DNA of 64,000 nt from Chlorobaculum tepidum TLS (lineage in GTDB: Bacteria > Bacteroidota > Chlorobiia > Chlorobiales > Chlorobiaceae). Shown in pieces: positions 1 through 64,000 of this stretch. The translations under genes and the position numbers were made by a program. The DNA is taken from positions 1,475,109 to 1,539,108 of the forward strand of contig NC_002932.3 of NCBI RefSeq assembly GCF_000006985.1, read 5' to 3'. The notes under the pieces are model-generated. The model saw only the letters and a program-made list of their open reading frames with translations, was not told the DNA's origin and made no database searches. Every line of letters begins with the position of its first letter. Position 1 is the stretch's first letter.

Positions 1-404
1 TCGCGCTCCACGACGAGCGAGTGGTAGCGGGTCGCCGTAAAGGGATTGGGAAGGCCGCGGAACACCCCTTTGCCGTCGTGATAAATCTGCGAGGTCTTGC
101 CGTGCATGATCTGCCCGGCGCGAACGACCTTGCCGCCGAGCGCTTCGCCGATGGCCTGATGGCCGAGGCAGACGCCGAAGAGCGGAATGTTGCCCTTGAC
201 GACGTTGATGAGCGGAATGGAGATTCCGGCATCCGCAGGCGTACCCGGCCCCGGAGAGATGACGATCTTCTCCGGCTCAAGCGCCAGCGCCTGCTCGACG
301 GTCAGTTCGTCGTTCCGGTACACCGCGACCTCAGCCCCAAGTTCGCCGATGTACTGGACAAGGTTGTACGTAAACGAGTCGTAATTGTCTATAACAAGAA
401 TCAT
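1..404 (-). CDS. trpG: Anthranilate synthase glutamine amidotransferase subunit, partial (3' end outside window)
   Basis: Class I glutamine amidotransferase that supplies ammonia to TrpE for anthranilate synthesis (or to PabB for p-aminobenzoate). The reading frame starts at ATG 404 with [14 protein letters not shown], the typical TrpG/PabA opening. It continues with an oxyanion-region PGPGTP and the nucleophile elbow GVCLGHQ, with the catalytic Cys at about residue 79. The window edge removes the C-terminal third, including the expected catalytic His-Glu pair. The 276 bp upstream, to the end of the next gene, hold no recognisable gene and probably include its promoter. trpD lies about 40 kb away, so the trp genes are not one operon here. 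TrpG versus PabA cannot be settled from this fragment. Confidence 0.9.
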
Positions 405-680
405 GAAAGCGCGTAAAACACTAATTTTCAAAGACTTAAAAGAATTTTTCCCAAAACCCGCTGCATCGATATTCGTCGGCTCCGCTGGCAGACTTCAAGG
501 CATAATATAGCGAGCGCCGTTTAAGCTCGAAACTCAAATATGTTGTTGTGATGAAGGTTAGGGGGCTAAGACAGATAAGTGTTGGGGGCTACGGATTGAC
601 TAAGGGGAAACTTGAGATAATTTAATCGAAATAAGGCAAAAAATGCCAGCAAGAGTTATAAGATGGAAGCAAAGTTACTC

Positions 681-1910
681 CTACTCCCCCGCCACCGCTC
701 TGAACATCGCCTCATACGCGGCACTCATCTCAACCTTGCGGCGCGCCATCACCTTTCTCGCAGTCTCGACGGCTTTGTCGGCTTCGTACCGTGCCGTGCC
801 GGGATTGCCGTCGCCCCAGCTAAATGAGGGGACGTATTTCGCGGGCATTCCGTTGCCGAAGATGTTCGACGAGATGCCGACCACCGTGCCGGTGTTGAAG
901 CGGGTGCCGATGGAGCATTTCGAGTGCTCGCCCATCAAGAGGCCGAGAAACTGCTGGCCGGTGGCCATTTTCCCGTGCGCGGTCTCGATGCTCACCGGGC
1001 TGTAGTTGTTCTTGAGGTCGGAGGTGTCGGTGCCCGCGCCAAGGTTGCACCAACTCGAAATGTAGGAGTGGCCGAGGAAACCGTCGTGCTGCTTGTTCGA
1101 AAACGGCTCCATGATCGAATCCTCGATCTCGCCGCCCGCCTTCGCGCCGCCGCCGATGCAGACGTTGCTGTAAATCCGCGCGCCGCTCTTCACCCTCGCA
1201 CCCGGCGCAATGTACACGTTCTCCATCAGCAGCGCCACCGGCTCTACCACCGCACCCGCGCCGATATAGATAAAGCCGTCGCTTGCATCGAGCACCGCGC
1301 CAGCCTTGACCTCCGCGCCTTTCTCGACGGTGATCGCGGACGGATTGACCAGAATCGCCGACGGGTGCACCTCGCCCTCGATCCGCCCGAGCGCCAGAGC
1401 CGCGCCGTCCTCGCGCATCATCGCCGGATGCATCGCCACGGGATCCCAGAGATTCTCGATCAAACGGAACCCGGAAACTTCGACGCACGAGAACGCACCG
1501 GCCAGCACCATGCCATCGATGGTATCCGGAAACACCGTTTCCAAAACATGAAGCGGCTCCGCCGTGGTGCGGCAAAACAAAAGATTGCCGTTCTGAATGA
1601 GCGCCTCGCCCGGCGCAATTTTGCGCGCGTCGATGAACTGCGTCACCGCCGCATCGCAGATGAGTCGCCCGTTGACGAGCAGCACCTCATCCTCCAGAAC
1701 ACGGTTGACCACCGAGCCGGGATTGGCCTCCGCGAACCACGGCGCGATATGGCGGCGCAAGTGCCAGGTCAACTTCTGCCGAGCGCCGAGGGCCTCGACG
1801 AAACGCTGACGGAGCGAAAAGCAACCGGTCACGAGATCGTACACCGGCTTCAGGTCGGCGAGCGGCGAGAAGCGGAGCGTTTTTTCGTCTTCAACAATGA
1901 TGACCTGCAT
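681..1910 (-). CDS. GlmU-like putative sugar nucleotidyltransferase with left-handed beta-helix
   Basis: Protein of 409 residues resembling the Bacteroidota/Chlorobiota GlmU-like family. The N-terminal third (MQVIIVEDEKTLRFSPLADLKP) is the NTP_transf_4-type domain of that family. Residues about 180-340 consist of hexapeptide-like repeats (for example VNPSAITVEKGAEVKAGAVL, then IGAGAVVEPVALL), predicting a left-handed beta-helix as in acetyl- and nucleotidyltransferases. It may act in sugar-nucleotide synthesis, but the classical GlmU pyrophosphorylase signature was not found, so the substrate is unknown. It starts at ATG 1910, 15 bp downstream of the lipid kinase stop, and probably shares its transcript. 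Confidence 0.75.
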   Translation of the reverse strand: MQVIIVEDEKTLRFSPLADLKPVYDLVTGCFSLRQRFVEALGARQKLTWHLRRHIAPWFAEANPGSVVNRVLEDEVLLVNGRLICDAAVTQFIDARKIAPGEALIQNGNLLFCRTTAEPLHVLETVFPDTIDGMVLAGAFSCVEVSGFRLIENLWDPVAMHPAMMREDGAALALGRIEGEVHPSAILVNPSAITVEKGAEVKAGAVLDASDGFIYIGAGAVVEPVALLMENVYIAPGARVKSGARIYSNVCIGGGAKAGGEIEDSIMEPFSNKQHDGFLGHSYISSWCNLGAGTDTSDLKNNYSPVSIETAHGKMATGQQFLGLLMGEHSKCSIGTRFNTGTVVGISSNIFGNGMPAKYVPSFSWGDGNPGTARYEADKAVETARKVMARRKVEMSAAYEAMFRAVAGE

Positions 1911-1925
1911 GGGAATCGATTTTCG

Positions 1926-2834
1926 TTATGGCTCGTAAAGCATCTCGACCGCGAGCGGCTCGGCGGTGATGGCGATTGCGCCGCCAACCTTCTCGATCAC
2001 CTCGCCATCCATGTGCATGGCCTCGCTTACGGAGAGGAACACCTCGACCGACCTGGCCTTGCAGTAGATGACGTTTGGATCGTGAATCTGGCTACCCTTC
2101 AGATATTTGAGCACATATCCAGGCACGCGCCATTTCGAAACGGCTTTCAGAATACACACGTCGAGCAGCCCGTCGAACGGATCGGCCTCCGGCGCAATGC
2201 GGAACTTGCCGCCCTCGACCCTGCCGTTGGAAACCGAAAAGGCGAACACCGGCTCGTCGAGCTCAATCTTCCCCTCTACGGTATCAAGCGTAATATGCAT
2301 TTTTACTGCACTATAACCCAAAAGCACGCTCACCAGTGCCCAAGCGTACGACAGCTCGCCGCGCAGCCACTTCACCGACTTGACCGTGCTGGCGATCCGC
2401 CCGGTGAAGCCGATGCCGATGGAGTTGACGAAGTAGCGCGACTCTCCCCCGCCAAACTCGACCTTGCCGAGATCGACCTTGCGGCTCGTGGCTCCGGCAA
2501 AACCGCGGATGCGCACCTCGTGCTCTTTTGCCGAGGGGTTGAAGGTCTTGAGAAAGTCGTTGGCCGATCCCACGGGAAGAACACCGACCTTCACCGGCTG
2601 GCCCGCTACAGCGTTGACCACCTCGTTGAGCGTGCCGTCGCCACCGCAGGCGATGAGCGTCGAGCCCTCCCCGGCGGCGGCGCGGGCGATCTCGGCGGCA
2701 TGCCCAGCAAAGCGGGTCGTTTCGAGCGAAGCCACCTCGAAGTGTGCGAGCGAGCGCTCGATGAGCGCGGTCTTGTCGGCGGCGCGCCCCTTGTCGGCAG
2801 CAGGGTTGAAAATGAAGGTAAAGCTATCGCCCAT
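1926..2834 (-). CDS. Diacylglycerol/lipid kinase family protein (YegS/BmrU type)
   Basis: About 302 residues of the DAGK catalytic family, which phosphorylates diacylglycerol or related lipids at the inner membrane. The N-terminus has FIFNPAADKG followed by the nucleotide-binding signature ACGGDGTLNEVVNAV and the PVGSANDFLKTF motif; these three motifs define the family. The C-terminal half is the beta-sandwich domain (KVDLGKVEFGGGESRYFVNS, later FSVSNGRVEGGKFRIAPEAD). An upstream in-frame ATG at 3008 exists, but homology begins at ATG 2834, which overlaps the phosphatase gene end by 11 bp, so I use 2834. The overlap suggests translational coupling. The physiological substrate cannot be read from sequence. 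Confidence 0.85.
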   Translation of the reverse strand: MGDSFTFIFNPAADKGRAADKTALIERSLAHFEVASLETTRFAGHAAEIARAAAGEGSTLIACGGDGTLNEVVNAVAGQPVKVGVLPVGSANDFLKTFNPSAKEHEVRIRGFAGATSRKVDLGKVEFGGGESRYFVNSIGIGFTGRIASTVKSVKWLRGELSYAWALVSVLLGYSAVKMHITLDTVEGKIELDEPVFAFSVSNGRVEGGKFRIAPEADPFDGLLDVCILKAVSKWRVPGYVLKYLKGSQIHDPNVIYCKARSVEVFLSVSEAMHMDGEVIEKVGGAIAITAEPLAVEMLYEP

Positions 2835-3360
2835 CGCCCGTCCCACTGTGTTGCAAAAACACCCCTGCCTCTCTGTCGACGATGGGCAGTTCATATGCCT
2901 CCCGCAAGGCTGACAAAATTCCCGTAGCACTGTGCAGCAGTCGCTCCATGGTCCGCTCGAAGCCCTCTTCGCTGCCGTAATAAGGGTCTTCGATTTCCAC
3001 GCCCGCATCAGACAAAGCGAAATCGGTCATCATGTGTACTGTCACCGGCAGACCGTCAAGCGCGTCGAGCACGTCACGATGATTTTCTGCATCCATAACG
3101 AAAATCCGGTCAAAGCTTCCGAGATCGAGGTCGTGAATACAACGCGCACGGATCGAAGAGATATCGATACCGTAACGCTCCGCCGCCCGAACAGCGCGGT
3201 GGTCAGGTGAAGAGCCCGACTGGTAGCACACCGTTCCGGCAGATTCGACTTCAAAAAAACCACCGGCCCCGAGCAGCGATGCGACGTGTCCGAAAGCGCC
3301 CTCTGCCATCGGAGAACGGCAGATATTTTCGTAACAGACAAAAAGTATTCTTACCGGCAT
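2824..3360 (-). CDS. Low-molecular-weight protein-tyrosine phosphatase family protein
   Basis: Protein of 178 residues opening with MPVRILFVCYENICRSPMAE. The P-loop CX5R (Cys9 to Arg15, then Ser16) is intact, and the general-acid motif EDPYYGS lies near residue 122, so an active cysteine phosphatase is expected. It may act on phosphotyrosine or small phosphoesters. The C-terminus is somewhat longer than the usual 150-160 residues. It is first in a minus-strand group with the lipid kinase (11 bp overlap) and the GlmU-like gene, suggesting an envelope or signalling role, which is inferred from context only. Arsenate reductase is a possible alternative within the fold, but there is no ars context. 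Confidence 0.85.
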   Translation of the reverse strand: MPVRILFVCYENICRSPMAEGAFGHVASLLGAGGFFEVESAGTVCYQSGSSPDHRAVRAAERYGIDISSIRARCIHDLDLGSFDRIFVMDAENHRDVLDALDGLPVTVHMMTDFALSDAGVEIEDPYYGSEEGFERTMERLLHSATGILSALREAYELPIVDREAGVFLQHSGTGDGR

Positions 3361-3527
3361 GGCTTAAAATTTGATTGAAACAGGACGGCAAACCCATGCA
3401 AAATTGAGGTTATAACGTAACATATTATCACGTAAACAGTTTTTTAAGACCATACAATATCGGATATTTAAGTAGTTTGCATGGTATCCTGTAATTTTCA
3501 TCTCCTCAATTCCTAAAGTCCCTCACC

Positions 3528-4748
3528 ATGACCCAATGCCCAGTTTCAGGACTTTCGGTTACCGAAAAAGAACATTGGAGCTTCGAAAATCGCCAGGGCA
3601 ACTATACCAGAAAATACAGCCTGATCGGCAATGATATCATTCATGTGCAGGAACTGGCCAGCCAGGGTATCATTCCGGATCATCTGTATTCCGCCGATTT
3701 CACATCACTGATTGGCGAGGAAAACCTCACCGGCAAGCCGGTGTTTATTATGATCGATTGTGAGCCCATCATCGACCTCAAATTCTCATACAAAAGAGAG
3801 TTCACGAACCTGGTCACCGCCCAGGAGTCCGACCTCCGGCTTATTGTGCTTTATAATATCAAGCCATCCGTCAGGCTTCAGCTTGAAATGTTGCAAAGCC
3901 TGGCAACAGAGAAGCTGCCGGTCATGCTCCGCGAATCATACAAAGAGGCGGTAACCTCGATTCTCGATTTCAAATCAGGCAATGTTTCCAGTACCAAACC
4001 CGATGACGGGTCAGACAAGGCTTTTAGAAATGCGTTCCTTGCCGAAGTGTCGAGAATACTCATGCTCAGGCAGTTCAGCCAGCTGGAAATATTCCCTCCT
4101 GAAAATCATGCATCATATCCCTATTTTGAAATTCTCGACATAATGCGCCGCGACCTGCAAGCTCTGGAAGAGGAGCATCAGCAGAGCATCGAAAGGATAG
4201 AACAAGAATGCCGGGTACTTCTTGCCAGCAAGAATTCGTTGCTCGACGAGCAGATCGAGGTATGCAAAAGGAGCGAGCAGCGGTTCAAGGCAGAGGAGTC
4301 TGCACTGCTTTCCAGAATTGCCGCACTGGAGATCGAAGCCACCAGAATTTCAACGGCAAATGCCGAAAAAAACGCGGCTCTGCGCACGTTGTGCGAAATG
4401 ATCGAGAAGATCAACATCGATCCGGCAACCATGGAGAAGATTTCAGCCCAATGCGCCACGCTCTTCGAAACCAGCGACCAGGCCGCGATGATCAATACCG
4501 AACTTACTGAAACCGACTCCGTCTTCCTCTCCAAACTCCAGAAAAAGCACCCGAATCTCAATCAGAGAGAGCTCAGAATCAGCCTGATGATCAAGCTGGA
4601 CTATCACTCACGCGACATCGCCAGGTCGCTCGGCCTGTCGACCAGGGGCATCGAAAGCATCCGGTACCGGCTGCACAAGAAAATCGGTCTCGACAAACAC
4701 AACTCCCTCAAGACCTATCTTACGAACCTGGCCACCGAATCGCTCTGA
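3528..4748 (+). CDS. Putative transcriptional regulator, coiled coil plus LuxR-like HTH (tandem paralogue 1)
   Basis: Protein of 406 residues of unknown ligand. It starts MTQCPVSGLSVTEKEHW, a Cys-Pro containing opening shared with its neighbour. Residues about 20-165 form an alpha/beta region with strands such as KPVFIMIDCEP and LRLIVLYNI. Residues about 205-300 are a heptad-rich coiled coil. Residues about 340-400 are a LuxR/GerE-like helix-turn-helix (NLNQRELRISLMIKL, then IARSLGLSTRGIESIRYRL). The layout suggests a dimeric DNA-binding protein with an N-terminal sensor; the sensed signal is not visible. It stands alone with about 165 bp upstream. No clear Shine-Dalgarno precedes ATG 3528. 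Confidence 0.7.
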   Translation: MTQCPVSGLSVTEKEHWSFENRQGNYTRKYSLIGNDIIHVQELASQGIIPDHLYSADFTSLIGEENLTGKPVFIMIDCEPIIDLKFSYKREFTNLVTAQESDLRLIVLYNIKPSVRLQLEMLQSLATEKLPVMLRESYKEAVTSILDFKSGNVSSTKPDDGSDKAFRNAFLAEVSRILMLRQFSQLEIFPPENHASYPYFEILDIMRRDLQALEEEHQQSIERIEQECRVLLASKNSLLDEQIEVCKRSEQRFKAEESALLSRIAALEIEATRISTANAEKNAALRTLCEMIEKINIDPATMEKISAQCATLFETSDQAAMINTELTETDSVFLSKLQKKHPNLNQRELRISLMIKLDYHSRDIARSLGLSTRGIESIRYRLHKKIGLDKHNSLKTYLTNLATESL

Positions 4749-4766
4749 GTCGCCAAGTGAAGCGCT

Positions 4767-4811
4767 GCATTCATGCATTTCCCGTTACCAAGCCGAAACA
4801 TGCATGAATGC
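4767..4811. repeat. Perfect 11-bp inverted repeat between the two paralogous regulators
   Basis: GCATTCATGCA at 4767-4777 is exactly mirrored by TGCATGAATGC at 4801-4811 with a 23-nt loop, starting 19 bp after the upstream regulator stops. No T-tract follows, so it is a weak terminator candidate. It could be an operator, since it sits in the 295-bp gap upstream of the second regulator. Confidence 0.5.
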
Positions 4812-5043
4812 TGGCGAATGCTCACGGCAAAAAAAGTATCCCCTCCTCAGAACCCTGTCAGAACGATACGTTAAACACGATATCGATTCAACAAAAAAAC
4901 TCGCCATGCATATTACTTGACCCTCCGTAATTATTGGGAATAATGGGAGAAAAAGTCGTATAATATGTGTAACACCTGCATCATAACCGTATGATTATAC
5001 TTCATGACAGGTGCCTTTAATAACGTAATAGTTGATAGCACCC

Positions 5044-6270
5044 ATGCAAACCTGCCCAGTTTCCAATCTTCCGGTTACCTCAAAACACAACTGGAAATCA
5101 ATCCCGGCCGGCGCCGATTATGTCAAACGCCTTGAGCTTATCGGTGACAACATTTTTCACCACTATGTCGAGTCGGATCATCCGGTAACGCTGAACTCCA
5201 TGAGCACCGAACTGGTTCACGATGTGCTCGAAGAGAGTGGAATCAAGGACTCACCGCTCTACCTCCTGTGGGACATGAACAACATCAGTAACATATCATT
5301 CCAGTACAAGCAGGGCATTAACGACATCGTCTACCGCTCGGGTCTCGATTTTGCCGTAGTCGTTTTTTACAACATCGACGAGTCGTGCAGAATCATCATC
5401 GAAACCTTCGCTGCAATGGCGCCCAACACGATGACCGTGCTGCTCAGGGAAGACTATCGCGATGCGATGACCACCCTCCTGGAGTACCGGTCAGGCAAAG
5501 CTCCCGAGAAGCTGGAGGATCAGGATGTCGATGAGGAAATCTCGATGAAAAATGAATTTCTCGCGACTATCGCCAGAATGTCGTGGCTCAACATGCTCAA
5601 CCAGAAAATATTCCTTCCACCCACCGATAGTCCCTTCTACCCCTACTTCAAGGCTATCGATCACATGCAAGAGGATCTGAAAGCTAAAGAAGAACTCCAT
5701 GAAAAGGAGATGCGCCAGCTCAAGGCAGAAAACGAGCAAAAGCTGAGTCAGAAAATCATCCAGCTCAATGCCCAGATCGAGCTTGGCAAAAAGGAGATCC
5801 AGCGATTCGAGCAGGAAAAAAATGCCCTGAAATCCAGAATCGCCGCTCAGGAGATGGAGCTGACAAGAATTTCCACTGCTATCGGCGAAAAGACCTCCTC
5901 CCTGCACCTGATCTGCGACCAGATCAAGAGTCTCAACATCGAATCGGCGGCCAAGCAGAAAATTCTCGAGCAGTGCCACAGTATGATCGAGACCGAACTG
6001 AACGAAAAACGCCTCAAAACCGAGCTCACCGCCGGCGACTCGGCGTTCCTCTCCAAGCTTCAGAAAAAGCACCCAAACCTCAACCAGCGTGAACTCAGGG
6101 TAAGCCTGATGGTCAAGCTCAACTACGACACGCGGGAGATCGCGCGCTCAATCGGCATTTCGACGAGAGGCATGGAGAGCATCCGCTACCGGATGCACCG
6201 AAAACTCGGTCTGGACAAGCACAAGTCGATCAAGACCTACCTGTCAGAACTCGCATCGGAAGTGAGCTGA
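5044..6270 (+). CDS. Putative transcriptional regulator, coiled coil plus LuxR-like HTH (tandem paralogue 2)
   Basis: About 408 residues, clearly paralogous to the gene just upstream. The opening MQTCPVSNLPVTSKHNW keeps the Cys-Pro-Val-Ser motif. An alpha/beta domain (VVVFYNIDESCR) follows, then a long coiled coil (about 205-300). The C-terminal HTH is nearly identical to that of the first copy: AFLSKLQKKHPNLNQRELR, IARSIGISTRGMESIRYRM. I chose ATG 5044 over the in-frame TTG at 5032 because it aligns with the paralogue's N-terminus. Divergence is concentrated in the N-terminal domain and coiled coil, consistent with different inputs but similar DNA targets (inference). A terminator follows at 6300. 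Confidence 0.7.
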   Translation: MQTCPVSNLPVTSKHNWKSIPAGADYVKRLELIGDNIFHHYVESDHPVTLNSMSTELVHDVLEESGIKDSPLYLLWDMNNISNISFQYKQGINDIVYRSGLDFAVVVFYNIDESCRIIIETFAAMAPNTMTVLLREDYRDAMTTLLEYRSGKAPEKLEDQDVDEEISMKNEFLATIARMSWLNMLNQKIFLPPTDSPFYPYFKAIDHMQEDLKAKEELHEKEMRQLKAENEQKLSQKIIQLNAQIELGKKEIQRFEQEKNALKSRIAAQEMELTRISTAIGEKTSSLHLICDQIKSLNIESAAKQKILEQCHSMIETELNEKRLKTELTAGDSAFLSKLQKKHPNLNQRELRVSLMVKLNYDTREIARSIGISTRGMESIRYRMHRKLGLDKHKSIKTYLSELASEVS

Positions 6271-6299
6271 CACCTGACAGACACCATACGAATCGAACC

Positions 6300-6332
6300 A
6301 CCGGGGTGCAATGAACACCCCGGTTTGCTTTT
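6300..6332 (+). terminator. Rho-independent terminator after the second regulator
   Basis: ACCGGGGTG at 6300-6308 pairs perfectly with CACCCCGGT at 6316-6324 (7-nt loop), followed by TTGCTTTT. It lies 30 bp after the regulator stop. Confidence 0.8.
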
Positions 6333-6362
6333 ACGCCATCCCACCCCAATACAATACTACGG

Positions 6363-7298
6363 CTATCGGCACGCATAACAGTAACGGCAACCATGCTGGC
6401 AAGTGCCATACACGCCGATATCCTTGCTCACGATGCAGCCGCAGGCTTTGCGCTGCCCTTGATGCTTCAGCGCAACGCTGACTGGCGCATCACCCGGAAA
6501 AAGGGTGCTGCCGCCAAGAAATTCCATCAGTTCAGCGTCGTCGCCAAAGCAGCTCGCCAGCACATGGCCATCGATACACCTACTTTTTGCAATCCCCGCC
6601 AGTTCGCTATCCTCTGCGCAGGCGGAGAGTTCGAGTCCCCAATCCTTGTTGCGCTCGACCAGCCGGGCGGCGAACTCGTCCATCTCCTCCGGCGCGAACT
6701 CGCGAGCGCCTGCGCCCATGCGTGACAGACGAAGACGCACCGCCCGGTAGCACTCAATGTCGGCAAAGCTGATGACGAGCTTGCGGGTCTGGCCGCCCAA
6801 CGCTTCGGCAAGACGCCCGATCCTCTCCAGCAGCATGTCGGCAGTGAGTCGACCGGTCAGCACGAGCGGATCGAAACGCCAAACGACGCGCTCGGGGCCG
6901 ATGTGCGAAGCAAGCCGCCGGAAGGTCTCGATCCGTTTGGCGAGCGGCAGCACGTACGGTTCGAGACCTTCCGCTTCGTAGTCGTTCAGGGTAAACTGGA
7001 AGGAGTAGTTGATGCCAATGGCATCGAGCTCGGAGAGGTGCGGTAGCAGCGGAGCGGGGTTCTTGCTCCAGAAAATCACAGCTCGCGTTTTACGGAACGA
7101 GACGTATTGCGTCTGCCGGGCGTTGAAGGGATTACACCACTGCACGTAACCGGCACGGAGCCGCGTCATAAACCATTCGGCGTGAAACGCCGGAATGTCT
7201 GTGGCACGGCTGGCCGAAACGATCACCGGAGCAATCGCCTCGACCATTTCGCCCGTCTCGATACGGATCGGCAGCTTCTTCCAACCCCGGAACGCCAT
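6363..7298 (-). CDS. DUF1848 family protein with C-terminal cysteine cluster
   Basis: Protein of 311 residues matching the DUF1848 family by its opening (PVIVSASRATDIPAFH), the central VQWCNPFNARQTQYVSF and FWSKNP motifs, and WRFDPLVLTGRL. The C-terminus ends with a cysteine cluster (KACGCIVSKDIGVYGTCQHGCRYCYA). This resembles a displaced radical-SAM-like CxxxCxxC iron-sulfur motif, so a metal cluster is plausible, but no reaction is known to me. It begins 6 bp after the aldehyde dehydrogenase stop, implying co-transcription. Its function cannot be inferred beyond that. Confidence 0.75.
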   Translation of the reverse strand: MAFRGWKKLPIRIETGEMVEAIAPVIVSASRATDIPAFHAEWFMTRLRAGYVQWCNPFNARQTQYVSFRKTRAVIFWSKNPAPLLPHLSELDAIGINYSFQFTLNDYEAEGLEPYVLPLAKRIETFRRLASHIGPERVVWRFDPLVLTGRLTADMLLERIGRLAEALGGQTRKLVISFADIECYRAVRLRLSRMGAGAREFAPEEMDEFAARLVERNKDWGLELSACAEDSELAGIAKSRCIDGHVLASCFGDDAELMEFLGGSTLFPGDAPVSVALKHQGQRKACGCIVSKDIGVYGTCQHGCRYCYACR

Positions 7299-7304
7299 TG
7301 CGAC

Positions 7305-8678
7305 TCAGGGCAGATAAAAAGTCTTGATGTTGACAAACTCGCGGATGCCGTGGTGCGACAGCTCGCGTCCATAGCCCGACTGTTTCACGCCACCGAACGG
7401 CAGGCGCGGGTCGGACTTGACCATCGTGTTGATAAAACAGCTCCCTGCTTCAAGACGCCGGGCGATGCCAAGCGCGCGCTCCACATCCTGCGAAAAGACC
7501 GCCGAGCCGAGGCCGAACTCGCTGTCGTTGGCGATGGCGACCGCCTCGTCGTCGTCGGCCACCTCGATGATCGTGGCCACCGGGCCGAAAATCTCCTCCG
7601 AGTAGGCGGGCATTCCCGGTTTGACGCCAGAGAGCACGGTCGGCGGATAGTACCAGCCCGGCGCGTTCGGCACGTGACCACCCCAGAGCAGCTCCGCGCC
7701 AGCCTCGACGCTGCGCTGCACCTGCGAATGCACGAGATCGCGAAGGTCCTCGCGTGCGATGGGGCCGACCTCCGTGCTCTTGGCGAAAGGATCGCCCATC
7801 ACCGCCGTCTGCATCCGCTGCACAATCTTTTTGGTGAACTCGCCGATAATCTCCTTGCGCACGATGAAGCGCTTGGCGGCAATACAGCTCTGGCCCGCGT
7901 TGAGGAGGCGTCCGGCGACGCACGCATCGACCGCCTGCGCAAGATCGGCATCTTCGAGCACGATATAGGGATCGCTGCCGCCCAGCTCCAGCACGCTGCG
8001 CTTTAGCGCCTTGCCCGCTTTGGCCGCTACAGCCTGCCCCGCACCGGTGCTGCCGGTCACGGAGACTGCCTTGATGACCGGATGGTCGATCATGAAACCG
8101 GTCAGCCGGTCAACCTCGTCGAGGTCGATGTGCACCGCGCGGTAAAGATGCTCCGGGAAGCCGGCATCGCGAAACAGCTTTTCGATGGCGATGGCGCAGC
8201 CGGTCACGTTCGGCGCGTGCTTGACCACGATGCCGTTGCCCGCCATGAGAATCGGCGCGGCGAAGCGCAGCACCTGCCAGTACGGAAAGTTCCACGGCAT
8301 CACGCCGAGAATCACGCCAAGCGGCTCGAAAGCCACAATACCCTTCGCGCCGTCGATCTCACTCTGTTCGGGCTGAAGAAACTCCTCGGCATGGTCGGCG
8401 AAGTAATCGCACACCCAGGCGCACTTGTTCACCTCGGCCACCGCCTGCGAGAACGGCTTGCCCATTTCAAGCGTGATGATCCGCCCGTGCTTCTCTGCCT
8501 GTTCACGGAGCAATTCCGCAAGCCGTTTCATGCAGGTGCGGCGCTCCCCAAAGCTGGTCGAGCGCCAGCGGCGGAAATCGGCGTCAGCCTGGCGGAGCAC
8601 TGAATCAATCTGCCCGGCAATCATCACCGGATATTCGGCGAGCTGCTCGCCAGTCGCTGGATTGATGGTAACGATCAT
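7305..8678 (-). CDS. Aldehyde dehydrogenase, succinate-semialdehyde dehydrogenase-like
   Basis: NAD(P)-dependent aldehyde dehydrogenase of about 457 residues. The usual motifs are present: PWNFPYWQVLRFAAP for cofactor-domain folding, VTGSTGAGQAVAAKAG for nucleotide binding, the glutamate general base in LELGGSDPYIVLEDAD, and the nucleophilic cysteine in NAGQSCIAAKRFIV. The closest subgroup by eye is the short succinate-semialdehyde dehydrogenase (GabD/Sad) type. I chose ATG 8678 (MIVTINPATGEQLAEYPV) because family similarity starts there; an in-frame start at 8732 would overlap the rsgA end region. It is followed at 6 bp by the DUF1848 gene. The true substrate is uncertain. Confidence 0.85.
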   Translation of the reverse strand: MIVTINPATGEQLAEYPVMIAGQIDSVLRQADADFRRWRSTSFGERRTCMKRLAELLREQAEKHGRIITLEMGKPFSQAVAEVNKCAWVCDYFADHAEEFLQPEQSEIDGAKGIVAFEPLGVILGVMPWNFPYWQVLRFAAPILMAGNGIVVKHAPNVTGCAIAIEKLFRDAGFPEHLYRAVHIDLDEVDRLTGFMIDHPVIKAVSVTGSTGAGQAVAAKAGKALKRSVLELGGSDPYIVLEDADLAQAVDACVAGRLLNAGQSCIAAKRFIVRKEIIGEFTKKIVQRMQTAVMGDPFAKSTEVGPIAREDLRDLVHSQVQRSVEAGAELLWGGHVPNAPGWYYPPTVLSGVKPGMPAYSEEIFGPVATIIEVADDDEAVAIANDSEFGLGSAVFSQDVERALGIARRLEAGSCFINTMVKSDPRLPFGGVKQSGYGRELSHHGIREFVNIKTFYLP

Positions 8679-8742
8679 ATCTCTGCGTTCTTTTTGATGT
8701 TCCAATAAAGGTTCTGATCTCAGTGCGGCCACCGCGCCAGAC

Positions 8743-9678
8743 TTACTCGGCGAGCGAATCGAGCAGGGCGAGGTAGCTCTCGTAGCGCTCCCGGGCGATG
8801 GATCCCGACTCGACCGCCGCGATCACGGCACAACCCGGTTCGACCGTGTGCGAGCAGGATGAAAAGGTGCACTCCGGCATGTAGCGCAGGAACTCCGTGT
8901 AGTAGAACCGCAGGTTCTCGCGGGTGATGCCGGCAAGGTTGAACTCGCGGATGCCCGGCGTGTCGATCACGTAGCCGCCGCCCGGCAGCTGGAACATCGC
9001 CGAGCTGGTGGTGGTGTGCACCCCCTTGCCGGTCTTGCCGCTCGTTTCGGCGGTTCGCAGCTCCTCGCACCCGACGAGCAGGTTGATGAGCGTCGATTTG
9101 CCCACGCCGGAGTGGCCGCTAAAGGCAGACACCCGGTCGCGCAACAGCTCGCGAAGCTCCTCGATTCCCCGGCCATCCTCGGCGCTGACCAGGCAGATAT
9201 TGCAGTCGAGCTGGCGATAGACCTCCAGATCCTCTTCCACCATGCCCTCCTCGTCGAGGTCGATCTTGTTGACCACGATGAGCAGCGGCAGCTTCTCCGA
9301 TTCAGCGAAAACGAGGTAGCGGTCAACCAGGCGGCTGTTGAAGGGCGGATCGTCGAACGAGGTGATCAGCACGAGCTGGTCGATGTTCGCGACGATCACC
9401 TGTTCCTTCTCCTTGCTCCGGTTGCGCCTCACCTCCCGCCGCCGAACCAGCGCCGTGCGCCGCTCTTCGACGCGGGTAATCACCCCTTCCGCCATGTCGG
9501 TCTCTGACGCCTTCGGCCTGAACTCGACCCGGTCGCCAACCGCCACAAGGTTCGAACCCTCGTTTTCGCTCACGGTGCCGGGCACGGTTCGGCACCTGAC
9601 CTTCAGGCCATCGCCGGTTTCAACGATATATGATGCGCCGGTGACCCGCGTCACCACGCCCGAAAGCGTTTCTTTCAT
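8743..9678 (-). CDS. rsgA: Ribosome small subunit-dependent GTPase A
   Basis: Circularly permuted GTPase that acts in late maturation of the 30S subunit. The 311-residue protein has an N-terminal OB-fold (residues about 1-75). The permuted G motifs come in the expected order: NKIDLD (G4), SAEDGRG (G5), GHSGVGKSTLINLL (G1) and DTPGIREFNL (G3). The C-terminal zinc site is intact in CTFSSCSHTVEPGC (Cys, Cys, His, Cys). Length is normal. The gene precedes the aldehyde dehydrogenase by 64 bp on the same strand and may be transcribed with it. Confidence 0.95.
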   Translation of the reverse strand: MKETLSGVVTRVTGASYIVETGDGLKVRCRTVPGTVSENEGSNLVAVGDRVEFRPKASETDMAEGVITRVEERRTALVRRREVRRNRSKEKEQVIVANIDQLVLITSFDDPPFNSRLVDRYLVFAESEKLPLLIVVNKIDLDEEGMVEEDLEVYRQLDCNICLVSAEDGRGIEELRELLRDRVSAFSGHSGVGKSTLINLLVGCEELRTAETSGKTGKGVHTTTSSAMFQLPGGGYVIDTPGIREFNLAGITRENLRFYYTEFLRYMPECTFSSCSHTVEPGCAVIAAVESGSIARERYESYLALLDSLAE

Positions 9679-9835
9679 GCAAAAAGGCTGTGCTGATTAT
9701 CACCGGCCAACACGACGTTCATCGACAGTCCGGCAAGAAGCGAAGCTCCAAAAGGAAGAAAATATAAGCATTTCACTTTCCACGAACAGCATCTGGTGAA
9801 TATGAATGGAGCAAGAAAATCGGGCAATCCGGCAA

Positions 9836-11950
9836 TCACCCGACATCAGCCAGCGAGATTCGCTTGCGGAAGTGGGTCATATAATAATCCCTGATCAGGG
9901 CATTTTCGGGGTGTGTGAGCGTTTCGTCGCGGCGGATCAGCTCGAAGGCCGCCGCCCGCGCCGCGCGCATGATGTCGCCATCGGTAAGCAGGTCGGCGAT
10001 CCTGAGGCCGCTTGCCGCGCCGGACTGCTCGCGGCCCAGCATGTTGCCTGCGCCGCGAATCTGCAAATCGATCTCGGAGAGCCGGAATCCGTCGCCAGTC
10101 GCAGCCATCGCCTGCAACCGATCTTTGGCGTCACCGGTAAGTTTTGTGTAAACGAGAAAACACGACGAGGCGTGCTCGCCGCGCCCGACGCGCCCCCGGA
10201 GCTGGTGGAGCTGCGAAATGCCGAAGCGCTCGGCATGCTCGATCACCATGATAGTTGCGTTGGGTACATCAACGCCCACCTCGATCACGGTCGTGCCGAC
10301 GAGAATGTCGAGCCGCCCACTGCGGAACTCTGCCATCACCGCCTCCTTCTCCGCCGCCGGAAGCTGGCCGTGAATCAGCCCCAGCCGCAGCTCCGGAAAC
10401 ACCTCGCGCCTCAGCTGCTCGTAGCTCTCGGTGGCCGCCTTGAGATCGATCTTCTCCGACTCCTCGACCAGCGGATAGACGATGTACGCCTGCCGCCCCT
10501 CGGCAATCTGCTTCCGTAATAATCGATACAGCTCCGGCTTCTCTGCTTCACAGCAGAGGCGCGTCTGGATCGGCTTGCGCCCGGCGGGCATTTCGGCGAT
10601 GATCGAAACGTCGAGGTCGCCGTAGATACCCATCGTGAGCGTGCGCGGAATCGGCGTGGCGGTCATGAGCAGCACGTGCGGATTCTCGGCTTTCTCCTGT
10701 AACGCCTTGCGCTGCAACACGCCAAAGCGATGCTGCTCGTCGATGATGACAAGCCCGAGCCGGCGGAACTGCACCCCTGCCTCGATGATGGCATGGGTGC
10801 CGACGGCGATGTCGATCTCGCCCCGTTCGAGCCGGGCGAGCTTTTCCTCGCGCTCCTTTTTCTTCTGGCGACCGGTCAGGAGCGCCACCCGAATGCCGAG
10901 CGGTTCAAGCGAGTTTTTGAGACCTGCGTAGTGCTGAAAGGCGAGAATCTCGGTCGGTGCCATGAAGGCTGCCTGCAAACCGTTGTCCACGGCGAGCGTC
11001 ATGGCGAACTGCGCCACGAGCGTCTTGCCCGACCCCACGTCGCCCTGCAACAAGCGGTTCATCTGGCGTCCGCTTTTGAGGTCGTGATAAATCTCGCGCA
11101 CCGCCTGCTTCTGCGCACTAGTCATGGTGAAGGGCAACCGCTCGTGCAGGCTCGCCGTCTTTTCGCCGGAGCGCTCAAACCGTACCGAGGTGAGGTGCCG
11201 CCGCTCCTCGGTGCGGCGCAGGGCGAAAAAGAGCTGCGCGAAGAACAGCTCGCTCCACTTCATGCGGTAGCGCGCCCGTTCGAGCTGTTCGGCAGAGTCG
11301 GGAAAGTGGAGCTGCCGATACGCCTCGCCGATGGGCATCAGGTTGTTGGCGGCAATGATCTCCGGGCTAAGGTACTCCGTGATGCGCAGCGGGTGCTCGC
11401 GGAACGCCCGGTGCACGATACGCCGCAGCGCCGCCGAGTTGAGGCCCGCCTGCTTCATCGCCTCGGTGGTGGGATAGATCGGAATGATCGCGCCGGTTTT
11501 GTACAGCTCGTCGTCCCGCTGCCCGTCGCCGCTCTCGTCATCACCGCCAAGCTTGTCGAAGTCAGGATGCTGCATTCCCGGCGTGCGTCCAAAAAAGGTG
11601 ACACGCCCGTGCGCCGCGACCAGCTCGCCGCTGCGGATGGTTTTCGAGAAGTAGTGCACACCGCGGAACCAGGTCAGTTCGAGCACGCCGGAACCGTCGG
11701 TGATCTGCGCCTTGAAGCGCGAACCGCCCCGTCCCCCGCCTTCGAACCGTGTGCCGGTCACGCTGCCCACAACAGTCACGGTTTCGCCGTCGCGCAGTGC
11801 GCCGATCTTCTTGATCGTGGTGCGGTCCAGATAGCGGCGCGGGAAGCAGTCGTAGAGGTCGGCAATCGAGCGGATGCCCGCCTCGGCCAGTATCACCGCA
11901 CGCTTCGGACCGACGCCCTTGATCACTTGTAACGGTAAAAACGGAGGCAT
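9836..11950 (-). CDS. recG: ATP-dependent DNA helicase RecG
   Basis: Branched-DNA helicase of 704 residues that remodels stalled forks and Holliday junctions. An N-terminal wedge/OB domain (about 1-270) includes the TVVGSVTGTRFEGGGRG stretch. Motif I GDVGSGKT lies near residue 303 and the motif II box IIDEQHRFG near 404. Also present are MTATPIPRTL (motif III), TTVIEVGVDVPNATIM (motif V) and QLRGRVGRGEHAS (motif VI). Full length and complete. It is divergent from rpmE, with about 95 bp between them. Confidence 0.96.
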   Translation of the reverse strand: MPPFLPLQVIKGVGPKRAVILAEAGIRSIADLYDCFPRRYLDRTTIKKIGALRDGETVTVVGSVTGTRFEGGGRGGSRFKAQITDGSGVLELTWFRGVHYFSKTIRSGELVAAHGRVTFFGRTPGMQHPDFDKLGGDDESGDGQRDDELYKTGAIIPIYPTTEAMKQAGLNSAALRRIVHRAFREHPLRITEYLSPEIIAANNLMPIGEAYRQLHFPDSAEQLERARYRMKWSELFFAQLFFALRRTEERRHLTSVRFERSGEKTASLHERLPFTMTSAQKQAVREIYHDLKSGRQMNRLLQGDVGSGKTLVAQFAMTLAVDNGLQAAFMAPTEILAFQHYAGLKNSLEPLGIRVALLTGRQKKKEREEKLARLERGEIDIAVGTHAIIEAGVQFRRLGLVIIDEQHRFGVLQRKALQEKAENPHVLLMTATPIPRTLTMGIYGDLDVSIIAEMPAGRKPIQTRLCCEAEKPELYRLLRKQIAEGRQAYIVYPLVEESEKIDLKAATESYEQLRREVFPELRLGLIHGQLPAAEKEAVMAEFRSGRLDILVGTTVIEVGVDVPNATIMVIEHAERFGISQLHQLRGRVGRGEHASSCFLVYTKLTGDAKDRLQAMAATGDGFRLSEIDLQIRGAGNMLGREQSGAASGLRIADLLTDGDIMRAARAAAFELIRRDETLTHPENALIRDYYMTHFRKRISLADVG

Positions 11951-12045
11951 AACGAATTGGCGTCGCAGCTTGTTTATTAGCAGAAAAAAGAGTTAATTCC
12001 TGATCAATTTTTTATTGTCATCCAGGCAACGTAATCACAAAGGTC

Positions 12046-12273
12046 ATGAAACCAGAGATTCACCCGAAGTATACGAAAGTTACCGTCAACTGCGCGAACT
12101 GCGGCACCACCTTCGAAACCCGCTCCACCAGGAATAACAACATCAAGGTCGATATTTGCAGCAAGTGCCATCCTTTCTACACCGGCAAGCAGGTGCTCGT
12201 CGATACCGCTGGCCGCGTCGATCGCTTCAACAAGCGCTTCGCCAAAGCTGCTCCCAAAGCCAGCGCCCAGTAA
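12046..12273 (+). CDS. rpmE: 50S ribosomal protein L31, zinc-binding form
   Basis: Seventy-five-residue ribosomal protein starting [19 protein letters not shown]. The zinc-ribbon pairs CANC and CSKC are both intact, so this is the Zn-containing (C+) L31 type, not the zinc-independent paralogue. The highly conserved CHPFYTGKQ motif follows. It is the first gene of a short plus-strand pair with frr (33 bp apart). Confidence 0.96.
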
Positions 12274-12306
12274 GCGATTGCCTGAAACAATCAATCCGAT
12301 ACTGCC

Positions 12307-12867
12307 ATGACTGTCAGGGACGTTATCCAGAAAATCGAGCCTCGCATGAAGAAAACCATCGAGGCCTTCCAGCACGAACTCGCCTCGATCAGAACCGGCA
12401 AGGCCACCACGGCACTGCTCGACCGGGTGAAGGTGGAGGCTTATGGATCGCAGATGCCGCTCAAGCAGGTCGGCAACGTCGGCGTGCTCGATGCTCACAC
12501 CCTCACCGTGCAGGTCTGGGACAAGTCGATGGTTGGCGCAACCGAACGCGCGATCCGTGACGCCGGTCTCGGTCTGAACCCTTCAGCCGACGGCCAGAAC
12601 ATCCGCATCAGCATTCCGCCGCTCACCGAGGAGCGCCGCAAGGAGTTCGTGAAGCTGACCAAGAAGTTCGGTGAGGATTCCAAAGTCTCGCTGCGCAACC
12701 ACCGCCGCGACCTGATCCATGAGGTCGAGAAGCTCGAAAAGGAGAAGCTGATCAGCGAGGATGAGTTGAAACGCGGCAAGAAGGACGCGGACGACCTGCT
12801 GCACAAATACGAGAAGCAGATCACCGAACTGATCGCCCAGAAAGAAAAGGAGATCATGGAGGTCTGA
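12307..12867 (+). CDS. frr: Ribosome recycling factor
   Basis: Protein of 186 residues that splits post-termination ribosomes together with EF-G. It has the family's ELASIRTGKATTALLDRVKVEAYG segment, then the PLTEERRKEFVKLTKKFGEDSKVSLRNHRRD motif region (partly quoted), and the C-terminal coiled arm. Length is standard. It follows rpmE closely and is closed by a clear terminator. The foreign cassette island begins about 260 bp beyond its stop. Confidence 0.96.
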   Translation: MTVRDVIQKIEPRMKKTIEAFQHELASIRTGKATTALLDRVKVEAYGSQMPLKQVGNVGVLDAHTLTVQVWDKSMVGATERAIRDAGLGLNPSADGQNIRISIPPLTEERRKEFVKLTKKFGEDSKVSLRNHRRDLIHEVEKLEKEKLISEDELKRGKKDADDLLHKYEKQITELIAQKEKEIMEV

Positions 12868-12892
12868 CAGCAGAACTCAGCACAGATTCAGC

Positions 12893-12920
12893 AAAAGCCG
12901 GAAATTCCCGGCTTTTCGCG
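12893..12920 (+). terminator. Terminator after frr
   Basis: AAAAGCCGG (12893-12901) pairs with CCGGCTTTT (12908-12916), with a 6-nt loop; the T-run is part of the stem. It marks the 5' border of the native rpmE-frr unit before the foreign island. Confidence 0.8.
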
Positions 12921-13130
12921 TTTGTGCGCGGATAGATTGAAAAGGCAATCTGACACCCAAATCGGCGTCGGAATCTGGATCGGGATCGCAATCGATTGGC
13001 ACACCAACCATCGGCGATTCTTCGTAGGGTCGGCCCCGACGGTTCGGGATCGCCCTTCTCCCTTTTGCACGCCAACCAATCCCGACTTGACGTGGGAAAA
13101 AGCGGCATGCCCTTGGTTGCTATAAGTTTT

Positions 13131-13669
13131 ATGAATATTTTGATTTCACGTTATTTGTTGGCTGAAGTACAAGGAATTATCCCCTTCCACCCACAGCAAA
13201 TGCCCCACACAAGCACCATCATACGGATCACTCCCCTCGAATACAGGGGTGAAAAGCGGGTAGCGCTTGAGTTTTTATACAATGAAGCCATCACTGCCGA
13301 GATAAAACAACTACCGGGCGCAAGCTGGAGCCGCAGTCGCAACCGTTGGCATATCCCTGAATCGGATGGGGTGATCGATCTGATGCTCAGGCAGTTTAAG
13401 GGCAAGGCATGGGTAGATTATTCTGCATTCAGAACAAAGTTCGCGGCAACCCAATGTTACAAAACATCATCAGCTCAGCAAAAGCCCTCAAACCGGTAAC
13501 CCTGCACTGGTTACGGCACAGTTATGCTACCCATCTGCTGGAGTCGGGAACCGACCTCAGGTATATTCAAGAACTTCTGGGACACAAAAGCAGCAAAACC
13601 ACCGAAATCTACACCCATGTCAGTCAAAAAAGTTTGCAGAAAATTAAAAGCCCATTCGATGATTTGTAA
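13131..13669 (+). pseudogene. Degenerate Bacteroidota-type tyrosine recombinase (integrase), central part deleted and frame-shifted
   Basis: Two pieces of one integrase are joined in different frames. The N-terminal piece (ATG 13131 to about 13445) contains IIRITPLEYRGEKRVALEF and LPGASWSRSRNRWHIPES, the arm-type N-terminal domain of phage-like integrases of Bacteroidota. The C-terminal piece (about 13450-13669) contains [18 protein letters not shown] (HxxR box), [19 protein letters not shown] (catalytic Tyr) and ends KIKSPFDDL. The roughly 150-200 residues between them are missing; they would hold the core-binding domain, the first catalytic Arg and the beta-strand Lys. The product cannot be active. 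The deleted part is also where an IntI-specific insertion would lie, so IntI identity cannot be tested. Directly downstream lies the cassette array. Confidence 0.8.
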
Positions 13670-13690
13670 TAAACACGACAAGAGAACACC

Positions 13691-13778
13691 GGGCAATAAC
13701 GCGCTACTTTGTTGCGCTTATTCGTCTGATATGGGATGTAAGGCGCAACAAAGTAGCGCATATAAGCAAGTTATGGGC
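13691..13778. repeat. attC-like palindrome 1 (left boundary of cassette 1)
   Basis: An 88-bp imperfect palindrome. The outer elements are GGGCAATAAC (13691-13700) and GTTATGGGC (13770-13778). Inside them GCGCTACTTTGTTGCGC (13701-13717) is mirrored perfectly over 17 bp at 13743-13759. The left outer element differs from those of later sites, as expected if it belongs to the preceding unit or an attI-like region. Confidence 0.75.
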
Positions 13779-13886
13779 AAGTTTAGAACGACACACGGCA
13801 ACGGACAACAACAGACAAGAGAACCAACAATTTATTGCTGCGACATGACTTGACTGTTGTTTACGACAAAAAATAACAAATAAATA

Positions 13887-13942
13887 ATGGAGACCAGCGA
13901 CCATTTCAAAACGGGGCGACACCGAAAAGCCAAACGAGTAGG
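13887..13942 (+). promoter_or_regulatory. Shared cassette leader, copy 1 (upstream of SHOCT gene)
   Basis: The stretch 13887-13942 contains ACGGGGCGAC, ACCGAAAAGCC and ACGAGTAGG, the last ending about 21 bp before the gene start. The same blocks occur upstream of the second cassette gene. A 1-nt spacing difference between copies breaks any common reading frame, favouring a promoter or RNA element over a peptide. Confidence 0.55.
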
Positions 13943-13963
13943 GACATACAAAAACAAAATAAA

Positions 13964-14317
13964 ATGGAAATTTTCTTTGGTTGGATAATTTTTAGTTTCG
14001 TTGCAGGAATTATTGGTTCTGGACGAAAAATAGGGTTTTGGGGAGCATTTTTGCTTTCAATTTTTTTAAGCCCTTTAATCGGTTTAATATTTGCTTTAGT
14101 TTCAAAAAGCAATGAGAAAGAAGAATACGAGAAAAGAATGTTGGAAACCCAAAAAAGCCAACAAGAAGCGTTAAACAAAATTTTACAAGAAAAACAGAAC
14201 AACGCTTCTACAATATCTATTACTGACGAATTAGAAAAACTTGCAAAACTGAAAAATGACAACATAATTTCAGAAGAAGAATATCAGAAATTAAAAGACA
14301 AACTTCTTAATTCATAA
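13964..14317 (+). CDS. Cassette gene 1: small membrane protein with SHOCT domain
   Basis: Protein of 117 residues. Residues 1-22 and about 26-47 are two hydrophobic helices (MEIFFGWIIFSFVAGIIGSG, then FWGAFLLSIFLSPLIGLIFALV). They are followed by a charged coiled linker (about 48-80). The C-terminal SHOCT domain reads LEKLAKLKNDNIISEEEYQK and ends near LKDKLL. SHOCT domains are short C-terminal modules of uncertain role, often on membrane proteins. Base composition is strongly AT-rich, unlike the host genes, supporting recent acquisition. ATG 13964 was chosen because upstream frames contain only the shared leader. Molecular function unknown. Confidence 0.75.
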   Translation: MEIFFGWIIFSFVAGIIGSGRKIGFWGAFLLSIFLSPLIGLIFALVSKSNEKEEYEKRMLETQKSQQEALNKILQEKQNNASTISITDELEKLAKLKNDNIISEEEYQKLKDKLLNS

Positions 14318-14323
14318 AAACCA

Positions 14324-14461
14324 GCCCATAACATTGTATATGCGATAATTGCGGGATTTTACGGTAAATTGAAAATTTGTGCAAGTAAGAAACATCTTTG
14401 CATACTTGAAATTTTGTGCCTTGAAATCCCGCAACTACGCATATACTTGTCCGTTATGGGC
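14324..14461. repeat. attC-like palindrome 2 (cassette 1/2 junction)
   Basis: Outer elements GCCCATAAC (14324-14332) and GTTATGGGC (14453-14461) pair perfectly. Next come GTATATGCG (14336-14344) with CGCATATAC (14438-14446), then TGCGGGATT (14350-14358) with AATCCCGCA (14425-14433). Unequal unpaired spacers of 5 and 4 nt separate the two arms, like the unpaired central spacer of attC. The central about 65 nt are variable. Confidence 0.85.
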
Positions 14462-14552
14462 CAGTTTAAAAAATCGCGGCAACCTAAGAAAGTCAAATAT
14501 TATGTGCTATTATAACGTAGAACTTGACATCTTTTAGACTATAAAATAATAA

Positions 14553-14611
14553 ATGTGGAGTCCAGAAACCACAAGAAAAACGGGGCGATACCGAAAAGCC
14601 TTACGAGTAGG
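14553..14611 (+). promoter_or_regulatory. Shared cassette leader, copy 2 (upstream of DUF805 gene)
   Basis: It contains ACGGGGCGAT, ACCGAAAAGCC and ACGAGTAGG in the same order as in cassette 1, ending about 21 bp before ATG 14633. A GTG at 14555 would extend the DUF805 protein through this leader, but family similarity starts only at MNWYLQVL, so the leader is treated as non-coding. Confidence 0.55.
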
Positions 14612-14632
14612 AAAACAAAAAAATCAAACTCA

Positions 14633-15007
14633 ATGAACTGGTATTTACAAGTTTTGAAAAAGTATGCTGAATTCAACGGCAGAGCAAGAAGAAAAGAATA
14701 TTGGATGTTTGCACTATTCAACATCATTTTCTTAATTGCTGCAATGATTATTGACAATATTGCGGGAACAACAATCGGTGTGTTACCTTATGGTTTATTC
14801 TATTTTGTTTATGCACTTGCTGTTTTTATTCCAGGTTTAGCAGTCGGTGTAAGAAGACTTCATGATGTTGGAAAAAGTGGGTGGTTTTACTTAATCATTT
14901 TAATTCCTATTGTTGGCGCTATTTGGCTTTTGGTTCTTTTCTGCACAGACGGGGTTGTCGGACAGAATGAATACGGTATAAACCCGAAAGAAGTTGCTAC
15001 TAACTAA
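14633..15007 (+). CDS. Cassette gene 2: DUF805 family membrane protein
   Basis: Protein of 124 residues starting MNWYLQVLKKYAEFNGRARR, the standard DUF805 opening, with RRKEYWMFALFN next. About four hydrophobic segments follow (IIFLIAAMIIDNIAG, YGLFYFVYALAVFIPGLAVG, FYLIILIPIVGAIWLLVLF). The conserved VRRLHDVGKSGW motif lies between them. The family is an inner-membrane protein of unknown function, common as stand-alone genes in Bacteroidota. The stop at 15007 is 10 bp before the 3' palindrome, the compact spacing typical of a gene cassette. Strong AT-richness marks it as foreign. Confidence 0.85.
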   Translation: MNWYLQVLKKYAEFNGRARRKEYWMFALFNIIFLIAAMIIDNIAGTTIGVLPYGLFYFVYALAVFIPGLAVGVRRLHDVGKSGWFYLIILIPIVGAIWLLVLFCTDGVVGQNEYGINPKEVATN

Positions 15008-15017
15008 AAGAAAACCA

Positions 15018-15153
15018 GCCCATAACAAAGGCTATAAAATAATGGCGGGTGAAGTACATAATTGAAAGCTCGTAACCCGCACCAGCATTGGTGTTGGTTG
15101 ACAGCGGACAACCACGCAAACCGCCACTATTTATAGCCTCAACCGTTAGGGGT
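15018..15153. repeat. attC-like palindrome 3 (cassette 2/3 junction)
   Basis: The left outer element is GCCCATAAC (15018-15026) and the right one is GTTAGGGGT (15145-15153); these two match only partly. The inner arms AGGCTATAAA (15029-15038) and TTTATAGCCT (15130-15139) are perfect, as are TGGCGG (15043-15048) and CCGCCA (15121-15126), with spacers of 4 and 3 nt. The mismatch of the outer elements is the mark of a junction between two different cassettes. Confidence 0.85.
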
Positions 15154-15188
15154 AAGTTTCATGAAATCGACGGACAGACTGTTATCCA

Positions 15189-15671
15189 ATGGAAAAAGAA
15201 AACAAAAAGGAAGCGGCTAGAAAGAAATCTCTTGGAGAATTAGGCGAACTATTTGCAATAAAAGCATTGGTAGATAAAAAATTCGATAGAATAAGAAACC
15301 TGAATGACAAATTAATGAATGAAACATTCGCAGATATCGAATGTGAAAAAGAAGGAAAAAATTACATTATTAGTGTTAAAGCAAGAAATAAATATCAAAA
15401 GAACGGAAAAGTTAATACAAGATACAATCTTGGAAGTGACGTTTATACGAAGGCTGTAATGGCCGAAAAGAAATACGATGCAATTGCACATTGGATAGCG
15501 ATACAATTTGATAAAAATTCATTTTCAATCTATTTTGGTTCATTAGAAGAATTACAAGGAAGTAAAGCAATTCCAGTAGATAAATGCGAAAAAGGAATAA
15601 TTGGAGAAATTTGGGAACACGATAAACGCCATTTCTTCGATTTTGATTACTATACAAATCAGAAGAAATAA
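15189..15671 (+). CDS. Cassette gene 3: probable PD-(D/E)XK nuclease-like protein
   Basis: Protein of 160 residues, very lysine-rich and AT-rich. The N-terminal helix SLGELGELFAIKALV carries acidic residues. It is followed by FADIECEKEGKNYIISVKAR, which fits the restriction-endonuclease-like core: an acidic residue, a beta-hairpin, then an X-K dyad in SVKA. Later segments (DAIAHWIAIQFDKNSFSIYF) look like core strands. No methylase, immunity or partner gene lies in the same cassette. Function could be DNA cleavage, repair or defence; this is a fold-level guess and catalytic activity is not certain. ATG 15189 is the first good start after the junction. Confidence 0.6.
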   Translation: MEKENKKEAARKKSLGELGELFAIKALVDKKFDRIRNLNDKLMNETFADIECEKEGKNYIISVKARNKYQKNGKVNTRYNLGSDVYTKAVMAEKKYDAIAHWIAIQFDKNSFSIYFGSLEELQGSKAIPVDKCEKGIIGEIWEHDKRHFFDFDYYTNQKK

Positions 15672-15677
15672 AAACCT

Positions 15678-15815
15678 ACCCCTAACAGCTGCTAAATTCC
15701 AGCAGGGCGGACGATGCAGATAACAAAGTTTTTGGTAACTTAGTAAAACTTTTAACGGCGGATAGTTGTGCTGCTGCAAACTCCCCGCCGCAATTTAGCA
15801 GCAGGCGTTGTGCGG
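15678..15815. repeat. attC-like palindrome 4 (right boundary of cassette 3)
   Basis: The left element ACCCCTAAC (15678-15686) matches the start of cassette 3. The right element is GTTGTGCGG (15807-15815), of a different type. Arms GCTGCTAAATT (15688-15698) and AATTTAGCAGC (15792-15802) are perfect over 11 bp, with an inner GGCGG/CCGCC pair (15706-15710, 15785-15789). Confidence 0.8.
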
Positions 15816-15837
15816 CATACTGAAAAAGCCCCCGCAC
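15809..15837. other. Short inverted repeat closing the array
   Basis: TGTGCGG (15809-15815) pairs with CCGCACA (15831-15837). This is what a next cassette starting TTGTGCGG would show at its own 3' end, but only about 15 nt lie between. It may be a scar of a cassette that lost its gene, or simply a small hairpin. Confidence 0.35.
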
Positions 15838-15914
15838 ATATAATGGACAGATAGCAGGATAAACCGCAAAACCACAACAATATCAACCGTTTTCAAAGAA
15901 ACACATTGTCCCCC

Positions 15915-15998
15915 CTATTGTTTGCTCTCGTCCACCACTTCAAGCCACGGTTCGAGACTTTCTGTTGGCTTTGGAGTATCAATAACTTTTGAAACAAA
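15915..15998 (-). other. Possible coding remnant beside the array
   Basis: On the minus strand 15998-15915 reads FVSKVIDTPKPTESLEPW and on to a TAG stop, with a TGA immediately upstream. The composition looks like a genuine protein C-terminus rather than random sequence, but only about 27 residues remain. No family was recognised. It may be a piece of a host gene cut by insertion of the island. Confidence 0.25.
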
Positions 15999-16049
15999 TC
16001 AGGGCGACCCCGACAAATCAAACCGCCACTCTTCAATTCATCATTCGCT

Positions 16050-16853
16050 TCACGATTCATGCAGCGTAAAGCGCACCGGAATAGTCATCCAGACCCGCAC
16101 CTTCCTGCCGTTCTGCACTCCCGCCGTGTACTTCGTCTCCATAGCAATGCGCACCGCCTCCTTGTCGAACACTGTCTGGTCGGCAGGAATGCGTTTGACA
16201 ATCTCGGCTTTCATCGGGCGGCCCTCTTCGCTGATGAGCACGCGCACGAAAACCCTGCCTTCCAAACCGGCGATCCTCGCCATTTCGGGATAGACCAGCC
16301 TCGGCGTGCTGACCACCGTCGGCGGATTCTGGCAGTTGACAAATTCCACGACCGTGTCACAAGAGCCTGACGAACCGCCGCCATCCTGTGAAGCCGGGCC
16401 TTGCGTGATCGCCTGTTTGATCTCCTTCTGCGTCGCGAAAGTCTGATCCGGCGGCGCTTCAGCCACCTTCCTGATCTTGCCCACCTTCGGCGCTTCCACT
16501 GGCGCGGCGGCGGCCTTCACCTTCGACGGCTCCGGCGCAATGGACGGAGGTGGCGGCAACTGCGTCACGTTGGTGACAACCTCGTAGCACTGAACCGCCG
16601 CCTGCTGGTTGTGCCCGCCGCCGAACATGCCCATCACGCGATTCCAGTTCGCGCTGACAAGCCAGAAAATCGACAGAAGCAACACAGCCACGACCACGCC
16701 GTGAGTCAGAAACAGATGAGCCTCGCGCCGCAGGGCGAGATTGCCGTAATTGATCTGCCTCAGCCGGTCGGTATCGAGGAACTGTTCGCGGAAAGTCCAC
16801 CGCTGCGCCTTTCTGGCCGCCTCATGATGCACCGATTGTAACTTTGACGACAC
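16050..16853 (-). CDS. tonB: TonB family energy-transducing protein
   Basis: Protein of 267 residues. A cytoplasmic N-terminus precedes one membrane helix at about residues 50-70 (THGVVVAVLLLSIFWLV). A Pro/Ala/Lys-rich periplasmic linker follows (PPPPSIAPEPSKVKAAAAP), then a C-terminal TonB fold of about 85 residues (LVYPEMARIAGLEGRVFVRV). It passes proton-motive energy to outer-membrane transporters with ExbB-ExbD. It lies about 40 bp after the second exbD and is last in the exbB-exbD-exbD-tonB group. Several periplasmic Cys residues (VQCYEV, SCDTVVEFVNC) might form disulfides. No TonB-dependent receptor is present nearby. Confidence 0.88.
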   Translation of the reverse strand: MSSKLQSVHHEAARKAQRWTFREQFLDTDRLRQINYGNLALRREAHLFLTHGVVVAVLLLSIFWLVSANWNRVMGMFGGGHNQQAAVQCYEVVTNVTQLPPPPSIAPEPSKVKAAAAPVEAPKVGKIRKVAEAPPDQTFATQKEIKQAITQGPASQDGGGSSGSCDTVVEFVNCQNPPTVVSTPRLVYPEMARIAGLEGRVFVRVLISEEGRPMKAEIVKRIPADQTVFDKEAVRIAMETKYTAGVQNGRKVRVWMTIPVRFTLHES

Positions 16854-16892
16854 CTTTCCGTACTCCTGTTTTCTGGTTCACGAACCGCGTCT

Positions 16893-17423
16893 TCAGCGCA
16901 TGGTCACGGCCTTCTGAATTTCAGCTTCGTCCTTCGGGGTAAAATCGTCGAGGCTGAAACGGTCGATTTTCATCAGGTTGAACTCGTCGATGATATCGAC
17001 CAGCGCTTTGTACTTGGCCTTGCCGCTGATTCTGACGACAATCACCATCTTCCGGTTTCTGCCGGTCTCCTGACGCAACACCTGGCGAAGCTCGCTGCTG
17101 AGCGATGCATGGGTGCCGGCGCTGTCATACAGTGGTACACGCCGTGGAGCCGCCTCGCCGAGCGACCAGTAGGCAAAGCCGTCGCCGGGCACCCTGAGCG
17201 TCATCACGTTCAGTTCAGCCACGGCAACCTCGCCGGTCTCCGGTGGAATGTTGATTTCCATCGTGTTCGACTTGGCGAACGTTGTCGTCAGCATGAAAAA
17301 GGTCAGCAGCAGGAACGCTACGTCCACCATCGGCGTCATGTCGAGCTTGAAGCCGAGCCGTTTGCGCTGGTGCCCGCCCCGTTTCGAGCTGCGCCGGTCT
17401 CCGGGTGAATCAACCATGCCCAT
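16893..17423 (-). CDS. exbD: ExbD/TolR family biopolymer transport protein (second copy)
   Basis: Protein of 176 residues with a basic cytoplasmic start and one membrane helix containing the essential Asp: [20 protein letters not shown], where the Asp of MVDVAF is the proton-path residue. The periplasmic domain ends with [20 protein letters not shown]. It begins 1 bp after the first exbD stop. It differs from that copy mostly in the periplasmic domain, so the two may form a mixed dimer (inference). Confidence 0.9.
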
Positions 17424-17424
17424 A

Positions 17425-17958
17425 TCAACGCACCTCCTTTTCGAGAACGGTCACCAGGTTGAAGTTGAGCAGGTTCATCTTCCTGAACACCTTGATGACA
17501 TAGTTGACCGCCTCGTAATCGGCCTTGTTGTCCGCCCGGATCACCGGCCTGAGCCGCTGATCGGCAAAGCGCGACATCATGATGTAGCGGGCCAGCTCCT
17601 CTTTTTCGATTTTAAAGCTGTCGTCGAGCCTGAATCTGCTGAGCGAATCGGCCACCGCAGCCTTGGAGACGCCCGCATTTTCGAGCTTCGGCCTCACGAC
17701 CATATCGAACAGCCGCTCCCTGGTGCGCTGCGACGAAACGCCCATGTAGATTGAGTTGTCCTTCGCGATGGTCACGGTCAGCACGTCGGACTCCGGCAGC
17801 TTCATGTTCGAATGAGACGACGGCAGGTCGATGGTCACCGCTTCCGGCGGACGGAACTTGGTGGTCAGCATAAAAAAGGTCAGCAGCAGAAATGCCACAT
17901 CGACCATCGGCGTCATGTCAAGCCGGAACCCTACCCTTTTTGCCTTGATTTTGGACAT
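17425..17958 (-). CDS. exbD: ExbD/TolR family biopolymer transport protein (first copy)
   Basis: Protein of 177 residues. [20 protein letters not shown] carries the conserved proton-path Asp in its single membrane helix. The periplasmic part includes [20 protein letters not shown], an ExbD/TolR hallmark. It lies 9 bp after exbB. Pairs of exbD genes after exbB are common in Bacteroidota and Chlorobiota, so the duplication is not itself unusual. Confidence 0.92.
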
Positions 17959-17967
17959 GGTTCGAGA

Positions 17968-18711
17968 TCAGGATTTACTGCTGCCAAGGGTCTGGATAAT
18001 GTAGAACGCCGCCTCGTCGATCTGGTAGCTGAAGCGGTCAACCCGGCTGGTAAAGACGTTGTAGGTGACGATGCCCATGATACCGCCGAGAATGCCGAGC
18101 GCCGTGTTGAAGAGCGCCTCGGAGATGCCGAGCGAGAGCTGCACCGCGTCGGGCGCGCCGCTGGTGGCCATCGCCGAGAAGGCGCGGATCATGCCGAGCG
18201 TGGTACCGAGCAGGCCGACCATCGTGGAGATCGAGGCGATGGTCGAGATGGCGACGAGGTTCTTTTCGAGCAGCGGCATCTCCATGAGGGTCGCCTCCTC
18301 GACAGCTTTCTGCATCTCGCTGATGCGCTTCTCACGGTCGGTCACGTTGTGTACGGCGAGCATCTTGTAGCGGTCGAGCACGGCGCGGAGCACGGCGGAG
18401 AGGGAGCTCTGGTGGTCGTCACAGCGGGAGATGGCCTGGTCGATGGAGCCCGAATCGACATCCTGCTTGAGGCTTTGTACGAACTCCGTGATGGAGCCTT
18501 TGCCGGAAGCTTTGTTTAGCGCGACGATCCGCTCGACGATGTAGGCGATCACCATCAGAATCAGCGCCATCAGCACCGACACGATCGGCCCGCCTTTCCA
18601 GACGGCATGGAACATGGACTCCGGTGGTGTTGTGCCCATCCAGACATAAAAACCAAGGGATACCGCGTAGGTCACCACAATCAGTATCGCCGTAAAAAAT
18701 CCCTGCTTCAT
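17968..18711 (-). CDS. exbB: MotA/TolQ/ExbB proton channel family protein
   Basis: Protein of 247 residues with three membrane segments: an N-terminal helix (FFTAILIVVTYAVSLGFYVW), one at about residues 40-62 (IVSVLMALILMVIAYIVERI), and a C-terminal pair region with the family signature STMVGLLGTTLGMIRAFSAM and LGILGGIMGIVTYNVF. It builds the inner-membrane pentamer around ExbD. It is the first gene of the minus-strand operon. Its promoter must lie in the 350-bp gap shared with dnaG. Confidence 0.92.
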   Translation of the reverse strand: MKQGFFTAILIVVTYAVSLGFYVWMGTTPPESMFHAVWKGGPIVSVLMALILMVIAYIVERIVALNKASGKGSITEFVQSLKQDVDSGSIDQAISRCDDHQSSLSAVLRAVLDRYKMLAVHNVTDREKRISEMQKAVEEATLMEMPLLEKNLVAISTIASISTMVGLLGTTLGMIRAFSAMATSGAPDAVQLSLGISEALFNTALGILGGIMGIVTYNVFTSRVDRFSYQIDEAAFYIIQTLGSSKS

Positions 18712-19061
18712 ATGGTTGGTATTGAGATGTTGGAAGTAACGGAATCCATAAAAAAGCCTCTCCGAAACCAGATCAAGCTCATCCGGCAGTCATACGTCCA
18801 GGAGTTGAGACCCGAGCGGCATCTGAAAACATCGAGGCAAAAAGAGCGACTATCACTGTGATAATGTAGTAATAAAGCACTGACACAACAATGAGTCAGA
18901 CAAGGAAGCATCAGGAAAATCGCCTGGAAAAGCATTTTTTTCACAAAAATCGGCATAAGACCTCTTCTATTGAAACACGGCTCGCAAGGCATTGCGATTT
19001 CTTTATTTTCAATTTATCATAGCATCGAACAAAACGGGAAAAGAATGAGAACATTACAGGC
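18712..19061. other. Intergenic region between divergent exbB and dnaG
   Basis: 350 bp with no convincing gene. An open frame on the minus strand (about 94 codons) lacks protein-like composition and was not called. The region probably holds the divergent promoters of the exb operon and dnaG. Confidence 0.6.
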
Positions 19062-20954
19062 ATGATACCGGAACGCATGATTGATGAGGTCCGCCAGAGC
19101 ACGGACATTGTTGACGTGGTGTCGGATTATGTCAGGCTGCACCCCTCGGGCCGCCATTTCAAGGCGCTCTCGCCCTTTACGCAGGAGAAGACCCCGTCGT
19201 TCATCGTCTCGCCCGACAAGCAGATTTACAAATGCTTTTCGAGCGGCAAGGGCGGCAACGTCTTCACCTTCGTCATGGAGATGGAGAAGGTGAGCTTTCC
19301 TGAAGCGGTCGAGATGCTGGCCAAACGCGCCGGAATCGACATCGGCAAATACCAGCAACAGAAGGCCAAAGAAAAGGATAAACGGGAGGCCAGCCAGTTC
19401 GACACACTGCGCTGGGCGGCGAAGCTGTTCCACGGCACGCTGCAAAGCGAGGCCGGAAGCGCGGCGCTCGCCTACCTCACCGGCAAGCGGGGACTCGAAC
19501 CCGGCACGATCCGGCGCTTCGGCCTCGGCTTCGCGCCCGAGTCGTGGGATCACCTGCTCCATGCGGCGGAGCGTGACGGAGCACCGGTCGAGCATCTCGT
19601 CAGCCTCGGCCTCCTGACGCGCCACCCGAAGCGCAACACTCTCTACGACACATTCCGCAACCGGATCATCTTTCCGATTCTGACCGTCGGCGGCCAGGTG
19701 GCGGGCTTCGGCGGGCGTACGCTGTCAAACGACGCCGAAACACCCAAGTACATCAACTCGCCGGAGAGCGCCTTCTTCGAGAAGTCGAAGCTGCTCTACG
19801 GGATGCACGCCGCCAAGAACGAAATCCGGCGGCAGGAAACGGCCATTCTCGTCGAAGGGTACATGGACGTGATCGCCATGCACCAGGCGGGCTTCACCAA
19901 CACGGTCGCCTCGTGCGGCACGGCGCTCACCCGCTACCAGGCCAAAATCCTGAAGCGCTACACCTCGCGCGTGCTCTTCCTCTACGACGGCGACAACGCA
20001 GGCAAGAAATCGATGCTGGCGGGCATCGACATTCTGCTCTCGGAGGGGCTGACGCCGTGGGTGGTGATGCTGCCCGGCAATGAAGACCCCGACAGTTTCA
20101 TTCGCAACTACGGCAAGGAGGCGTTTCTCGGCGAGCTGGAGAGTGAAAAAAGCTCGTTTCAGGATTTCCAGCTCCGCTGCTATCAGGATGCCGGATGGAT
20201 GGAGAGCCCCGATACCGCCTCAAAAGCGATTTCTGCCATGACGCGGAGCATCGCCCTCATCGCCGATCCGGTGCAGAAGGAACTGTACATCGACGAGCTG
20301 TCGAAAAAGCTCGATCTCAGCCGCCAGACGCTCCGCGAGGTGATGGCCGCGAGCGACACCGGGGGCAGCACGCGAGAGTCACGCCAGCGCCGCAGCGAAC
20401 CGGCCCCGCAGCCCCTCGCGCGGCAAGCGCCGCTCTCCGTGACGGAACGCACCTTCCTCGAAGCGCTGATCGAAAGCACCTTCTACGGCAACGAAGTGCT
20501 CGACTTCGCCGCCTCGCATGAGTCGATGTTCCACCTCGAACATCCTGCCGCGCAAACAATTTTCAGCCATCTGGTCAGGCGATTCCGCGAAATGAATGAC
20601 CGCGACGGTCACCTCGACATCAACTCTGAGATCAGCTCCATCGGCATGGAGGACGCAAGCAACCTCGCCTTCGACATCCTCTTCCGCCTGCCGGTCAACG
20701 AAACCACGCGCCTGACCCCTGCCGAACTCGAACAGCACGCCCGCCGTTGCCTCTCTCACTTCCTCGTTGCGGTCAAAGCGCTGGTGCTCGAACCGTTGCA
20801 GAAAGAGAAACAGAAAATTATCGCACAACTCCAGTCAGCCACCAGCACGCACGAACAGGAACGCTTGTCAAGAGAGCTTCTCGAACACAACAAACAATTT
20901 CGCGCGATGGAGCAGGAGGTTGACGAGTCGATCAGGGGAATATTGGGGGAATAA
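19062..20954 (+). CDS. dnaG: DNA primase with degenerate CHC2 zinc motif
   Basis: Replicative primase of 630 residues. Domains: N-terminal CHC2-like fold (1-100), catalytic TOPRIM domain (about 250-340: AILVEGYMDVIAMHQAGF and LFLYDGDNAGKKS are intact), and a C-terminal helicase-binding region after a variable linker near residue 440. The zinc motif usually reads CPFHxEKTPSF with a later CFGCG. Here it is SPFTQEKTPSF and CFSSGKGG, so three of the four ligands are replaced by Ser or Thr. I know this pattern as typical of Bacteroidota-related primases, so it is a lineage trait rather than damage. The start at ATG 19062 matches the family N-terminus (MIPERMIDEVRQSTDIVDVV). Confidence 0.95.
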   Translation: MIPERMIDEVRQSTDIVDVVSDYVRLHPSGRHFKALSPFTQEKTPSFIVSPDKQIYKCFSSGKGGNVFTFVMEMEKVSFPEAVEMLAKRAGIDIGKYQQQKAKEKDKREASQFDTLRWAAKLFHGTLQSEAGSAALAYLTGKRGLEPGTIRRFGLGFAPESWDHLLHAAERDGAPVEHLVSLGLLTRHPKRNTLYDTFRNRIIFPILTVGGQVAGFGGRTLSNDAETPKYINSPESAFFEKSKLLYGMHAAKNEIRRQETAILVEGYMDVIAMHQAGFTNTVASCGTALTRYQAKILKRYTSRVLFLYDGDNAGKKSMLAGIDILLSEGLTPWVVMLPGNEDPDSFIRNYGKEAFLGELESEKSSFQDFQLRCYQDAGWMESPDTASKAISAMTRSIALIADPVQKELYIDELSKKLDLSRQTLREVMAASDTGGSTRESRQRRSEPAPQPLARQAPLSVTERTFLEALIESTFYGNEVLDFAASHESMFHLEHPAAQTIFSHLVRRFREMNDRDGHLDINSEISSIGMEDASNLAFDILFRLPVNETTRLTPAELEQHARRCLSHFLVAVKALVLEPLQKEKQKIIAQLQSATSTHEQERLSRELLEHNKQFRAMEQEVDESIRGILGE

Positions 20955-20961
20955 AATTTCG

Positions 20962-21023
20962 CCTGTTCAACAGCTTATAACAATTGCCTTTTATCCAGCA
21001 ATAAAAGGCGATCTATGAACAGG
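20962..21023. repeat. Nested inverted repeats after dnaG
   Basis: The outer arms CCTGTTCA (20962-20969) and TGAACAGG (21016-21023) are perfect. Inside lie GCCTTTTAT (20986-20994) and ATAAAAGGC (21001-21009), also perfect. The inner stem could end dnaG transcription, but no T-run follows. The AT-rich DUF2971 gene ends 48 bp beyond on the other strand. Confidence 0.55.
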
Positions 21024-21071
21024 AGAAATATGGCTATACAAAAGTCCGTCCGTAAAGCGGGAATAGATCAA

Positions 21072-22100
21072 TCATCTGACCGGAATTTCGGTAACTCTCA
21101 CTTTTGACTCCACATCTGAAACGCCGATTTTTTTCAGTTCATCACAAAAAACTTCATACGTAGCATAAGGAGATTTTGATGGACCGATAATCAGACTGTC
21201 GAATATTTTAGAAAGGTCAATATCAGAAAGAACAGGATCGATAGCAGCATTCAGAGGCATCTTGTACACATTACGCGAAGCACCAACCTGCTCTTCAACA
21301 CCCGGCTCTATCAATCGCGCAGAAGTCTCCGATGTAAAGCATTTTGGCAAATAAACACAACGCCACTCACGCTCCTCCTTGAATACTTTATGCTTCACAC
21401 AGAGAACGTTAATCAGAATCATCGAGACTATTGCAGAGGTAACAAGATCCGGGTCCAGGCGTTCAAGGAAGGATTTATGATTTTCAACATTTTTAATAAC
21501 CTCGGCAAGTTCCAGATGCTGTTGACCTTTTCCTTTATATAAAACCGGATTGAAAAATATCCGCAAAACTTGTGAAACAGCTGACAGAGCCGGAAGTCTA
21601 AGAAACATAGCTACAGGCTGCGACTGACCACAAAACGCCCTCCACATAGACAATCGACCCAACTCTTTCTCACTTTCATCATGCTCCAACACTGACAGAA
21701 AATACGTTCCATCATTCCTGCCATGAGAATGATCACTATAAATCTTCATTACCCTGTCAACAACTCCCGGCAAAACCACCTCAATACGATTTCTAAATTC
21801 AACCCAATGGTTATTTTCATTTGACAAAAGACCATCCATGATATTAAACCCATCCTGCACCTCTTGTCTGTCTGGCATATGAAGAGCATTACGCATCAGA
21901 ACCCGTTTCTCTCTAATAATATCCAATGCCGACTCTGTCGATGTATAGTGAACAAACAAGACATCATTACTTATTAAGCCGGAGCTAGAGAAATAATATT
22001 GCATCTTTTTATAAAAAAAATTCGGCAAAAATATCTCTTCTAACTTCGCGAGGTCATCATTATAACCAGCTGTAGCAAGCCCCTTCTTCGTATTGGACAT
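21072..22100 (-). CDS. DUF2971 family protein
   Basis: Protein of 342 residues. The N-terminal motif VLFVHYTSTESALDIIREKR followed by NALHMPDRQEVQDG and the C-terminal FKEEREWRCVY are the marks of DUF2971, a family of unknown function often found in accessory regions. Codon use is clearly more AT-rich than in flanking dnaG and glyA, suggesting horizontal acquisition. It stands alone, convergent with dnaG and upstream of the glyA terminator on the same strand. DUF2971 proteins occur near defence genes in some genomes, but nothing here shows such a role. Confidence 0.7.
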   Translation of the reverse strand: MSNTKKGLATAGYNDDLAKLEEIFLPNFFYKKMQYYFSSSGLISNDVLFVHYTSTESALDIIREKRVLMRNALHMPDRQEVQDGFNIMDGLLSNENNHWVEFRNRIEVVLPGVVDRVMKIYSDHSHGRNDGTYFLSVLEHDESEKELGRLSMWRAFCGQSQPVAMFLRLPALSAVSQVLRIFFNPVLYKGKGQQHLELAEVIKNVENHKSFLERLDPDLVTSAIVSMILINVLCVKHKVFKEEREWRCVYLPKCFTSETSARLIEPGVEEQVGASRNVYKMPLNAAIDPVLSDIDLSKIFDSLIIGPSKSPYATYEVFCDELKKIGVSDVESKVRVTEIPVR

Positions 22101-22160
22101 GGCACCCTTTTTTTCTTGGCAAGGACTTAACCAATGGTGATAGTAAATTTATTATAAAAA

Positions 22161-22200
22161 AGACAAAAAAGGCCGGCGTCCACAGAGATGACCGGCCTTT
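22161..22200 (-). terminator. Terminator of glyA
   Basis: Read on the minus strand, AAAGGCCGG and CCGGCCTTT form a 9-bp stem (22168-22176 with 22192-22200) followed by a T-run (complement of 22161-22170). It lies 22 bp after the glyA stop. Confidence 0.85.
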
Positions 22201-22222
22201 GTAATACTTTATCGCATATCAC

Positions 22223-23545
22223 TTAGACGAGAGAACCGTAGTTGTTGAGCGGGAAGCCAAGGCACAGCTCGCGAACTTCAGCCCTGACGGCCTTGCAGAC
22301 ATCGGCGACGTTGGCGTCGTTGGCAGCGCTGATGACGCGATCGATGAATTCAACGATCTTTTCAGCTTCGGCAACCTTCATCCCACGAGTGGTCATCGCC
22401 GGGGTGCCGATGCGGATGCCGCTGGTGACGAACGGCGATTTGTCGTCGAAAGGCACCATGTTTTTGTTAACCGTGATTCCGGCTTCGTGCAGGAGGTTTT
22501 CGGCTACCTTGCCGTTGACGTTCTTGTTGCGCAGGTCGAGCAGCATGAGGTGGTTTTTCGTACCACCGCTGACGATGTGGTAGCCCGCCGCGAGGAACTT
22601 CGCGGCCATTGCAGCGGCGTTGTCCTTGATCTGCTGCGCATAGGCTTTAAACTCGGGCTGGAGCGCTTCGCCGAAGGCAACCGCCTTGCCGGCGATGATG
22701 TGCATGAGCGGGCCGCCCTGGATGCCGGGCATCACCTCGGCGTCGATCACCTCGGACATCATCTTGACGCGCGAGCCGTTCTTGGTGTTGATAGTCAGGC
22801 CGAGCGGATTCTCGAAATCCTTGCCCATCATGATCATGCCGCCGCGTGGGCCGCGCAGGGTCTTGTGCGTGGTGGTGGTCACGAAGTGGCAATGCGGCAT
22901 CGGGTTGGCAGAAAGGCCCGCAGCAACGAGGCCCGCCGGGTGGGCGATGTCGGCCATGAGCAGCGCACCGACTTTGTCGGCGACTTCGCGGAACGCCTTG
23001 AAGTCAAAGCCCTGCGAGTAGGCACTCGCGCCGGTGATGATGAGCTTCGGCTTGACTCGCCTGGCCATCTCTTCGACCTTGTTCATGTCGATGATGCCAG
23101 TCTCTTTGTCAACGCCGTAAGAGTGGGCATCAAAGAACTGGCCGGAGAAGTTCACCTTGCTGCCGTGAGTCAGGTGGCCGCCGTGGGAGAGGTCGAGGCC
23201 CATGATGGCGTCGCCCGGCTTGAGCACGGCGAAAAGCACCGCCATGTTGGCGCTGGAACCGGAGTGCGGCTGCACGTTGACGTACTCACAGCCGAAAAGC
23301 TTCTTGGCGCGGTCGCGGGCGAGGTTCTCGGCCACATCAACAAATTCGCAGCCGCCGTAGTAGCGCTTGCCGGGGTAGCCCTCGGCGTACTTGTTGGTCA
23401 TCACCGAGCCGCAAGCTTCCATGACCGCCTTGCTGGTGAAGTTCTCCGAAGCGATCAGTTCGAGCGTTTCGGTTTGGCGTTTTGTTTCATTGGCAATCGC
23501 CTCGAAGACCTCGGGGTCGAGCCGTTTCAGAATATCGTTGTCCAT
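22223..23545 (-). CDS. glyA: Serine hydroxymethyltransferase
   Basis: PLP enzyme of 440 residues that interconverts serine and glycine and charges tetrahydrofolate with a one-carbon unit. Signature parts are [55 protein letters not shown], and the PLP-lysine loop [14 protein letters not shown] with Lys near residue 225. Full length. It is 24 bp downstream of ribBA on the same strand and may share its transcript. Functionally it links to the glycine cleavage genes at 56-58 kb. Confidence 0.97.
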
Positions 23546-23569
23546 CGTGTTTCCTTCTCCCGCTGGAGG

Positions 23570-24850
23570 TTAATCTTTTTTGTGCTGTTTCAACTGCTCA
23601 TCGGCAAGGCGCTCGAAGAGAATCCGTTCATTGCCCGAAGCCATTTGAATCATGTGACCAAGCTTGTCGCGCTTGGTCTGCAGGTAGTGGCGGTTCACCT
23701 CGTTCGGCTCGATTTCGAGCGGTACGCGTTCGACGATTTCAAGACCATAGCCTTCCAGACCGACAATCTTTTTCGGGTTGTTGGTCATCAACCGCATCTT
23801 CCTGACACCAAGGTCCTGAAGAATCTGCGCACCGATGCCGTAGTCGCGAAGGTCGGGTTTGAAACCGAGCTTCTCGTTGGCCTCGACCGTGTCGAACCCT
23901 TCGTCCTGAAGGTTGTAGGCCTTGAGCTTGTTGATGAGGCCGATGCCTCGCCCCTCCTGCATGAGGTAAATCAGGACGCCACGCCCCTCCTTTTCAATCA
24001 TGCGCAGAGCGGTTTCGAGCTGGTGACCGCAGTCGCAACGCAACGAACCGAAGGTATCGCCCGTGGCGCACTGCGAGTGCACCCGGGCAAGCACCGGCTC
24101 GCCGTTGCCAACATCGCCCTTGACGAAGGCCATGTGATTCTGCTGATCGACGATGGTTTCGTAGGCAATGAGCTTGAACTCGCCATACGCGGTCGGTAGC
24201 TTCGACTCGACGGCGCGGTGCACGAGCTTCGACCGCTGCATCCGGTAAGCCACGAGATCTTTGATCGTGATGAGCTTCATGCCGAGCTTCTCTTTGAGCT
24301 TCAGCAGTTCGGGCACACGCGCCATGCTGCCGTCGTCGTGCAGGATTTCGCAGAGCAAACCGGCTGGCTGGCATCCGGCAAGACGACAGAGATCGACCGC
24401 GGCCTCGGTGTGACCAACCCTGCGTAGCACACCGCCATCCATCGCCCGGAGCGGGAAGATGTGGCCGGGGCGTGAGAAGTCGTCCGCCGTGGAGGACGGA
24501 TCGGCAAGCATCTTGAGCGTCATGTATCGGTCGTAGGCCGAAATGCCGGTGGTCACCCCTTCGGCGATCGCGTCGATTGAAACGGTGAAGTTTGTTTCGT
24601 GCTGGGAGGTGTTGCGCTGCACCATCGGTTCAAGCTGCAACTCGCGGGCGCGCTCCATGGGAATAGCCACGCAGAGCAGGCCGCGCGCCTCTTTGGTGAT
24701 GAAGTTCACCATCTCGGGGGTCACATGCTCGGCAGCGGCAATAAAATCGCCTTCATCCTCCCGATCTTCGTCATCGACGACGATGATCAGCTTGCCGTTT
24801 TTAATGTCTTCGATGGCTGATTCTATGGAATCGAACTGATTGTTGCTCAT
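23570..24850 (-). CDS. ribBA: Bifunctional 3,4-dihydroxy-2-butanone 4-phosphate synthase / GTP cyclohydrolase II
   Basis: Riboflavin synthesis fusion of about 426 residues that makes both precursors. Residues 1-200 are Rib[21 protein letters not shown] carries the metal-binding acidic loop and [20 protein letters not shown] the substrate loop. Residues about 210-426 are Rib[21 protein letters not shown] contains the zinc cysteines, and [20 protein letters not shown] follows. I prefer ATG 24850 over an in-frame start at 24865 because a good Shine-Dalgarno (AGGAGTG) precedes it. No FMN riboswitch was recognised upstream. Confidence 0.96.
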
Positions 24851-25113
24851 CACACTCCTGATCAATACTGTGGTTACCTAGCTCGGATTGCTAGTCGGAA
24901 ATTACATGAAAAGAATATAATAGTAAAATTACGGGCACCCCTAAAATTCCTGAACCGTCTTCAGCGACAGGCAAAGCCACGCCAGCCGACAATGAACGCG
25001 CGGGCTTTGAGTTCGGACGCCTTTTTATTATACTCCGGCGGTTGTAAAGTACGGCCCTGAATTGTTACCTTTGGTGATGCTCTACCAATCATGATTTTCC
25101 AACACGACGCTGC

Positions 25114-26970
<1,857 letters not shown>

Positions 26971-27513
26971 TTTCCGCGACAAAGCGCCGGGCATTTTCAC
27001 CGATGCCCGGCCTTTCGCTCTCCCTCGGCCCGGCGACATTCAGCACGCCGATTCCATGCGCCCAGATCCACTCCGCAACCGTTCCGGCATCCGTTTCTCC
27101 ACACAGATCGACAATCAGGCAAAGCCGGCCGTATCGCTGCGCGCACTCGACCGTGAGCTTCGTGCCGCCCGCAACCAGGCCTGAAGTCAGCACGAGAGTG
27201 GCGTCCGAGTCGCGGACGTTCCACGCCGTTCTGACGGCATACCGGGAGAAGGGCGTTTCAACAAGTCTGTACTTTTCGGGGATCACGCCATCTTCCGCTC
27301 TCCTGCCTCTCGGACACCAGCCGCCATGCGCGTGACCAGCGGCGATGGCCGCATCGAGCGCACTGCGGTCCACGCCGGTCTGCCCGCCAGAAACGATCAT
27401 CGACAAGCCGCCGCATGAGCCGATCTTCCGGAAATACTCCTCATTATCGCCACCGTTCATTATCTTGCGCTATTTCAAATTGTTCAACCGTCACACCAAC
27501 ATCAAGCACTCTC

Positions 27514-28005
27514 ATGTCAACGTCACCGACCATTGCCGCGCTTCTCGACGAATCGATACAGCTCGAACTCAATCTCGCCAAACTCTACACCCTCTTCAAC
27601 GACCATTTCGAAGAGGACGAAGAGTTCTGGTGGCAACTCTCGATGGAGGAGCGCAGCCATGCGGCCTTGCTCCAGCAGGAGAAAAAACAGCCGCAGCCGT
27701 TGCAGTTTTTTCCGGAAAATCTCCTTGCCAAAGACCTCGACGCCCTGAAAGCGAACAATGCACGCATCATCGCCGAAACGGAGCGATTTGCCATTTCGCC
27801 GTTCTCAAGGGAAGAAGCACTGAACCTCGCGCTCCACATCGAAATGTCCGCCGGAGAGGCACACTTCCAGGAGTTCATGGAGAGCGAAACCGGCTCGCTG
27901 ACCGCCGACCTCTTGCAGCAGCTCGCCAGCGAAGATCAGAACCACGCCAAGCGCATCCGCGAGTATATGAAAGAGCAGGGCGTGAAGGAAAAAAAGCAAG
28001 CCTGA
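27514..28005 (+). CDS. Ferritin-like / rubrerythrin-type diiron protein
   Basis: About 163 residues predicted as a four-helix bundle. The helices carry a glutamate in LDESIQLELNLAKLYTLF, the motif MEERSHAALL (ExxH), a further acidic helix in LALHIEMSAGEAHFQEF, and a second histidine motif in SEDQNHAKRI, where Asp rather than Glu precedes the His at the standard spacing. No C-terminal rubredoxin CxxC domain is present. It may bind iron or act in oxidative stress defence, useful for an anaerobe, but this is inferred. ATG 27514 was chosen because in-frame sequence upstream has no helix character. Confidence 0.65.
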   Translation: MSTSPTIAALLDESIQLELNLAKLYTLFNDHFEEDEEFWWQLSMEERSHAALLQQEKKQPQPLQFFPENLLAKDLDALKANNARIIAETERFAISPFSREEALNLALHIEMSAGEAHFQEFMESETGSLTADLLQQLASEDQNHAKRIREYMKEQGVKEKKQA

Positions 28006-28132
28006 AAATCGCCAGCTCGCCGAGCCAGGGGAAGCGTGATGCGGACTTTGTGGACAAAACCCGCGAAGAATCGCTCTTCATTCTTCTTCGTCAACAAAAT
28101 CCACCCGCTTTTATTTGCCAAAAACCGCCCGG

Positions 28133-29011
28133 CTACTTTTTGAGCGCGAGATTGACAAACCGGTGCGACCACCGGCCATCCGCGTTGATGACCAGTTCTC
28201 CGTACCGTTCGGGAGAGTAGCGGAAACTGCCGCCGTTAATGAAGTTTATACCGTTGGCCTGATAGACCTGAAAACGGTGAAAATGGCCATGCAGCACCAG
28301 TCTTACGCCAAGATTTTTCATCGCCTTGAGGTATTCATCCCGGTTCTTGAACTCCATCGTCCAGTCGAACACCTGATCGACCAGCGCACCGGTGCCGTAC
28401 ACCTTGTAAGCGTGGTGACAGAGACCGATGATGAAAGTGTCGTCGAGAACCTGCCGAACACCCGGTTCCTGGAGAGCCCTGAGCGTTTCAGGCGAAACGC
28501 TGCCCCGTGCACCTGCCGGATTGTCCAGCCCCGACCACGGATCGACGGTATTGACCGCCACGAACGAAAGCGAAATCCCACCGAGACGCATCACCTTGAC
28601 GAAGGGCACGCCTGCCAAAGCATCGCCATTATCGGTGATGAGCGGGCGGAATATCGCGTTAAACTGCCGAAGCCGGTCATCAACCCGGTGCTGGCGGCTC
28701 CGGTCATCGGGATTGAGCGCGTTGTAGAAGCGCATCTCCTCTTCGAGGTCGATCAGGTCGTGATTGCCGGGAATCACCGTGGTTTTCGTCCAGTCGAACA
28801 GCCCATGCCGCACGAGAGCATCCCGGATGATCGTCCAGAGCGCCGGTGAGGCCGTATCGATCAGATCGCCGGTCATCACGAGGTGATCGTACTTGCGGCG
28901 GACGAACTCGCCGAGCATGGTGTCGAGCCTTGCCGTCAGATAACGGTCGTTCTTGCTTGCAAAGTGCAGATCTGAAAGATGCGCGATGGTTACTTTCTTA
29001 TCAAAGGACAC
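28133..29011 (-). CDS. Calcineurin-like metallophosphoesterase
   Basis: Protein of 292 residues with all family blocks: AHLSDLHF (D-x-H), VMTGDLIDTASP (GD), TVIPGNHDLIDLEEEM (GNHD), CHHAYKV, and LHGHFHRFQ (GHxH). A dinuclear metal phosphoesterase is expected; candidates include cyclic-nucleotide or other phosphodiesters. The start is GTG at 29011, since no ATG fits the conserved N-terminus. It is divergent from glgP with about 195 bp between. The substrate cannot be assigned. Confidence 0.85.
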   Translation of the reverse strand: MSFDKKVTIAHLSDLHFASKNDRYLTARLDTMLGEFVRRKYDHLVMTGDLIDTASPALWTIIRDALVRHGLFDWTKTTVIPGNHDLIDLEEEMRFYNALNPDDRSRQHRVDDRLRQFNAIFRPLITDNGDALAGVPFVKVMRLGGISLSFVAVNTVDPWSGLDNPAGARGSVSPETLRALQEPGVRQVLDDTFIIGLCHHAYKVYGTGALVDQVFDWTMEFKNRDEYLKAMKNLGVRLVLHGHFHRFQVYQANGINFINGGSFRYSPERYGELVINADGRWSHRFVNLALKK

Positions 29012-29206
29012 CGTTACAATGTTGATTTACAGATTGAAAGATTTAAATTTAATAGATAAACCAAGGAATCTGGCCAGATCGGTTCTTCTCTGTGAATCCC
29101 AACGTCCCTTCATCCCAGCATCCTCCTCAGGGATGCAGTTCTGTAAGATACTCCGTTTTCTGAACCTGCACCACCTGAGGAACGAGGCAAAATCTACAAA
29201 TCAAAC

Positions 29207-31330
29207 ATGTCAAAAAGCATTTCTGTCGTAAAAAAACTCTCCCGAAACCTCTGGTGGTCATGGGATACCGAAGCCAAATCGCTCTTCAAAAACCTTTCGC
29301 CGCTCCTTTGGGAACGGGTCAATCACAACCCGGTCGAGCTGCTCAGACATATTTCGGCCGATGAACTCGAGGCGCGATGCGCCTGCGAACTCAGCAGCAC
29401 GATCGACGATGTGAACAAACGGTTCGAAGATTACATGGCCGAAAAGAACACCTGGGCCGCCCAGCACGCCCCCCAGCTCGTCGCCAACCCAGTCGCCTAC
29501 TTCAGCGCCGAATTCGGCATTCACGAAAGCCTCCGCCTCTACTCGGGCGGCCTTGGCATCCTCTCGGGCGACCACATCAAGTCGGCCAGCGATCTGGGCC
29601 TCAATTTCATCGGCATCTCCCTTTTCTACAAGGAGGGCTATTTCCGCCAGTACCTCAATCACGACGGCTGGCAGATCGAGAATTATCCGCTGCAATACCC
29701 CGAAAGCCTGCCTATCGAGAAGGTCACGACCGCGGATGGAAAGGATCTGATCATCGAAGTCATCATCGCCCAGAGCACCGTCTTCGCCCAGGCATGGAGC
29801 CTGAAGGTCGGGCGCGCTACGCTCTACCTGCTCGACACCAATATCCCGGCCAATGAAATGCATTACCGCGATATCTGTTCGAGGGTTTACGGCGGCGACC
29901 AAAACATGCGCATTAACCAGGAGATTCTGCTCGGCATCGGCGGCATCAAGCTCCTGAAAGCGCTGAAAGTCGAACCCGCGGTCTATCATATGAACGAGGG
30001 CCACTCGGCGTTCCTGACGCTTGAACTGCTCGCTGATGAACTCGCCGAGGGTCGCTCGTTCGAGGAGGCCAAGGCGAAAGTCAAGGAGCAGTGCGTTTTC
30101 ACTACGCACACGCCCGTTCCGGCTGGCCACGACCGTTTTTCGCGCGACATGATGCTGTACACCTTCTCGAAGTACGTGGCGCTTTGTGGCATGGAGATGG
30201 AGGAGGTGCTGAGACTCGGCGCCGAAAATCCGGCGGACACCTCGGGGCTCTTCACCATGACGGTGCTCGCCCTCAGGCTCTCCCGCTGTGCCAACGGCGT
30301 CTCGAAATTGCACGGCGAGGTTTCGCGCGAGATGTGGAAGCATCTCTACGCGACGGACGACCCGAAAGAGGTGCCGATCGGCCATATCACCAACGGCATC
30401 CATACCAAAAGCTGGAGCAGCGGCTTCACAGAACGGTTCTGGAAACATCATGCAAAAAGCCTCGATGAGCTGTTTGCATCGAGGGAGTCGGCGGAAGCGG
30501 TACTCTCGAAGGTTTCCGACAGCGAGTTGTGGTGTCTGCGCTACCAGCTGAAGCGCAACCTCATAGACTACATCGCGCGCTATCTGTCGAACCAGCTCTA
30601 CCATCAGCATCAGTACGCCACGCCGTACAAACCGTGCGACTCGTCAAAATCGGCCAAAAGCGCGCTGTCGCCCGACGTGCTGACCATCGGTTTCGCCCGG
30701 CGATTCGCCACCTACAAACGCGCGCCACTGATTTTCCAGGATCTCGACCGGCTCAACGCCATTGTCAACCACCCGACCATGCCGGTGCAGATCATCTTTG
30801 CTGGCAAGGCCCACCCGCACGACGACGCAGGAAAGGAGTACATCCGCCAGATCGTGGAGCACTCGCACCGCCCGCAGTTCCTCGGTAAGGTGGTCTTCCT
30901 CGAAAACTACAACATCGGCGTGGCCAAGCGCCTCGTTTCCGGTGTCGATGTCTGGCTGAACAACCCGGTCAGGCCGATGGAGGCCAGCGGCACCTCAGGC
31001 CAGAAAACGGTGCTGCATGGCGGTCTGAACCTGAGCATCATGGACGGCTGGTGGTGCGAGGCATACAACGGCACCAACGGCTGGTCGATTGGCAGCGGCG
31101 AGCAGTACGAGAACTACGATGAGCAGTACCGCTTCGACGCGAACAAACTGTATGAAGTACTCGAAAACCAGATCATCCCGACTTTCTACGAGCGCAACGA
31201 GCACAACCTTCCGGTCAGATGGCTGAAGAACATCCGCAACGCCATCGCGACCATCGCACCGGTCTACAACACCGACCGCATGGTCAAGGAGTACACCATG
31301 CGCTACTACCTCAAGGAGCCTCGCCCCTGA
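29207..31330 (+). CDS. glgP: Alpha-glucan (glycogen) phosphorylase, short type
   Basis: GT35 phosphorylase of 707 residues that releases glucose 1-phosphate from glycogen. The N-terminus (NLWWSWDTEAKSLFKNLSP) is the DUF3417 region of the alternative bacterial/archaeal type, shorter than the classical 800-residue enzyme. Core motifs include VAYFSAEFGIHESLRLYSGG, HMNEGHSAFLTLEL, VFTTHTPVPAGHDRF and GFARRFATYKRAPL. The PLP lysine lies in EASGTSGQKTVLHGGLNLS near residue 600. pyrD starts 17 bp after its stop, so the two are probably co-transcribed. Green sulfur bacteria store glycogen, consistent with this gene. Confidence 0.93.
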   Translation: MSKSISVVKKLSRNLWWSWDTEAKSLFKNLSPLLWERVNHNPVELLRHISADELEARCACELSSTIDDVNKRFEDYMAEKNTWAAQHAPQLVANPVAYFSAEFGIHESLRLYSGGLGILSGDHIKSASDLGLNFIGISLFYKEGYFRQYLNHDGWQIENYPLQYPESLPIEKVTTADGKDLIIEVIIAQSTVFAQAWSLKVGRATLYLLDTNIPANEMHYRDICSRVYGGDQNMRINQEILLGIGGIKLLKALKVEPAVYHMNEGHSAFLTLELLADELAEGRSFEEAKAKVKEQCVFTTHTPVPAGHDRFSRDMMLYTFSKYVALCGMEMEEVLRLGAENPADTSGLFTMTVLALRLSRCANGVSKLHGEVSREMWKHLYATDDPKEVPIGHITNGIHTKSWSSGFTERFWKHHAKSLDELFASRESAEAVLSKVSDSELWCLRYQLKRNLIDYIARYLSNQLYHQHQYATPYKPCDSSKSAKSALSPDVLTIGFARRFATYKRAPLIFQDLDRLNAIVNHPTMPVQIIFAGKAHPHDDAGKEYIRQIVEHSHRPQFLGKVVFLENYNIGVAKRLVSGVDVWLNNPVRPMEASGTSGQKTVLHGGLNLSIMDGWWCEAYNGTNGWSIGSGEQYENYDEQYRFDANKLYEVLENQIIPTFYERNEHNLPVRWLKNIRNAIATIAPVYNTDRMVKEYTMRYYLKEPRP

Positions 31331-31347
31331 ACCATCGAAACAGCATT

Positions 31348-32280
31348 ATGACAACAACGACCATGAACTCCCCTGCCGCCGTCAAACTCGGCAGGGGCCT
31401 CAACCTCCGCTCGCCGGTCATGCTCGCCTCCGGCACCGTTTCTTACGGCGAAGAGCTTTCGCAACTGTGCGACCTTTCGAAAATCGGCGGTCTGGTCACC
31501 AAAGCCATTTCGCCCGAACCAAGGACCGGCAATCCGCCGCAGCGCATCGCCGAAACATCCTGCGGCATGATCAACGCCATCGGATTGGCGAATGTCGGCC
31601 TCGACAAGTTCGTTTCGGACAAGGTGCCATTTTTGCAGACACTCGACACACAGGTCATTGTCAACATCGCGGGCAAATCGATTGACGACTACTGCCAGGT
31701 GGTCGAACGGCTCGACACAGTCGAGGGCATCGCCGCTTACGAACTGAACCTTTCGTGCCCGAACGTCAAGGGCGAATGCATGATCATGGGGGTCAGCCCC
31801 GACGCAACCCGCGAAATTGTCTCCACGTTGCGCAAGCAGACCAGGCGACACCTGATGGTGAAGCTCACGCCAAATGTCACATCGATCAGTGCGATTGCCC
31901 TCGCCGCCGAGGAGGCTGGCGCGGACTCGGTCTCGCTCATCAATACCGTGGTCGGCATGGCGGTGGATTACCGCAAGCGCAAGCCGCTGCTGAAAAACGT
32001 GACCGGCGGCCTCTCCGGCCCGGCTATCAAGCCGATTGCGCTGGCCAAGGTGTGGGAGGTGTCAAAAGCCGTAAAGATTCCGATTGTCGGCATGGGCGGC
32101 ATCGCCTCGTTCTCAGACGCGATGGAGTTCCTGCTCGTCGGAGCCAGCGCCATCCAGATCGGCACCATGAACTTCGTCTATCCCGACATCGGCGAAAAGA
32201 TCGCCGTGGCGATCGACAAATTCTTCTCGCAACCTGACGCTCCGGCATTTCAGGAGTATGTCGGCAGCCTGATGGTTTAG
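31348..32280 (+). CDS. pyrD: Dihydroorotate dehydrogenase, class 1 (1B-like)
   Basis: FMN enzyme of about 310 residues catalysing the oxidation of dihydroorotate in pyrimidine synthesis. PVMLASGTVSYGEELSQLC is the N-terminal phosphate/FMN region. NLSCPNVKG carries the class 1 catalytic Cys. LINTVVGMAVDYRKRKPLL and IPIVGMGGIASFSDAMEFL are the FMN phosphate-binding end. Class 1 catalytic Cys implies a cytosolic enzyme; class 1B would need a PyrK partner, not in the window. ATG 31348 is used because an upstream in-frame ATG (31219) lies inside glgP. Confidence 0.94.
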   Translation: MTTTTMNSPAAVKLGRGLNLRSPVMLASGTVSYGEELSQLCDLSKIGGLVTKAISPEPRTGNPPQRIAETSCGMINAIGLANVGLDKFVSDKVPFLQTLDTQVIVNIAGKSIDDYCQVVERLDTVEGIAAYELNLSCPNVKGECMIMGVSPDATREIVSTLRKQTRRHLMVKLTPNVTSISAIALAAEEAGADSVSLINTVVGMAVDYRKRKPLLKNVTGGLSGPAIKPIALAKVWEVSKAVKIPIVGMGGIASFSDAMEFLLVGASAIQIGTMNFVYPDIGEKIAVAIDKFFSQPDAPAFQEYVGSLMV

Positions 32281-32304
32281 GAACACGTGAAGCAGTGGGG
32301 AGAC

Positions 32305-33405
32305 CTACCTGCGACGCCGGTAGCCGGAGAATCTGTTCCTGCGGCCTGGCATGGAGCGAAATGATGGCGTGTTGTAATGGCGCACCGAACGAGGGCTGTC
32401 AATGAGCGCGGGATTGGCGAGACGGGCGATGATCCTTGCCTCGCTTTCACGAATATCGACGTCGGATGGGCCTGCATCGGACAGCAGTTTCACAATCAGA
32501 GGGGCGCATTCAAAAGCGATAATCAGCAGCGTGATGAACGTCACCGCGTGGGCCGATGAACGGCTGACGTCGTCAGTTGCGTGGGTCAGCGCGCCAAGTG
32601 CCCAGTTTCGATCTGCAAAACCGGCTTTTGATGCCTTCTGATCGAGCATGGCGTCCGAAAGCATGAGATTGCTGTTTATGCCCTCAACCTCTTTTTGACG
32701 ATTCACGAACTCTTCGAGCGATGCCAGTTTTCTGGCCAGATAGTCCAGCCGGGCCTGTTTGGACTGTATAACAGCCTCCTTGTTTTTCGCATAACTGCCA
32801 TATCCGACAATGCCTGAAGTCGTAGAGGTCTTGTCGCCAAACACTTCGGCCTTGAGCTCTTCACGTAAACGGGCCGTATCCCTGTCGAGCTCGTCATACT
32901 CACTCTGGTGCCTTGAGATCATGGAAAGTTCAAGGGCATAGTTTGTCTTGAACGACTCCTGCAACCGCGTAATCTGCGCCTGCTGATCGGCGAGGTAACG
33001 CTCCTTGAGCTTCTCGCGTATCTCCTTGTCGAATATTTTGAGTTCAAGCGGGCGGGCAATCACGATGGCAATGAGAACGGCAAGCACCAACCGGGGTGAA
33101 GCCTGATAGAACTGCGTCACTCCTTTCGAGGTTTTCTTTATGCTTGAAACGATGTAACGATCAAGATTGAAAATGGCCAGTCCTCAGAATATCCCGAACA
33201 GTATCGATGCAAACCAGTCGAAAGGGGCTCCTGCGAAAACGAAGTAGAGAGCATAGCCGCCGGAAAGGGCGGCAAACAGGGCAGTAAAAAAGATCGTCGC
33301 ACCTATGCCGAAGTATTTGGCATGTTCGGTTGGATATTTTTCTATGATCTCGACCGGGGTGCCGGCACAGATCCAGAAAAAGCGCTGCAAGCGTCCATCA
33401 TTCAT
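32305..33405 (-). pseudogene. DUF4407 family membrane protein interrupted by an in-frame opal stop
   Basis: From ATG 33405 the frame reads MNDGRLQRFFWICAGTPVEI, then two membrane segments ending SILFGIF, then TGA (codon 74, 33186-33184). It continues in the same frame with GLAIFNLDRYIVSSIKKTS, then a coiled-coil periplasmic or cytosolic domain and a third membrane helix (AHAVTFITLLIIAFECAPL), ending with a basic tail. Family members read about FGxxWGLxIFNLDRYIV, so TGA most likely replaces the Trp codon TGG. A second start exists at GTG 33120, but it would lack two helices. The whole would be 366 residues. It is either a recent pseudogene, a readthrough gene, or a sequencing error. Confidence 0.75.
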
Positions 33406-33616
33406 GATATTATCTCCATAAATACCATTTCTGTACCTCCCGAAACACCCTGATAAAGTGCAATTTAAAACCCGTCATCCAAAACATTCAATGCACCTCG
33501 ACACCTTTCCCGGCCTTTTCAAATTGGAACGAAAGGTTCTGTATTTACCCGTTTTGTTCTATCTTTCAGCCCATATCGCTGCATAGACACCAATCCACCA
33601 CCAATTTACAGAGAAC

Positions 33617-34090
33617 ATGCGTATAGGAATCGGCATAGACGTTCACCAGTTTGCAGAAGGCCGGAAACTCATCATCGGCGGAGTTGAAGTGCCCTCCCCG
33701 ATCGGACTCCTCGGCCACAGCGATGCCGATGTGCTGCTGCACGCCATCAGCGACGCCCTGCTCGGCGCGGCAGCTCTTGGGGACATCGGCAAGCACTTCC
33801 CCGACACCAGCCCCGACTACAAAGATGCAGACAGCATGGAGCTGCTGAGGCATGTCTGCAAGCTTCTTGAACAGGAAGGCTACAAGCCGGTCAACGTCGA
33901 TACCATGCTGCTGCTCGAAAAACCGAAAATCGCTCCCTACATCGACCAGATGCGCCGCAACATCGCCCGCTGCCTCGGCCTGGAGATAAACGCCGTGTCG
34001 GTCAAAGCAACCACCAACGAAAAGCTCGGCTATGTAGGCCGTCAGGAGGGTGCCTGCGCCCATGCGGTGTGCCTGATTGAAAATGCCTGA
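33617..34090 (+). CDS. ispF: 2-C-methyl-D-erythritol 2,4-cyclodiphosphate synthase
   Basis: MEP-pathway enzyme of 157 residues making the cyclic diphosphate precursor of isoprenoids, which in phototrophs include phytol, farnesol tails and carotenoids. [20 protein letters not shown] begins the protein, with the metal ligands in [25 protein letters not shown] contains the conserved HSDADV. The C-terminal [20 protein letters not shown] is the CMP-binding and trimer end. Standard length. It stands alone between the interrupted DUF4407 gene and a convergent ABC permease. Confidence 0.96.
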
Positions 34091-34181
34091 ATGAACGCAT
34101 GTTTTCCGCGTCGTGAATGGCTTGATGACAAGGCTGACGAAGCACGGCAAGCGGGACGCACAACAGAGGAAAACATGCAGT

Positions 34182-35453
34182 TTACCCCACCTCCCCGCGC
34201 AGGACGCGCACCGGCAGGTAACTCGTGGCTCGGCGGGCTGGCCCCACCGAAGAGATCACGGCAATCAGAATGCCAAAACCGATCACGATGAGATGTGCGT
34301 CAGGTGTTTCAGCAACAAGAAGCCGATCACTGCTGATAACGCCCGCGCTGCTCGGAGCGAAGCGTATCCTGCTGATAAGGTCGCAAATCAGATGCCCCAC
34401 CGGACTGCCAACCAGCGAACCTGTGGCGCCAATGATCAGCCCTTCGAGCATAAAAATGCGCGTAATGCTTCCCCGCTGAACGCCCATGGAGCGCAGAATG
34501 GCGATATCTTTCACCTTCTGGAGCACCACCGTTGTCATCACCGACGACACGCCAAGTCCCGCCACCACGAACACGAAACTCACCAGTACCAGCGTGATTG
34601 TACCGTTACGATTGTAGAAATCGATCACATTCTTGTTGCTTTCGCTCCAGCTTTTGGTTTCGTAGCCGGTAAGTTTCTGAATCCTCGCCGCAAGCGCGTC
34701 TGCCTGGCCGATGTTCGCAATCCGCAGGCCGATGCCAGTCACGGTATTCGATGCCAGCGACTCCATCCGCTGCGCCAGCGCCAGATTGACGTAGGCCTCT
34801 TTGTCGTCCTTGGTGTTAAAGCCGCTCCTGAACCGCCCCACGACCATCACCGGATATTCATGTCCCTCCTTGTCCACCAGCATGATCGTATCGCGGTATT
34901 TCACTTTCAGCTTCTCGGCCAGCATCGAGCCAAGGATGATACCGTTCGGCGTCCAGCCCAGCTCGGTGAGCGCCTCGGGGTCGAGCAAATTCTTTTTCAG
35001 CCCGGCGATTTCACCTTCGAGCGACGGCACCACCCCTTTGGCGAAGCAGGAAGTGAAGCGGTTTTTGTTGCGGGCAAGCAGCTTGCTGGTAACATAGGGT
35101 GAAATATCGACCACCTCCCTCATCGGACTGACGGTCGCAATCACCTGACTGTAGTTCTTGATCACCACCTTGCGGTCGGTCGTCACGTTCTTGCGGACAA
35201 AGGCGATCCTCCCCTGCATCATTCCGACGAGGTTGTCGGGCACCTCCGGCACCACCCTGTCTGCGCCGATGGTAATGTGCGGGGCAACATCGATGAGCTT
35301 CAGAAAAACATTCAGCGACGACCCCCGCGCCACAGCGATGGTGGTGATCATCATCGCCGAACCGACCGCCACACCAAGCACCGTCAGCGAGGTCTGGCGC
35401 TTTCTCTCCCGCAGGTGCACCCAGGCAAAGCGAAAATGGTCAAGGAAGGTCAT
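34182..35453 (-). CDS. ABC transporter permease, MacB/LolC-FtsX family
   Basis: Permease of 423 residues with the typical layout: an N-terminal membrane helix after a short cytoplasmic lead (TSLTVLGVAVGSAMMITTIA), a large periplasmic MacB-PCD domain (about 40-270: ITIGADRVVPEVPDNL and similar), and three C-terminal helices (TITLVLVSFVFVVAGLGVSS, then ILRSMGVQRGSITRIFMLEG and the final pair). FtsX-type proteins move lipids, lipoproteins or peptides, or signal across the inner membrane. No ATPase or periplasmic partner lies adjacent; the cognate subunits must be elsewhere. Divergent from the phosphofructokinase gene. Confidence 0.85.
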   Translation of the reverse strand: MTFLDHFRFAWVHLRERKRQTSLTVLGVAVGSAMMITTIAVARGSSLNVFLKLIDVAPHITIGADRVVPEVPDNLVGMMQGRIAFVRKNVTTDRKVVIKNYSQVIATVSPMREVVDISPYVTSKLLARNKNRFTSCFAKGVVPSLEGEIAGLKKNLLDPEALTELGWTPNGIILGSMLAEKLKVKYRDTIMLVDKEGHEYPVMVVGRFRSGFNTKDDKEAYVNLALAQRMESLASNTVTGIGLRIANIGQADALAARIQKLTGYETKSWSESNKNVIDFYNRNGTITLVLVSFVFVVAGLGVSSVMTTVVLQKVKDIAILRSMGVQRGSITRIFMLEGLIIGATGSLVGSPVGHLICDLISRIRFAPSSAGVISSDRLLVAETPDAHLIVIGFGILIAVISSVGPARRATSYLPVRVLRGEVG

Positions 35454-35487
35454 ATTCTGACGGATTCAGGGGATTTCAATGCACCGT

Positions 35488-35565
35488 ATTTCATCATGCA
35501 ACAATGAAATATCAGCCAAATACTCTATCTTGATTTCATACCGTACACCATGCAACAATGGTGTA
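35488..35565. promoter_or_regulatory. Two tandem hairpins sharing an identical loop, between divergent genes
   Basis: Hairpin 1 pairs ATTTCAT (35488-35494) with ATGAAAT (35504-35510). Hairpin 2 pairs TACACCAT (35544-35551) with ATGGTGTA (35558-35565). Both contain the direct 12-mer CATGCAACAATG (35495-35506 and 35549-35560). The 54-bp spacing and the position between the divergent permease and pfkA suggest a regulator-binding site pair. Confidence 0.45.
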
Positions 35566-35618
35566 ATAAATCAAATTAAGCTGTCAAAAACTAACTTGAG
35601 GAACGAGGAGGGAGCAGC

Positions 35619-36824
35619 GTGAAAAAAATCGGAATTCTTACCAGCGGTGGCGACTGCGGCGGCCTGAACGCCGTCATCAAGGGTGCCGCACTCATGGCCC
35701 TGAACAAGGGGCTTGAACTGTATGTGATCCCCAACGGCTACGCCGGACTGTACAACCTCCTGAATCAGGACCGGTTGGTCAGGCTCGACGAGGCCCGTCT
35801 CGACCAGTTCCAGGCCAGCTTCGCCGGCTCGGAAGCCGGCCACTCGCGGGTGAAAATCAAGGCGATCAGCAACCCCGACAAATACAACCGCATCAAGGTC
35901 GGCATGAAAAAGTTCGATCTCGACGCGCTCATCATCAGCGGCGGCGACGACTCCGGCAGCGTCATGATCGACCTGAACCACAACGGCATCCAGTGCATCC
36001 ACTGTCCAAAGACGATGGATCTTGACTTGCAGACCTACTCGGTCGGCGGTGACTCGACCATCAACCGCATCGCCCAGTTCGTCGAGGATCTGAAGACGAC
36101 AGGACGTACCCACAACCGCGTGCTGGTCACGGAGGTGTTCGGACGCTACGCGGGCCACACGGCCTTCCGCAGCGGCGTGGCTGCCGAAGCCGACTGCATC
36201 CTGATTCCGGAAATCCCGGTTGACTGGGATGTCGTGTACGAGCACATCGTCGAACGCTTCACCCGCCGCATCCGGCAGAGCGACGTGCACAGCGGCACCT
36301 ATACCATCGTGGTCGCCGAGGGCATGAAGAACGCCGACGGCACGGACATCGTCGATGAGTCGGCAGGCATCGATGCATTTGGCCACAAAAAGCTCGCGGG
36401 CGCGGGCAAGTATGTTTGCCAGGAGATCAAGAAGCGCTTCAAGACCGACCCGCGAATGCCGCAGTTCATGAAGGATACCGGCATGTTCGTCGAGGGCATC
36501 TACGAAATTCCGGAGGTGCGCGAAGTCCATCCGGGCCACTTGGTGCGCGCCGGGCACTCCTCGGCCTACGACATCAACTTCGGCTTCGAGGCTGGCGCAG
36601 CAGCGGTATTGCTCCTGCTTGAAGGCAAAACCGGTGTGACGATCTCCAAGGTCAAGGGGCGCAAAATCGAGTACATCGAAGCCTCAAAGGCGATCGAACA
36701 GCGCTATGTCGATCTCGACCAGGTTGCCATGTACGAATCGATCGGCACCTGTTTCGGCAGAACTCCGGCAGCCTACGAGCCGATCCTGCGAGAAGTTGAC
36801 GGCGTGTACGAAAGGATTTATTGA
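35619..36824 (+). CDS. pfkA: 6-phosphofructokinase, probably pyrophosphate-dependent
   Basis: PFK family protein of 401 residues. The start is GTG 35619, preceded by a strong Shine-Dalgarno (GGAGGG). It has SGGDCGGLNAVIKG near the N-terminus. The substrate-type motif is GGDDSGS near residue 106, with Asp where ATP-type enzymes have Gly. It is followed by HCPKTMDLDLQTYSVGG (PKT), near residue 128. Both features characterise PPi-dependent or PPi-like enzymes, so PPi use is inferred. The region after residue 300 includes GHLVRAGHSSAYDINFGF. Length fits the mixed-substrate long group. Confidence 0.85.
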   Translation: MKKIGILTSGGDCGGLNAVIKGAALMALNKGLELYVIPNGYAGLYNLLNQDRLVRLDEARLDQFQASFAGSEAGHSRVKIKAISNPDKYNRIKVGMKKFDLDALIISGGDDSGSVMIDLNHNGIQCIHCPKTMDLDLQTYSVGGDSTINRIAQFVEDLKTTGRTHNRVLVTEVFGRYAGHTAFRSGVAAEADCILIPEIPVDWDVVYEHIVERFTRRIRQSDVHSGTYTIVVAEGMKNADGTDIVDESAGIDAFGHKKLAGAGKYVCQEIKKRFKTDPRMPQFMKDTGMFVEGIYEIPEVREVHPGHLVRAGHSSAYDINFGFEAGAAAVLLLLEGKTGVTISKVKGRKIEYIEASKAIEQRYVDLDQVAMYESIGTCFGRTPAAYEPILREVDGVYERIY

Positions 36825-36999
36825 GTGCAAACGGCCTGAGTGGGCGCTGCGGACGAACCGCGTTCACTCAGGCCATCAAGCCCGTTCCACTCTATCGTCC
36901 GCGCTCAAATGAGCTCCTCGCCGCTTTCAAAAAAGCCAAAACAGACTATCTTAGAAGAAAAATTCTTTACCGTTTTTTTCACTCAATTTCATCAGTTTT

Positions 37000-37911
37000 A
37001 TGGATAACTCGCTTAAAATATGGATGAACGGCGAACTGGTCGGCTGGAGTGACGCCAAAATCCACGTCATGTCCCACGTCGTCCACTATGGTTCGTCAAC
37101 CTTCGAGGGCATCCGCTGTTACGATACCGTCAAAGGCTCGGCGCTGCTCTTCCTCGACGAACATGTCCGCCGCCTCTGGGAATCTTCGAAAATCTACCGC
37201 ATAGAGATTCCCTATTCGGAAACCGAGATCAAGGACGCCATTATCTCGACCATCAAGGCCAACAACCACAAGGCCTGCTACGTCCGTCCGCTGGTTTTCC
37301 GTGGTCAGGGCGCGCTTGGCGTCAATCCGCACCGCGCCTCCATCGAGGTCGCCATCGCGACCTGGGAGTGGGGCACCTACCTCGGCGAGGATGTGCTTGA
37401 AAATGGCGTGGATGTCAAGGTCTCCTCATGGCACCGCCTCGCCCCGAACACCCTGCCCTCATGGGCCAAAGCAGGCGGCAACTACATGAACTCGCAGCTC
37501 ATCAAAATGGAGGCGCTGTCGGACGGTTACGCCGAAGGACTGGCGCTCGACCACAACGGCTACGTTGCCGAGGGCAGCGGCGAAAACATCTTTGTCGTCA
37601 GGAACAACATCATTTACACCCCGCTGGCCGCGCAGTCGATCCTGCCGGGCTTTACCCGTCACGCTGTGATGCACATCGCCAGGGAGCTTGGCTACGAGGT
37701 TCGCGAAACGCCCATTCCGCGCGAGGCGCTTTACATCGCCGACGAAATCTTCCTGACCGGCACGGCTGCCGAGATCACCCCAGTCAGAAGCGTTGACAGA
37801 ATCCCGATTGGCAACGAACACCGCGGCCCGGTCACCGAAGCCTTGCAGCACGAGTACCTCAAAATCGTCCATTCCGGAGAAGACCCATACAACTGGCTGA
37901 CCTTTATTTGA
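37000..37911 (+). CDS. ilvE: Branched-chain amino acid aminotransferase
   Basis: PLP fold-type IV transaminase of 303 residues for Leu, Ile and Val. SHVVHYGSSTFEGIRCYDTV is the N-terminal signature and YVRPLVFRGQGALGVNPH the middle. The PLP lysine lies in WAKAGGNYMNSQLIKMEA near residue 156. GSGENIFVVRNNIIYTPL and SILPGFTRHAVMHIARELG follow. Standard length. It is followed by holB at 10 bp with GGAGGGGC as a Shine-Dalgarno, suggesting a shared transcript. Confidence 0.95.
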   Translation: MDNSLKIWMNGELVGWSDAKIHVMSHVVHYGSSTFEGIRCYDTVKGSALLFLDEHVRRLWESSKIYRIEIPYSETEIKDAIISTIKANNHKACYVRPLVFRGQGALGVNPHRASIEVAIATWEWGTYLGEDVLENGVDVKVSSWHRLAPNTLPSWAKAGGNYMNSQLIKMEALSDGYAEGLALDHNGYVAEGSGENIFVVRNNIIYTPLAAQSILPGFTRHAVMHIARELGYEVRETPIPREALYIADEIFLTGTAAEITPVRSVDRIPIGNEHRGPVTEALQHEYLKIVHSGEDPYNWLTFI

Positions 37912-37921
37912 GCGGAGGGGC

Positions 37922-39094
37922 ATGAGCTGGAATTCGATTGTCGGTCACGAACCACAACTCCGGGTGCTGAAAACAGCGCTCGGAGCCAACCGTTTGGCTC
38001 ATGCCTATCTCTTTACCGGTCCCGAGGGCTCAGGCAAGGAGAGCGTGGCGTTTGAACTCGCCAAAATTCTCAACTGCCGGAGCTCCGGCAACCTTTCGGG
38101 CGAAGGCTCGTGCGGCGAATGCGAAAGCTGCCGCCAGACCGACCTGCTCATGCACCCCAACATCGAGTACCTCTTCCCCGTCGAAGCAGCCCTGCTCGAA
38201 ACCATCGATCCGTCGAAAAAAGAGAACAAGAAGCTCACCGAAGCTCGGGAGCGCTACGAGGCGCTGCTCGACGAAAAGCGAAAAAATCCATTCTTCACGC
38301 CCGCTATGGAGCGTTCGATGGGCATCCTGACCGAGCAGGTGGTGATGTTGCAACAGAAGGCCTCGCTCGCCCCGCGCGACGGCGGCAAAAAGGTGTTCAT
38401 CATCTCACAGGCCGAGCGACTCCACCCGACCGCGGCCAACAAGCTCCTCAAGCTGCTCGAAGAGCCACCGGCGCACGTCGTGTTCATTCTCGTCTCGTCG
38501 CGGCCCGAATCGGTGCTGCCAACGATCCGCTCGCGCTGTCAGCTCCTGAACTTCGCCCGCCCGCGCCCGGCGGAGATCGAGGCGTGGATCGCCCGACGCG
38601 CTCCGCAGCTGGACAAAACCGAACGCCACTTCATCGTGAGCCTCTCACGCGGCAACCTTTGCAGCGCGCTTGAACTGATCGAAGCCGAAACCGGCGAAGG
38701 AGCTGCCCCGGCGGTGGTCGGCATCCGCAACAAAGCCATCGACTACCTCCGCAACATCCTCGTGCCTGCGAAGTTCCACGAAGCCATCGGCACGTGCGAA
38801 GAGCTGGCCAAAAGCTCCACGCGCACAGAACAGCTCATCTTCCTCGACGCCTTGCTGCTCTTCTTCCAGGACGTCACCCGCCGAAGCATCGACCACGCCT
38901 TTCCGGAGCTCAACAACCCCGACATCGCGGCAAACACCGACCGCTTCGTCAAAGCCTTCCCAAACCGCGACCTCTACCGTGCCTCAACGGCCATCGAAGA
39001 AGCCATGCGCTCCATCAACCGCAACGCCAGCGTGCTCTTGGTGATGGCCGGTTTAACGGCGGAGTTAAGAGGAATTTTGCAGGGGAAAAGGTAA
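37922..39094 (+). CDS. holB: DNA polymerase III delta-prime subunit
   Basis: Clamp-loader subunit of 390 residues. The AAA+ core includes WNSIVGHEPQLRVLKTALGA, AHAYLFTGPEGSGKESVAFE (P-loop-like) and a zinc cluster CGECESCRQTDLLMHPN with an upstream Cys. VFIISQAERLHPTAANKLLK, then LLEEPPAHVVFILVSSRPES and TIRSRCQLLNF, are delta-prime hallmarks. An extra lysine- and glutamate-rich insertion at about 95-135 (SKKENKKLTEARERYEALLD) is larger than in the E. coli subunit. The C-terminal domain is helical. Confidence 0.92.
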   Translation: MSWNSIVGHEPQLRVLKTALGANRLAHAYLFTGPEGSGKESVAFELAKILNCRSSGNLSGEGSCGECESCRQTDLLMHPNIEYLFPVEAALLETIDPSKKENKKLTEARERYEALLDEKRKNPFFTPAMERSMGILTEQVVMLQQKASLAPRDGGKKVFIISQAERLHPTAANKLLKLLEEPPAHVVFILVSSRPESVLPTIRSRCQLLNFARPRPAEIEAWIARRAPQLDKTERHFIVSLSRGNLCSALELIEAETGEGAAPAVVGIRNKAIDYLRNILVPAKFHEAIGTCEELAKSSTRTEQLIFLDALLLFFQDVTRRSIDHAFPELNNPDIAANTDRFVKAFPNRDLYRASTAIEEAMRSINRNASVLLVMAGLTAELRGILQGKR

Positions 39095-39227
39095 GAGAAT
39101 AGGACTGAAAGGACGGAAGGAACAGCAAGGCATAATAGAGCTGACACTCAGAAACATCATCTTTACTTCTTCCTATCAAACCCATACGTCCCATTTCTCT
39201 GACGGGCAGCCGATCGGCCTGGCAAGG

Positions 39228-39566
39228 CTACTTGCTGCTACCCGTCATCGCATCCAGCCAGGCAAGATATTCAGGCGATCCGCCGGTAATTGGCAGTTGA
39301 ATGATCTCCGGGACGTCGTAAGGGTGGTATTCCTGAATGTAGCTTTCGAGGGCGTCGTATCGTTTCTTTGTCGTTTTGATGAAAAGCGAGACTTCGTCGT
39401 CGTTTTGCATCTCGCCATCCCAGAAAAAGAAGCTACGAATGTCGGACAAATGAACGCAGGCCGCAAGGCAGTTTTCGAGAATACCTTGCGCCAGCTTTTC
39501 AGCCTCCTCACGGCTTGGGGCCGTCGTAATGACCATGCAATAGCCGCCGGATTTTGATTCGCTCAT
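39228..39566 (-). CDS. cutA: CutA family divalent-ion tolerance protein
   Basis: Protein of 112 residues expected to form a trimer. MVITTAPSREEAEKLAQGIL, LAACVHLSDIRSFFFWDGEM and the HPYDVPEIIQLPITGGSPEY motif are characteristic. The C-terminus WLDAMTG is also typical. Its name refers to copper tolerance in E. coli; the true role is uncertain. It lies 15 bp after the peptidase gene start-side neighbour's end on the minus strand, so co-transcription with it is likely. Confidence 0.93.
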   Translation of the reverse strand: MSESKSGGYCMVITTAPSREEAEKLAQGILENCLAACVHLSDIRSFFFWDGEMQNDDEVSLFIKTTKKRYDALESYIQEYHPYDVPEIIQLPITGGSPEYLAWLDAMTGSSK

Positions 39567-39580
39567 AATTCACCACGCAA

Positions 39581-40675
39581 TTAAAGTTCGATAAGCTCCT
39601 TGGTAAACCGCTGCAACGGTTCCGCGCCGTTGGGGCCGAGGGCTACCATGTCTTCGATGCGCACGCCGAAGCGGCCCGGAAGGTAGATGCCCGGTTCGAT
39701 GGTGAAAAGCGTGCCTTCGCGGAGTGTGCCGGTAGAGGCTGTGCCGACACGCGGGGCTTCGTGCACTTCGACGCCAACACCGTGGCCAAGGCCATGACCG
39801 AACGCTTCGCCGTAGCCTGCAGCGGCGATGAAGTTACGCACCTCAGCATCGAGGTCGCGGGCGGCCATTCCGGCTTTCGCTGCGTCGATACCAAGCTGCT
39901 GCGCCTCCTGCACAATGCGATAGACCGTCCGCTGCTCCTCGGAAACCTTGCCGAAGGCGACTGTGCGAGTCTGGTCTGAGGCGTAGCCATCGACAATGCA
40001 GCCCATGTCGATAACGATCAGGGCCCCCGGCTCGAAGGCAACTGCGGTCGGCTTGGCGTGCGGCATCGCACCACGGATGCCTCCAGCCACAATGGGGTCG
40101 AACGAGTCCTTCTCCGCACCGAGCTTGCGGTGGCGATAGGTAATTTCAGCAGCGATGTCGATTTCGGTGACGCCGGGGCCGATCATGCCGATCACCGCTT
40201 CGAGCACGGTTTCGCTGAGGGCGACAGCGCGACGCATCCGGTCGAGCTCCTCGATGTCTTTGATCTCGCGAAACTCGTCGAAAAATGACGAAACGGGCGT
40301 AAACTCACGGTTACCCATCTTCTCCGAAAGCTGCTGCTGCTCGTGCCAGGTAACGTGGTCGGCCTGCAACGCCATGCGATCTCCGAGCCGGAACAAACCT
40401 GACGCCAGCTCGACCGGAAGCGGGTCTTTGAGAATCACCGTAGCAATGCCACTCGTCTCCTGACGAACCTGCTCCTGATACCGGAAATCGGTAAAAAGCA
40501 CGGAGGTTGAATCTCCGGCGAAGAGCAGTTTGGCGTTGGAACCACTGAAACCGGTCAGCCAGCGAATGGTCGCCAGATCGGTCACCAGAAGAGAGTCCAG
40601 GCCGGCAGCGGCCATTTTTCTGAAAATTTTAGCGCGCAGGCTACTGCGATAGGTATGAAGAAGGTCTTGCGACAT
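39581..40675 (-). CDS. Xaa-Pro aminopeptidase-like M24B metallopeptidase
   Basis: About 364 residues. The N-terminal creatinase-like domain covers about 1-125 (KMAAAGLDSLLVTDLATIRW). The C-terminal pita-bread domain holds the metal ligands: Asp in VIDMGCIVDGYASDQTRTVA, a second Asp there, His in GHGLGHGVGVEVHEAP, Glu in LFTIEPGIYLPG and Glu in RIEDMVALG. It removes N-terminal residues next to proline. I start at ATG 40675 (MSQDLLHTYRSSLRA) because the extra 17 codons from 40726 have no family similarity. cutA follows at 15 bp. Confidence 0.9.
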   Translation of the reverse strand: MSQDLLHTYRSSLRAKIFRKMAAAGLDSLLVTDLATIRWLTGFSGSNAKLLFAGDSTSVLFTDFRYQEQVRQETSGIATVILKDPLPVELASGLFRLGDRMALQADHVTWHEQQQLSEKMGNREFTPVSSFFDEFREIKDIEELDRMRRAVALSETVLEAVIGMIGPGVTEIDIAAEITYRHRKLGAEKDSFDPIVAGGIRGAMPHAKPTAVAFEPGALIVIDMGCIVDGYASDQTRTVAFGKVSEEQRTVYRIVQEAQQLGIDAAKAGMAARDLDAEVRNFIAAAGYGEAFGHGLGHGVGVEVHEAPRVGTASTGTLREGTLFTIEPGIYLPGRFGVRIEDMVALGPNGAEPLQRFTKELIEL

Positions 40676-40825
40676 GAATCGGAAAACAGAATGAAAAAAT
40701 CGCGTCAGCCGCCACGAAACGCTCATCTGCTTTGTGCAAAAGGGCTTTTGTTGCTAAAGGGGCCGACAGTTAGTATAATGTAAGCGAATAATTTCTTCAT
40801 TTCGACCCCGCTTTGCATCACTACT

Positions 40826-41881
40826 ATGCGTCAACAGGAGATTCTTCAGAAGCTGCTGGAGGGCCACGACCTTTCCCGGCAGGAGATGGAAACGTGCATG
40901 AACTCAATCATGGAAAACCGGTTCACCGATGCCGGCACCGGAGCCATACTGGCGCTGTTGCAGAAAAAGGGAGCCACTCCCGCCGAGGTAATCGGGGCCT
41001 GTGCAAGCATCGTATCGAAATCCACACCGGTCACGCTCGACCAGCAGGCTGTCGATACCTGCGGCACGGGCGGCGATCACACGGGCACCTTCAATATTTC
41101 GACCGCCGCAGCCTTTATCGCCTGCGGCGCGGGTATTCCTATTGCCAAACACGGCAACCGCTCGATCACCAGCAAGTGCGGCAGTGCCGATGTGCTCGAA
41201 GCACTCGGCTACCAGGTCGATCTGCCGCCCTGCGCCACCGAGGAGCTGTTCCGCGAAACCGGCTTCGCCTTCCTCTTCGCCCCGCTTTACCATCCTTCAA
41301 TGAAGGCCGTGGCGGCCATCCGCAAGGAGCTTGGCATCAAGACAATCTTCAACATGCTCGGCCCGATCATCAATCCGGCAGGGGTGCGGCGGCAACTCAT
41401 TGGGGTGTTCGACCCTTCGGTGATGGATATTTACGCCGAGGTGCTCCTGCTCAACGGTTGCGAACACGCCATGCTCGTCCACGGCAGCACGGGCAACAGC
41501 ATGGGCCTCGACGAACCGAGCGTCTGCGGGCCAACCTCGATGATCGAGCTGCATCAGGGACAGATTATCCGCCACACCGTCGAGCCGGAAGATTTCGGCC
41601 TCGGCAGGTGGGATATCGGCGAGCTCGCCGGAGGCGACAGCCACGTCAACGCGCAGATCATCCGCGAGATCCTCGACGGTTCGGCACCGCAGGCCAAAAT
41701 CGACGCCGCACTGTTCGCCTCGGCCATCACCTGCTACGTTTCGGGCAAAGCCTCCTGCATCGACGAGGGCATGAGCCTGTCCAAAGGAAGCCTCGAAACC
41801 TGTGAAGCGCTGGACAAGATGAACCTGATTATTAAAACGAACCAGCGGCTTGCGCAGAAATGCGCTTCGGCAACAAACTAA
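40826..41881 (+). CDS. trpD: Anthranilate phosphoribosyltransferase
   Basis: Tryptophan enzyme of 351 residues that joins anthranilate and PRPP. The PRPP loop is [40 protein letters not shown] binds substrate. [20 protein letters not shown] and [17 protein letters not shown] complete the set. Full length. It precedes bchG by 86 bp on the same strand. trpG starts the window about 40 kb away, so genes for this pathway are scattered. Confidence 0.96.
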
Positions 41882-41967
41882 CGGGTTTCTGAATACCCTT
41901 ACAATTTGCTGGAAAACATGTATTATATTTGCTGTCTGTTTCCAGCCGAAGTAAGAATCTGTACATC

Positions 41968-42960
41968 ATGAACGGAAGCGATACGCTCAATCCTGAACTG
42001 CAACTGAACATCGACGAAAAGCTGCATCAGTCGGGGATCAGCCAGTCCAGGCAGAAAATCATCCGGCAGGCCCTTGAAAATGTCAACCGGCCTGGATTCC
42101 GTATCGAGCCCTCCGCGATCCTGCCGCTCATGAAGCCTGTCACCTGGTTCCCTCCAATGTGGGCCTTCGCCTGCGGCGTGGTCTCGACGGGCGAAAGCGT
42201 CACGGACAACATCTCGATCCTGGTCAGAGGCGTGATCCTCGCCGGACCGCTGATGTGCGCCATGTCGCAGACAATGAACGACTATTTTGACCGCGAGGTC
42301 GATGCGATCAACGAACCCGAGCGTCCGATTCCGTCTGGCAAAATCTCCAAGCAGGCAAGCTGGCTCATCACCTTCGGGCTTATTCTTACCGGTTTTGCGG
42401 TTGCCCTGTCGATTCATCCCTATGTGATGGCCATCGCTTTTGTCGGCGTCCTGATGTCGCATGCCTACTCCGGCCCACCCATCCGGGCCAAGCGCAACGG
42501 CTGGTTCGGCAACCTGATTGTCGGCCTGGCTTACGAGGGCGTGGCCTGGCTTACCGGCAGCTTTGCGATCACGCAGGGCGTGCCGTCGAAGGAGTCCATC
42601 GCCCTTGCCATCATCTTCTCGCTCGGCGCGCACGGCATTATGACGCTCAACGATTTCAAATCGGTGGTAGGCGACAAAATCCGCAAGGTTGCCTCGATTC
42701 CGGTGCAGCTTGGCGAAAAGAACGCGGCTATCCTCGCCTCGGCAGTCATGGACATTGCCCAGATCGCAGCCATCGCGATCCTTGTCGCCAAAGGCTCCAC
42801 AATCCCGACCGCCATCGCAGTGACGTTGCTGATTGCCCAGCTCCCGATGCAGAAAATTCTCATCGACCATCCCGCAGAAAAAGCGGTGTGGTACAACGCT
42901 TTCGGCACGCTTCTTTACGTGCTCTCGATGATGGTCTGCGCGGTCGGCATAAGGCCGTAA
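41968..42960 (+). CDS. bchG: Bacteriochlorophyll/chlorophyll synthase (UbiA prenyltransferase family)
   Basis: Membrane prenyltransferase of about 330 residues that esterifies (bacterio)chlorophyllide with phytyl or geranylgeranyl diphosphate. KPVTWFPPMWAFACGVV is the BchG/ChlG N-terminal motif. SQTMNDYFDREVDAINEPER and RPIPSGKI form the first Asp-rich diphosphate site. LNDFKSVVGDKIRKVASIPV forms the second. About eight membrane helices follow the expected pattern. Green sulfur bacteria have three such synthases (BchG, ChlG, BchK). The WFPPMWAF stretch favours BchG, but ChlG is not excluded. ATG 41968 is used because earlier in-frame sequence does not align. Confidence 0.85.
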   Translation: MNGSDTLNPELQLNIDEKLHQSGISQSRQKIIRQALENVNRPGFRIEPSAILPLMKPVTWFPPMWAFACGVVSTGESVTDNISILVRGVILAGPLMCAMSQTMNDYFDREVDAINEPERPIPSGKISKQASWLITFGLILTGFAVALSIHPYVMAIAFVGVLMSHAYSGPPIRAKRNGWFGNLIVGLAYEGVAWLTGSFAITQGVPSKESIALAIIFSLGAHGIMTLNDFKSVVGDKIRKVASIPVQLGEKNAAILASAVMDIAQIAAIAILVAKGSTIPTAIAVTLLIAQLPMQKILIDHPAEKAVWYNAFGTLLYVLSMMVCAVGIRP

Positions 42961-43102
42961 CCCGTAAGCTCTCGCTATTCATTCAGCTCGGCCTGATCTG
43001 ACTGATCTGTCCGATTCTTTACCCCGCAGCATAAAAAGCGTTTCGTTTTCTCCTCATAATTGCTTATACTCCGTATCATTTTTAACGCCAATCGATCCTA
43101 TC

Positions 43103-43321
43103 ATGTCCAAAGTTTGCGTGCTGACCGGAAAAAGGCCGAAATACGGCAATAACGTTTCCCATGCCAATAACCACACCCGCACCCGTTTCGAACCGAACCT
43201 GCATACCAAGAGAATCTGGATCGAGGAAGAAAGACGCTGGGTCAAGGTTCGCCTGACTGCCAAGGCGATGAAGATCATGTCCAAGACCGGCACCGCCGAA
43301 CTCGCGAAGCTTCTGAAGTAA
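43103..43321 (+). CDS. rpmB: 50S ribosomal protein L28
   Basis: Seventy-two-residue ribosomal protein. [20 protein letters not shown], then [20 protein letters not shown] and [18 protein letters not shown], are the standard L28 features. It is followed by a strong terminator before rnhA. Confidence 0.96.
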
Positions 43322-43356
43322 GCGTCACCAGCAGTGAAAATCCCAAATTAATTGAG

Positions 43357-43388
43357 AAGGCTCATCAGCAGGTGAGCCTTTTTTATTA
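43357..43388 (+). terminator. Terminator after rpmB
   Basis: AAGGCTCA (43357-43364) pairs with TGAGCCTT (43373-43380), followed by TTTTATTAT. It ends 4 bp before the rnhA start codon, so rnhA needs either readthrough or its own promoter inside the hairpin region. Confidence 0.85.
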
Positions 43389-43391
43389 TCG

Positions 43392-43832
43392 ATGGAAAAA
43401 ACGATCACGATCTACACCGACGGCGCGTGCAGCGGCAATCCGGGCAAGGGCGGCTGGGGTGCGCTGCTCATGTATGGCAGCAGCCGGAAGGAGATTTCAG
43501 GGTACGATCCGGCCACGACCAACAACCGCATGGAGCTGATGGCGGCCATCAAGGGGCTTGAGGCGCTCAAGGAGCCTTGTCGGGTGCAGCTCTATAGCGA
43601 TTCAGCATATTTGGTCAACGCGATGAACGAAGGGTGGTTGAAACGCTGGGTAAAAAACGGCTGGAAAACCGCTGCGAAGAAGCCGGTGGAGAACATCGAC
43701 CTCTGGCAGGAAATCCTGAAGTTGACTACATTACACCGCGTCACCTTTCACAAAGTCAAGGGCCACAGCGATAACCCGTACAACAGCCGGTGCGACGAGC
43801 TGGCCCGGCTTGCCATCAAGGAAAACTCCTAA
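43392..43832 (+). CDS. rnhA: Ribonuclease HI
   Basis: Enzyme of 146 residues that cuts the RNA strand of RNA-DNA hybrids. All active-site residues are visible: Asp in IYTDGACSGNPGKGGW, Glu in NNRMELMAAIKG, Asp in QLYSDSAYLVNAM, His and Asp in VKGHSDNPYNSRCDELA. Standard length. The start codon sits immediately after the rpmB terminator. Confidence 0.96.
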   Translation: MEKTITIYTDGACSGNPGKGGWGALLMYGSSRKEISGYDPATTNNRMELMAAIKGLEALKEPCRVQLYSDSAYLVNAMNEGWLKRWVKNGWKTAAKKPVENIDLWQEILKLTTLHRVTFHKVKGHSDNPYNSRCDELARLAIKENS

Positions 43833-43845
43833 CCTGTCCCGACCT

Positions 43846-44886
43846 ATGAGCGGCAACGAGTCCATGCCTGCAACGCCTCAAATGCAGGCACCCAAAAAGA
43901 AAGGCCCAAAGGTCATCGCCACGCTGTTTGTCATCTTCGTAATCATCGCCGCAGCTGGCTGGTTCTGGATCAACTGGGAAAAACCGCGCATCGCGCCCGA
44001 GCCGCTCTCGCCGGAACTCACGACGATCATCCAGAATATGCCAGGCATCTCCGACGCCATGATCTATGTCGGCCTGAAGGATATTCGCGAGAGCAAGTTC
44101 TGGAACGAAGTCGTGCCGGATTCGATCAAGAACAGCCCGCTCCTCAGTCTCGGAAAAAGAACCGACAGCCTGATGAAGGCTGGCAACATCAACCTCACGA
44201 ACGATCTTGACACGCTGCTCGTCGGATTCCAGCGTTCGGGAAGAAAACAGCAGAACTATATCGGCATTGCCTGCGGTCCGGTCGCCCGCAAAGCGCAGGC
44301 CCCGTTCCTCAAATCAGCAAGTCTGCAAACCGCGGAGGTCGCCGGCCGGCAGGCGTATGAAATCGACAGCACGCTCTGGGTCAGCCCGATGGGCACGAAC
44401 CGGCTGGCCATCGCCAGCAGCAGCAACATGCTGGAAAAATTCTTCAAGCCATCCGGCCATCTGTTCGAGCGCGATTCAACGACAGCTTCGCTGATCCGCA
44501 AAACCCCCTACAAATCGCATGTCTGGTTCGCCCTCGCCTCACCGCAGTGGACGGCAGGCGCGCTACAAAGTATCACCTCTCAGAATCGCGACGTCAAGTC
44601 GGTCGGCAATCTGAACCGTTTGCAGCAGATTTCAATGTCGGTGAAGTTTGACGATAATGGGCTCAAGGGGCAATCCGAGTGGGTTTACAAGGATCGCCAG
44701 GCAGCTTTCTTCGCGTCAACCTTCCTGTGGGGCGCTATCAAGCTGTCAAGCATCTCCGGCACGAGAACCTCGGAATCGACCAAGGAGCTGCTCAAACACC
44801 TCAAGGTGAGCCAGAACCTCGAATCGGTCATCGTCACGGCTGACCTGCCGGAGACCATTTTCAAGAAAAGCGGCAAAAAGGAGTGA
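43846..44886 (+). CDS. Hypothetical membrane-anchored protein
   Basis: About 346 residues, family not recognised. A Pro/Lys-rich cytoplasmic start is followed by a single membrane helix at about residues 22-44 (VIATLFVIFVIIAAAGWFW). A large extracytoplasmic domain (about 45-346) of mixed alpha/beta character follows; TLWVSPMGTNRLAIASSSNM resembles repeated strand-turn units of DUF3352-like proteins, but this is weak. It starts 13 bp after rnhA and may be co-transcribed. It converges with tilS, 5 bp between stops. Role unknown. Confidence 0.6.
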   Translation: MSGNESMPATPQMQAPKKKGPKVIATLFVIFVIIAAAGWFWINWEKPRIAPEPLSPELTTIIQNMPGISDAMIYVGLKDIRESKFWNEVVPDSIKNSPLLSLGKRTDSLMKAGNINLTNDLDTLLVGFQRSGRKQQNYIGIACGPVARKAQAPFLKSASLQTAEVAGRQAYEIDSTLWVSPMGTNRLAIASSSNMLEKFFKPSGHLFERDSTTASLIRKTPYKSHVWFALASPQWTAGALQSITSQNRDVKSVGNLNRLQQISMSVKFDDNGLKGQSEWVYKDRQAAFFASTFLWGAIKLSSISGTRTSESTKELLKHLKVSQNLESVIVTADLPETIFKKSGKKE

Positions 44887-44891
44887 GCACG

Positions 44892-45947
44892 TTACCGATG
44901 ATCTGATGGATTACCGGTTTGCCGGAATCGCAGGAATCCGTCATGCAGAACCACCTCGACGCCCGCGCCAGCCGGAACGCTCCGGCCCGCCTGATTGTCG
45001 AGCAGTCCCGCAATTCTGTTCAAGACATTGCTGCCCACCGAAAGCCCCTGTAACTTCAAGGCCCGCTTCAGAATCTCTTTTCGCTCGAACATCGATAGTT
45101 GCCGCATCGTACCGACGTGCAGCTTGCCGCCTGCAAGGTCGAGGCCTGGATGCGCTTCGAGCAGGCGCGAGATGTGGAGATCGATGAACTCTTCGAGTTC
45201 GCCCGCATGTTCTGAAATGCGTTGCAGCGACGGCATGAGCTTGTGCGCAAAACGCTCCTCGATCACCGGAATCACACGATTGCGGATAAAATTACGGTCG
45301 TACTCGATTCCTTCGTTGGTGTGATCATCTCTCCAGACGACCCGTTTTTCTTCGAGATATGCTACGATCTCCCGTCGGGTAAAGGGCAAAAGAGGTCTGA
45401 TGATTGCACCGTGCCGTACCCGAATTCCCCGCAGACCTGAAATCCCTGCGCCACGAAAGAGATTGAAAAGCACGGTCTCGGCATTGTCATCGCTGTGGTG
45501 CCCGGTGGCGATCCGGGTATAACTGGCCTCGCGGCAAAGCTCGCCGAAAAAGTCGTAACGCAGCAAGCGGGCCGTCTCTTCAATCGATTTTTTCCAGGCT
45601 GATGAGACCGACGCCGTATCGAATCGCCGAACATGAAAGTCGATGCCAAGCTCGGCGCACGCATCGCGGACGAACGATTCGTCGGCATCACTCGCATCCC
45701 CACGCAGCATGAAATTGCAGTGCGCCACGCCGAGGCGGCAATGCAGCACCGACGCAACCGACGCAAACAGATGCAGCAGCGCCATCGAGTCCGGGCCGCC
45801 GGAAACGGCCAGCAGCACCGCGTCGCCGTTCGCGACAAGCTTCTGCCGATGCATGTTTTCAAGAAATTTTTTCTCGGTCTTGTTCACTGGATCGTTTGTC
45901 GATTTGCTCGATGTGGAATTGGCGCTCGATGCGGCACTCCCGGCCAT
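44892..45947 (-). CDS. tilS: tRNA(Ile)-lysidine synthetase
   Basis: Modifies C34 of the AUA-reading tRNA-Ile to lysidine. In the 351-residue protein the PP-loop is LLAVSGGPDSMALLHLFASV. LGVAHCNFMLRGDASDADES, RIATGHHSDDNAETVLFNLF and GAGISGLRGIRVRHGAIIRP are the following conserved blocks. C-terminal parts include DDHTNEGIEYDRNFIRNRVI. The N-terminal 31 residues (Ser/Asn-rich) are less conserved; an internal Met at residue 32 is an alternative start. No partner genes are adjacent. Confidence 0.94.
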   Translation of the reverse strand: MAGSAASSANSTSSKSTNDPVNKTEKKFLENMHRQKLVANGDAVLLAVSGGPDSMALLHLFASVASVLHCRLGVAHCNFMLRGDASDADESFVRDACAELGIDFHVRRFDTASVSSAWKKSIEETARLLRYDFFGELCREASYTRIATGHHSDDNAETVLFNLFRGAGISGLRGIRVRHGAIIRPLLPFTRREIVAYLEEKRVVWRDDHTNEGIEYDRNFIRNRVIPVIEERFAHKLMPSLQRISEHAGELEEFIDLHISRLLEAHPGLDLAGGKLHVGTMRQLSMFERKEILKRALKLQGLSVGSNVLNRIAGLLDNQAGRSVPAGAGVEVVLHDGFLRFRQTGNPSDHR

Positions 45948-46075
45948 CGCAGAGCATCATAATATATACGCTCGGCCGTTTTTGCAATCCCGACAACGGC
46001 CTGCCGACCGGGTGCAATGATGGTAAATAAGACAAATTTGGCTATCATAAAGCCTGAAATCAGGATTATAAGCTC

Positions 46076-46726
46076 ATGCGCATTGCACCATACGGAACCG
46101 GCAGCGTCGTCAAAACCGCCATTTTCTGCTTCGTCATTTTCATCACAGCTCTTTTTCTACCGCAACCCGGAGGCGTGATTCTTGCCACCGCGGCGCTCGG
46201 TTTTCTGCTGTTCACACTTTATTTCTATCGCGATCCCGAACGCAAAATTCCTGACGGAAAAGGCCTCGTCATCGCTCCCGCCGACGGAAAAATCGTGCTG
46301 AAACAAACGCTCGACCACCCGGTTACCGGGCCGGGTTCGACGCTCGTCAGCATCTTCATGTCGCCATTCAACGTCCACGTGAACCGGATTCCCGTCGATG
46401 GTCTGGTGCGCGATCTGCGCTACCATGAGGGCAAATTTCTGATGGCCTTCGACCATCGCAGCATGACAGACAACGAGCGGATGGAGATCACACTCGACAC
46501 CGCCGCTGGCCCCCTCTGGTTCTGCCAGGTTTCGGGATTCGTTGCCCGCAGGATCGTCTGCGATCTTGAAGCTGGCCAGGAGGTGGCCTCCGGCAAACGA
46601 TTCGGCATGATAAAGCTCGGATCGAGAGTTGACATTGTCCTCCCCTCCTCGATACAGATCAAGGTTAAGGAGGGGATGAAAACCACCGCAGGCGAAACAA
46701 TTTTGGGCCAGACCGGAGGTTTTTGA
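46076..46726 (+). CDS. psd: Phosphatidylserine decarboxylase, short type
   Basis: Protein of 216 residues that makes phosphatidylethanolamine at the inner membrane. Two N-terminal membrane segments (AIFCFVIFITALFLPQPGGV and ILATAALGFLLFTLYFY) precede the catalytic domain. APADGKIVLKQTLDHP, IFMSPFNVHVNRIPVDGLV and FEHRS-type residues in AFDHRSMTDNERMEI follow. Self-cleavage to a pyruvoyl group is expected at Gly-Ser in LGSRVDIVLPS, near residue 181. The short length matches the PSD-A class. Confidence 0.93.
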   Translation: MRIAPYGTGSVVKTAIFCFVIFITALFLPQPGGVILATAALGFLLFTLYFYRDPERKIPDGKGLVIAPADGKIVLKQTLDHPVTGPGSTLVSIFMSPFNVHVNRIPVDGLVRDLRYHEGKFLMAFDHRSMTDNERMEITLDTAAGPLWFCQVSGFVARRIVCDLEAGQEVASGKRFGMIKLGSRVDIVLPSSIQIKVKEGMKTTAGETILGQTGGF

Positions 46727-46873
46727 TCGAAAACTTTTTGGTTTCAAGACCTTCTTTGTTAAGTTTTCATTGCAATCACACACAGTCTACCAGCGCCATG
46801 AAACAGTAATCGCTCAATTGCAGCGCAATCGTTTCAAGACGCATCTATTTGTACACTTTCCGGAGATACATCC

Positions 46874-47077
46874 ATGTTCGGTTTAGGCGGCCAGGAACTC
46901 GTTCTCATTTTGCTCATCGTCCTTCTCCTGTTCGGCGCTCAGAAGCTGCCCGAACTGGCCAAAGGACTCGGCAAGGGTATCAAGGAGTTCAAAAAAGCTC
47001 AAAATGAAATAGAAGAAGAGTTTAACAAAGCGACAGACGATTCTTCCAGCAAAGAGAAAAAGGAGACCAAGGCCTGA
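46874..47077 (+). CDS. tatA: Sec-independent protein translocase TatA
   Basis: Sixty-seven residues forming the twin-arginine pore subunit. A short N-terminal [20 protein letters not shown] helix is followed by the [17 protein letters not shown] hinge and amphipathic helix, then an acidic/basic tail. TatA rather than TatB is inferred from length and the FG motif. No tatC is adjacent. Confidence 0.9.
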
Positions 47078-47573
47078 GGCCTTCCCCTGTTCCCAAGTCA
47101 ATCCCGCGTTGTCGACGCGATGAATCAGTATGTACAGCAGACCGGGACAGATGGATCCAGTAAACGGCCATGCCGATCTATCATAACCGACAGCAAGATG
47201 CGCCCCATCCATCTTACTGTCGTCTTTTTCCTGCCGGTTGCTGCGTCTGTGACCAATAACGGAAACCAAGAGCTTTTGCGGAGACCTTCTTGCGACAGCT
47301 GGGCCGCATGACGACCGTATCGAAATGAATGCTGTTCGATCCGTTCTGCAAAGATCCTGCGGCGACCAGCCTGATTTCGCAAAGCCCTACACCCCAAACA
47401 CGACACCCGTTGATCTAAACGGGATAACCACGTTCTACAATTACCTGTGAGCCTCACCCGATGCACGCACTGAAGTGCTGGCCCGGTAACGGCATGCCGT
47501 ATTTTTCAATCACGCTTTTTTAGCGTTATCTTTGAAGCTGTCAACCCGCCGAACTTACATAACGCTCCGTCTC
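47078..47573. other. 496-bp intergenic region between tatA and recN
   Basis: No convincing gene. Small inverted repeats are present: CCCGTT with AACGGG around 47410-47430, and ACGGCATGCCGT (47489-47500) followed by ATTTTT. A structured RNA is possible, but the conserved motifs of tmRNA, RNase P RNA and SRP RNA were not found. Confidence 0.5.
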
Positions 47574-49280
47574 ATGCTCAAAAGCCTCTACGTCAGAGAT
47601 TTCGCGCTTATCGACGAACTTTCGGTCAGTTTCGCGCCGGGCCTAACCATTATCACCGGCGAGACCGGCGCGGGCAAGTCGATTCTGATGGGTGCGCTGA
47701 ACATGGTGCTCGGCGAGCGGGCAAGCGCGGAGGTGGTGCGAGCCGGGGCGCGAAAGGCGGTGATCGAGGCGGTTTTCGGCGGCGAGCACTACGAGAACAT
47801 CGGTGAAATGCTCGACGAGGAGCAGATCGAACGCACACCGGAGCTGATTCTGCGGCGCGACATTTCCGCGACGGGCCAGTCGCGCTGCTTCATCAACGAC
47901 ACGCCCTGCACGGTTTCGCTACTCAAACGTGCCGGGAAGCAGCTCGTCGATCTGCACGGCCAGCACGACCACCAGCTCCTCCTGCACACCGAAACCCATG
48001 CCGGGATGCTCGACGGCTTCGGTCTTTTGCACGCCGAGACCGCGCAATACCGGAACACCCTCGAAGAGTATCGCAAGCTGCGCCACGAGCTGCAAAGCCT
48101 CAACGAACGAGCCGATATGCTCCGCAAAAAGCGAGACTTCATCGACTACCAGTACAGGGAGCTCGACGCGGCAGCTCTCGTCGAAGGCGAGGAGCGCTCG
48201 ATTGACGAGGAGATCAACCTGCTCGAAAACGCTGAAACGCTTTTCAACCTCGGCACGGCGTTGGGCGAACACCTCTACGCATCGGAAAGCTCGGCCTACA
48301 CGACACTCTCTTCGGCGGTGCATCTGCTCGAAAAGCTCAGCGCAATCGACAAGAGTTTCGAGCCATGGCTTGAAGAGCTGCGCGGCGCGACGGCCACGGT
48401 TGAGGAGCTGAACCGCTTCGTCGGAAGCTACATCGACGGCATCGACTTCAACGGCGACCGCCTCGAAGCGCTGCGCGAGCGGCAGATACTCTTGCAGCGG
48501 CTCGCCAAAAAGCACGGCAAGAGCATCGACGAACTGATCGCCCTGCGCGACCGCCTCGCCGAAGAGCTGTCGCTCGAAGAGAATCTGGCGGGCGAACTGA
48601 CGACCATCGAAGCCGAAATCCAGAAGGCGCGGAAAGCGCTCTCGGCGTCGGCGGAGACGCTCTCGGCGCATCGGCGCGAAGCCGCCGAGCGACTCGAACA
48701 GGAGATCATGACAGGCCTCGCAACGCTCGGCATTCCGCACAGCACCTTCGAGGTGCGCTTCACCCGTGAAGCCTTGCCGGACGGCGACATCGAGATCGAC
48801 GGCACGCGCTACCGGGCGTTCGACAACGGCTGCGACCGCATCGAGTTCATGATTTCAACCAACCTCGGTGAATCGCCGAAGCCGCTAGCCAAGGTGGCCT
48901 CCGGCGGCGAAATCTCGCGCGTGATGCTTGCCATGAAAAGCGCACTCGCCCGCTCGGCAGAACTGCCAATCCTCGTCTTCGACGAAATCGACACCGGCAT
49001 CAGCGGCAAGGTAGCACAGTCGGTCGGCTTCAGCCTCAAGCGCCTCTCTCGGATGCACCAGATCATTGCCATCACGCACCTCCCCCAGATTGCCGCAATG
49101 AGCGACCTGCATCTGGCTGTCGTCAAACGCATCCAAGCCGACCGCACCCTCACCGGCGTCACCCCACTCGATAAGGACGAACACGTACGCGAAGTAGCCC
49201 GCCTTTTCAGCGGTACAGAGATCACCGAAACCTCCCTCCAGCTCGCCGAAGAGCTGATCGAAGCAGGAAGATCGGCGTGA
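47574..49280 (+). CDS. recN: DNA repair protein RecN
   Basis: SMC-like ATPase of about 568 residues acting in double-strand break repair. The P-loop is TIITGETGAGKSILMGALNM. A long coiled coil covers about 150-370. The ABC signature is KVASGGEISRVMLAMKSAL and Walker B is PILVFDEIDTGISGKVAQSV. ITHLPQIAAMSDLHLAVVKR ends the ATPase lobe. ATG 47574 (MLKSLYVRDFALIDELSVSF) is the family start; an earlier in-frame ATG at 47532 adds 14 residues without similarity. A terminator follows. Confidence 0.95.
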   Translation: MLKSLYVRDFALIDELSVSFAPGLTIITGETGAGKSILMGALNMVLGERASAEVVRAGARKAVIEAVFGGEHYENIGEMLDEEQIERTPELILRRDISATGQSRCFINDTPCTVSLLKRAGKQLVDLHGQHDHQLLLHTETHAGMLDGFGLLHAETAQYRNTLEEYRKLRHELQSLNERADMLRKKRDFIDYQYRELDAAALVEGEERSIDEEINLLENAETLFNLGTALGEHLYASESSAYTTLSSAVHLLEKLSAIDKSFEPWLEELRGATATVEELNRFVGSYIDGIDFNGDRLEALRERQILLQRLAKKHGKSIDELIALRDRLAEELSLEENLAGELTTIEAEIQKARKALSASAETLSAHRREAAERLEQEIMTGLATLGIPHSTFEVRFTREALPDGDIEIDGTRYRAFDNGCDRIEFMISTNLGESPKPLAKVASGGEISRVMLAMKSALARSAELPILVFDEIDTGISGKVAQSVGFSLKRLSRMHQIIAITHLPQIAAMSDLHLAVVKRIQADRTLTGVTPLDKDEHVREVARLFSGTEITETSLQLAEELIEAGRSA

Positions 49281-49303
49281 AACCTGAGAGCCACCTGGGA
49301 GCG

Positions 49304-49339
49304 CCGTCCCGAAAGCTTTCGGGATGGCATCTTTTTTTT
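49304..49339 (+). terminator. Terminator after recN
   Basis: GCCGTCCCGAAAGC (49304-49317) folds onto GCTTTCGGGATGGC (49316-49329), allowing one G-T pair, and is followed by ATCTTTTTTTT. Strong hairpin plus T-run, 24 bp after recN. Confidence 0.85.
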
Positions 49340-49471
49340 CAGGATGACACCGCCCCCGTCCCAACAACAGCCGATAGGTGGAATCTGAATGCCCACCCCG
49401 CCGCCCTGTCGCGATGCGAATCCGGTTTATCGCGGCTCAGAAAAAGATCGAGCACCCCTGGAAAAAATCAT

Positions 49472-49503
49472 AAAAAAGGCGGCACAAGCACCGCCTTTTT
49501 TCC
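49472..49503. terminator. Bidirectional terminator between recN and the lipoprotein gene
   Basis: AAAAAAGGCGG (49472-49482) pairs with CCGCCTTTTTT (49491-49501), with the loop CACAAGCA. A-rich and T-rich flanks on the two sides let it serve both strands. Confidence 0.8.
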
Positions 49504-49562
49504 TTTCGCTGTAATGCAAAAACCGGCCATCGCGTTACCGGCTATGGACTTGCATGGTGACG

Positions 49563-50306
49563 TTACTCTCCTGACCCACCATTTGCGGCTTTCTCCATCT
49601 CCTCGGCAACATTGACCTCCTGAACGGTGTGGCGCGCCGGAATCGCGAATTTCGACGCCGAACCGACGACGTTTTCCTCGATGCTTGCCGCTTTCGTGGA
49701 GATGCTGCCCATTTCACTTTTCAAAACGATATTCTTGTACATCACGCCATAAACACGTGCATCGGACTGCTCCTTGCTCATGGCAACCGAGTACTTCTTG
49801 CCAGTAACTCCCGCAATCGTCTCCGTCCCCTCCTCGCGGTAATCCATGTTTTTCTTCAGCTCATTGACATCCAGGGATTTGGCCATCGCCTGCGCCATCT
49901 CCTGAAACTCCCGGAGGTCGCTCTTTGTCGTCACCTTGCTGGTTTCATCCTTGCCGTTGACGGTTTTCTTGATTTCGTAGGAAATACCGGTATGACCATC
50001 AGTGACCTGCATGGTATGCTCATACGTCTTGATTCCCATGACATTCGATTCCGTAACCCTTTCCACAGCCTCTTTTCTGCCATAATCGTCAAAATAGAGC
50101 GTTTCGGTAGTCGTTCCCATGCCCATGAGCTTCTGCGGCTCATAATGCACAATGCCCGATTTGATTTCATAACACTTCGGGAGCTATTCGCCTGAAAGTG
50201 AAGAGACCGCCTCGGATACCGGGTTATCCGATTTTGAACAGCCGGAAATCACGGTCATCACGGAGAGAAGAGCGACACCTGCCGTACGGCTTACAAGGTT
50301 TTTCAT
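49563..50306 (-). pseudogene. Lipoprotein gene interrupted by an in-frame amber stop
   Basis: From ATG 50306 the frame reads MKNLVSRTAGVALLSVMTVI, then SGCSKSD, a signal peptide with lipobox. TAG occupies codon 41 (50186-50184). The frame continues without a break for 206 codons (LPKCYEIKSGIVHYEPQKL, then TETLYFDDYGRKEAVERV, ISYEIKKTVNGKDETSKVTT, and TVQEVNVAEEMEKAANGG). The downstream piece could start at GTG 50150, but it would have no export signal although it looks like an envelope protein. The whole would be 247 residues. No known family was recognised; a DUF4412-like fold is possible. Whether the amber is real, read through, or a sequencing error is open. Confidence 0.7.
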
Positions 50307-50555
50307 GAAAGTAACTTATTATTATATAACGATAAAACGGCGCGTACGCCTTTCAGCCTTAAAATACGCGCCCCAAATGTAGCGAAAAATTACCCAAAAA
50401 AAAGACTGGCAATGACGAGAAAAACTTCATAGACCGTTTCGGGAAAACCTCAATAAAACGTAAATAAAAAGCACTACTCCGTAGATCAAAAGCGTTTTAG
50501 AGCGCCGACTAACGCAGAGCGATCAGGAGGTGCATCAGGTTTTTGGAGACGCCCT

Positions 50556-53500
50556 TCAGTGTGGTGTTTCCTCATACACCGAAACGATCAGCGACCGCTT
50601 TTCGACGAGCTTCGGCGCTCTCGCTATCGAGCCAAGCGGTTCGATGCCCATTGCGGACAGGCGTTCGGTGAGTTCGCCGAGCACTTCATCCTTGTGCAGC
50701 CGCCACGTGGAGGCGAAGCAGCGCCAGAAGGTCCAGCCCGCGCGCTCCAGCACCCGCTGGCGGGCGAGGTCGTGCGGCCAGCGGTCGGGACCGTGGAACG
50801 CGTCGCCGTCGCACTCGATGGCCAAGCGCAGATCGCCCGCGCCTTCGACCACCATATCGATGCGGTATGCGCCCGTCCTGACTTGCGGAATGACGCGATA
50901 CCCGCGCTCGACCAGCGCTGAGTACACCTCGCGCTCGAAGCCCGATTCGCACCGGTCGATGAGCTCTTCGGCCTCCTCCTTGTCGGCGATGAGCGGCTTG
51001 TCGAAGTGGTGAAGAAGCGATCGCCGCAAGTCCAGGTCGGAGAGGTGCGACGCCGTGACGGAGCGCACGAGGTACATCCGGTCGCGGGCGCGGCTGGCGG
51101 CGACGTTGAAGCGCTGCTCGAACATGTTGCCCGACAGCGCTTTACAGTTACCGGGATCGACCACCATCGAGAGAAACATGATATCGCGCTCGCTGCCCTG
51201 AAACGTTCGCGCGTCGCCGCACTCGAACTTGCGCCGGAACAGTTCGGCGGTGTTGCACCGCTTGCGCGCGAGCGTATCGATATATTTTGCCTGCTCCATG
51301 CCAAGCAGCGACACCACGCCGATGGTGCGGCCAGCGAAGCGCTCGTCCGCGAGCAACGCCGCGATTTCTTCGGCAATGAAGCTCGCCTCTTCGCGGTTGG
51401 AGTCATCGCGGCTTCGCACACCATTTTCGACATGGACATCCACCAGCGGAGGATCGATCCGTTCGCTCCCTTTCGGAATCCGCAACGGCTGAATGGCGCC
51501 CTTGTAAAACGTACGGTTGGAGTAGGCGATGATCGGCGGTACGCACCGGAAGTGCTCGCGCAGCATCACCTGCCGCGCCGCGAACACCCGCGCCGCCAGA
51601 TCGTAGAGCGAGCTGCCTGGCGTCATCGCCTCCCGAAAGGGTTGCTCCGCGAGGAAGCGGTCGCGCAGCTCCTGCACTCGCTGGGCCGAGACGAAGCCGG
51701 CGTCGGGCGAGACCTGCTTGTCGTCGCCAACCACCAGAATCGTCTTGCCGCGCAGAATCGCGGGGAGCGCCCAGATGTCCGACTGGCTCGCCTCGTCCAC
51801 GATGACGAGGTCGAAAGCTCCGATGTCGGCGGGCATCGACTCCGACACCTTGGCGTGGCTCATGATCCAGCACGGGATCGCGCTCGCGGCGCTGGTCATA
51901 TGGTGCCGCGCATCCCGGCGATGGCGCGTGGCATTGGGGCCTGTGCCGCGCCCGATGCGCCGGATCGCGGTGGCATAGCCTTGCAGCGCTTCGAGCACGC
52001 GCGGCGATGCGTTGAGCTTGGTCTCCATCCACGCCGCCAGAGCGACCATCTCGCGGTACAGCTTTGCAAGCCCCTGCTCGAGGTCGCGGCGGCGAGCCGA
52101 AAGTTTCACCAGTTCATCGCGCGACTCGATCTGTTCGAGATGGCGCTTCACTCGCGCCCATCGCCAGGCATCACGCCAGTTGACCGGCAGCGCCGTGTCC
52201 TCGCCGGTCTGCGCCACAGGCACGGAGCGGATGCGGGCGGCGAACTTCGGCGCTCCCGCCTGGGCGAAGCGGTTCGCGGCTTCGCTGACGAGTGCAAGCT
52301 CCACATTCAGCGCCGCGATGCGCCGAAGCTCGCCAAGCAGCGCGGCATACTCAGCGGCGACCCGCTCTGCCGCAAGCGCTTCGTTTCCGAGCGCTTCATC
52401 GACCAGCGCTCTGAGTTTTTCCGAAACGGGGCCGGAGGTTCCCGCCAGCCTGGATTTCAGGGTGGACAACTGCGTCGCCGCTTTGGCCAGATCGGCGCGG
52501 CTCAAGTGAACCATCAGATGCTCCCGGACTTTGGCAATCTCCTCCGATGTTCCGTGCAGCAACGTGACCGGCGCCTGGGCGAAAACCGCCTCCGCACGGC
52601 GCACGAGCGCAACATCGTGCTGCATGGCGAGCTGGTGCGCTTTGCGGGCGGTCGAGGCGACCAGCTCGATGCGGCGCAACTCTCCGACGCCCCCTTCCAA
52701 CACGGGAGCAGACAGCGCTAACGCGAACTGGTTCCAGCGCGTGATGAACGAGATGACGCGCACATGCAGCTCCATGAAGCTTTTGACATGCAGCCAATCG
52801 TCGGCGTTCGACGGCGGCAAGCCCGCCACCTTGACTTTCGCCACCGCCTCCTTGACCTCGCTTTTACCGAAAGCAATGAGTCCGAACGGCTTTCCGGTCT
52901 GTGCGCCGCGCTGCACCGCCTCGCTCACTTTGGACGAGCCAAGCGCCTCTGGCGGAATTTCGACCGGCCGTTGCAGAAACGCCGCACGAGCCTCCGTCAG
53001 CGCCGCGATCTCGTCGAACAGCGCTTCGAGCGCTTGGCGTTCGGCCTCGAACGATGATTGCCGACACCGCCGCCTCAGCTCATGCGCCCAGCTCTCGCCC
53101 AGCTCGTCGATCTCTTGAAGGATCGAATGGACGGCATCGATAGCGCCCAAAAGCTGCCGCGCTTCGTCGAGCACTTCGGGCGTCGCCGCTTTCAGCGCAG
53201 GCAACGCGCCCTGATCGACCAGCCGCTCGATCTCGCGCATCCGCGCCAGCACGGTGTGCAACTGCGCCACATCGTCCGGCGGTAACAGATCGTCTGCCGA
53301 CGGCACGTTCGCATCGACATACACGAGGTCGCCGCCAAGCTTGCGCCGCGCCTCGCGAAGGCGACCGGCCTCCTCATCCGAGAGCGGCGGCGCGTTTTCG
53401 GGCGCGAGCGAGATTTCATCATCGAACCAGCCATGTTCGGCCTCGCCGCTGACGGCCAGTTCGGCGAGCTGCTGTGCACGCATCGGATGGCCATCGACCG

Positions 53501-55088
53501 GCACCTCCGAGAGTTGCGATTCGGCGATTTCGTCGATACGGCGGTCGATGCTGGCGAGTTCGGCGTGCGCCCGGTCGATGCGGCTGGTACAGCGCTCGAT
53601 CTCCTCGCGCGTGAGTTCGGGATTGAGCTGCGACACTCGCGCCTGAATCGCGTTGATCGCGTTCTCGAACTGCCGCAGGCTCTCGCGGTCGCCGGTGAGC
53701 ATCGCCACGGTCAGCGGCTGCACCTCTTCTGGAATCTTGCCTTGCAGCACCGCGAGCGCCGGTTCGCCCTTGGAGGTGACAAGCACGCGCCTGCCGGTGG
53801 CGAGGTAGTGGCAGATGATGTTGGCTATCGTGTGCGTCTTGCCGGTGCCGGGCGGCCCCTGCACCGCGACGCCCTCGGCCTGTTCGAGCTGCTTGACGAT
53901 CGTGACCTGCTCCTGATTGTAAGGCAGCGGGAAAAACAGCTCCCGAACCTCGGCGCTGCCGCGATCTGGACCGTAACCCGACAGCCCCCGGAAGCGAATG
54001 TTCTCGAACGGCGCCGGCTCGTCCGACGGCAGGGTGACCAATGCGGCAGGGCCTTTCGGAATGTCGCAACCTTCCGTCAGGCGCTCCTTGAGCCGTTGCA
54101 GGTCGTCGAGCAGAAAATTGTTCGACCTGGGCCGCGTGAACAGCGCCCACGAGTCGGTGACGACCAGATGCTCGCCCGGCGTCGGTACGGTTCCATCTCC
54201 TTCCGGCAAAGGCCGATACGCGCCGTGGCTGTCCATGTTGGTGGCGACGAGCTTCAGGAGGTCGGTGTAAGAGCCGGGATCGAACGGCGTGACGGGGTAC
54301 TCCTGATTCTGTTTGAGCTGCTGACGCACCGCTCGCTCCACCTCCACAGCCGCCCGGCCCACGCAGCTCGCGAACGCATCGCCTTCGTAGCGGGTATCGG
54401 TGGCTCGCGGGCGCAAAAAGAGCGCCATCGTCGATTCGTCGAGACCAACCTCCATCTGCTGGGTCAGCAGCGGATACTCGAAATCAATTTTTGAAACCTT
54501 GCCCTGCGACTCCGGCAACGTCAACTGCCAGGTCGCGATTCCAATCCCCCAGACAAGTTCGGTGGGCCTGGTTGCCTCCTCGGCTTCGAGCTGGTGCTTG
54601 ATGGCGAACAGCGCTCCATATAGATCGATGGTTTGGCGACGCGGTTTTTCAGACTCCGCCCACGCCTCCCAGAGCGCCGAGTATTGAGCGAGAGCCTCGT
54701 CAAGCGACTCGCGCTGTTGCCGCTCCAGCGCCTCGATCTCCTCCGCCGTTTTACCCTCAGCGGCGGCGAAGAAGTGCGCCTTCAGCGCTTCATCGTCGAT
54801 GGATGGTTTCGCACCAACGGGATCGTCACCGATGCGGATGAAATCCCTGTTTTTCTCGTCGATGAGCGGAGGTTTGTACGCGTCGAGACGATCTACGCGC
54901 AGCCAGAAATGATCGCCCTCGACGCTGATGTCAAATTCGACGCCCGGCAATCCGGCGAGATCGAGACGATACCTGAGAAATTCGCTGGTATTCGACAGCC
55001 TGAAAGCGCGCGGATTGATCGCTTTTGCCTGCTCCTCGATATAGTCGAGCAGCCGTGTCAGCAGATCGCGCTGGGGCACACCCATCAT
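50556..55088 (-). CDS. Large SF1 helicase with C-terminal Vsr/DUF559-like nuclease
   Basis: Single chain of 1510 residues. The N-terminal about 330 residues resemble the DUF4011-type region that often precedes such helicases (MMGVPQRDLLTRLLDYIEEQ). Walker A GPPGTGKTHTIANIICHYLA lies near residue 410. A long coiled or helical insertion (about 470-1050) follows. Walker B LVIVDEASQSDIW is near 1098, and later motifs include MLREHFRCVPPIIAYSN (near 1180), ARTFQGSERDIMFLSMVV (near 1293) and FNVAASRARDRMYLVRS (near 1334). Residues about 1383-1480 form a small nuclease-like domain (FEREVYSALVERGYRVIPQV, LAIECDGDAFHG, WTFWRCFAS). This layout occurs in some phage-defence proteins, but no partner gene is present. 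Confidence 0.8.
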   Translation of the reverse strand: MMGVPQRDLLTRLLDYIEEQAKAINPRAFRLSNTSEFLRYRLDLAGLPGVEFDISVEGDHFWLRVDRLDAYKPPLIDEKNRDFIRIGDDPVGAKPSIDDEALKAHFFAAAEGKTAEEIEALERQQRESLDEALAQYSALWEAWAESEKPRRQTIDLYGALFAIKHQLEAEEATRPTELVWGIGIATWQLTLPESQGKVSKIDFEYPLLTQQMEVGLDESTMALFLRPRATDTRYEGDAFASCVGRAAVEVERAVRQQLKQNQEYPVTPFDPGSYTDLLKLVATNMDSHGAYRPLPEGDGTVPTPGEHLVVTDSWALFTRPRSNNFLLDDLQRLKERLTEGCDIPKGPAALVTLPSDEPAPFENIRFRGLSGYGPDRGSAEVRELFFPLPYNQEQVTIVKQLEQAEGVAVQGPPGTGKTHTIANIICHYLATGRRVLVTSKGEPALAVLQGKIPEEVQPLTVAMLTGDRESLRQFENAINAIQARVSQLNPELTREEIERCTSRIDRAHAELASIDRRIDEIAESQLSEVPVDGHPMRAQQLAELAVSGEAEHGWFDDEISLAPENAPPLSDEEAGRLREARRKLGGDLVYVDANVPSADDLLPPDDVAQLHTVLARMREIERLVDQGALPALKAATPEVLDEARQLLGAIDAVHSILQEIDELGESWAHELRRRCRQSSFEAERQALEALFDEIAALTEARAAFLQRPVEIPPEALGSSKVSEAVQRGAQTGKPFGLIAFGKSEVKEAVAKVKVAGLPPSNADDWLHVKSFMELHVRVISFITRWNQFALALSAPVLEGGVGELRRIELVASTARKAHQLAMQHDVALVRRAEAVFAQAPVTLLHGTSEEIAKVREHLMVHLSRADLAKAATQLSTLKSRLAGTSGPVSEKLRALVDEALGNEALAAERVAAEYAALLGELRRIAALNVELALVSEAANRFAQAGAPKFAARIRSVPVAQTGEDTALPVNWRDAWRWARVKRHLEQIESRDELVKLSARRRDLEQGLAKLYREMVALAAWMETKLNASPRVLEALQGYATAIRRIGRGTGPNATRHRRDARHHMTSAASAIPCWIMSHAKVSESMPADIGAFDLVIVDEASQSDIWALPAILRGKTILVVGDDKQVSPDAGFVSAQRVQELRDRFLAEQPFREAMTPGSSLYDLAARVFAARQVMLREHFRCVPPIIAYSNRTFYKGAIQPLRIPKGSERIDPPLVDVHVENGVRSRDDSNREEASFIAEEIAALLADERFAGRTIGVVSLLGMEQAKYIDTLARKRCNTAELFRRKFECGDARTFQGSERDIMFLSMVVDPGNCKALSGNMFEQRFNVAASRARDRMYLVRSVTASHLSDLDLRRSLLHHFDKPLIADKEEAEELIDRCESGFEREVYSALVERGYRVIPQVRTGAYRIDMVVEGAGDLRLAIECDGDAFHGPDRWPHDLARQRVLERAGWTFWRCFASTWRLHKDEVLGELTERLSAMGIEPLGSIARAPKLVEKRSLIVSVYEETPH

Positions 55089-55481
55089 GTTTTTCTCTAC
55101 GTAGTTTGAAGCCGTTTTGAAAACAATTTAAAAAAATTCAGTTCTCTTATAGATGATCGGCGATCAAGCAGTTAGCTAGTGAAAAACGATGCTGATGGCC
55201 GACCGATTTGGCTGGACAACACCGGGAAAAAATCACCCTGTCTGTCCATCGATGAAAAGCTTTGCGCCAATCGATCATCACCCCGCTCTCGCTCCGTGAA
55301 CCGGTTTTTCTGAAAGACAAAGTTCGGTGACATCCGCACCGTCGTTCGATTTACAGTTTTTTATAAATCCATCTCATTGGCTACATTCAATTCATTATGA
55401 AGGCTGAATCGAGTGCGCTTCCGACCCGATGTCTTCTGAACGCCTGACAGCCTTTAACCACTTTAGAATCAAGCAGTTCTC
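55089..55481. other. 393-bp intergenic region between the helicase gene and dapA
   Basis: Divergent promoter region with no supported gene. A 16-codon open frame at 55397 (MKAESSALPTRCLLNA) lies 85 bp before dapA but has no clear ribosome site. No riboswitch was recognised. Confidence 0.5.
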
Positions 55482-56372
55482 ATGTCCAATCGCCTTATTT
55501 CAGGTTCAGCCGTAGCCCTTGTTACTCCGTTTCATCAGGACGGATCGATCGATTTCGAAGCCATGCGGCGGCTGGTGCGGTTCCATCGCGAGGCCGGAAC
55601 CGACATCGTTCTTCCCTGCGGCACCACCGGCGAGTCGCCGACTCTCACGAATGAGGAGGAGGCGGAGATCATCCGCGTCGTCTGCGAGGAGGCTGGCGAG
55701 TCGATGATGGTCGCCGCCGGCGCAGGCAACAATGACACCCGGCACGCGATCGAGCTGGCGCGCAACGCCGAAAAGGCCGGGGCACAGGCCATCCTTTCGG
55801 TCGCACCATACTACAACAAACCTTCGCAGGAGGGGTACTACCAGCACTTCCGCCACGTGGCCGAAGCGGTTTCGATTCCGGTGATCATCTACAACGTGCC
55901 GGGGCGCACGGGCAGCAACGTGAACGCCCAGACGATTCTGCGGCTGGCGCGGGACATCGAGAACGTGGTCGCCGTCAAGGAGGCGTCGGATAACTTCGAG
56001 CAGATCATGACGCTCATCGACGAGCGCCCGGAGAACTTCTCGGTGATGACTGGCGAGGATGGGCTGATGCTGCCCTTCATGGCGCTCGGCGGCGACGGCG
56101 TGATTTCAGTGGCGGCCAACCAGGTGCCAAAGGTGGTCAAGGGGCTGATCGACGCAATGAAGGCGGGCAACCTCGAAGAGGCCCGCGCCATCAACCGCAA
56201 GTACCGCAAGCTGTTCAGACTGAACTTCATCGAGAGCAACCCCGTGCCGGTCAAGTACGCGCTCTCGCTGATGGGCATGATCGAAGAGGTCTATCGCCTG
56301 CCGCTCGTGCCAATGGCCGACGCCAACAAAGCGATTCTGCGAGCGGAGCTGGAGAAGCTCAGCCTGGTATGA
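55482..56372 (+). CDS. dapA: 4-hydroxy-tetrahydrodipicolinate synthase
   Basis: Lysine and peptidoglycan precursor enzyme of 296 residues, which condenses pyruvate with aspartate semialdehyde. [20 protein letters not shown] starts it. [14 protein letters not shown] holds the substrate-binding Thr pair. [20 protein letters not shown] carries the proton-relay Tyr. [15 protein letters not shown] holds the Schiff-base Lys near residue 163. Standard length and closed by a terminator. Confidence 0.96.
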
Positions 56373-56394
56373 ACAAAAAGATCGATCTTCAAAC

Positions 56395-56426
56395 AAAAAA
56401 GCCACCCCAAACGGTGGCTTTTTTTA
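56395..56426. terminator. Bidirectional terminator between dapA and gcvPA
   Basis: AAAAAAGCCACC (56395-56406) pairs with GGTGGCTTTTTT (from 56413). The A-run and T-run flanks let it stop both convergent genes. Confidence 0.85.
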
Positions 56427-56446
56427 TGCGATGCATAAGAAGCTTT

Positions 56447-57781
56447 TCAGCCGAGCGCAGCGAGTTCGCTGACGAAGCTGTCAAGTTCCTCTTTCGTGCG
56501 CTTCTCGGTGACGGCAACCAAGAGCCCATCTTCTCCCCATGCGGAAAGATCGACACCGGCAAACACTTTTTTCTCGAGCATCTTCTCGATGATCGTCGCT
56601 GAAGGGACGGGCGTTTCGACCACGAATTCACGGAAAAAGGGTGCGCTGAACTTCATCGAATAGCCGGGTAGTTCGGCGATGCGGTCAGCCAGATAGTGCG
56701 CTTTCTGCATCGAACGGTTGGCGACATCCCGAATTCCCTCCTTTCCAAGCAGCGACAGGTGCACCACCGACTGCAGAGCACAGAGCGCCTGATTGGAACA
56801 GATGTTCGAGGTGGCCTTTTCGCGGCGGATGTGCTGCTCGCGGGTCTGAAGCGTCAGGATGAAACCATCGTTGCCATCCTTGTCTTTGGTCATGCCGACC
56901 AGACGGCCCGGAATTTTGCGCACATGCGCCTGCTTGACAGTCAGAATGCCGAGATACGGCCCGCCGAAGCTCTGGGCGTTACCGACCGACTGACCCTCGC
57001 CAACGGCGATGTCAGCACCGTAATTACCCGGCGCTTCGAGCACGCCGAGCGAGACCGGATCGGCAGAGACGATGAAAAGCGCCCCGTTCTTTCTGGCAAT
57101 TTCGCCGATCGCCTCGACCTCTTCAAGACAACCGTAAAAGTTCGGCTGCTGCACGATCACCGCGGCGGTTTCGGAAGAAACCAGCGCTTCGAGCGCCTCG
57201 ACGCTGCCGATGCCGTTCTCGAGACCGTTCTGCACGATAGACCGGTCTCCGGCGGCCTCGAGATAGGTTTCAAGCACCTGACTGGTGTAGGGATGCAGCT
57301 TGCCCGCCACCACGATGCCGTTGCGCCCGGTAACGTTCAGGGCAATCAGCGCTGCTTCGGCAAGCGCGCTCGCGCCGTCGTACATCGAGGCGTTGGCCAC
57401 ATCCATGCCGTAGAGACGGCACATCACGCTCTGGTATTCGTAGATCGCCTGCAGGGTACCCTGCGACACCTCGGCCTGGTAAGGCGTGTAGGCGGTGTAG
57501 AACTCGCTCCGGGAGGCAATGGTCTTGACCGCCGAAGGAATGAAATGGTCGTAAGCCCCCGCACCGAGGAAGCTCACGTGGTCACAGGTGGCGGCGTTGC
57601 CTGAGGCCATCTTTTCGAGCAGACTCTTCACCTCAGGCTCGCCCATGGCGGGAAAGAGGTCGAGCGCCTTTTTGAGGCGAATCTCTTCGGGAATGTCCGC
57701 GATCAGCGCCTCAAAATTCTCGACGCCGATTTCGCGCAGCATCTCGGCCCGCTCGGCGTCGGTATTGACAATGAAAGGCAT
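56447..57781 (-). CDS. gcvPA: Glycine dehydrogenase (decarboxylating) subunit 1
   Basis: N-terminal half of split P-protein, 444 residues. It works with GcvPB in the glycine cleavage system. [40 protein letters not shown] and [20 protein letters not shown] are hallmark blocks. [20 protein letters not shown] and [20 protein letters not shown] follow. The PLP-binding lysine belongs to subunit 2, which is not in the window. gcvH lies 29 bp upstream on the same strand, so they form an operon. Confidence 0.95.
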
Positions 57782-57810
57782 GGTTGCGTATTGAAATTCA
57801 GTTGAAAATC

Positions 57811-58194
57811 TTACTCACCGATCAGGGCGCTGTAGTCCGCCGGAGAGAGTAGTGCCTCGACATCGGCAGGATTATCGAGCTTCATCTTGACAATCCAGCC
57901 CTCGTTGTAGGGATCGGAGTTAACAATCGCCGCATCGTCGAGTCCAGCATTGACCTCGACAATTTCGCCAGCCGCAGGAGCGAACAGATCGGCAACCGTT
58001 TTGACCGCCTCAACGGTTCCAAACGTACCGTGCGCAGCAACCTTTGTTCCAACCGGTTTGGTTTCGACGAACACGATGTCGCCAAGCTCGGACTGCGCAA
58101 AGTCGGTGATGCCGACCAGAGCGGTCAGGCCATCTTCAAGCAGCTTGATCCATTCGTGATCTTTGGTATAGCGGAGATTGTCAGGGATGTTCAT
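57811..58194 (-). CDS. gcvH: Glycine cleavage system H protein
   Basis: Lipoyl carrier of 127 residues. [20 protein letters not shown] is the standard start. The lipoylated lysine is in [20 protein letters not shown], where EAVKT replaces the common [22 protein letters not shown] is the conserved C-terminal motif. It is upstream of gcvPA in the same operon. No glycine riboswitch was seen in the 110 bp before it. Confidence 0.95.
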
Positions 58195-58305
58195 GGCAGA
58201 ACGCGATTTAGGTTGCTATGCAATTGAGGAAGGAATACAAATGAACTTTAAAATAACATTTTTTCAGGAGAAGAAAAGATCGACCGAATCAGACGGCTCT
58301 TCTCT

Positions 58306-59079
58306 TCAACCCAGGCGCTGCCGCATCGCTTCGTAGAGCATCACGCCCGCAGCCACGCTGACGTTGAGCGATTCGACGCAACCAGCCATAGGGATTCGCA
58401 CGATCTGGTCGCAGCGATTGCGGGTTTCAGAGCCAAGACCGCTGCCCTCTGCGCCCATGACAAGCACCGTCGGGCGCTTCCAGTCGATGTCGGTGTGGTT
58501 ATGCTCGGCCTCCATGTCGGCGGCTACGATGCTGAATCCGCGTTCGCGCAACAGGTCAAGCGCCTTAACCACGCTTTTGACCTTGCAGACGCGCATGTGC
58601 GACAGCGCACCCGCCGAGGCTTTGTGCACTGTGGCGCTGATCGGCGCCCCCTTGCCCTCGATCATGATGACTGCATCGGCGGCCACGGCCTCGGCGGTGC
58701 GGATAATCGCCCCAACGTTATGCGGGTCTTCGAGCCCCTGCAAAATCACCAAGAGCGGCGAACTGTTGCGCGGCGCGGCGAGCACCTCGTTGAGCGTGTA
58801 AAAGGTTACGCTGGTCAGAAGAGCACAGACCCCCTGGTTCTTGGCGGTACCGGAAAGAAGCGTGAGCTTCTCCATACGCGCTTTGCCGCAAGGAATCCTG
58901 AGCCTGCGGGCCGTGATAACAATCTCCTTGAGCTTGGGATGGGAGGTATTGAACTGGAGGTATATCTTCTCGACGCTCTCAGGTTTCGACTGCAACAGCT
59001 CGATGACAGCGTTGCGGCCATAGACGACCTGCTCACGAGGTTTTTGAGCCGGTATTTCGGCGTGATCTTTTCTGTTCAA
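58306..59079 (-). CDS. rlmB: 23S rRNA 2'-O-ribose methyltransferase, RlmB/TrmH family
   Basis: SPOUT methyltransferase of 257 residues. REQVVYGRNAVIELLQSKPE is the N-terminal substrate domain. SPLLVILQGLEDPHNVGAII, then RTAEAVAADAVIMIEGKGA, is the SAM-fold start. TVLVMGAEGSGLGSETRNRC and IPMAGCVESLNVSVAAGVML form the knot and SAM site. The only usable start is TTG 59079, since a TGA lies two codons upstream. RlmB (G2251) is the most likely specificity. Confidence 0.88.
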   Translation of the reverse strand: MNRKDHAEIPAQKPREQVVYGRNAVIELLQSKPESVEKIYLQFNTSHPKLKEIVITARRLRIPCGKARMEKLTLLSGTAKNQGVCALLTSVTFYTLNEVLAAPRNSSPLLVILQGLEDPHNVGAIIRTAEAVAADAVIMIEGKGAPISATVHKASAGALSHMRVCKVKSVVKALDLLRERGFSIVAADMEAEHNHTDIDWKRPTVLVMGAEGSGLGSETRNRCDQIVRIPMAGCVESLNVSVAAGVMLYEAMRQRLG

Positions 59080-59323
59080 AAATCAGGAAAGTTTGGTTTG
59101 CTGGAAATGCGTTCCGACCGCTCGTCAGATGCAAAAAATACGTATCAGCGAGCAAAGGCTATAAATAGTACTCACGATTGAAACTATATTAGTTTTTTTC
59201 CCTATCTTTGGAAGCTCACTCGAAGCTTTTTCTCACCTGCGAACGTAACGTTTCCCGTTGCTTCGCAGTTGTACCCATCGAGATTCGCGCAGTCCCAACA
59301 ATCATAATCCAGTTTTTGATCGT

Positions 59324-62300
59324 ATGACCCGGACATTCAAGACAATGGAGGGGAATGAAGCTCTTGCTCATGTCGCCTATCGCACTAATGAAGTCATCTC
59401 GATATACCCGATTACCCCGGCATCTCCGATGGGAGAGTACTCCGACGCATGGGCCGCTGTCGATGTAAAAAATATCTGGGGTACCGTGCCACTCGTCAAT
59501 GAGATGCAGAGCGAAGCCGGTGCCGCCGCCGCCGTTCACGGCGCGTTGCAGACCGGCGCGCTGACGACCACCTTCACGGCCTCTCAGGGTCTCTTACTGA
59601 TGATCCCGAACATGTACAAGATCGCCGGTGAACTGACCCCCTGCGTGATTCACGTGTCAGCCCGTTCGCTGGCCGCGCAGGCGCTCTCGATATTCTGCGA
59701 CCACGGTGACGTGATGTCGGTCAGGGGCACCGGCTTCGCGCTGCTCGCTTCCTGTTCGGTACAGGAGGTAATGGACATGGCGCTGATTTCGCAGGCCGCA
59801 ACGCTCGAATCGCGCGTGCCATTCCTGCACTTCTTCGACGGCTTCCGCACGTCGCACGAAATCTCGAAAATCGAGGTGCTCTCGGACGAACAGATTCGCT
59901 CGATGATCAACGACGAGCTGGTCTTCGCACACCGCATGCGCCGCATGTCGCCTGATGCACCGATCATCCGCGGTACCTCGCAGAATCCGGACGTCTATTT
60001 CCAGGCACGCGAGAGCGTCAACAAATATTATGAGGCCTGCCCGTCAATCACCCAGAAGGCGATGGACCAGTTCGCCAAACTGACTGGGCGCAGCTATAAA
60101 CTTTACCAGTACTACGGCGCTCCGGATGCCGACCGTATCATCATCATGATGGGGTCAGGTGCCGAGACCGCTCTCGAAACTGTCGAATACCTCAACAACC
60201 ACGGCGAAAAGGTCGGTCTGGTCAAGGTACGCCTTTTCAGGCCATTCGACGTTGCAACCTTCATCGCATCGCTACCATCGAGCGTGAAGAGTATCGCGGT
60301 GCTCGACCGTGTCAAGGAACCAGGCAGCGCTGGCGAACCGCTCTATCTCGATGTAGTCAACGCCGTAGCCGAATCGTACCAGGAAGGCAAATGCGCTTCG
60401 ATGCCAAGCGTTTTGGGTGGGCGCTATGGCCTGTCGTCGAAGGAGTTCACTCCGGCGATGGTCAAGGCGATCTTCGACAATATGAACGCGGAATCTCCAA
60501 AGAATCACTTCACCGTTGGCATCGACGATGACGTAACCAAGAAGAGCCTCGCCTACGACGAGACCTTCTCGATTGAGCCGGACTCGGTCTTCCGCGCCCT
60601 CTTCTACGGCCTCGGTTCAGACGGCACGGTCGGTGCAAACAAGAACTCGATCAAGATCATTGGCGAAAACACCGACAACTACGCGCAGGGCTTCTTCGTC
60701 TACGACTCCAAGAAAGCCGGTTCGATCACGACCTCGCACCTGCGGTTCGGCCCGGAGCAGATCCGCTCGACCTACCTCATCACCGAGGCGCAGTTCGTCG
60801 GCTGCCACCACTGGGTCTTTCTCGAAATGATCGACGTTGCCAAGAACCTCAAGCAGGGTGGTACGCTGCTCATCAACTCGGCCTATGCGCCGGATGTGGT
60901 GTGGAGCAAGCTCCCGCGTCCGGTGCAGCAGCACTTGATCGACAAGCAGGCGAAGCTCTACACCATCGATGCCTACAAGGTCGCCCACGAAAGCGGCATG
61001 GGTCAGCGCATCAACACTATCATGCAGGCCTGTTTCTTCGCCATTTCGGGCGTGCTGCCGCGTGAAGAGGCAATCGAAAAGATCAAGGACGCGATCCGCC
61101 ACACCTACGGCAAAAAGGGCGATGAGGTCGTTCAGCAGAACATCAAGGCAGTTGACAACACGCTTGCCAACCTGCATGAAGTGAAAATCGGCGCTGTGGC
61201 AGACAGCACCAAGGAGCTGCGCTCGCCCATCGTTGGCGACGCGCCAGAGTTCGTCTGTAACGTGCTGGCAAAGATTATTGCCGGCGAGGGCGACTCGATT
61301 CCGGTCAGCAAGCTGCCTGCCGATGGAACCTATCCGCTCGGCACCACGAAGTTCGAGAAACGCAACCTCGCGCAGGAGATTCCGGTCTGGGCTCCGGAGC
61401 TGTGCATCGAGTGTGGCAAGTGCTCGATGGTCTGCCCGCACGCTGCCATCCGCATCAAGGTTTACGAGCCGAAGCACCTCGAAAACGCCCCGGCAACCTT
61501 CAAGAGCCTCGATGCGAAAGCAAAAAACTGGGAGGGCATGCGCTATACGGTTCAGATTGCACCGGAAGATTGTACCGGCTGCCAACTCTGCGTCAACGCC
61601 TGCCCCGCAAGAGACAAGCAGGTTGAAGGCCGCAAAGCGCTCAACATGCACGAGCAGGCTCCGCTGCGCGAAACCGAATCTGCCTGCTGGAGCTTCTTCA
61701 TCAATCTCCCGGAATTCGACCGCAACAAGATCAACCAGCGCCTCATCAAAGAGCAGCAGCTTCAGCAGCCACTCTTCGAGTTCTCGGGCGCATGCTCGGG
61801 CTGCGGCGAAACGCCATACGTCAAGCTGATGACTCAGCTCTTCGGTGATCGCCTCGTTATCGGCAACGCCACCGGCTGCTCGTCGATCTACGGCGGCAAC
61901 CTGCCGACCACGCCGTATGCAGCCAACCCGCAGGGCCTTGGGCCAACGTGGTCGAACTCGCTTTTCGAGGACACGGCAGAGTTCGCGCTTGGTTTCCGGA
62001 TATCGATCGACAAGCAGCAGCAATTTGCCAAAGAGCTGGTCAAAAAGCTCGCTGGTGACATCGGTGAAAACCTTGCCACCGCCATTCTCAACGCCACGCA
62101 GAACAGTGAACCGGAGATTTTCGAGCAGCGTGAGCGCGTGGCCGTGCTGAAGGATAAGCTCCAGCAGATGAAATCCGACGATGCCAAGAACCTGCTTGCT
62201 GTGGCTGACATGCTGGTCAAGAAGAGCGTGTGGGCTGTCGGCGGCGACGGCTGGGCCTACGATATCGGTTACGGGGGTCTCGACCACGTCACCGCATCGG

Positions 62301-62881
62301 GCAAGAACGTCAACATGCTCGTGCTCGACACCGAGGTCTATTCCAATACCGGCGGTCAGGCCTCCAAGGCTACGCCGAAAGCCGCGATCGCCAAGTTTGC
62401 CGCTGCGGGGCGCATCGCTACCAAGAAAGACCTTGGTCTGATCTCGATGAGCTACGGCAATGCCTATGTGGCCAGTGTTGCACTTGGCGCACGTGACGAG
62501 CAGACACTCAGAGCTTTCATCGAAGCCGAGGCGTACGATGGCCCGTCGATTATCATCGCCTACTCGCACTGCATTGCACACGGCTTTGACTTGTCTATGG
62601 GTCTGGAGCACCAGAAAGCAGCGGTCGATTCCGGCCACTGGCTGCTGTATCGCTACAATCCCGACAGACTCAAGGAGGGACTGAATCCGCTGCAGCTCGA
62701 CTCCAAAAAGCCGAAAATGCCGGTCGCGGAGTTCCTGAACATGGAGAACCGCTTCAGAATACTGAAGAAGACCCACCCCGATCTGGCCAAGAAGTACTTC
62801 GAGGCAATCCAGCACGAGGTCAATGCCCGCTGGGCACACTACGAACACCTCGCCAACCGTTCGATTGAAGGCGAAGCATAA
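59324..62881 (+). CDS. nifJ: Pyruvate:ferredoxin (flavodoxin) oxidoreductase
   Basis: Single-chain PFOR of about 1185 residues. In green sulfur bacteria it can run as pyruvate synthase, fixing CO2 on acetyl-CoA from the reverse TCA cycle. Order: domain I with MEGNEALAHVAYRTNEVISI and YPITPASPMGEY, then domain II (GSGAETALETVEYLNNHGEK), then a gamma-type domain (GLGSDGTVGANKNSIKIIGE). Two [4Fe-4S] motifs follow: CIECGKCSMVCP near residue 692 and CTGCQLCVNACP near 750. The TPP domain has CSGCGETPYVKLMTQLFGD, GNATGCSSIYGGNLPTTPYA, GGDGWAYDIGYGGLDHV and EVYSNTGGQASKATPKAA. I start at ATG 59324, where family similarity begins. Confidence 0.96.
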   Translation: MTRTFKTMEGNEALAHVAYRTNEVISIYPITPASPMGEYSDAWAAVDVKNIWGTVPLVNEMQSEAGAAAAVHGALQTGALTTTFTASQGLLLMIPNMYKIAGELTPCVIHVSARSLAAQALSIFCDHGDVMSVRGTGFALLASCSVQEVMDMALISQAATLESRVPFLHFFDGFRTSHEISKIEVLSDEQIRSMINDELVFAHRMRRMSPDAPIIRGTSQNPDVYFQARESVNKYYEACPSITQKAMDQFAKLTGRSYKLYQYYGAPDADRIIIMMGSGAETALETVEYLNNHGEKVGLVKVRLFRPFDVATFIASLPSSVKSIAVLDRVKEPGSAGEPLYLDVVNAVAESYQEGKCASMPSVLGGRYGLSSKEFTPAMVKAIFDNMNAESPKNHFTVGIDDDVTKKSLAYDETFSIEPDSVFRALFYGLGSDGTVGANKNSIKIIGENTDNYAQGFFVYDSKKAGSITTSHLRFGPEQIRSTYLITEAQFVGCHHWVFLEMIDVAKNLKQGGTLLINSAYAPDVVWSKLPRPVQQHLIDKQAKLYTIDAYKVAHESGMGQRINTIMQACFFAISGVLPREEAIEKIKDAIRHTYGKKGDEVVQQNIKAVDNTLANLHEVKIGAVADSTKELRSPIVGDAPEFVCNVLAKIIAGEGDSIPVSKLPADGTYPLGTTKFEKRNLAQEIPVWAPELCIECGKCSMVCPHAAIRIKVYEPKHLENAPATFKSLDAKAKNWEGMRYTVQIAPEDCTGCQLCVNACPARDKQVEGRKALNMHEQAPLRETESACWSFFINLPEFDRNKINQRLIKEQQLQQPLFEFSGACSGCGETPYVKLMTQLFGDRLVIGNATGCSSIYGGNLPTTPYAANPQGLGPTWSNSLFEDTAEFALGFRISIDKQQQFAKELVKKLAGDIGENLATAILNATQNSEPEIFEQRERVAVLKDKLQQMKSDDAKNLLAVADMLVKKSVWAVGGDGWAYDIGYGGLDHVTASGKNVNMLVLDTEVYSNTGGQASKATPKAAIAKFAAAGRIATKKDLGLISMSYGNAYVASVALGARDEQTLRAFIEAEAYDGPSIIIAYSHCIAHGFDLSMGLEHQKAAVDSGHWLLYRYNPDRLKEGLNPLQLDSKKPKMPVAEFLNMENRFRILKKTHPDLAKKYFEAIQHEVNARWAHYEHLANRSIEGEA

Positions 62882-62903
62882 GCTGAACCACGATCCGGTT
62901 CCG

Positions 62904-62937
62904 AACAAAAAAAGCGGTCAATGACCGCTTTTTTTGT
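62904..62937. terminator. Bidirectional terminator between nifJ and the TPR gene
   Basis: AACAAAAAAAGCGGTCA and its mirror TGACCGCTTTTTTTGTT form a long stem with almost no loop. The TPR gene stop codon (62918-62920) lies inside the stem, so the hairpin serves both convergent genes. Confidence 0.85.
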
Positions 62938-64000
62938 TCCCCTGCGTCTTCTCGACTGTTCTCGCTTTTTCCAGCATCTCCCTTGCTTTCGGTTCATTGC
63001 CGAGCTTCCGGTAGACCTCACCAAGGTGCCGGTAGATATCCGGCTCATCCAGCCCGGTGGCAGCCGCCTTTTCGAGGAACTGCCGGGCAAGCTCGAAATT
63101 GCCAAGTTTGTAGTGTACCCAACCGAGAGTATCGAGATAGACACCATTCTCCGGTTCGAGCATCACGGCATTGGTGGCCAGACGTAAGGCCTTGCGAAGC
63201 GTGATTCCCTCTTCGGTAAACAGGTAGGCGAGATTGTTCATGGCAAGGGTGTTGTGCGGGTCGAGATCGAGTACCCGCTCATAAGCCGATCGGCTACGCT
63301 TTTTCATGCCAAGCAGATCGCAGGCCATCGCCAGATTGATGTTGGCCTGGATCAGAAGATTCGGGTCACCAGGCTTCCGTTTCGTCCCGGCAACCGTTTC
63401 AAGCACGGCAACCGCCCGCCGCAGCTTATGGGAAGAGAGTAGCAAAGAGCCTTCGAGGACACTCCACCGAAACCTCTGCCCGGGAAGCCGACGTCTGGCT
63501 TTGGCCAGAAGCGCGAACGCCTGGCGTTTTTGACCTAGATCAAGCTGAGTGGAGATCAGGTACTCCCACGCCGTTGCATTGCTGGAATCGAGCTGAACGG
63601 CTTTTCTGAAAAGAACGACGCCCTCCTGCTGATGCCCGTGCATCATTCCGAACATCCCTTTCAGCATGAACAGCTCACTGTCACGCGGCCTTCTGGCTGT
63701 AAGCTCATCAAGTAAAGCGATGGTAGGCGCCACATAGAGCGAATCCTTTCCGGAGCGCAGAATATAGAGCTTGGCAAGATCATGCAGTGACTCAGGAGGC
63801 AAAGAGGCCCTTTCAAGGAATACAGCCAATTCACGATGAAAATCGTCATTGCGACCGACCATGATGTAGTGGTCGAACAAAGCGATCCAGTAGGTGATAT
63901 TGCTGCGATCACCCGCGATCAGCTCTTGAAGCGTCTGAACAGCCAGCGTCTCCTGCCCGGTTTTCGTATAGAGTTCGGCAAGCGTTATGCCGATTTTGCG
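62918..64000 (-). CDS. Tetratricopeptide-repeat protein, partial (5' end outside window)
   Basis: The frame is open from the window edge to TGA at 62918, giving 360 residues of an incomplete protein. It consists of TPR units of about 34 residues: GITLAELYTKTGQETLAVQT, LAKLYILRSGKDSLYVAP, LFMLKGMFGMMHGHQQEGVV, INLAMACDLLGMKKRSRSAY, MNNLAYLFTEEGITLRKALR, and YLDTLGWVHYKLGNFELARQ. A protein-interaction scaffold role is expected, perhaps in the envelope; an N-terminal signal or lipobox would lie outside the window. No enzymatic domain is visible. Confidence 0.8.
   Translation of the reverse strand, partial: RKIGITLAELYTKTGQETLAVQTLQELIAGDRSNITYWIALFDHYIMVGRNDDFHRELAVFLERASLPPESLHDLAKLYILRSGKDSLYVAPTIALLDELTARRPRDSELFMLKGMFGMMHGHQQEGVVLFRKAVQLDSSNATAWEYLISTQLDLGQKRQAFALLAKARRRLPGQRFRWSVLEGSLLLSSHKLRRAVAVLETVAGTKRKPGDPNLLIQANINLAMACDLLGMKKRSRSAYERVLDLDPHNTLAMNNLAYLFTEEGITLRKALRLATNAVMLEPENGVYLDTLGWVHYKLGNFELARQFLEKAAATGLDEPDIYRHLGEVYRKLGNEPKAREMLEKARTVEKTQGNKKSGH

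Follow-up and report, generated by a model that had tools for sequence, protein, structure and literature searches.

A probable degenerate platform of an integron-like cassette system in Chlorobaculum tepidum and its recombinase family without the I2 insertion

The closest described system is the canonical integron (IntI/attI/attC; VchIntIA 2A3V; class 1 and chromosomal forms), in which tandem same-strand cassettes with a GTT core are inserted at an attI site adjacent to the integrase gene. In the attC sites, which show a bottom-strand bias, an unpaired spacer is enclosed by two sets of paired boxes, outer and inner. All of these features, together with a diverse cargo that includes restriction and metal-transport genes, recur in the system described here. 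The I2 insertion of IntI has been presented as a requirement of cassette capture and as the innovation to which integrons owe their existence (PMC7790495). This I2/patch domain is treated as necessary or defining (PMC7790495, PMC9668308), and surveys select integrases by it (PMC2426708). In the canonical layout, the integrase gene is divergent from the array and attI lies upstream of intI, although exceptions are known (PMC3607928). Integrons of the Treponema denticola type are described as intI-based. No description of I2-less integrons in the Bacteroidota was found in the open-licence literature.

The analyzed DNA is a 64 kb stretch of the C. tepidum chromosome, here called the window. Between frr and tonB it contains four imperfect palindromes that separate three AT-rich, single-gene units on the same strand (Table 1). 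This arrangement had been proposed from the letters alone (hereafter the sequence-only reading) and was confirmed by coordinates, open reading frames and base composition, the units having a GC content of 31-35% compared to 59-61% for frr and tonB. The sequence-only reading did not mention the remnant of a tyrosine recombinase gene, which lies in two pieces (about 13152-13669) on the same strand immediately upstream of palindrome 1, or the DUF805 leader RNAs in two of the cassettes. Judged from comparative data, the locus very probably represents the degenerate form of a chromosomal platform that belongs to an integron-like cassette system.

Table 1. Features of the array between frr and tonB (positions refer to the window).
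Feature	Position	Strand	Characteristics
5′ recombinase remnant	13152..13483	+	Upstream region and N-terminal DUF5710/HARP-like domain (tentative), MPHTSTIIRITPLEYRGEKRVALEF...; 81% nt identity to L041
3′ recombinase remnant	13489..13669	+	Catalytic C-terminus, ...TEIYTHV...SPFDDL; 89% nt identity to L041
Palindrome 1, attI-like platform site	13691..13778 (88 bp)	+	Core GTT at 13770; arms 13701-13717/13743-13759 100% complementary
Cassette 1 (683 bp), SHOCT-domain membrane protein	13770..14452	+	15-nt end signature, 13 pairs
DUF805 leader RNA (RF03081), cassette 1	13882..13949	+	Rfam 76.2 bits, gathering score 51.1
Cassette 1 gene, 117 aa, SHOCT	13964..14317	+	SHOCT E = 9e-7
Palindrome 2, attC-like site of cassette 1	14324..14461	+	Covariance model R1, E = 4e-13
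Cassette 2 (692 bp), DUF805 membrane protein	14453..15144	+	End signature
DUF805 leader RNA (RF03081), cassette 2	14550..14617	+	Rfam 84.9 bits, gathering score 51.1
Cassette 2 gene, 124 aa, DUF805	14633..15007	+	Pfam E = 4e-34
Palindrome 3, attC-like site of cassette 2	15018..15153	+	Model R1, E = 1e-10
Cassette 3 (662 bp)	15145..15806	+	Ends GTTAGGGGT...ACCCCTAAC pair mutually, not with neighbours; end signature
Cassette 3 gene, 160 aa, without confident family	15189..15671	+	Pfam search
Palindrome 4, attC-like site of cassette 3	about 15678..15816	+	Model R1, E = 3e-6
Probable fourth-cassette remnant	15807..16040	+	Starts GTTGTGCGGCATACTGAAAA; appears to fit the cassette 5′ consensus

Run over both strands of the 64 kb, a detector for the 15-nt end pairing found precisely these three cassettes; 103 kb of shuffled sequence gave no match. 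In addition, the attC covariance model R1, which was trained exclusively on other species without the window sequence, identified palindromes 2-4 alone, with nothing more up to E = 10. The array is thus not a product of chance. The end pattern is clearest in cassette 3, since the ends of its neighbours differ from its own. A 3′ end of the fourth-cassette remnant was not found before tonB. The cassette 3 gene has no homologue in the 248 sampled genomes of the phylum, and PADLOC gave no match for the three cassette proteins of the window. In an Rfam search of the palindromes, the sole match was the DUF805 RNA, a cis-regulatory element located between them. This RNA was also found inside the first cassette of another genome (G136, locus L162). 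As a hallmark of cassettes it was rejected, because most Bacteroidota copies among the matches listed are not visibly beside such a site.

The two recombinase pieces of the window (13152-13483 and 13489-13699) align with 81% and 89% identity to the intact gene of a congener (L041), relative to which about 0.68 kb of the middle is deleted. The 3′ remnant matches PF00589 (C-terminal part) and NCBIfam integrase models; its mechanical open reading frame starts at 13409, with a frame change relative to the N-terminal piece. The array is probably frozen as a result of this internal deletion, barring an enzyme that works in trans. Like a CALIN, the term for attC clusters that lack an integrase, it is an array without a working integrase, but unlike a CALIN it still has the remnant of its own platform adjacent to it, and its sites are not canonical attC.

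Using the C-terminal piece as query, intact recombinase genes encoding 366-503 aa were found in the Chlorobiota and other Bacteroidota, and a scan of GTDB contigs yielded 80 loci from Flavobacterium, Algoriphagus, Chitinophagaceae, Bacteroidales and others. In the intact platforms, recombinase gene, palindromic attI and cassettes follow each other on one strand. This position of attI, 3′ of the recombinase gene, differs from the canonical layout, as does its palindromic form. A candidate core GTT could be identified 3′ of the recombinase gene in 76 of the 80 loci, usually about 80-110 nt past the stop codon. An imperfect palindrome and a conserved ATATACAAGTT-like motif typically lie ahead of this core, and the sequence beyond it is unrelated. 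This number was obtained with a looser attI finder that replaced a strict version (29 of 80 loci), and ten doubtful loci were excluded before alignment. The attI arms covary, with double changes in all seven predicted pairs (52 loci).

Palindrome 1 of the window is the ortholog of the palindrome found 3′ of the intact recombinase genes in L041, L042 and L043. It is therefore the attI of the platform and not a fourth attC, and model R1 gave no match to it. The proposal of the sequence-only reading that all four palindromes are attC sites consequently stands for palindromes 2-4, which are matched by R1, and falls for palindrome 1.

Between the stop codon and attI, a TATATTTG-like box is often present (L057-L136). 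It resembles the Bacteroidetes -7 promoter box and is possibly the cassette promoter. A Chryseobacterium plasmid from trout (NZ_CP041688; L403) carries an intact platform with cassettes, a form of the system that is potentially mobile. In genome G052 (L050), tandem, nearly identical units without open reading frames (GTTATGGGGAAATTGGCGC...) were observed downstream of a wider-family recombinase. Plasmid-borne tyrosine recombinases with 51-56% identity to the family occur in Klebsiella, Aeromonas and Acinetobacter, one of them annotated as TnpF, and relatives on viral contigs reach at most 47% identity. Some recombinases of the wider family fall outside the system, since the short relatives of about 280-300 aa (L413-L418) lack the N-terminal domain and have neither attI nor cassette arrays. 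As a negative comparison, they help to see which features make up the system. In L414, R1 found one strong site, near a short recombinase without an array.

The attC sites of the new family (n = 77, circular form) have an outer stem in which a mismatched step separates 4 bp from 9 bp, followed by a spacer and an inner stem. For most of the stem pairs, three or four Watson-Crick types were observed. Unlike in canonical attC, the outer stem spans 15 nt and has a fixed A.C mismatch at position 11. Among the non-Watson-Crick steps, 132 are top-strand A.C steps, which correspond to T.G in the bottom strand, compared to 41 of the opposite kind, and 156 are of other kinds. In accordance with this, the bottom strand was found to fold better in 75 of the 77 sites, by a mean of -4.4 kcal/mol (p = 3e-14). 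For the canonical attC of the phylum this folding bias is weak (25 of 42), and for attI there is none (26 of 66). According to these folding energies, the bottom strand would be the recombined one, as in canonical integrons.

With R1, 140 sites were found in 24 loci of the new family, whereas its sole match in the canonical loci was at E = 0.14. For the reverse comparison, a model (R3) was built from the canonical attC of Bacteroidota IntI arrays, with the structure given by hand, as RNAalifold returned no pairs for these sites and the model derived from it (R2) was sequence-only. R3 identified 56 sites in the canonical loci, but none in the window, in 17 loci of the new family or in 312 kb of new-family arrays. 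The reciprocal covariance models thus separate the new sites from canonical attC. Likewise, only 7 of 102 R′ boxes fit GTTRRRY. The earlier suggestion of a separate family of cassette sites, with an outer element that differs from the RYYYAAC/GTTRRRY consensus, is in line with these results. The checks that went with it gave a match of palindromes 2-4 to the covariance model of their own family and the same kind of cassette site in other genomes.

A further difference to canonical integrons lies in the recombinase. The I2 insertion is missing in all 48 recombinases of the new family and present in all 30 canonical IntI of the same phylum. This was determined on intact relatives, the deletion having removed the region from the copy in the window. 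The segment between the KGxKDR and HxLRHS motifs has a length of 71 aa in all 48 members, compared to 112 aa in the 30 canonical IntI and 73-81 aa in Xer. Alignments skip the I2 region, i.e., positions of about 180-245 of the TIGR02249 profile and residues 186-246 of 2A3V. The integron integrase profile TIGR02249 (integrase_gron) matched three intact members in two stretches with 196-206 bits, which is below its cut-off of 265. The new recombinases also carry an extra N-terminal domain. DUF5710 was matched in 11 of 30 members with weak E-values, and similarity to HARP was found at E = 0.46 by profile and at rank 3 of a Foldseek search without significance, so that a DUF5710/HARP identity is to be taken as a lead only.

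An ordinary CALIN, in which canonical attC cassettes were assembled by a canonical IntI, would share the GTT core, the R″/R′ and L″/L′ architecture and the same-strand single-gene cassettes with the array of the window. Moreover, IntI above the curated cut-off was found in 70 of the 248 sampled Bacteroidota genomes, sometimes alongside the new family, which exceeds the few complete integrons reported for complete genomes (PMC9024848). Such an origin is nevertheless very unlikely, given the blindness of R3 to the new arrays, the deviating R′ boxes and a remnant adjoining the array that belongs to the I2-less family; in addition, the C. tepidum genome contains no match near the IntI cut-off. Since the I2, TIGR02249, R box and attC model tests all fail, the system is integron-like in its working, yet it is not a canonical integron by the IntI definition.

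In sequence, the catalytic core is closest to XerC/XerD and the archaeal XerA (NF040815; PDB 4A8E, 5HXY), which also lack I2. The XerA-like model NF040815 gave the best NCBIfam score, with 214-220 bits for three members, just short of the cut-off of 220. Together with the palindromic attI, which could be a double-stranded site, this is compatible with Xer/dif-type modules, in which XerC/XerD of the host act on short double-stranded sites to move genes. However, the sites have a length of about 135 nt and form a covarying hairpin with a bottom-strand bias. Unlike in the Xer systems, the arrays are tied to a dedicated recombinase that is linked to attI and has the extra N-terminal domain. A quickly built tree resolved Xer, IntI and the new family as three separate groups (SH-aLRT 99-100), which places the new recombinases in a clade of their own apart from the XerC/XerD of the same phylum. 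Host-driven Xer/dif modules are therefore highly improbable. In the same tree, which is unrooted and based on a narrow sample, IntI and the new family share one side, opposite Xer. A Foldseek search with a model of the full recombinase ranked IntI 2A3V and XerA on top and did not discriminate between them.

For the analysis of the cassette ends, each array was walked from attI to the next site at which the 8 nt that directly follow the core recur as reverse complement. The first cassette had its own 3′ motif nearby in 17 of 23 loci (0.5 expected), and the walk yielded 102 cassettes from 41 of 70 loci. In other genomes, the two ends of one cassette were complementary over 15 nt (93-94 cassettes). 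Positions 1-9 paired, position 10 did so partially, position 11 in 0% (A opposite C or G), and position 16 was at chance level. As the pairing of positions 1-8 belonged to the selection, the independent positions are 9-16, of which positions 9 and 12-15 paired in 84-92%, with 84-90% for positions 12-15 in the set of 94 cassettes. Pairing with the end of the physically adjacent cassette was at about the level of random cassettes. Pairing with the own far end is predicted by cutting and joining at the GTT core, but not by chance or static repeats.

Movement of whole cassettes is indicated by a 1,052-bp cassette that is 99.9% identical in two unrelated arrays (L047 and L126), the recombinases of the two genomes aligning at 60%. 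It is located beside attI in L047 and between two attC sites in L126. The identity begins at most 1 nt from the 5′ core and stops just past the 3′ core, whereas the flanks have an identity of about 25%. A second cassette is common to L108, L115 and L126 (93-94% identity) in three contexts. The cargo comprises restriction-modification, metal-transport and lincosamide nucleotidyltransferase-like genes. Bacteria often have long hairpins between short AT-rich genes, but the reading of the palindromes as repetitive intergenic elements or transcription terminators between laterally acquired genes is scarcely credible, given that the two ends of a cassette pair with each other rather than with the adjacent cassette, that whole cassettes move with exact GTT edges and that in other genomes the array starts at a conserved attI beside the recombinase.

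With regard to the integron-like reading, the association of recombinase and sites is suggested by their position and distribution. The platform of intact relatives consists of an I2-less tyrosine recombinase with an N-terminal DUF5710/HARP-like domain, followed by the palindromic attI and cassettes on the same strand, each cassette beginning at the GTT core after attI or after another attC. A cassette would be excised as a circle, its attC would fold from the bottom strand into a hairpin, and the recombinase would join this hairpin at the GTT core with its partner, either double-stranded attI or a second attC. It appears rather likely that this constitutes a second class of integrons, widespread in the Bacteroidota, in which cassettes recombine at hairpin sites without the I2 helix. 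The bottom strand would be selected by G.T wobbles and recognition would be taken over by another domain. Such a class could be a sister of IntI in the state before I2 or an independent invention, and may have escaped searches that depend on the IntI patch and on models of canonical attC. Recombinases without I2 that are tied to mobile cassettes with covarying, strand-biased hairpins open the origin of integrons to direct testing.

Traces of the recombinase or attI were found downstream of frr in seven further genomes of the genus, with different genes in between, and in several of them tonB lies beyond these remnants. This points to a platform that is old at the frr locus and to cassettes that turn over. 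A clean empty site between frr and tonB, which the sequence-only reading had considered as support for insertion, was not found in the sister genomes; these remnants and other genes were present instead. Its alternative of a fixed ancestral region does not hold either, as the congeners differ downstream of frr and the cassette 3 gene has no counterpart elsewhere in the sampled phylum. In one genome (G002, L251), a DNA-methyltransferase-like gene follows a recombinase remnant downstream of frr in place of the cassettes of the window. The recombinase is intact in G016 and nearly intact in G020 (one in-frame stop), in both cases elsewhere on the chromosome. At the frr locus, its decay apparently occurred more than once.

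Within the sampled Bacteroidota, recombinase matches to the family profile reach 386 bits or more in 24 genomes, and attC-model matches at E <= 0.001 were obtained in 129 of 248 genomes, with rough E-values due to a short calibration. Together with at least one plasmid-borne platform, this indicates a large unseen pool of cassettes.

Further sites of the new family were observed in the C. tepidum genome itself. A lone site is located at 1859500-1859633. A second attC cluster with three sites lies at 1,805,772-1,808,097 (L426); no recombinase was detected nearby, and the cluster contains one full cassette (1807970-1806775).
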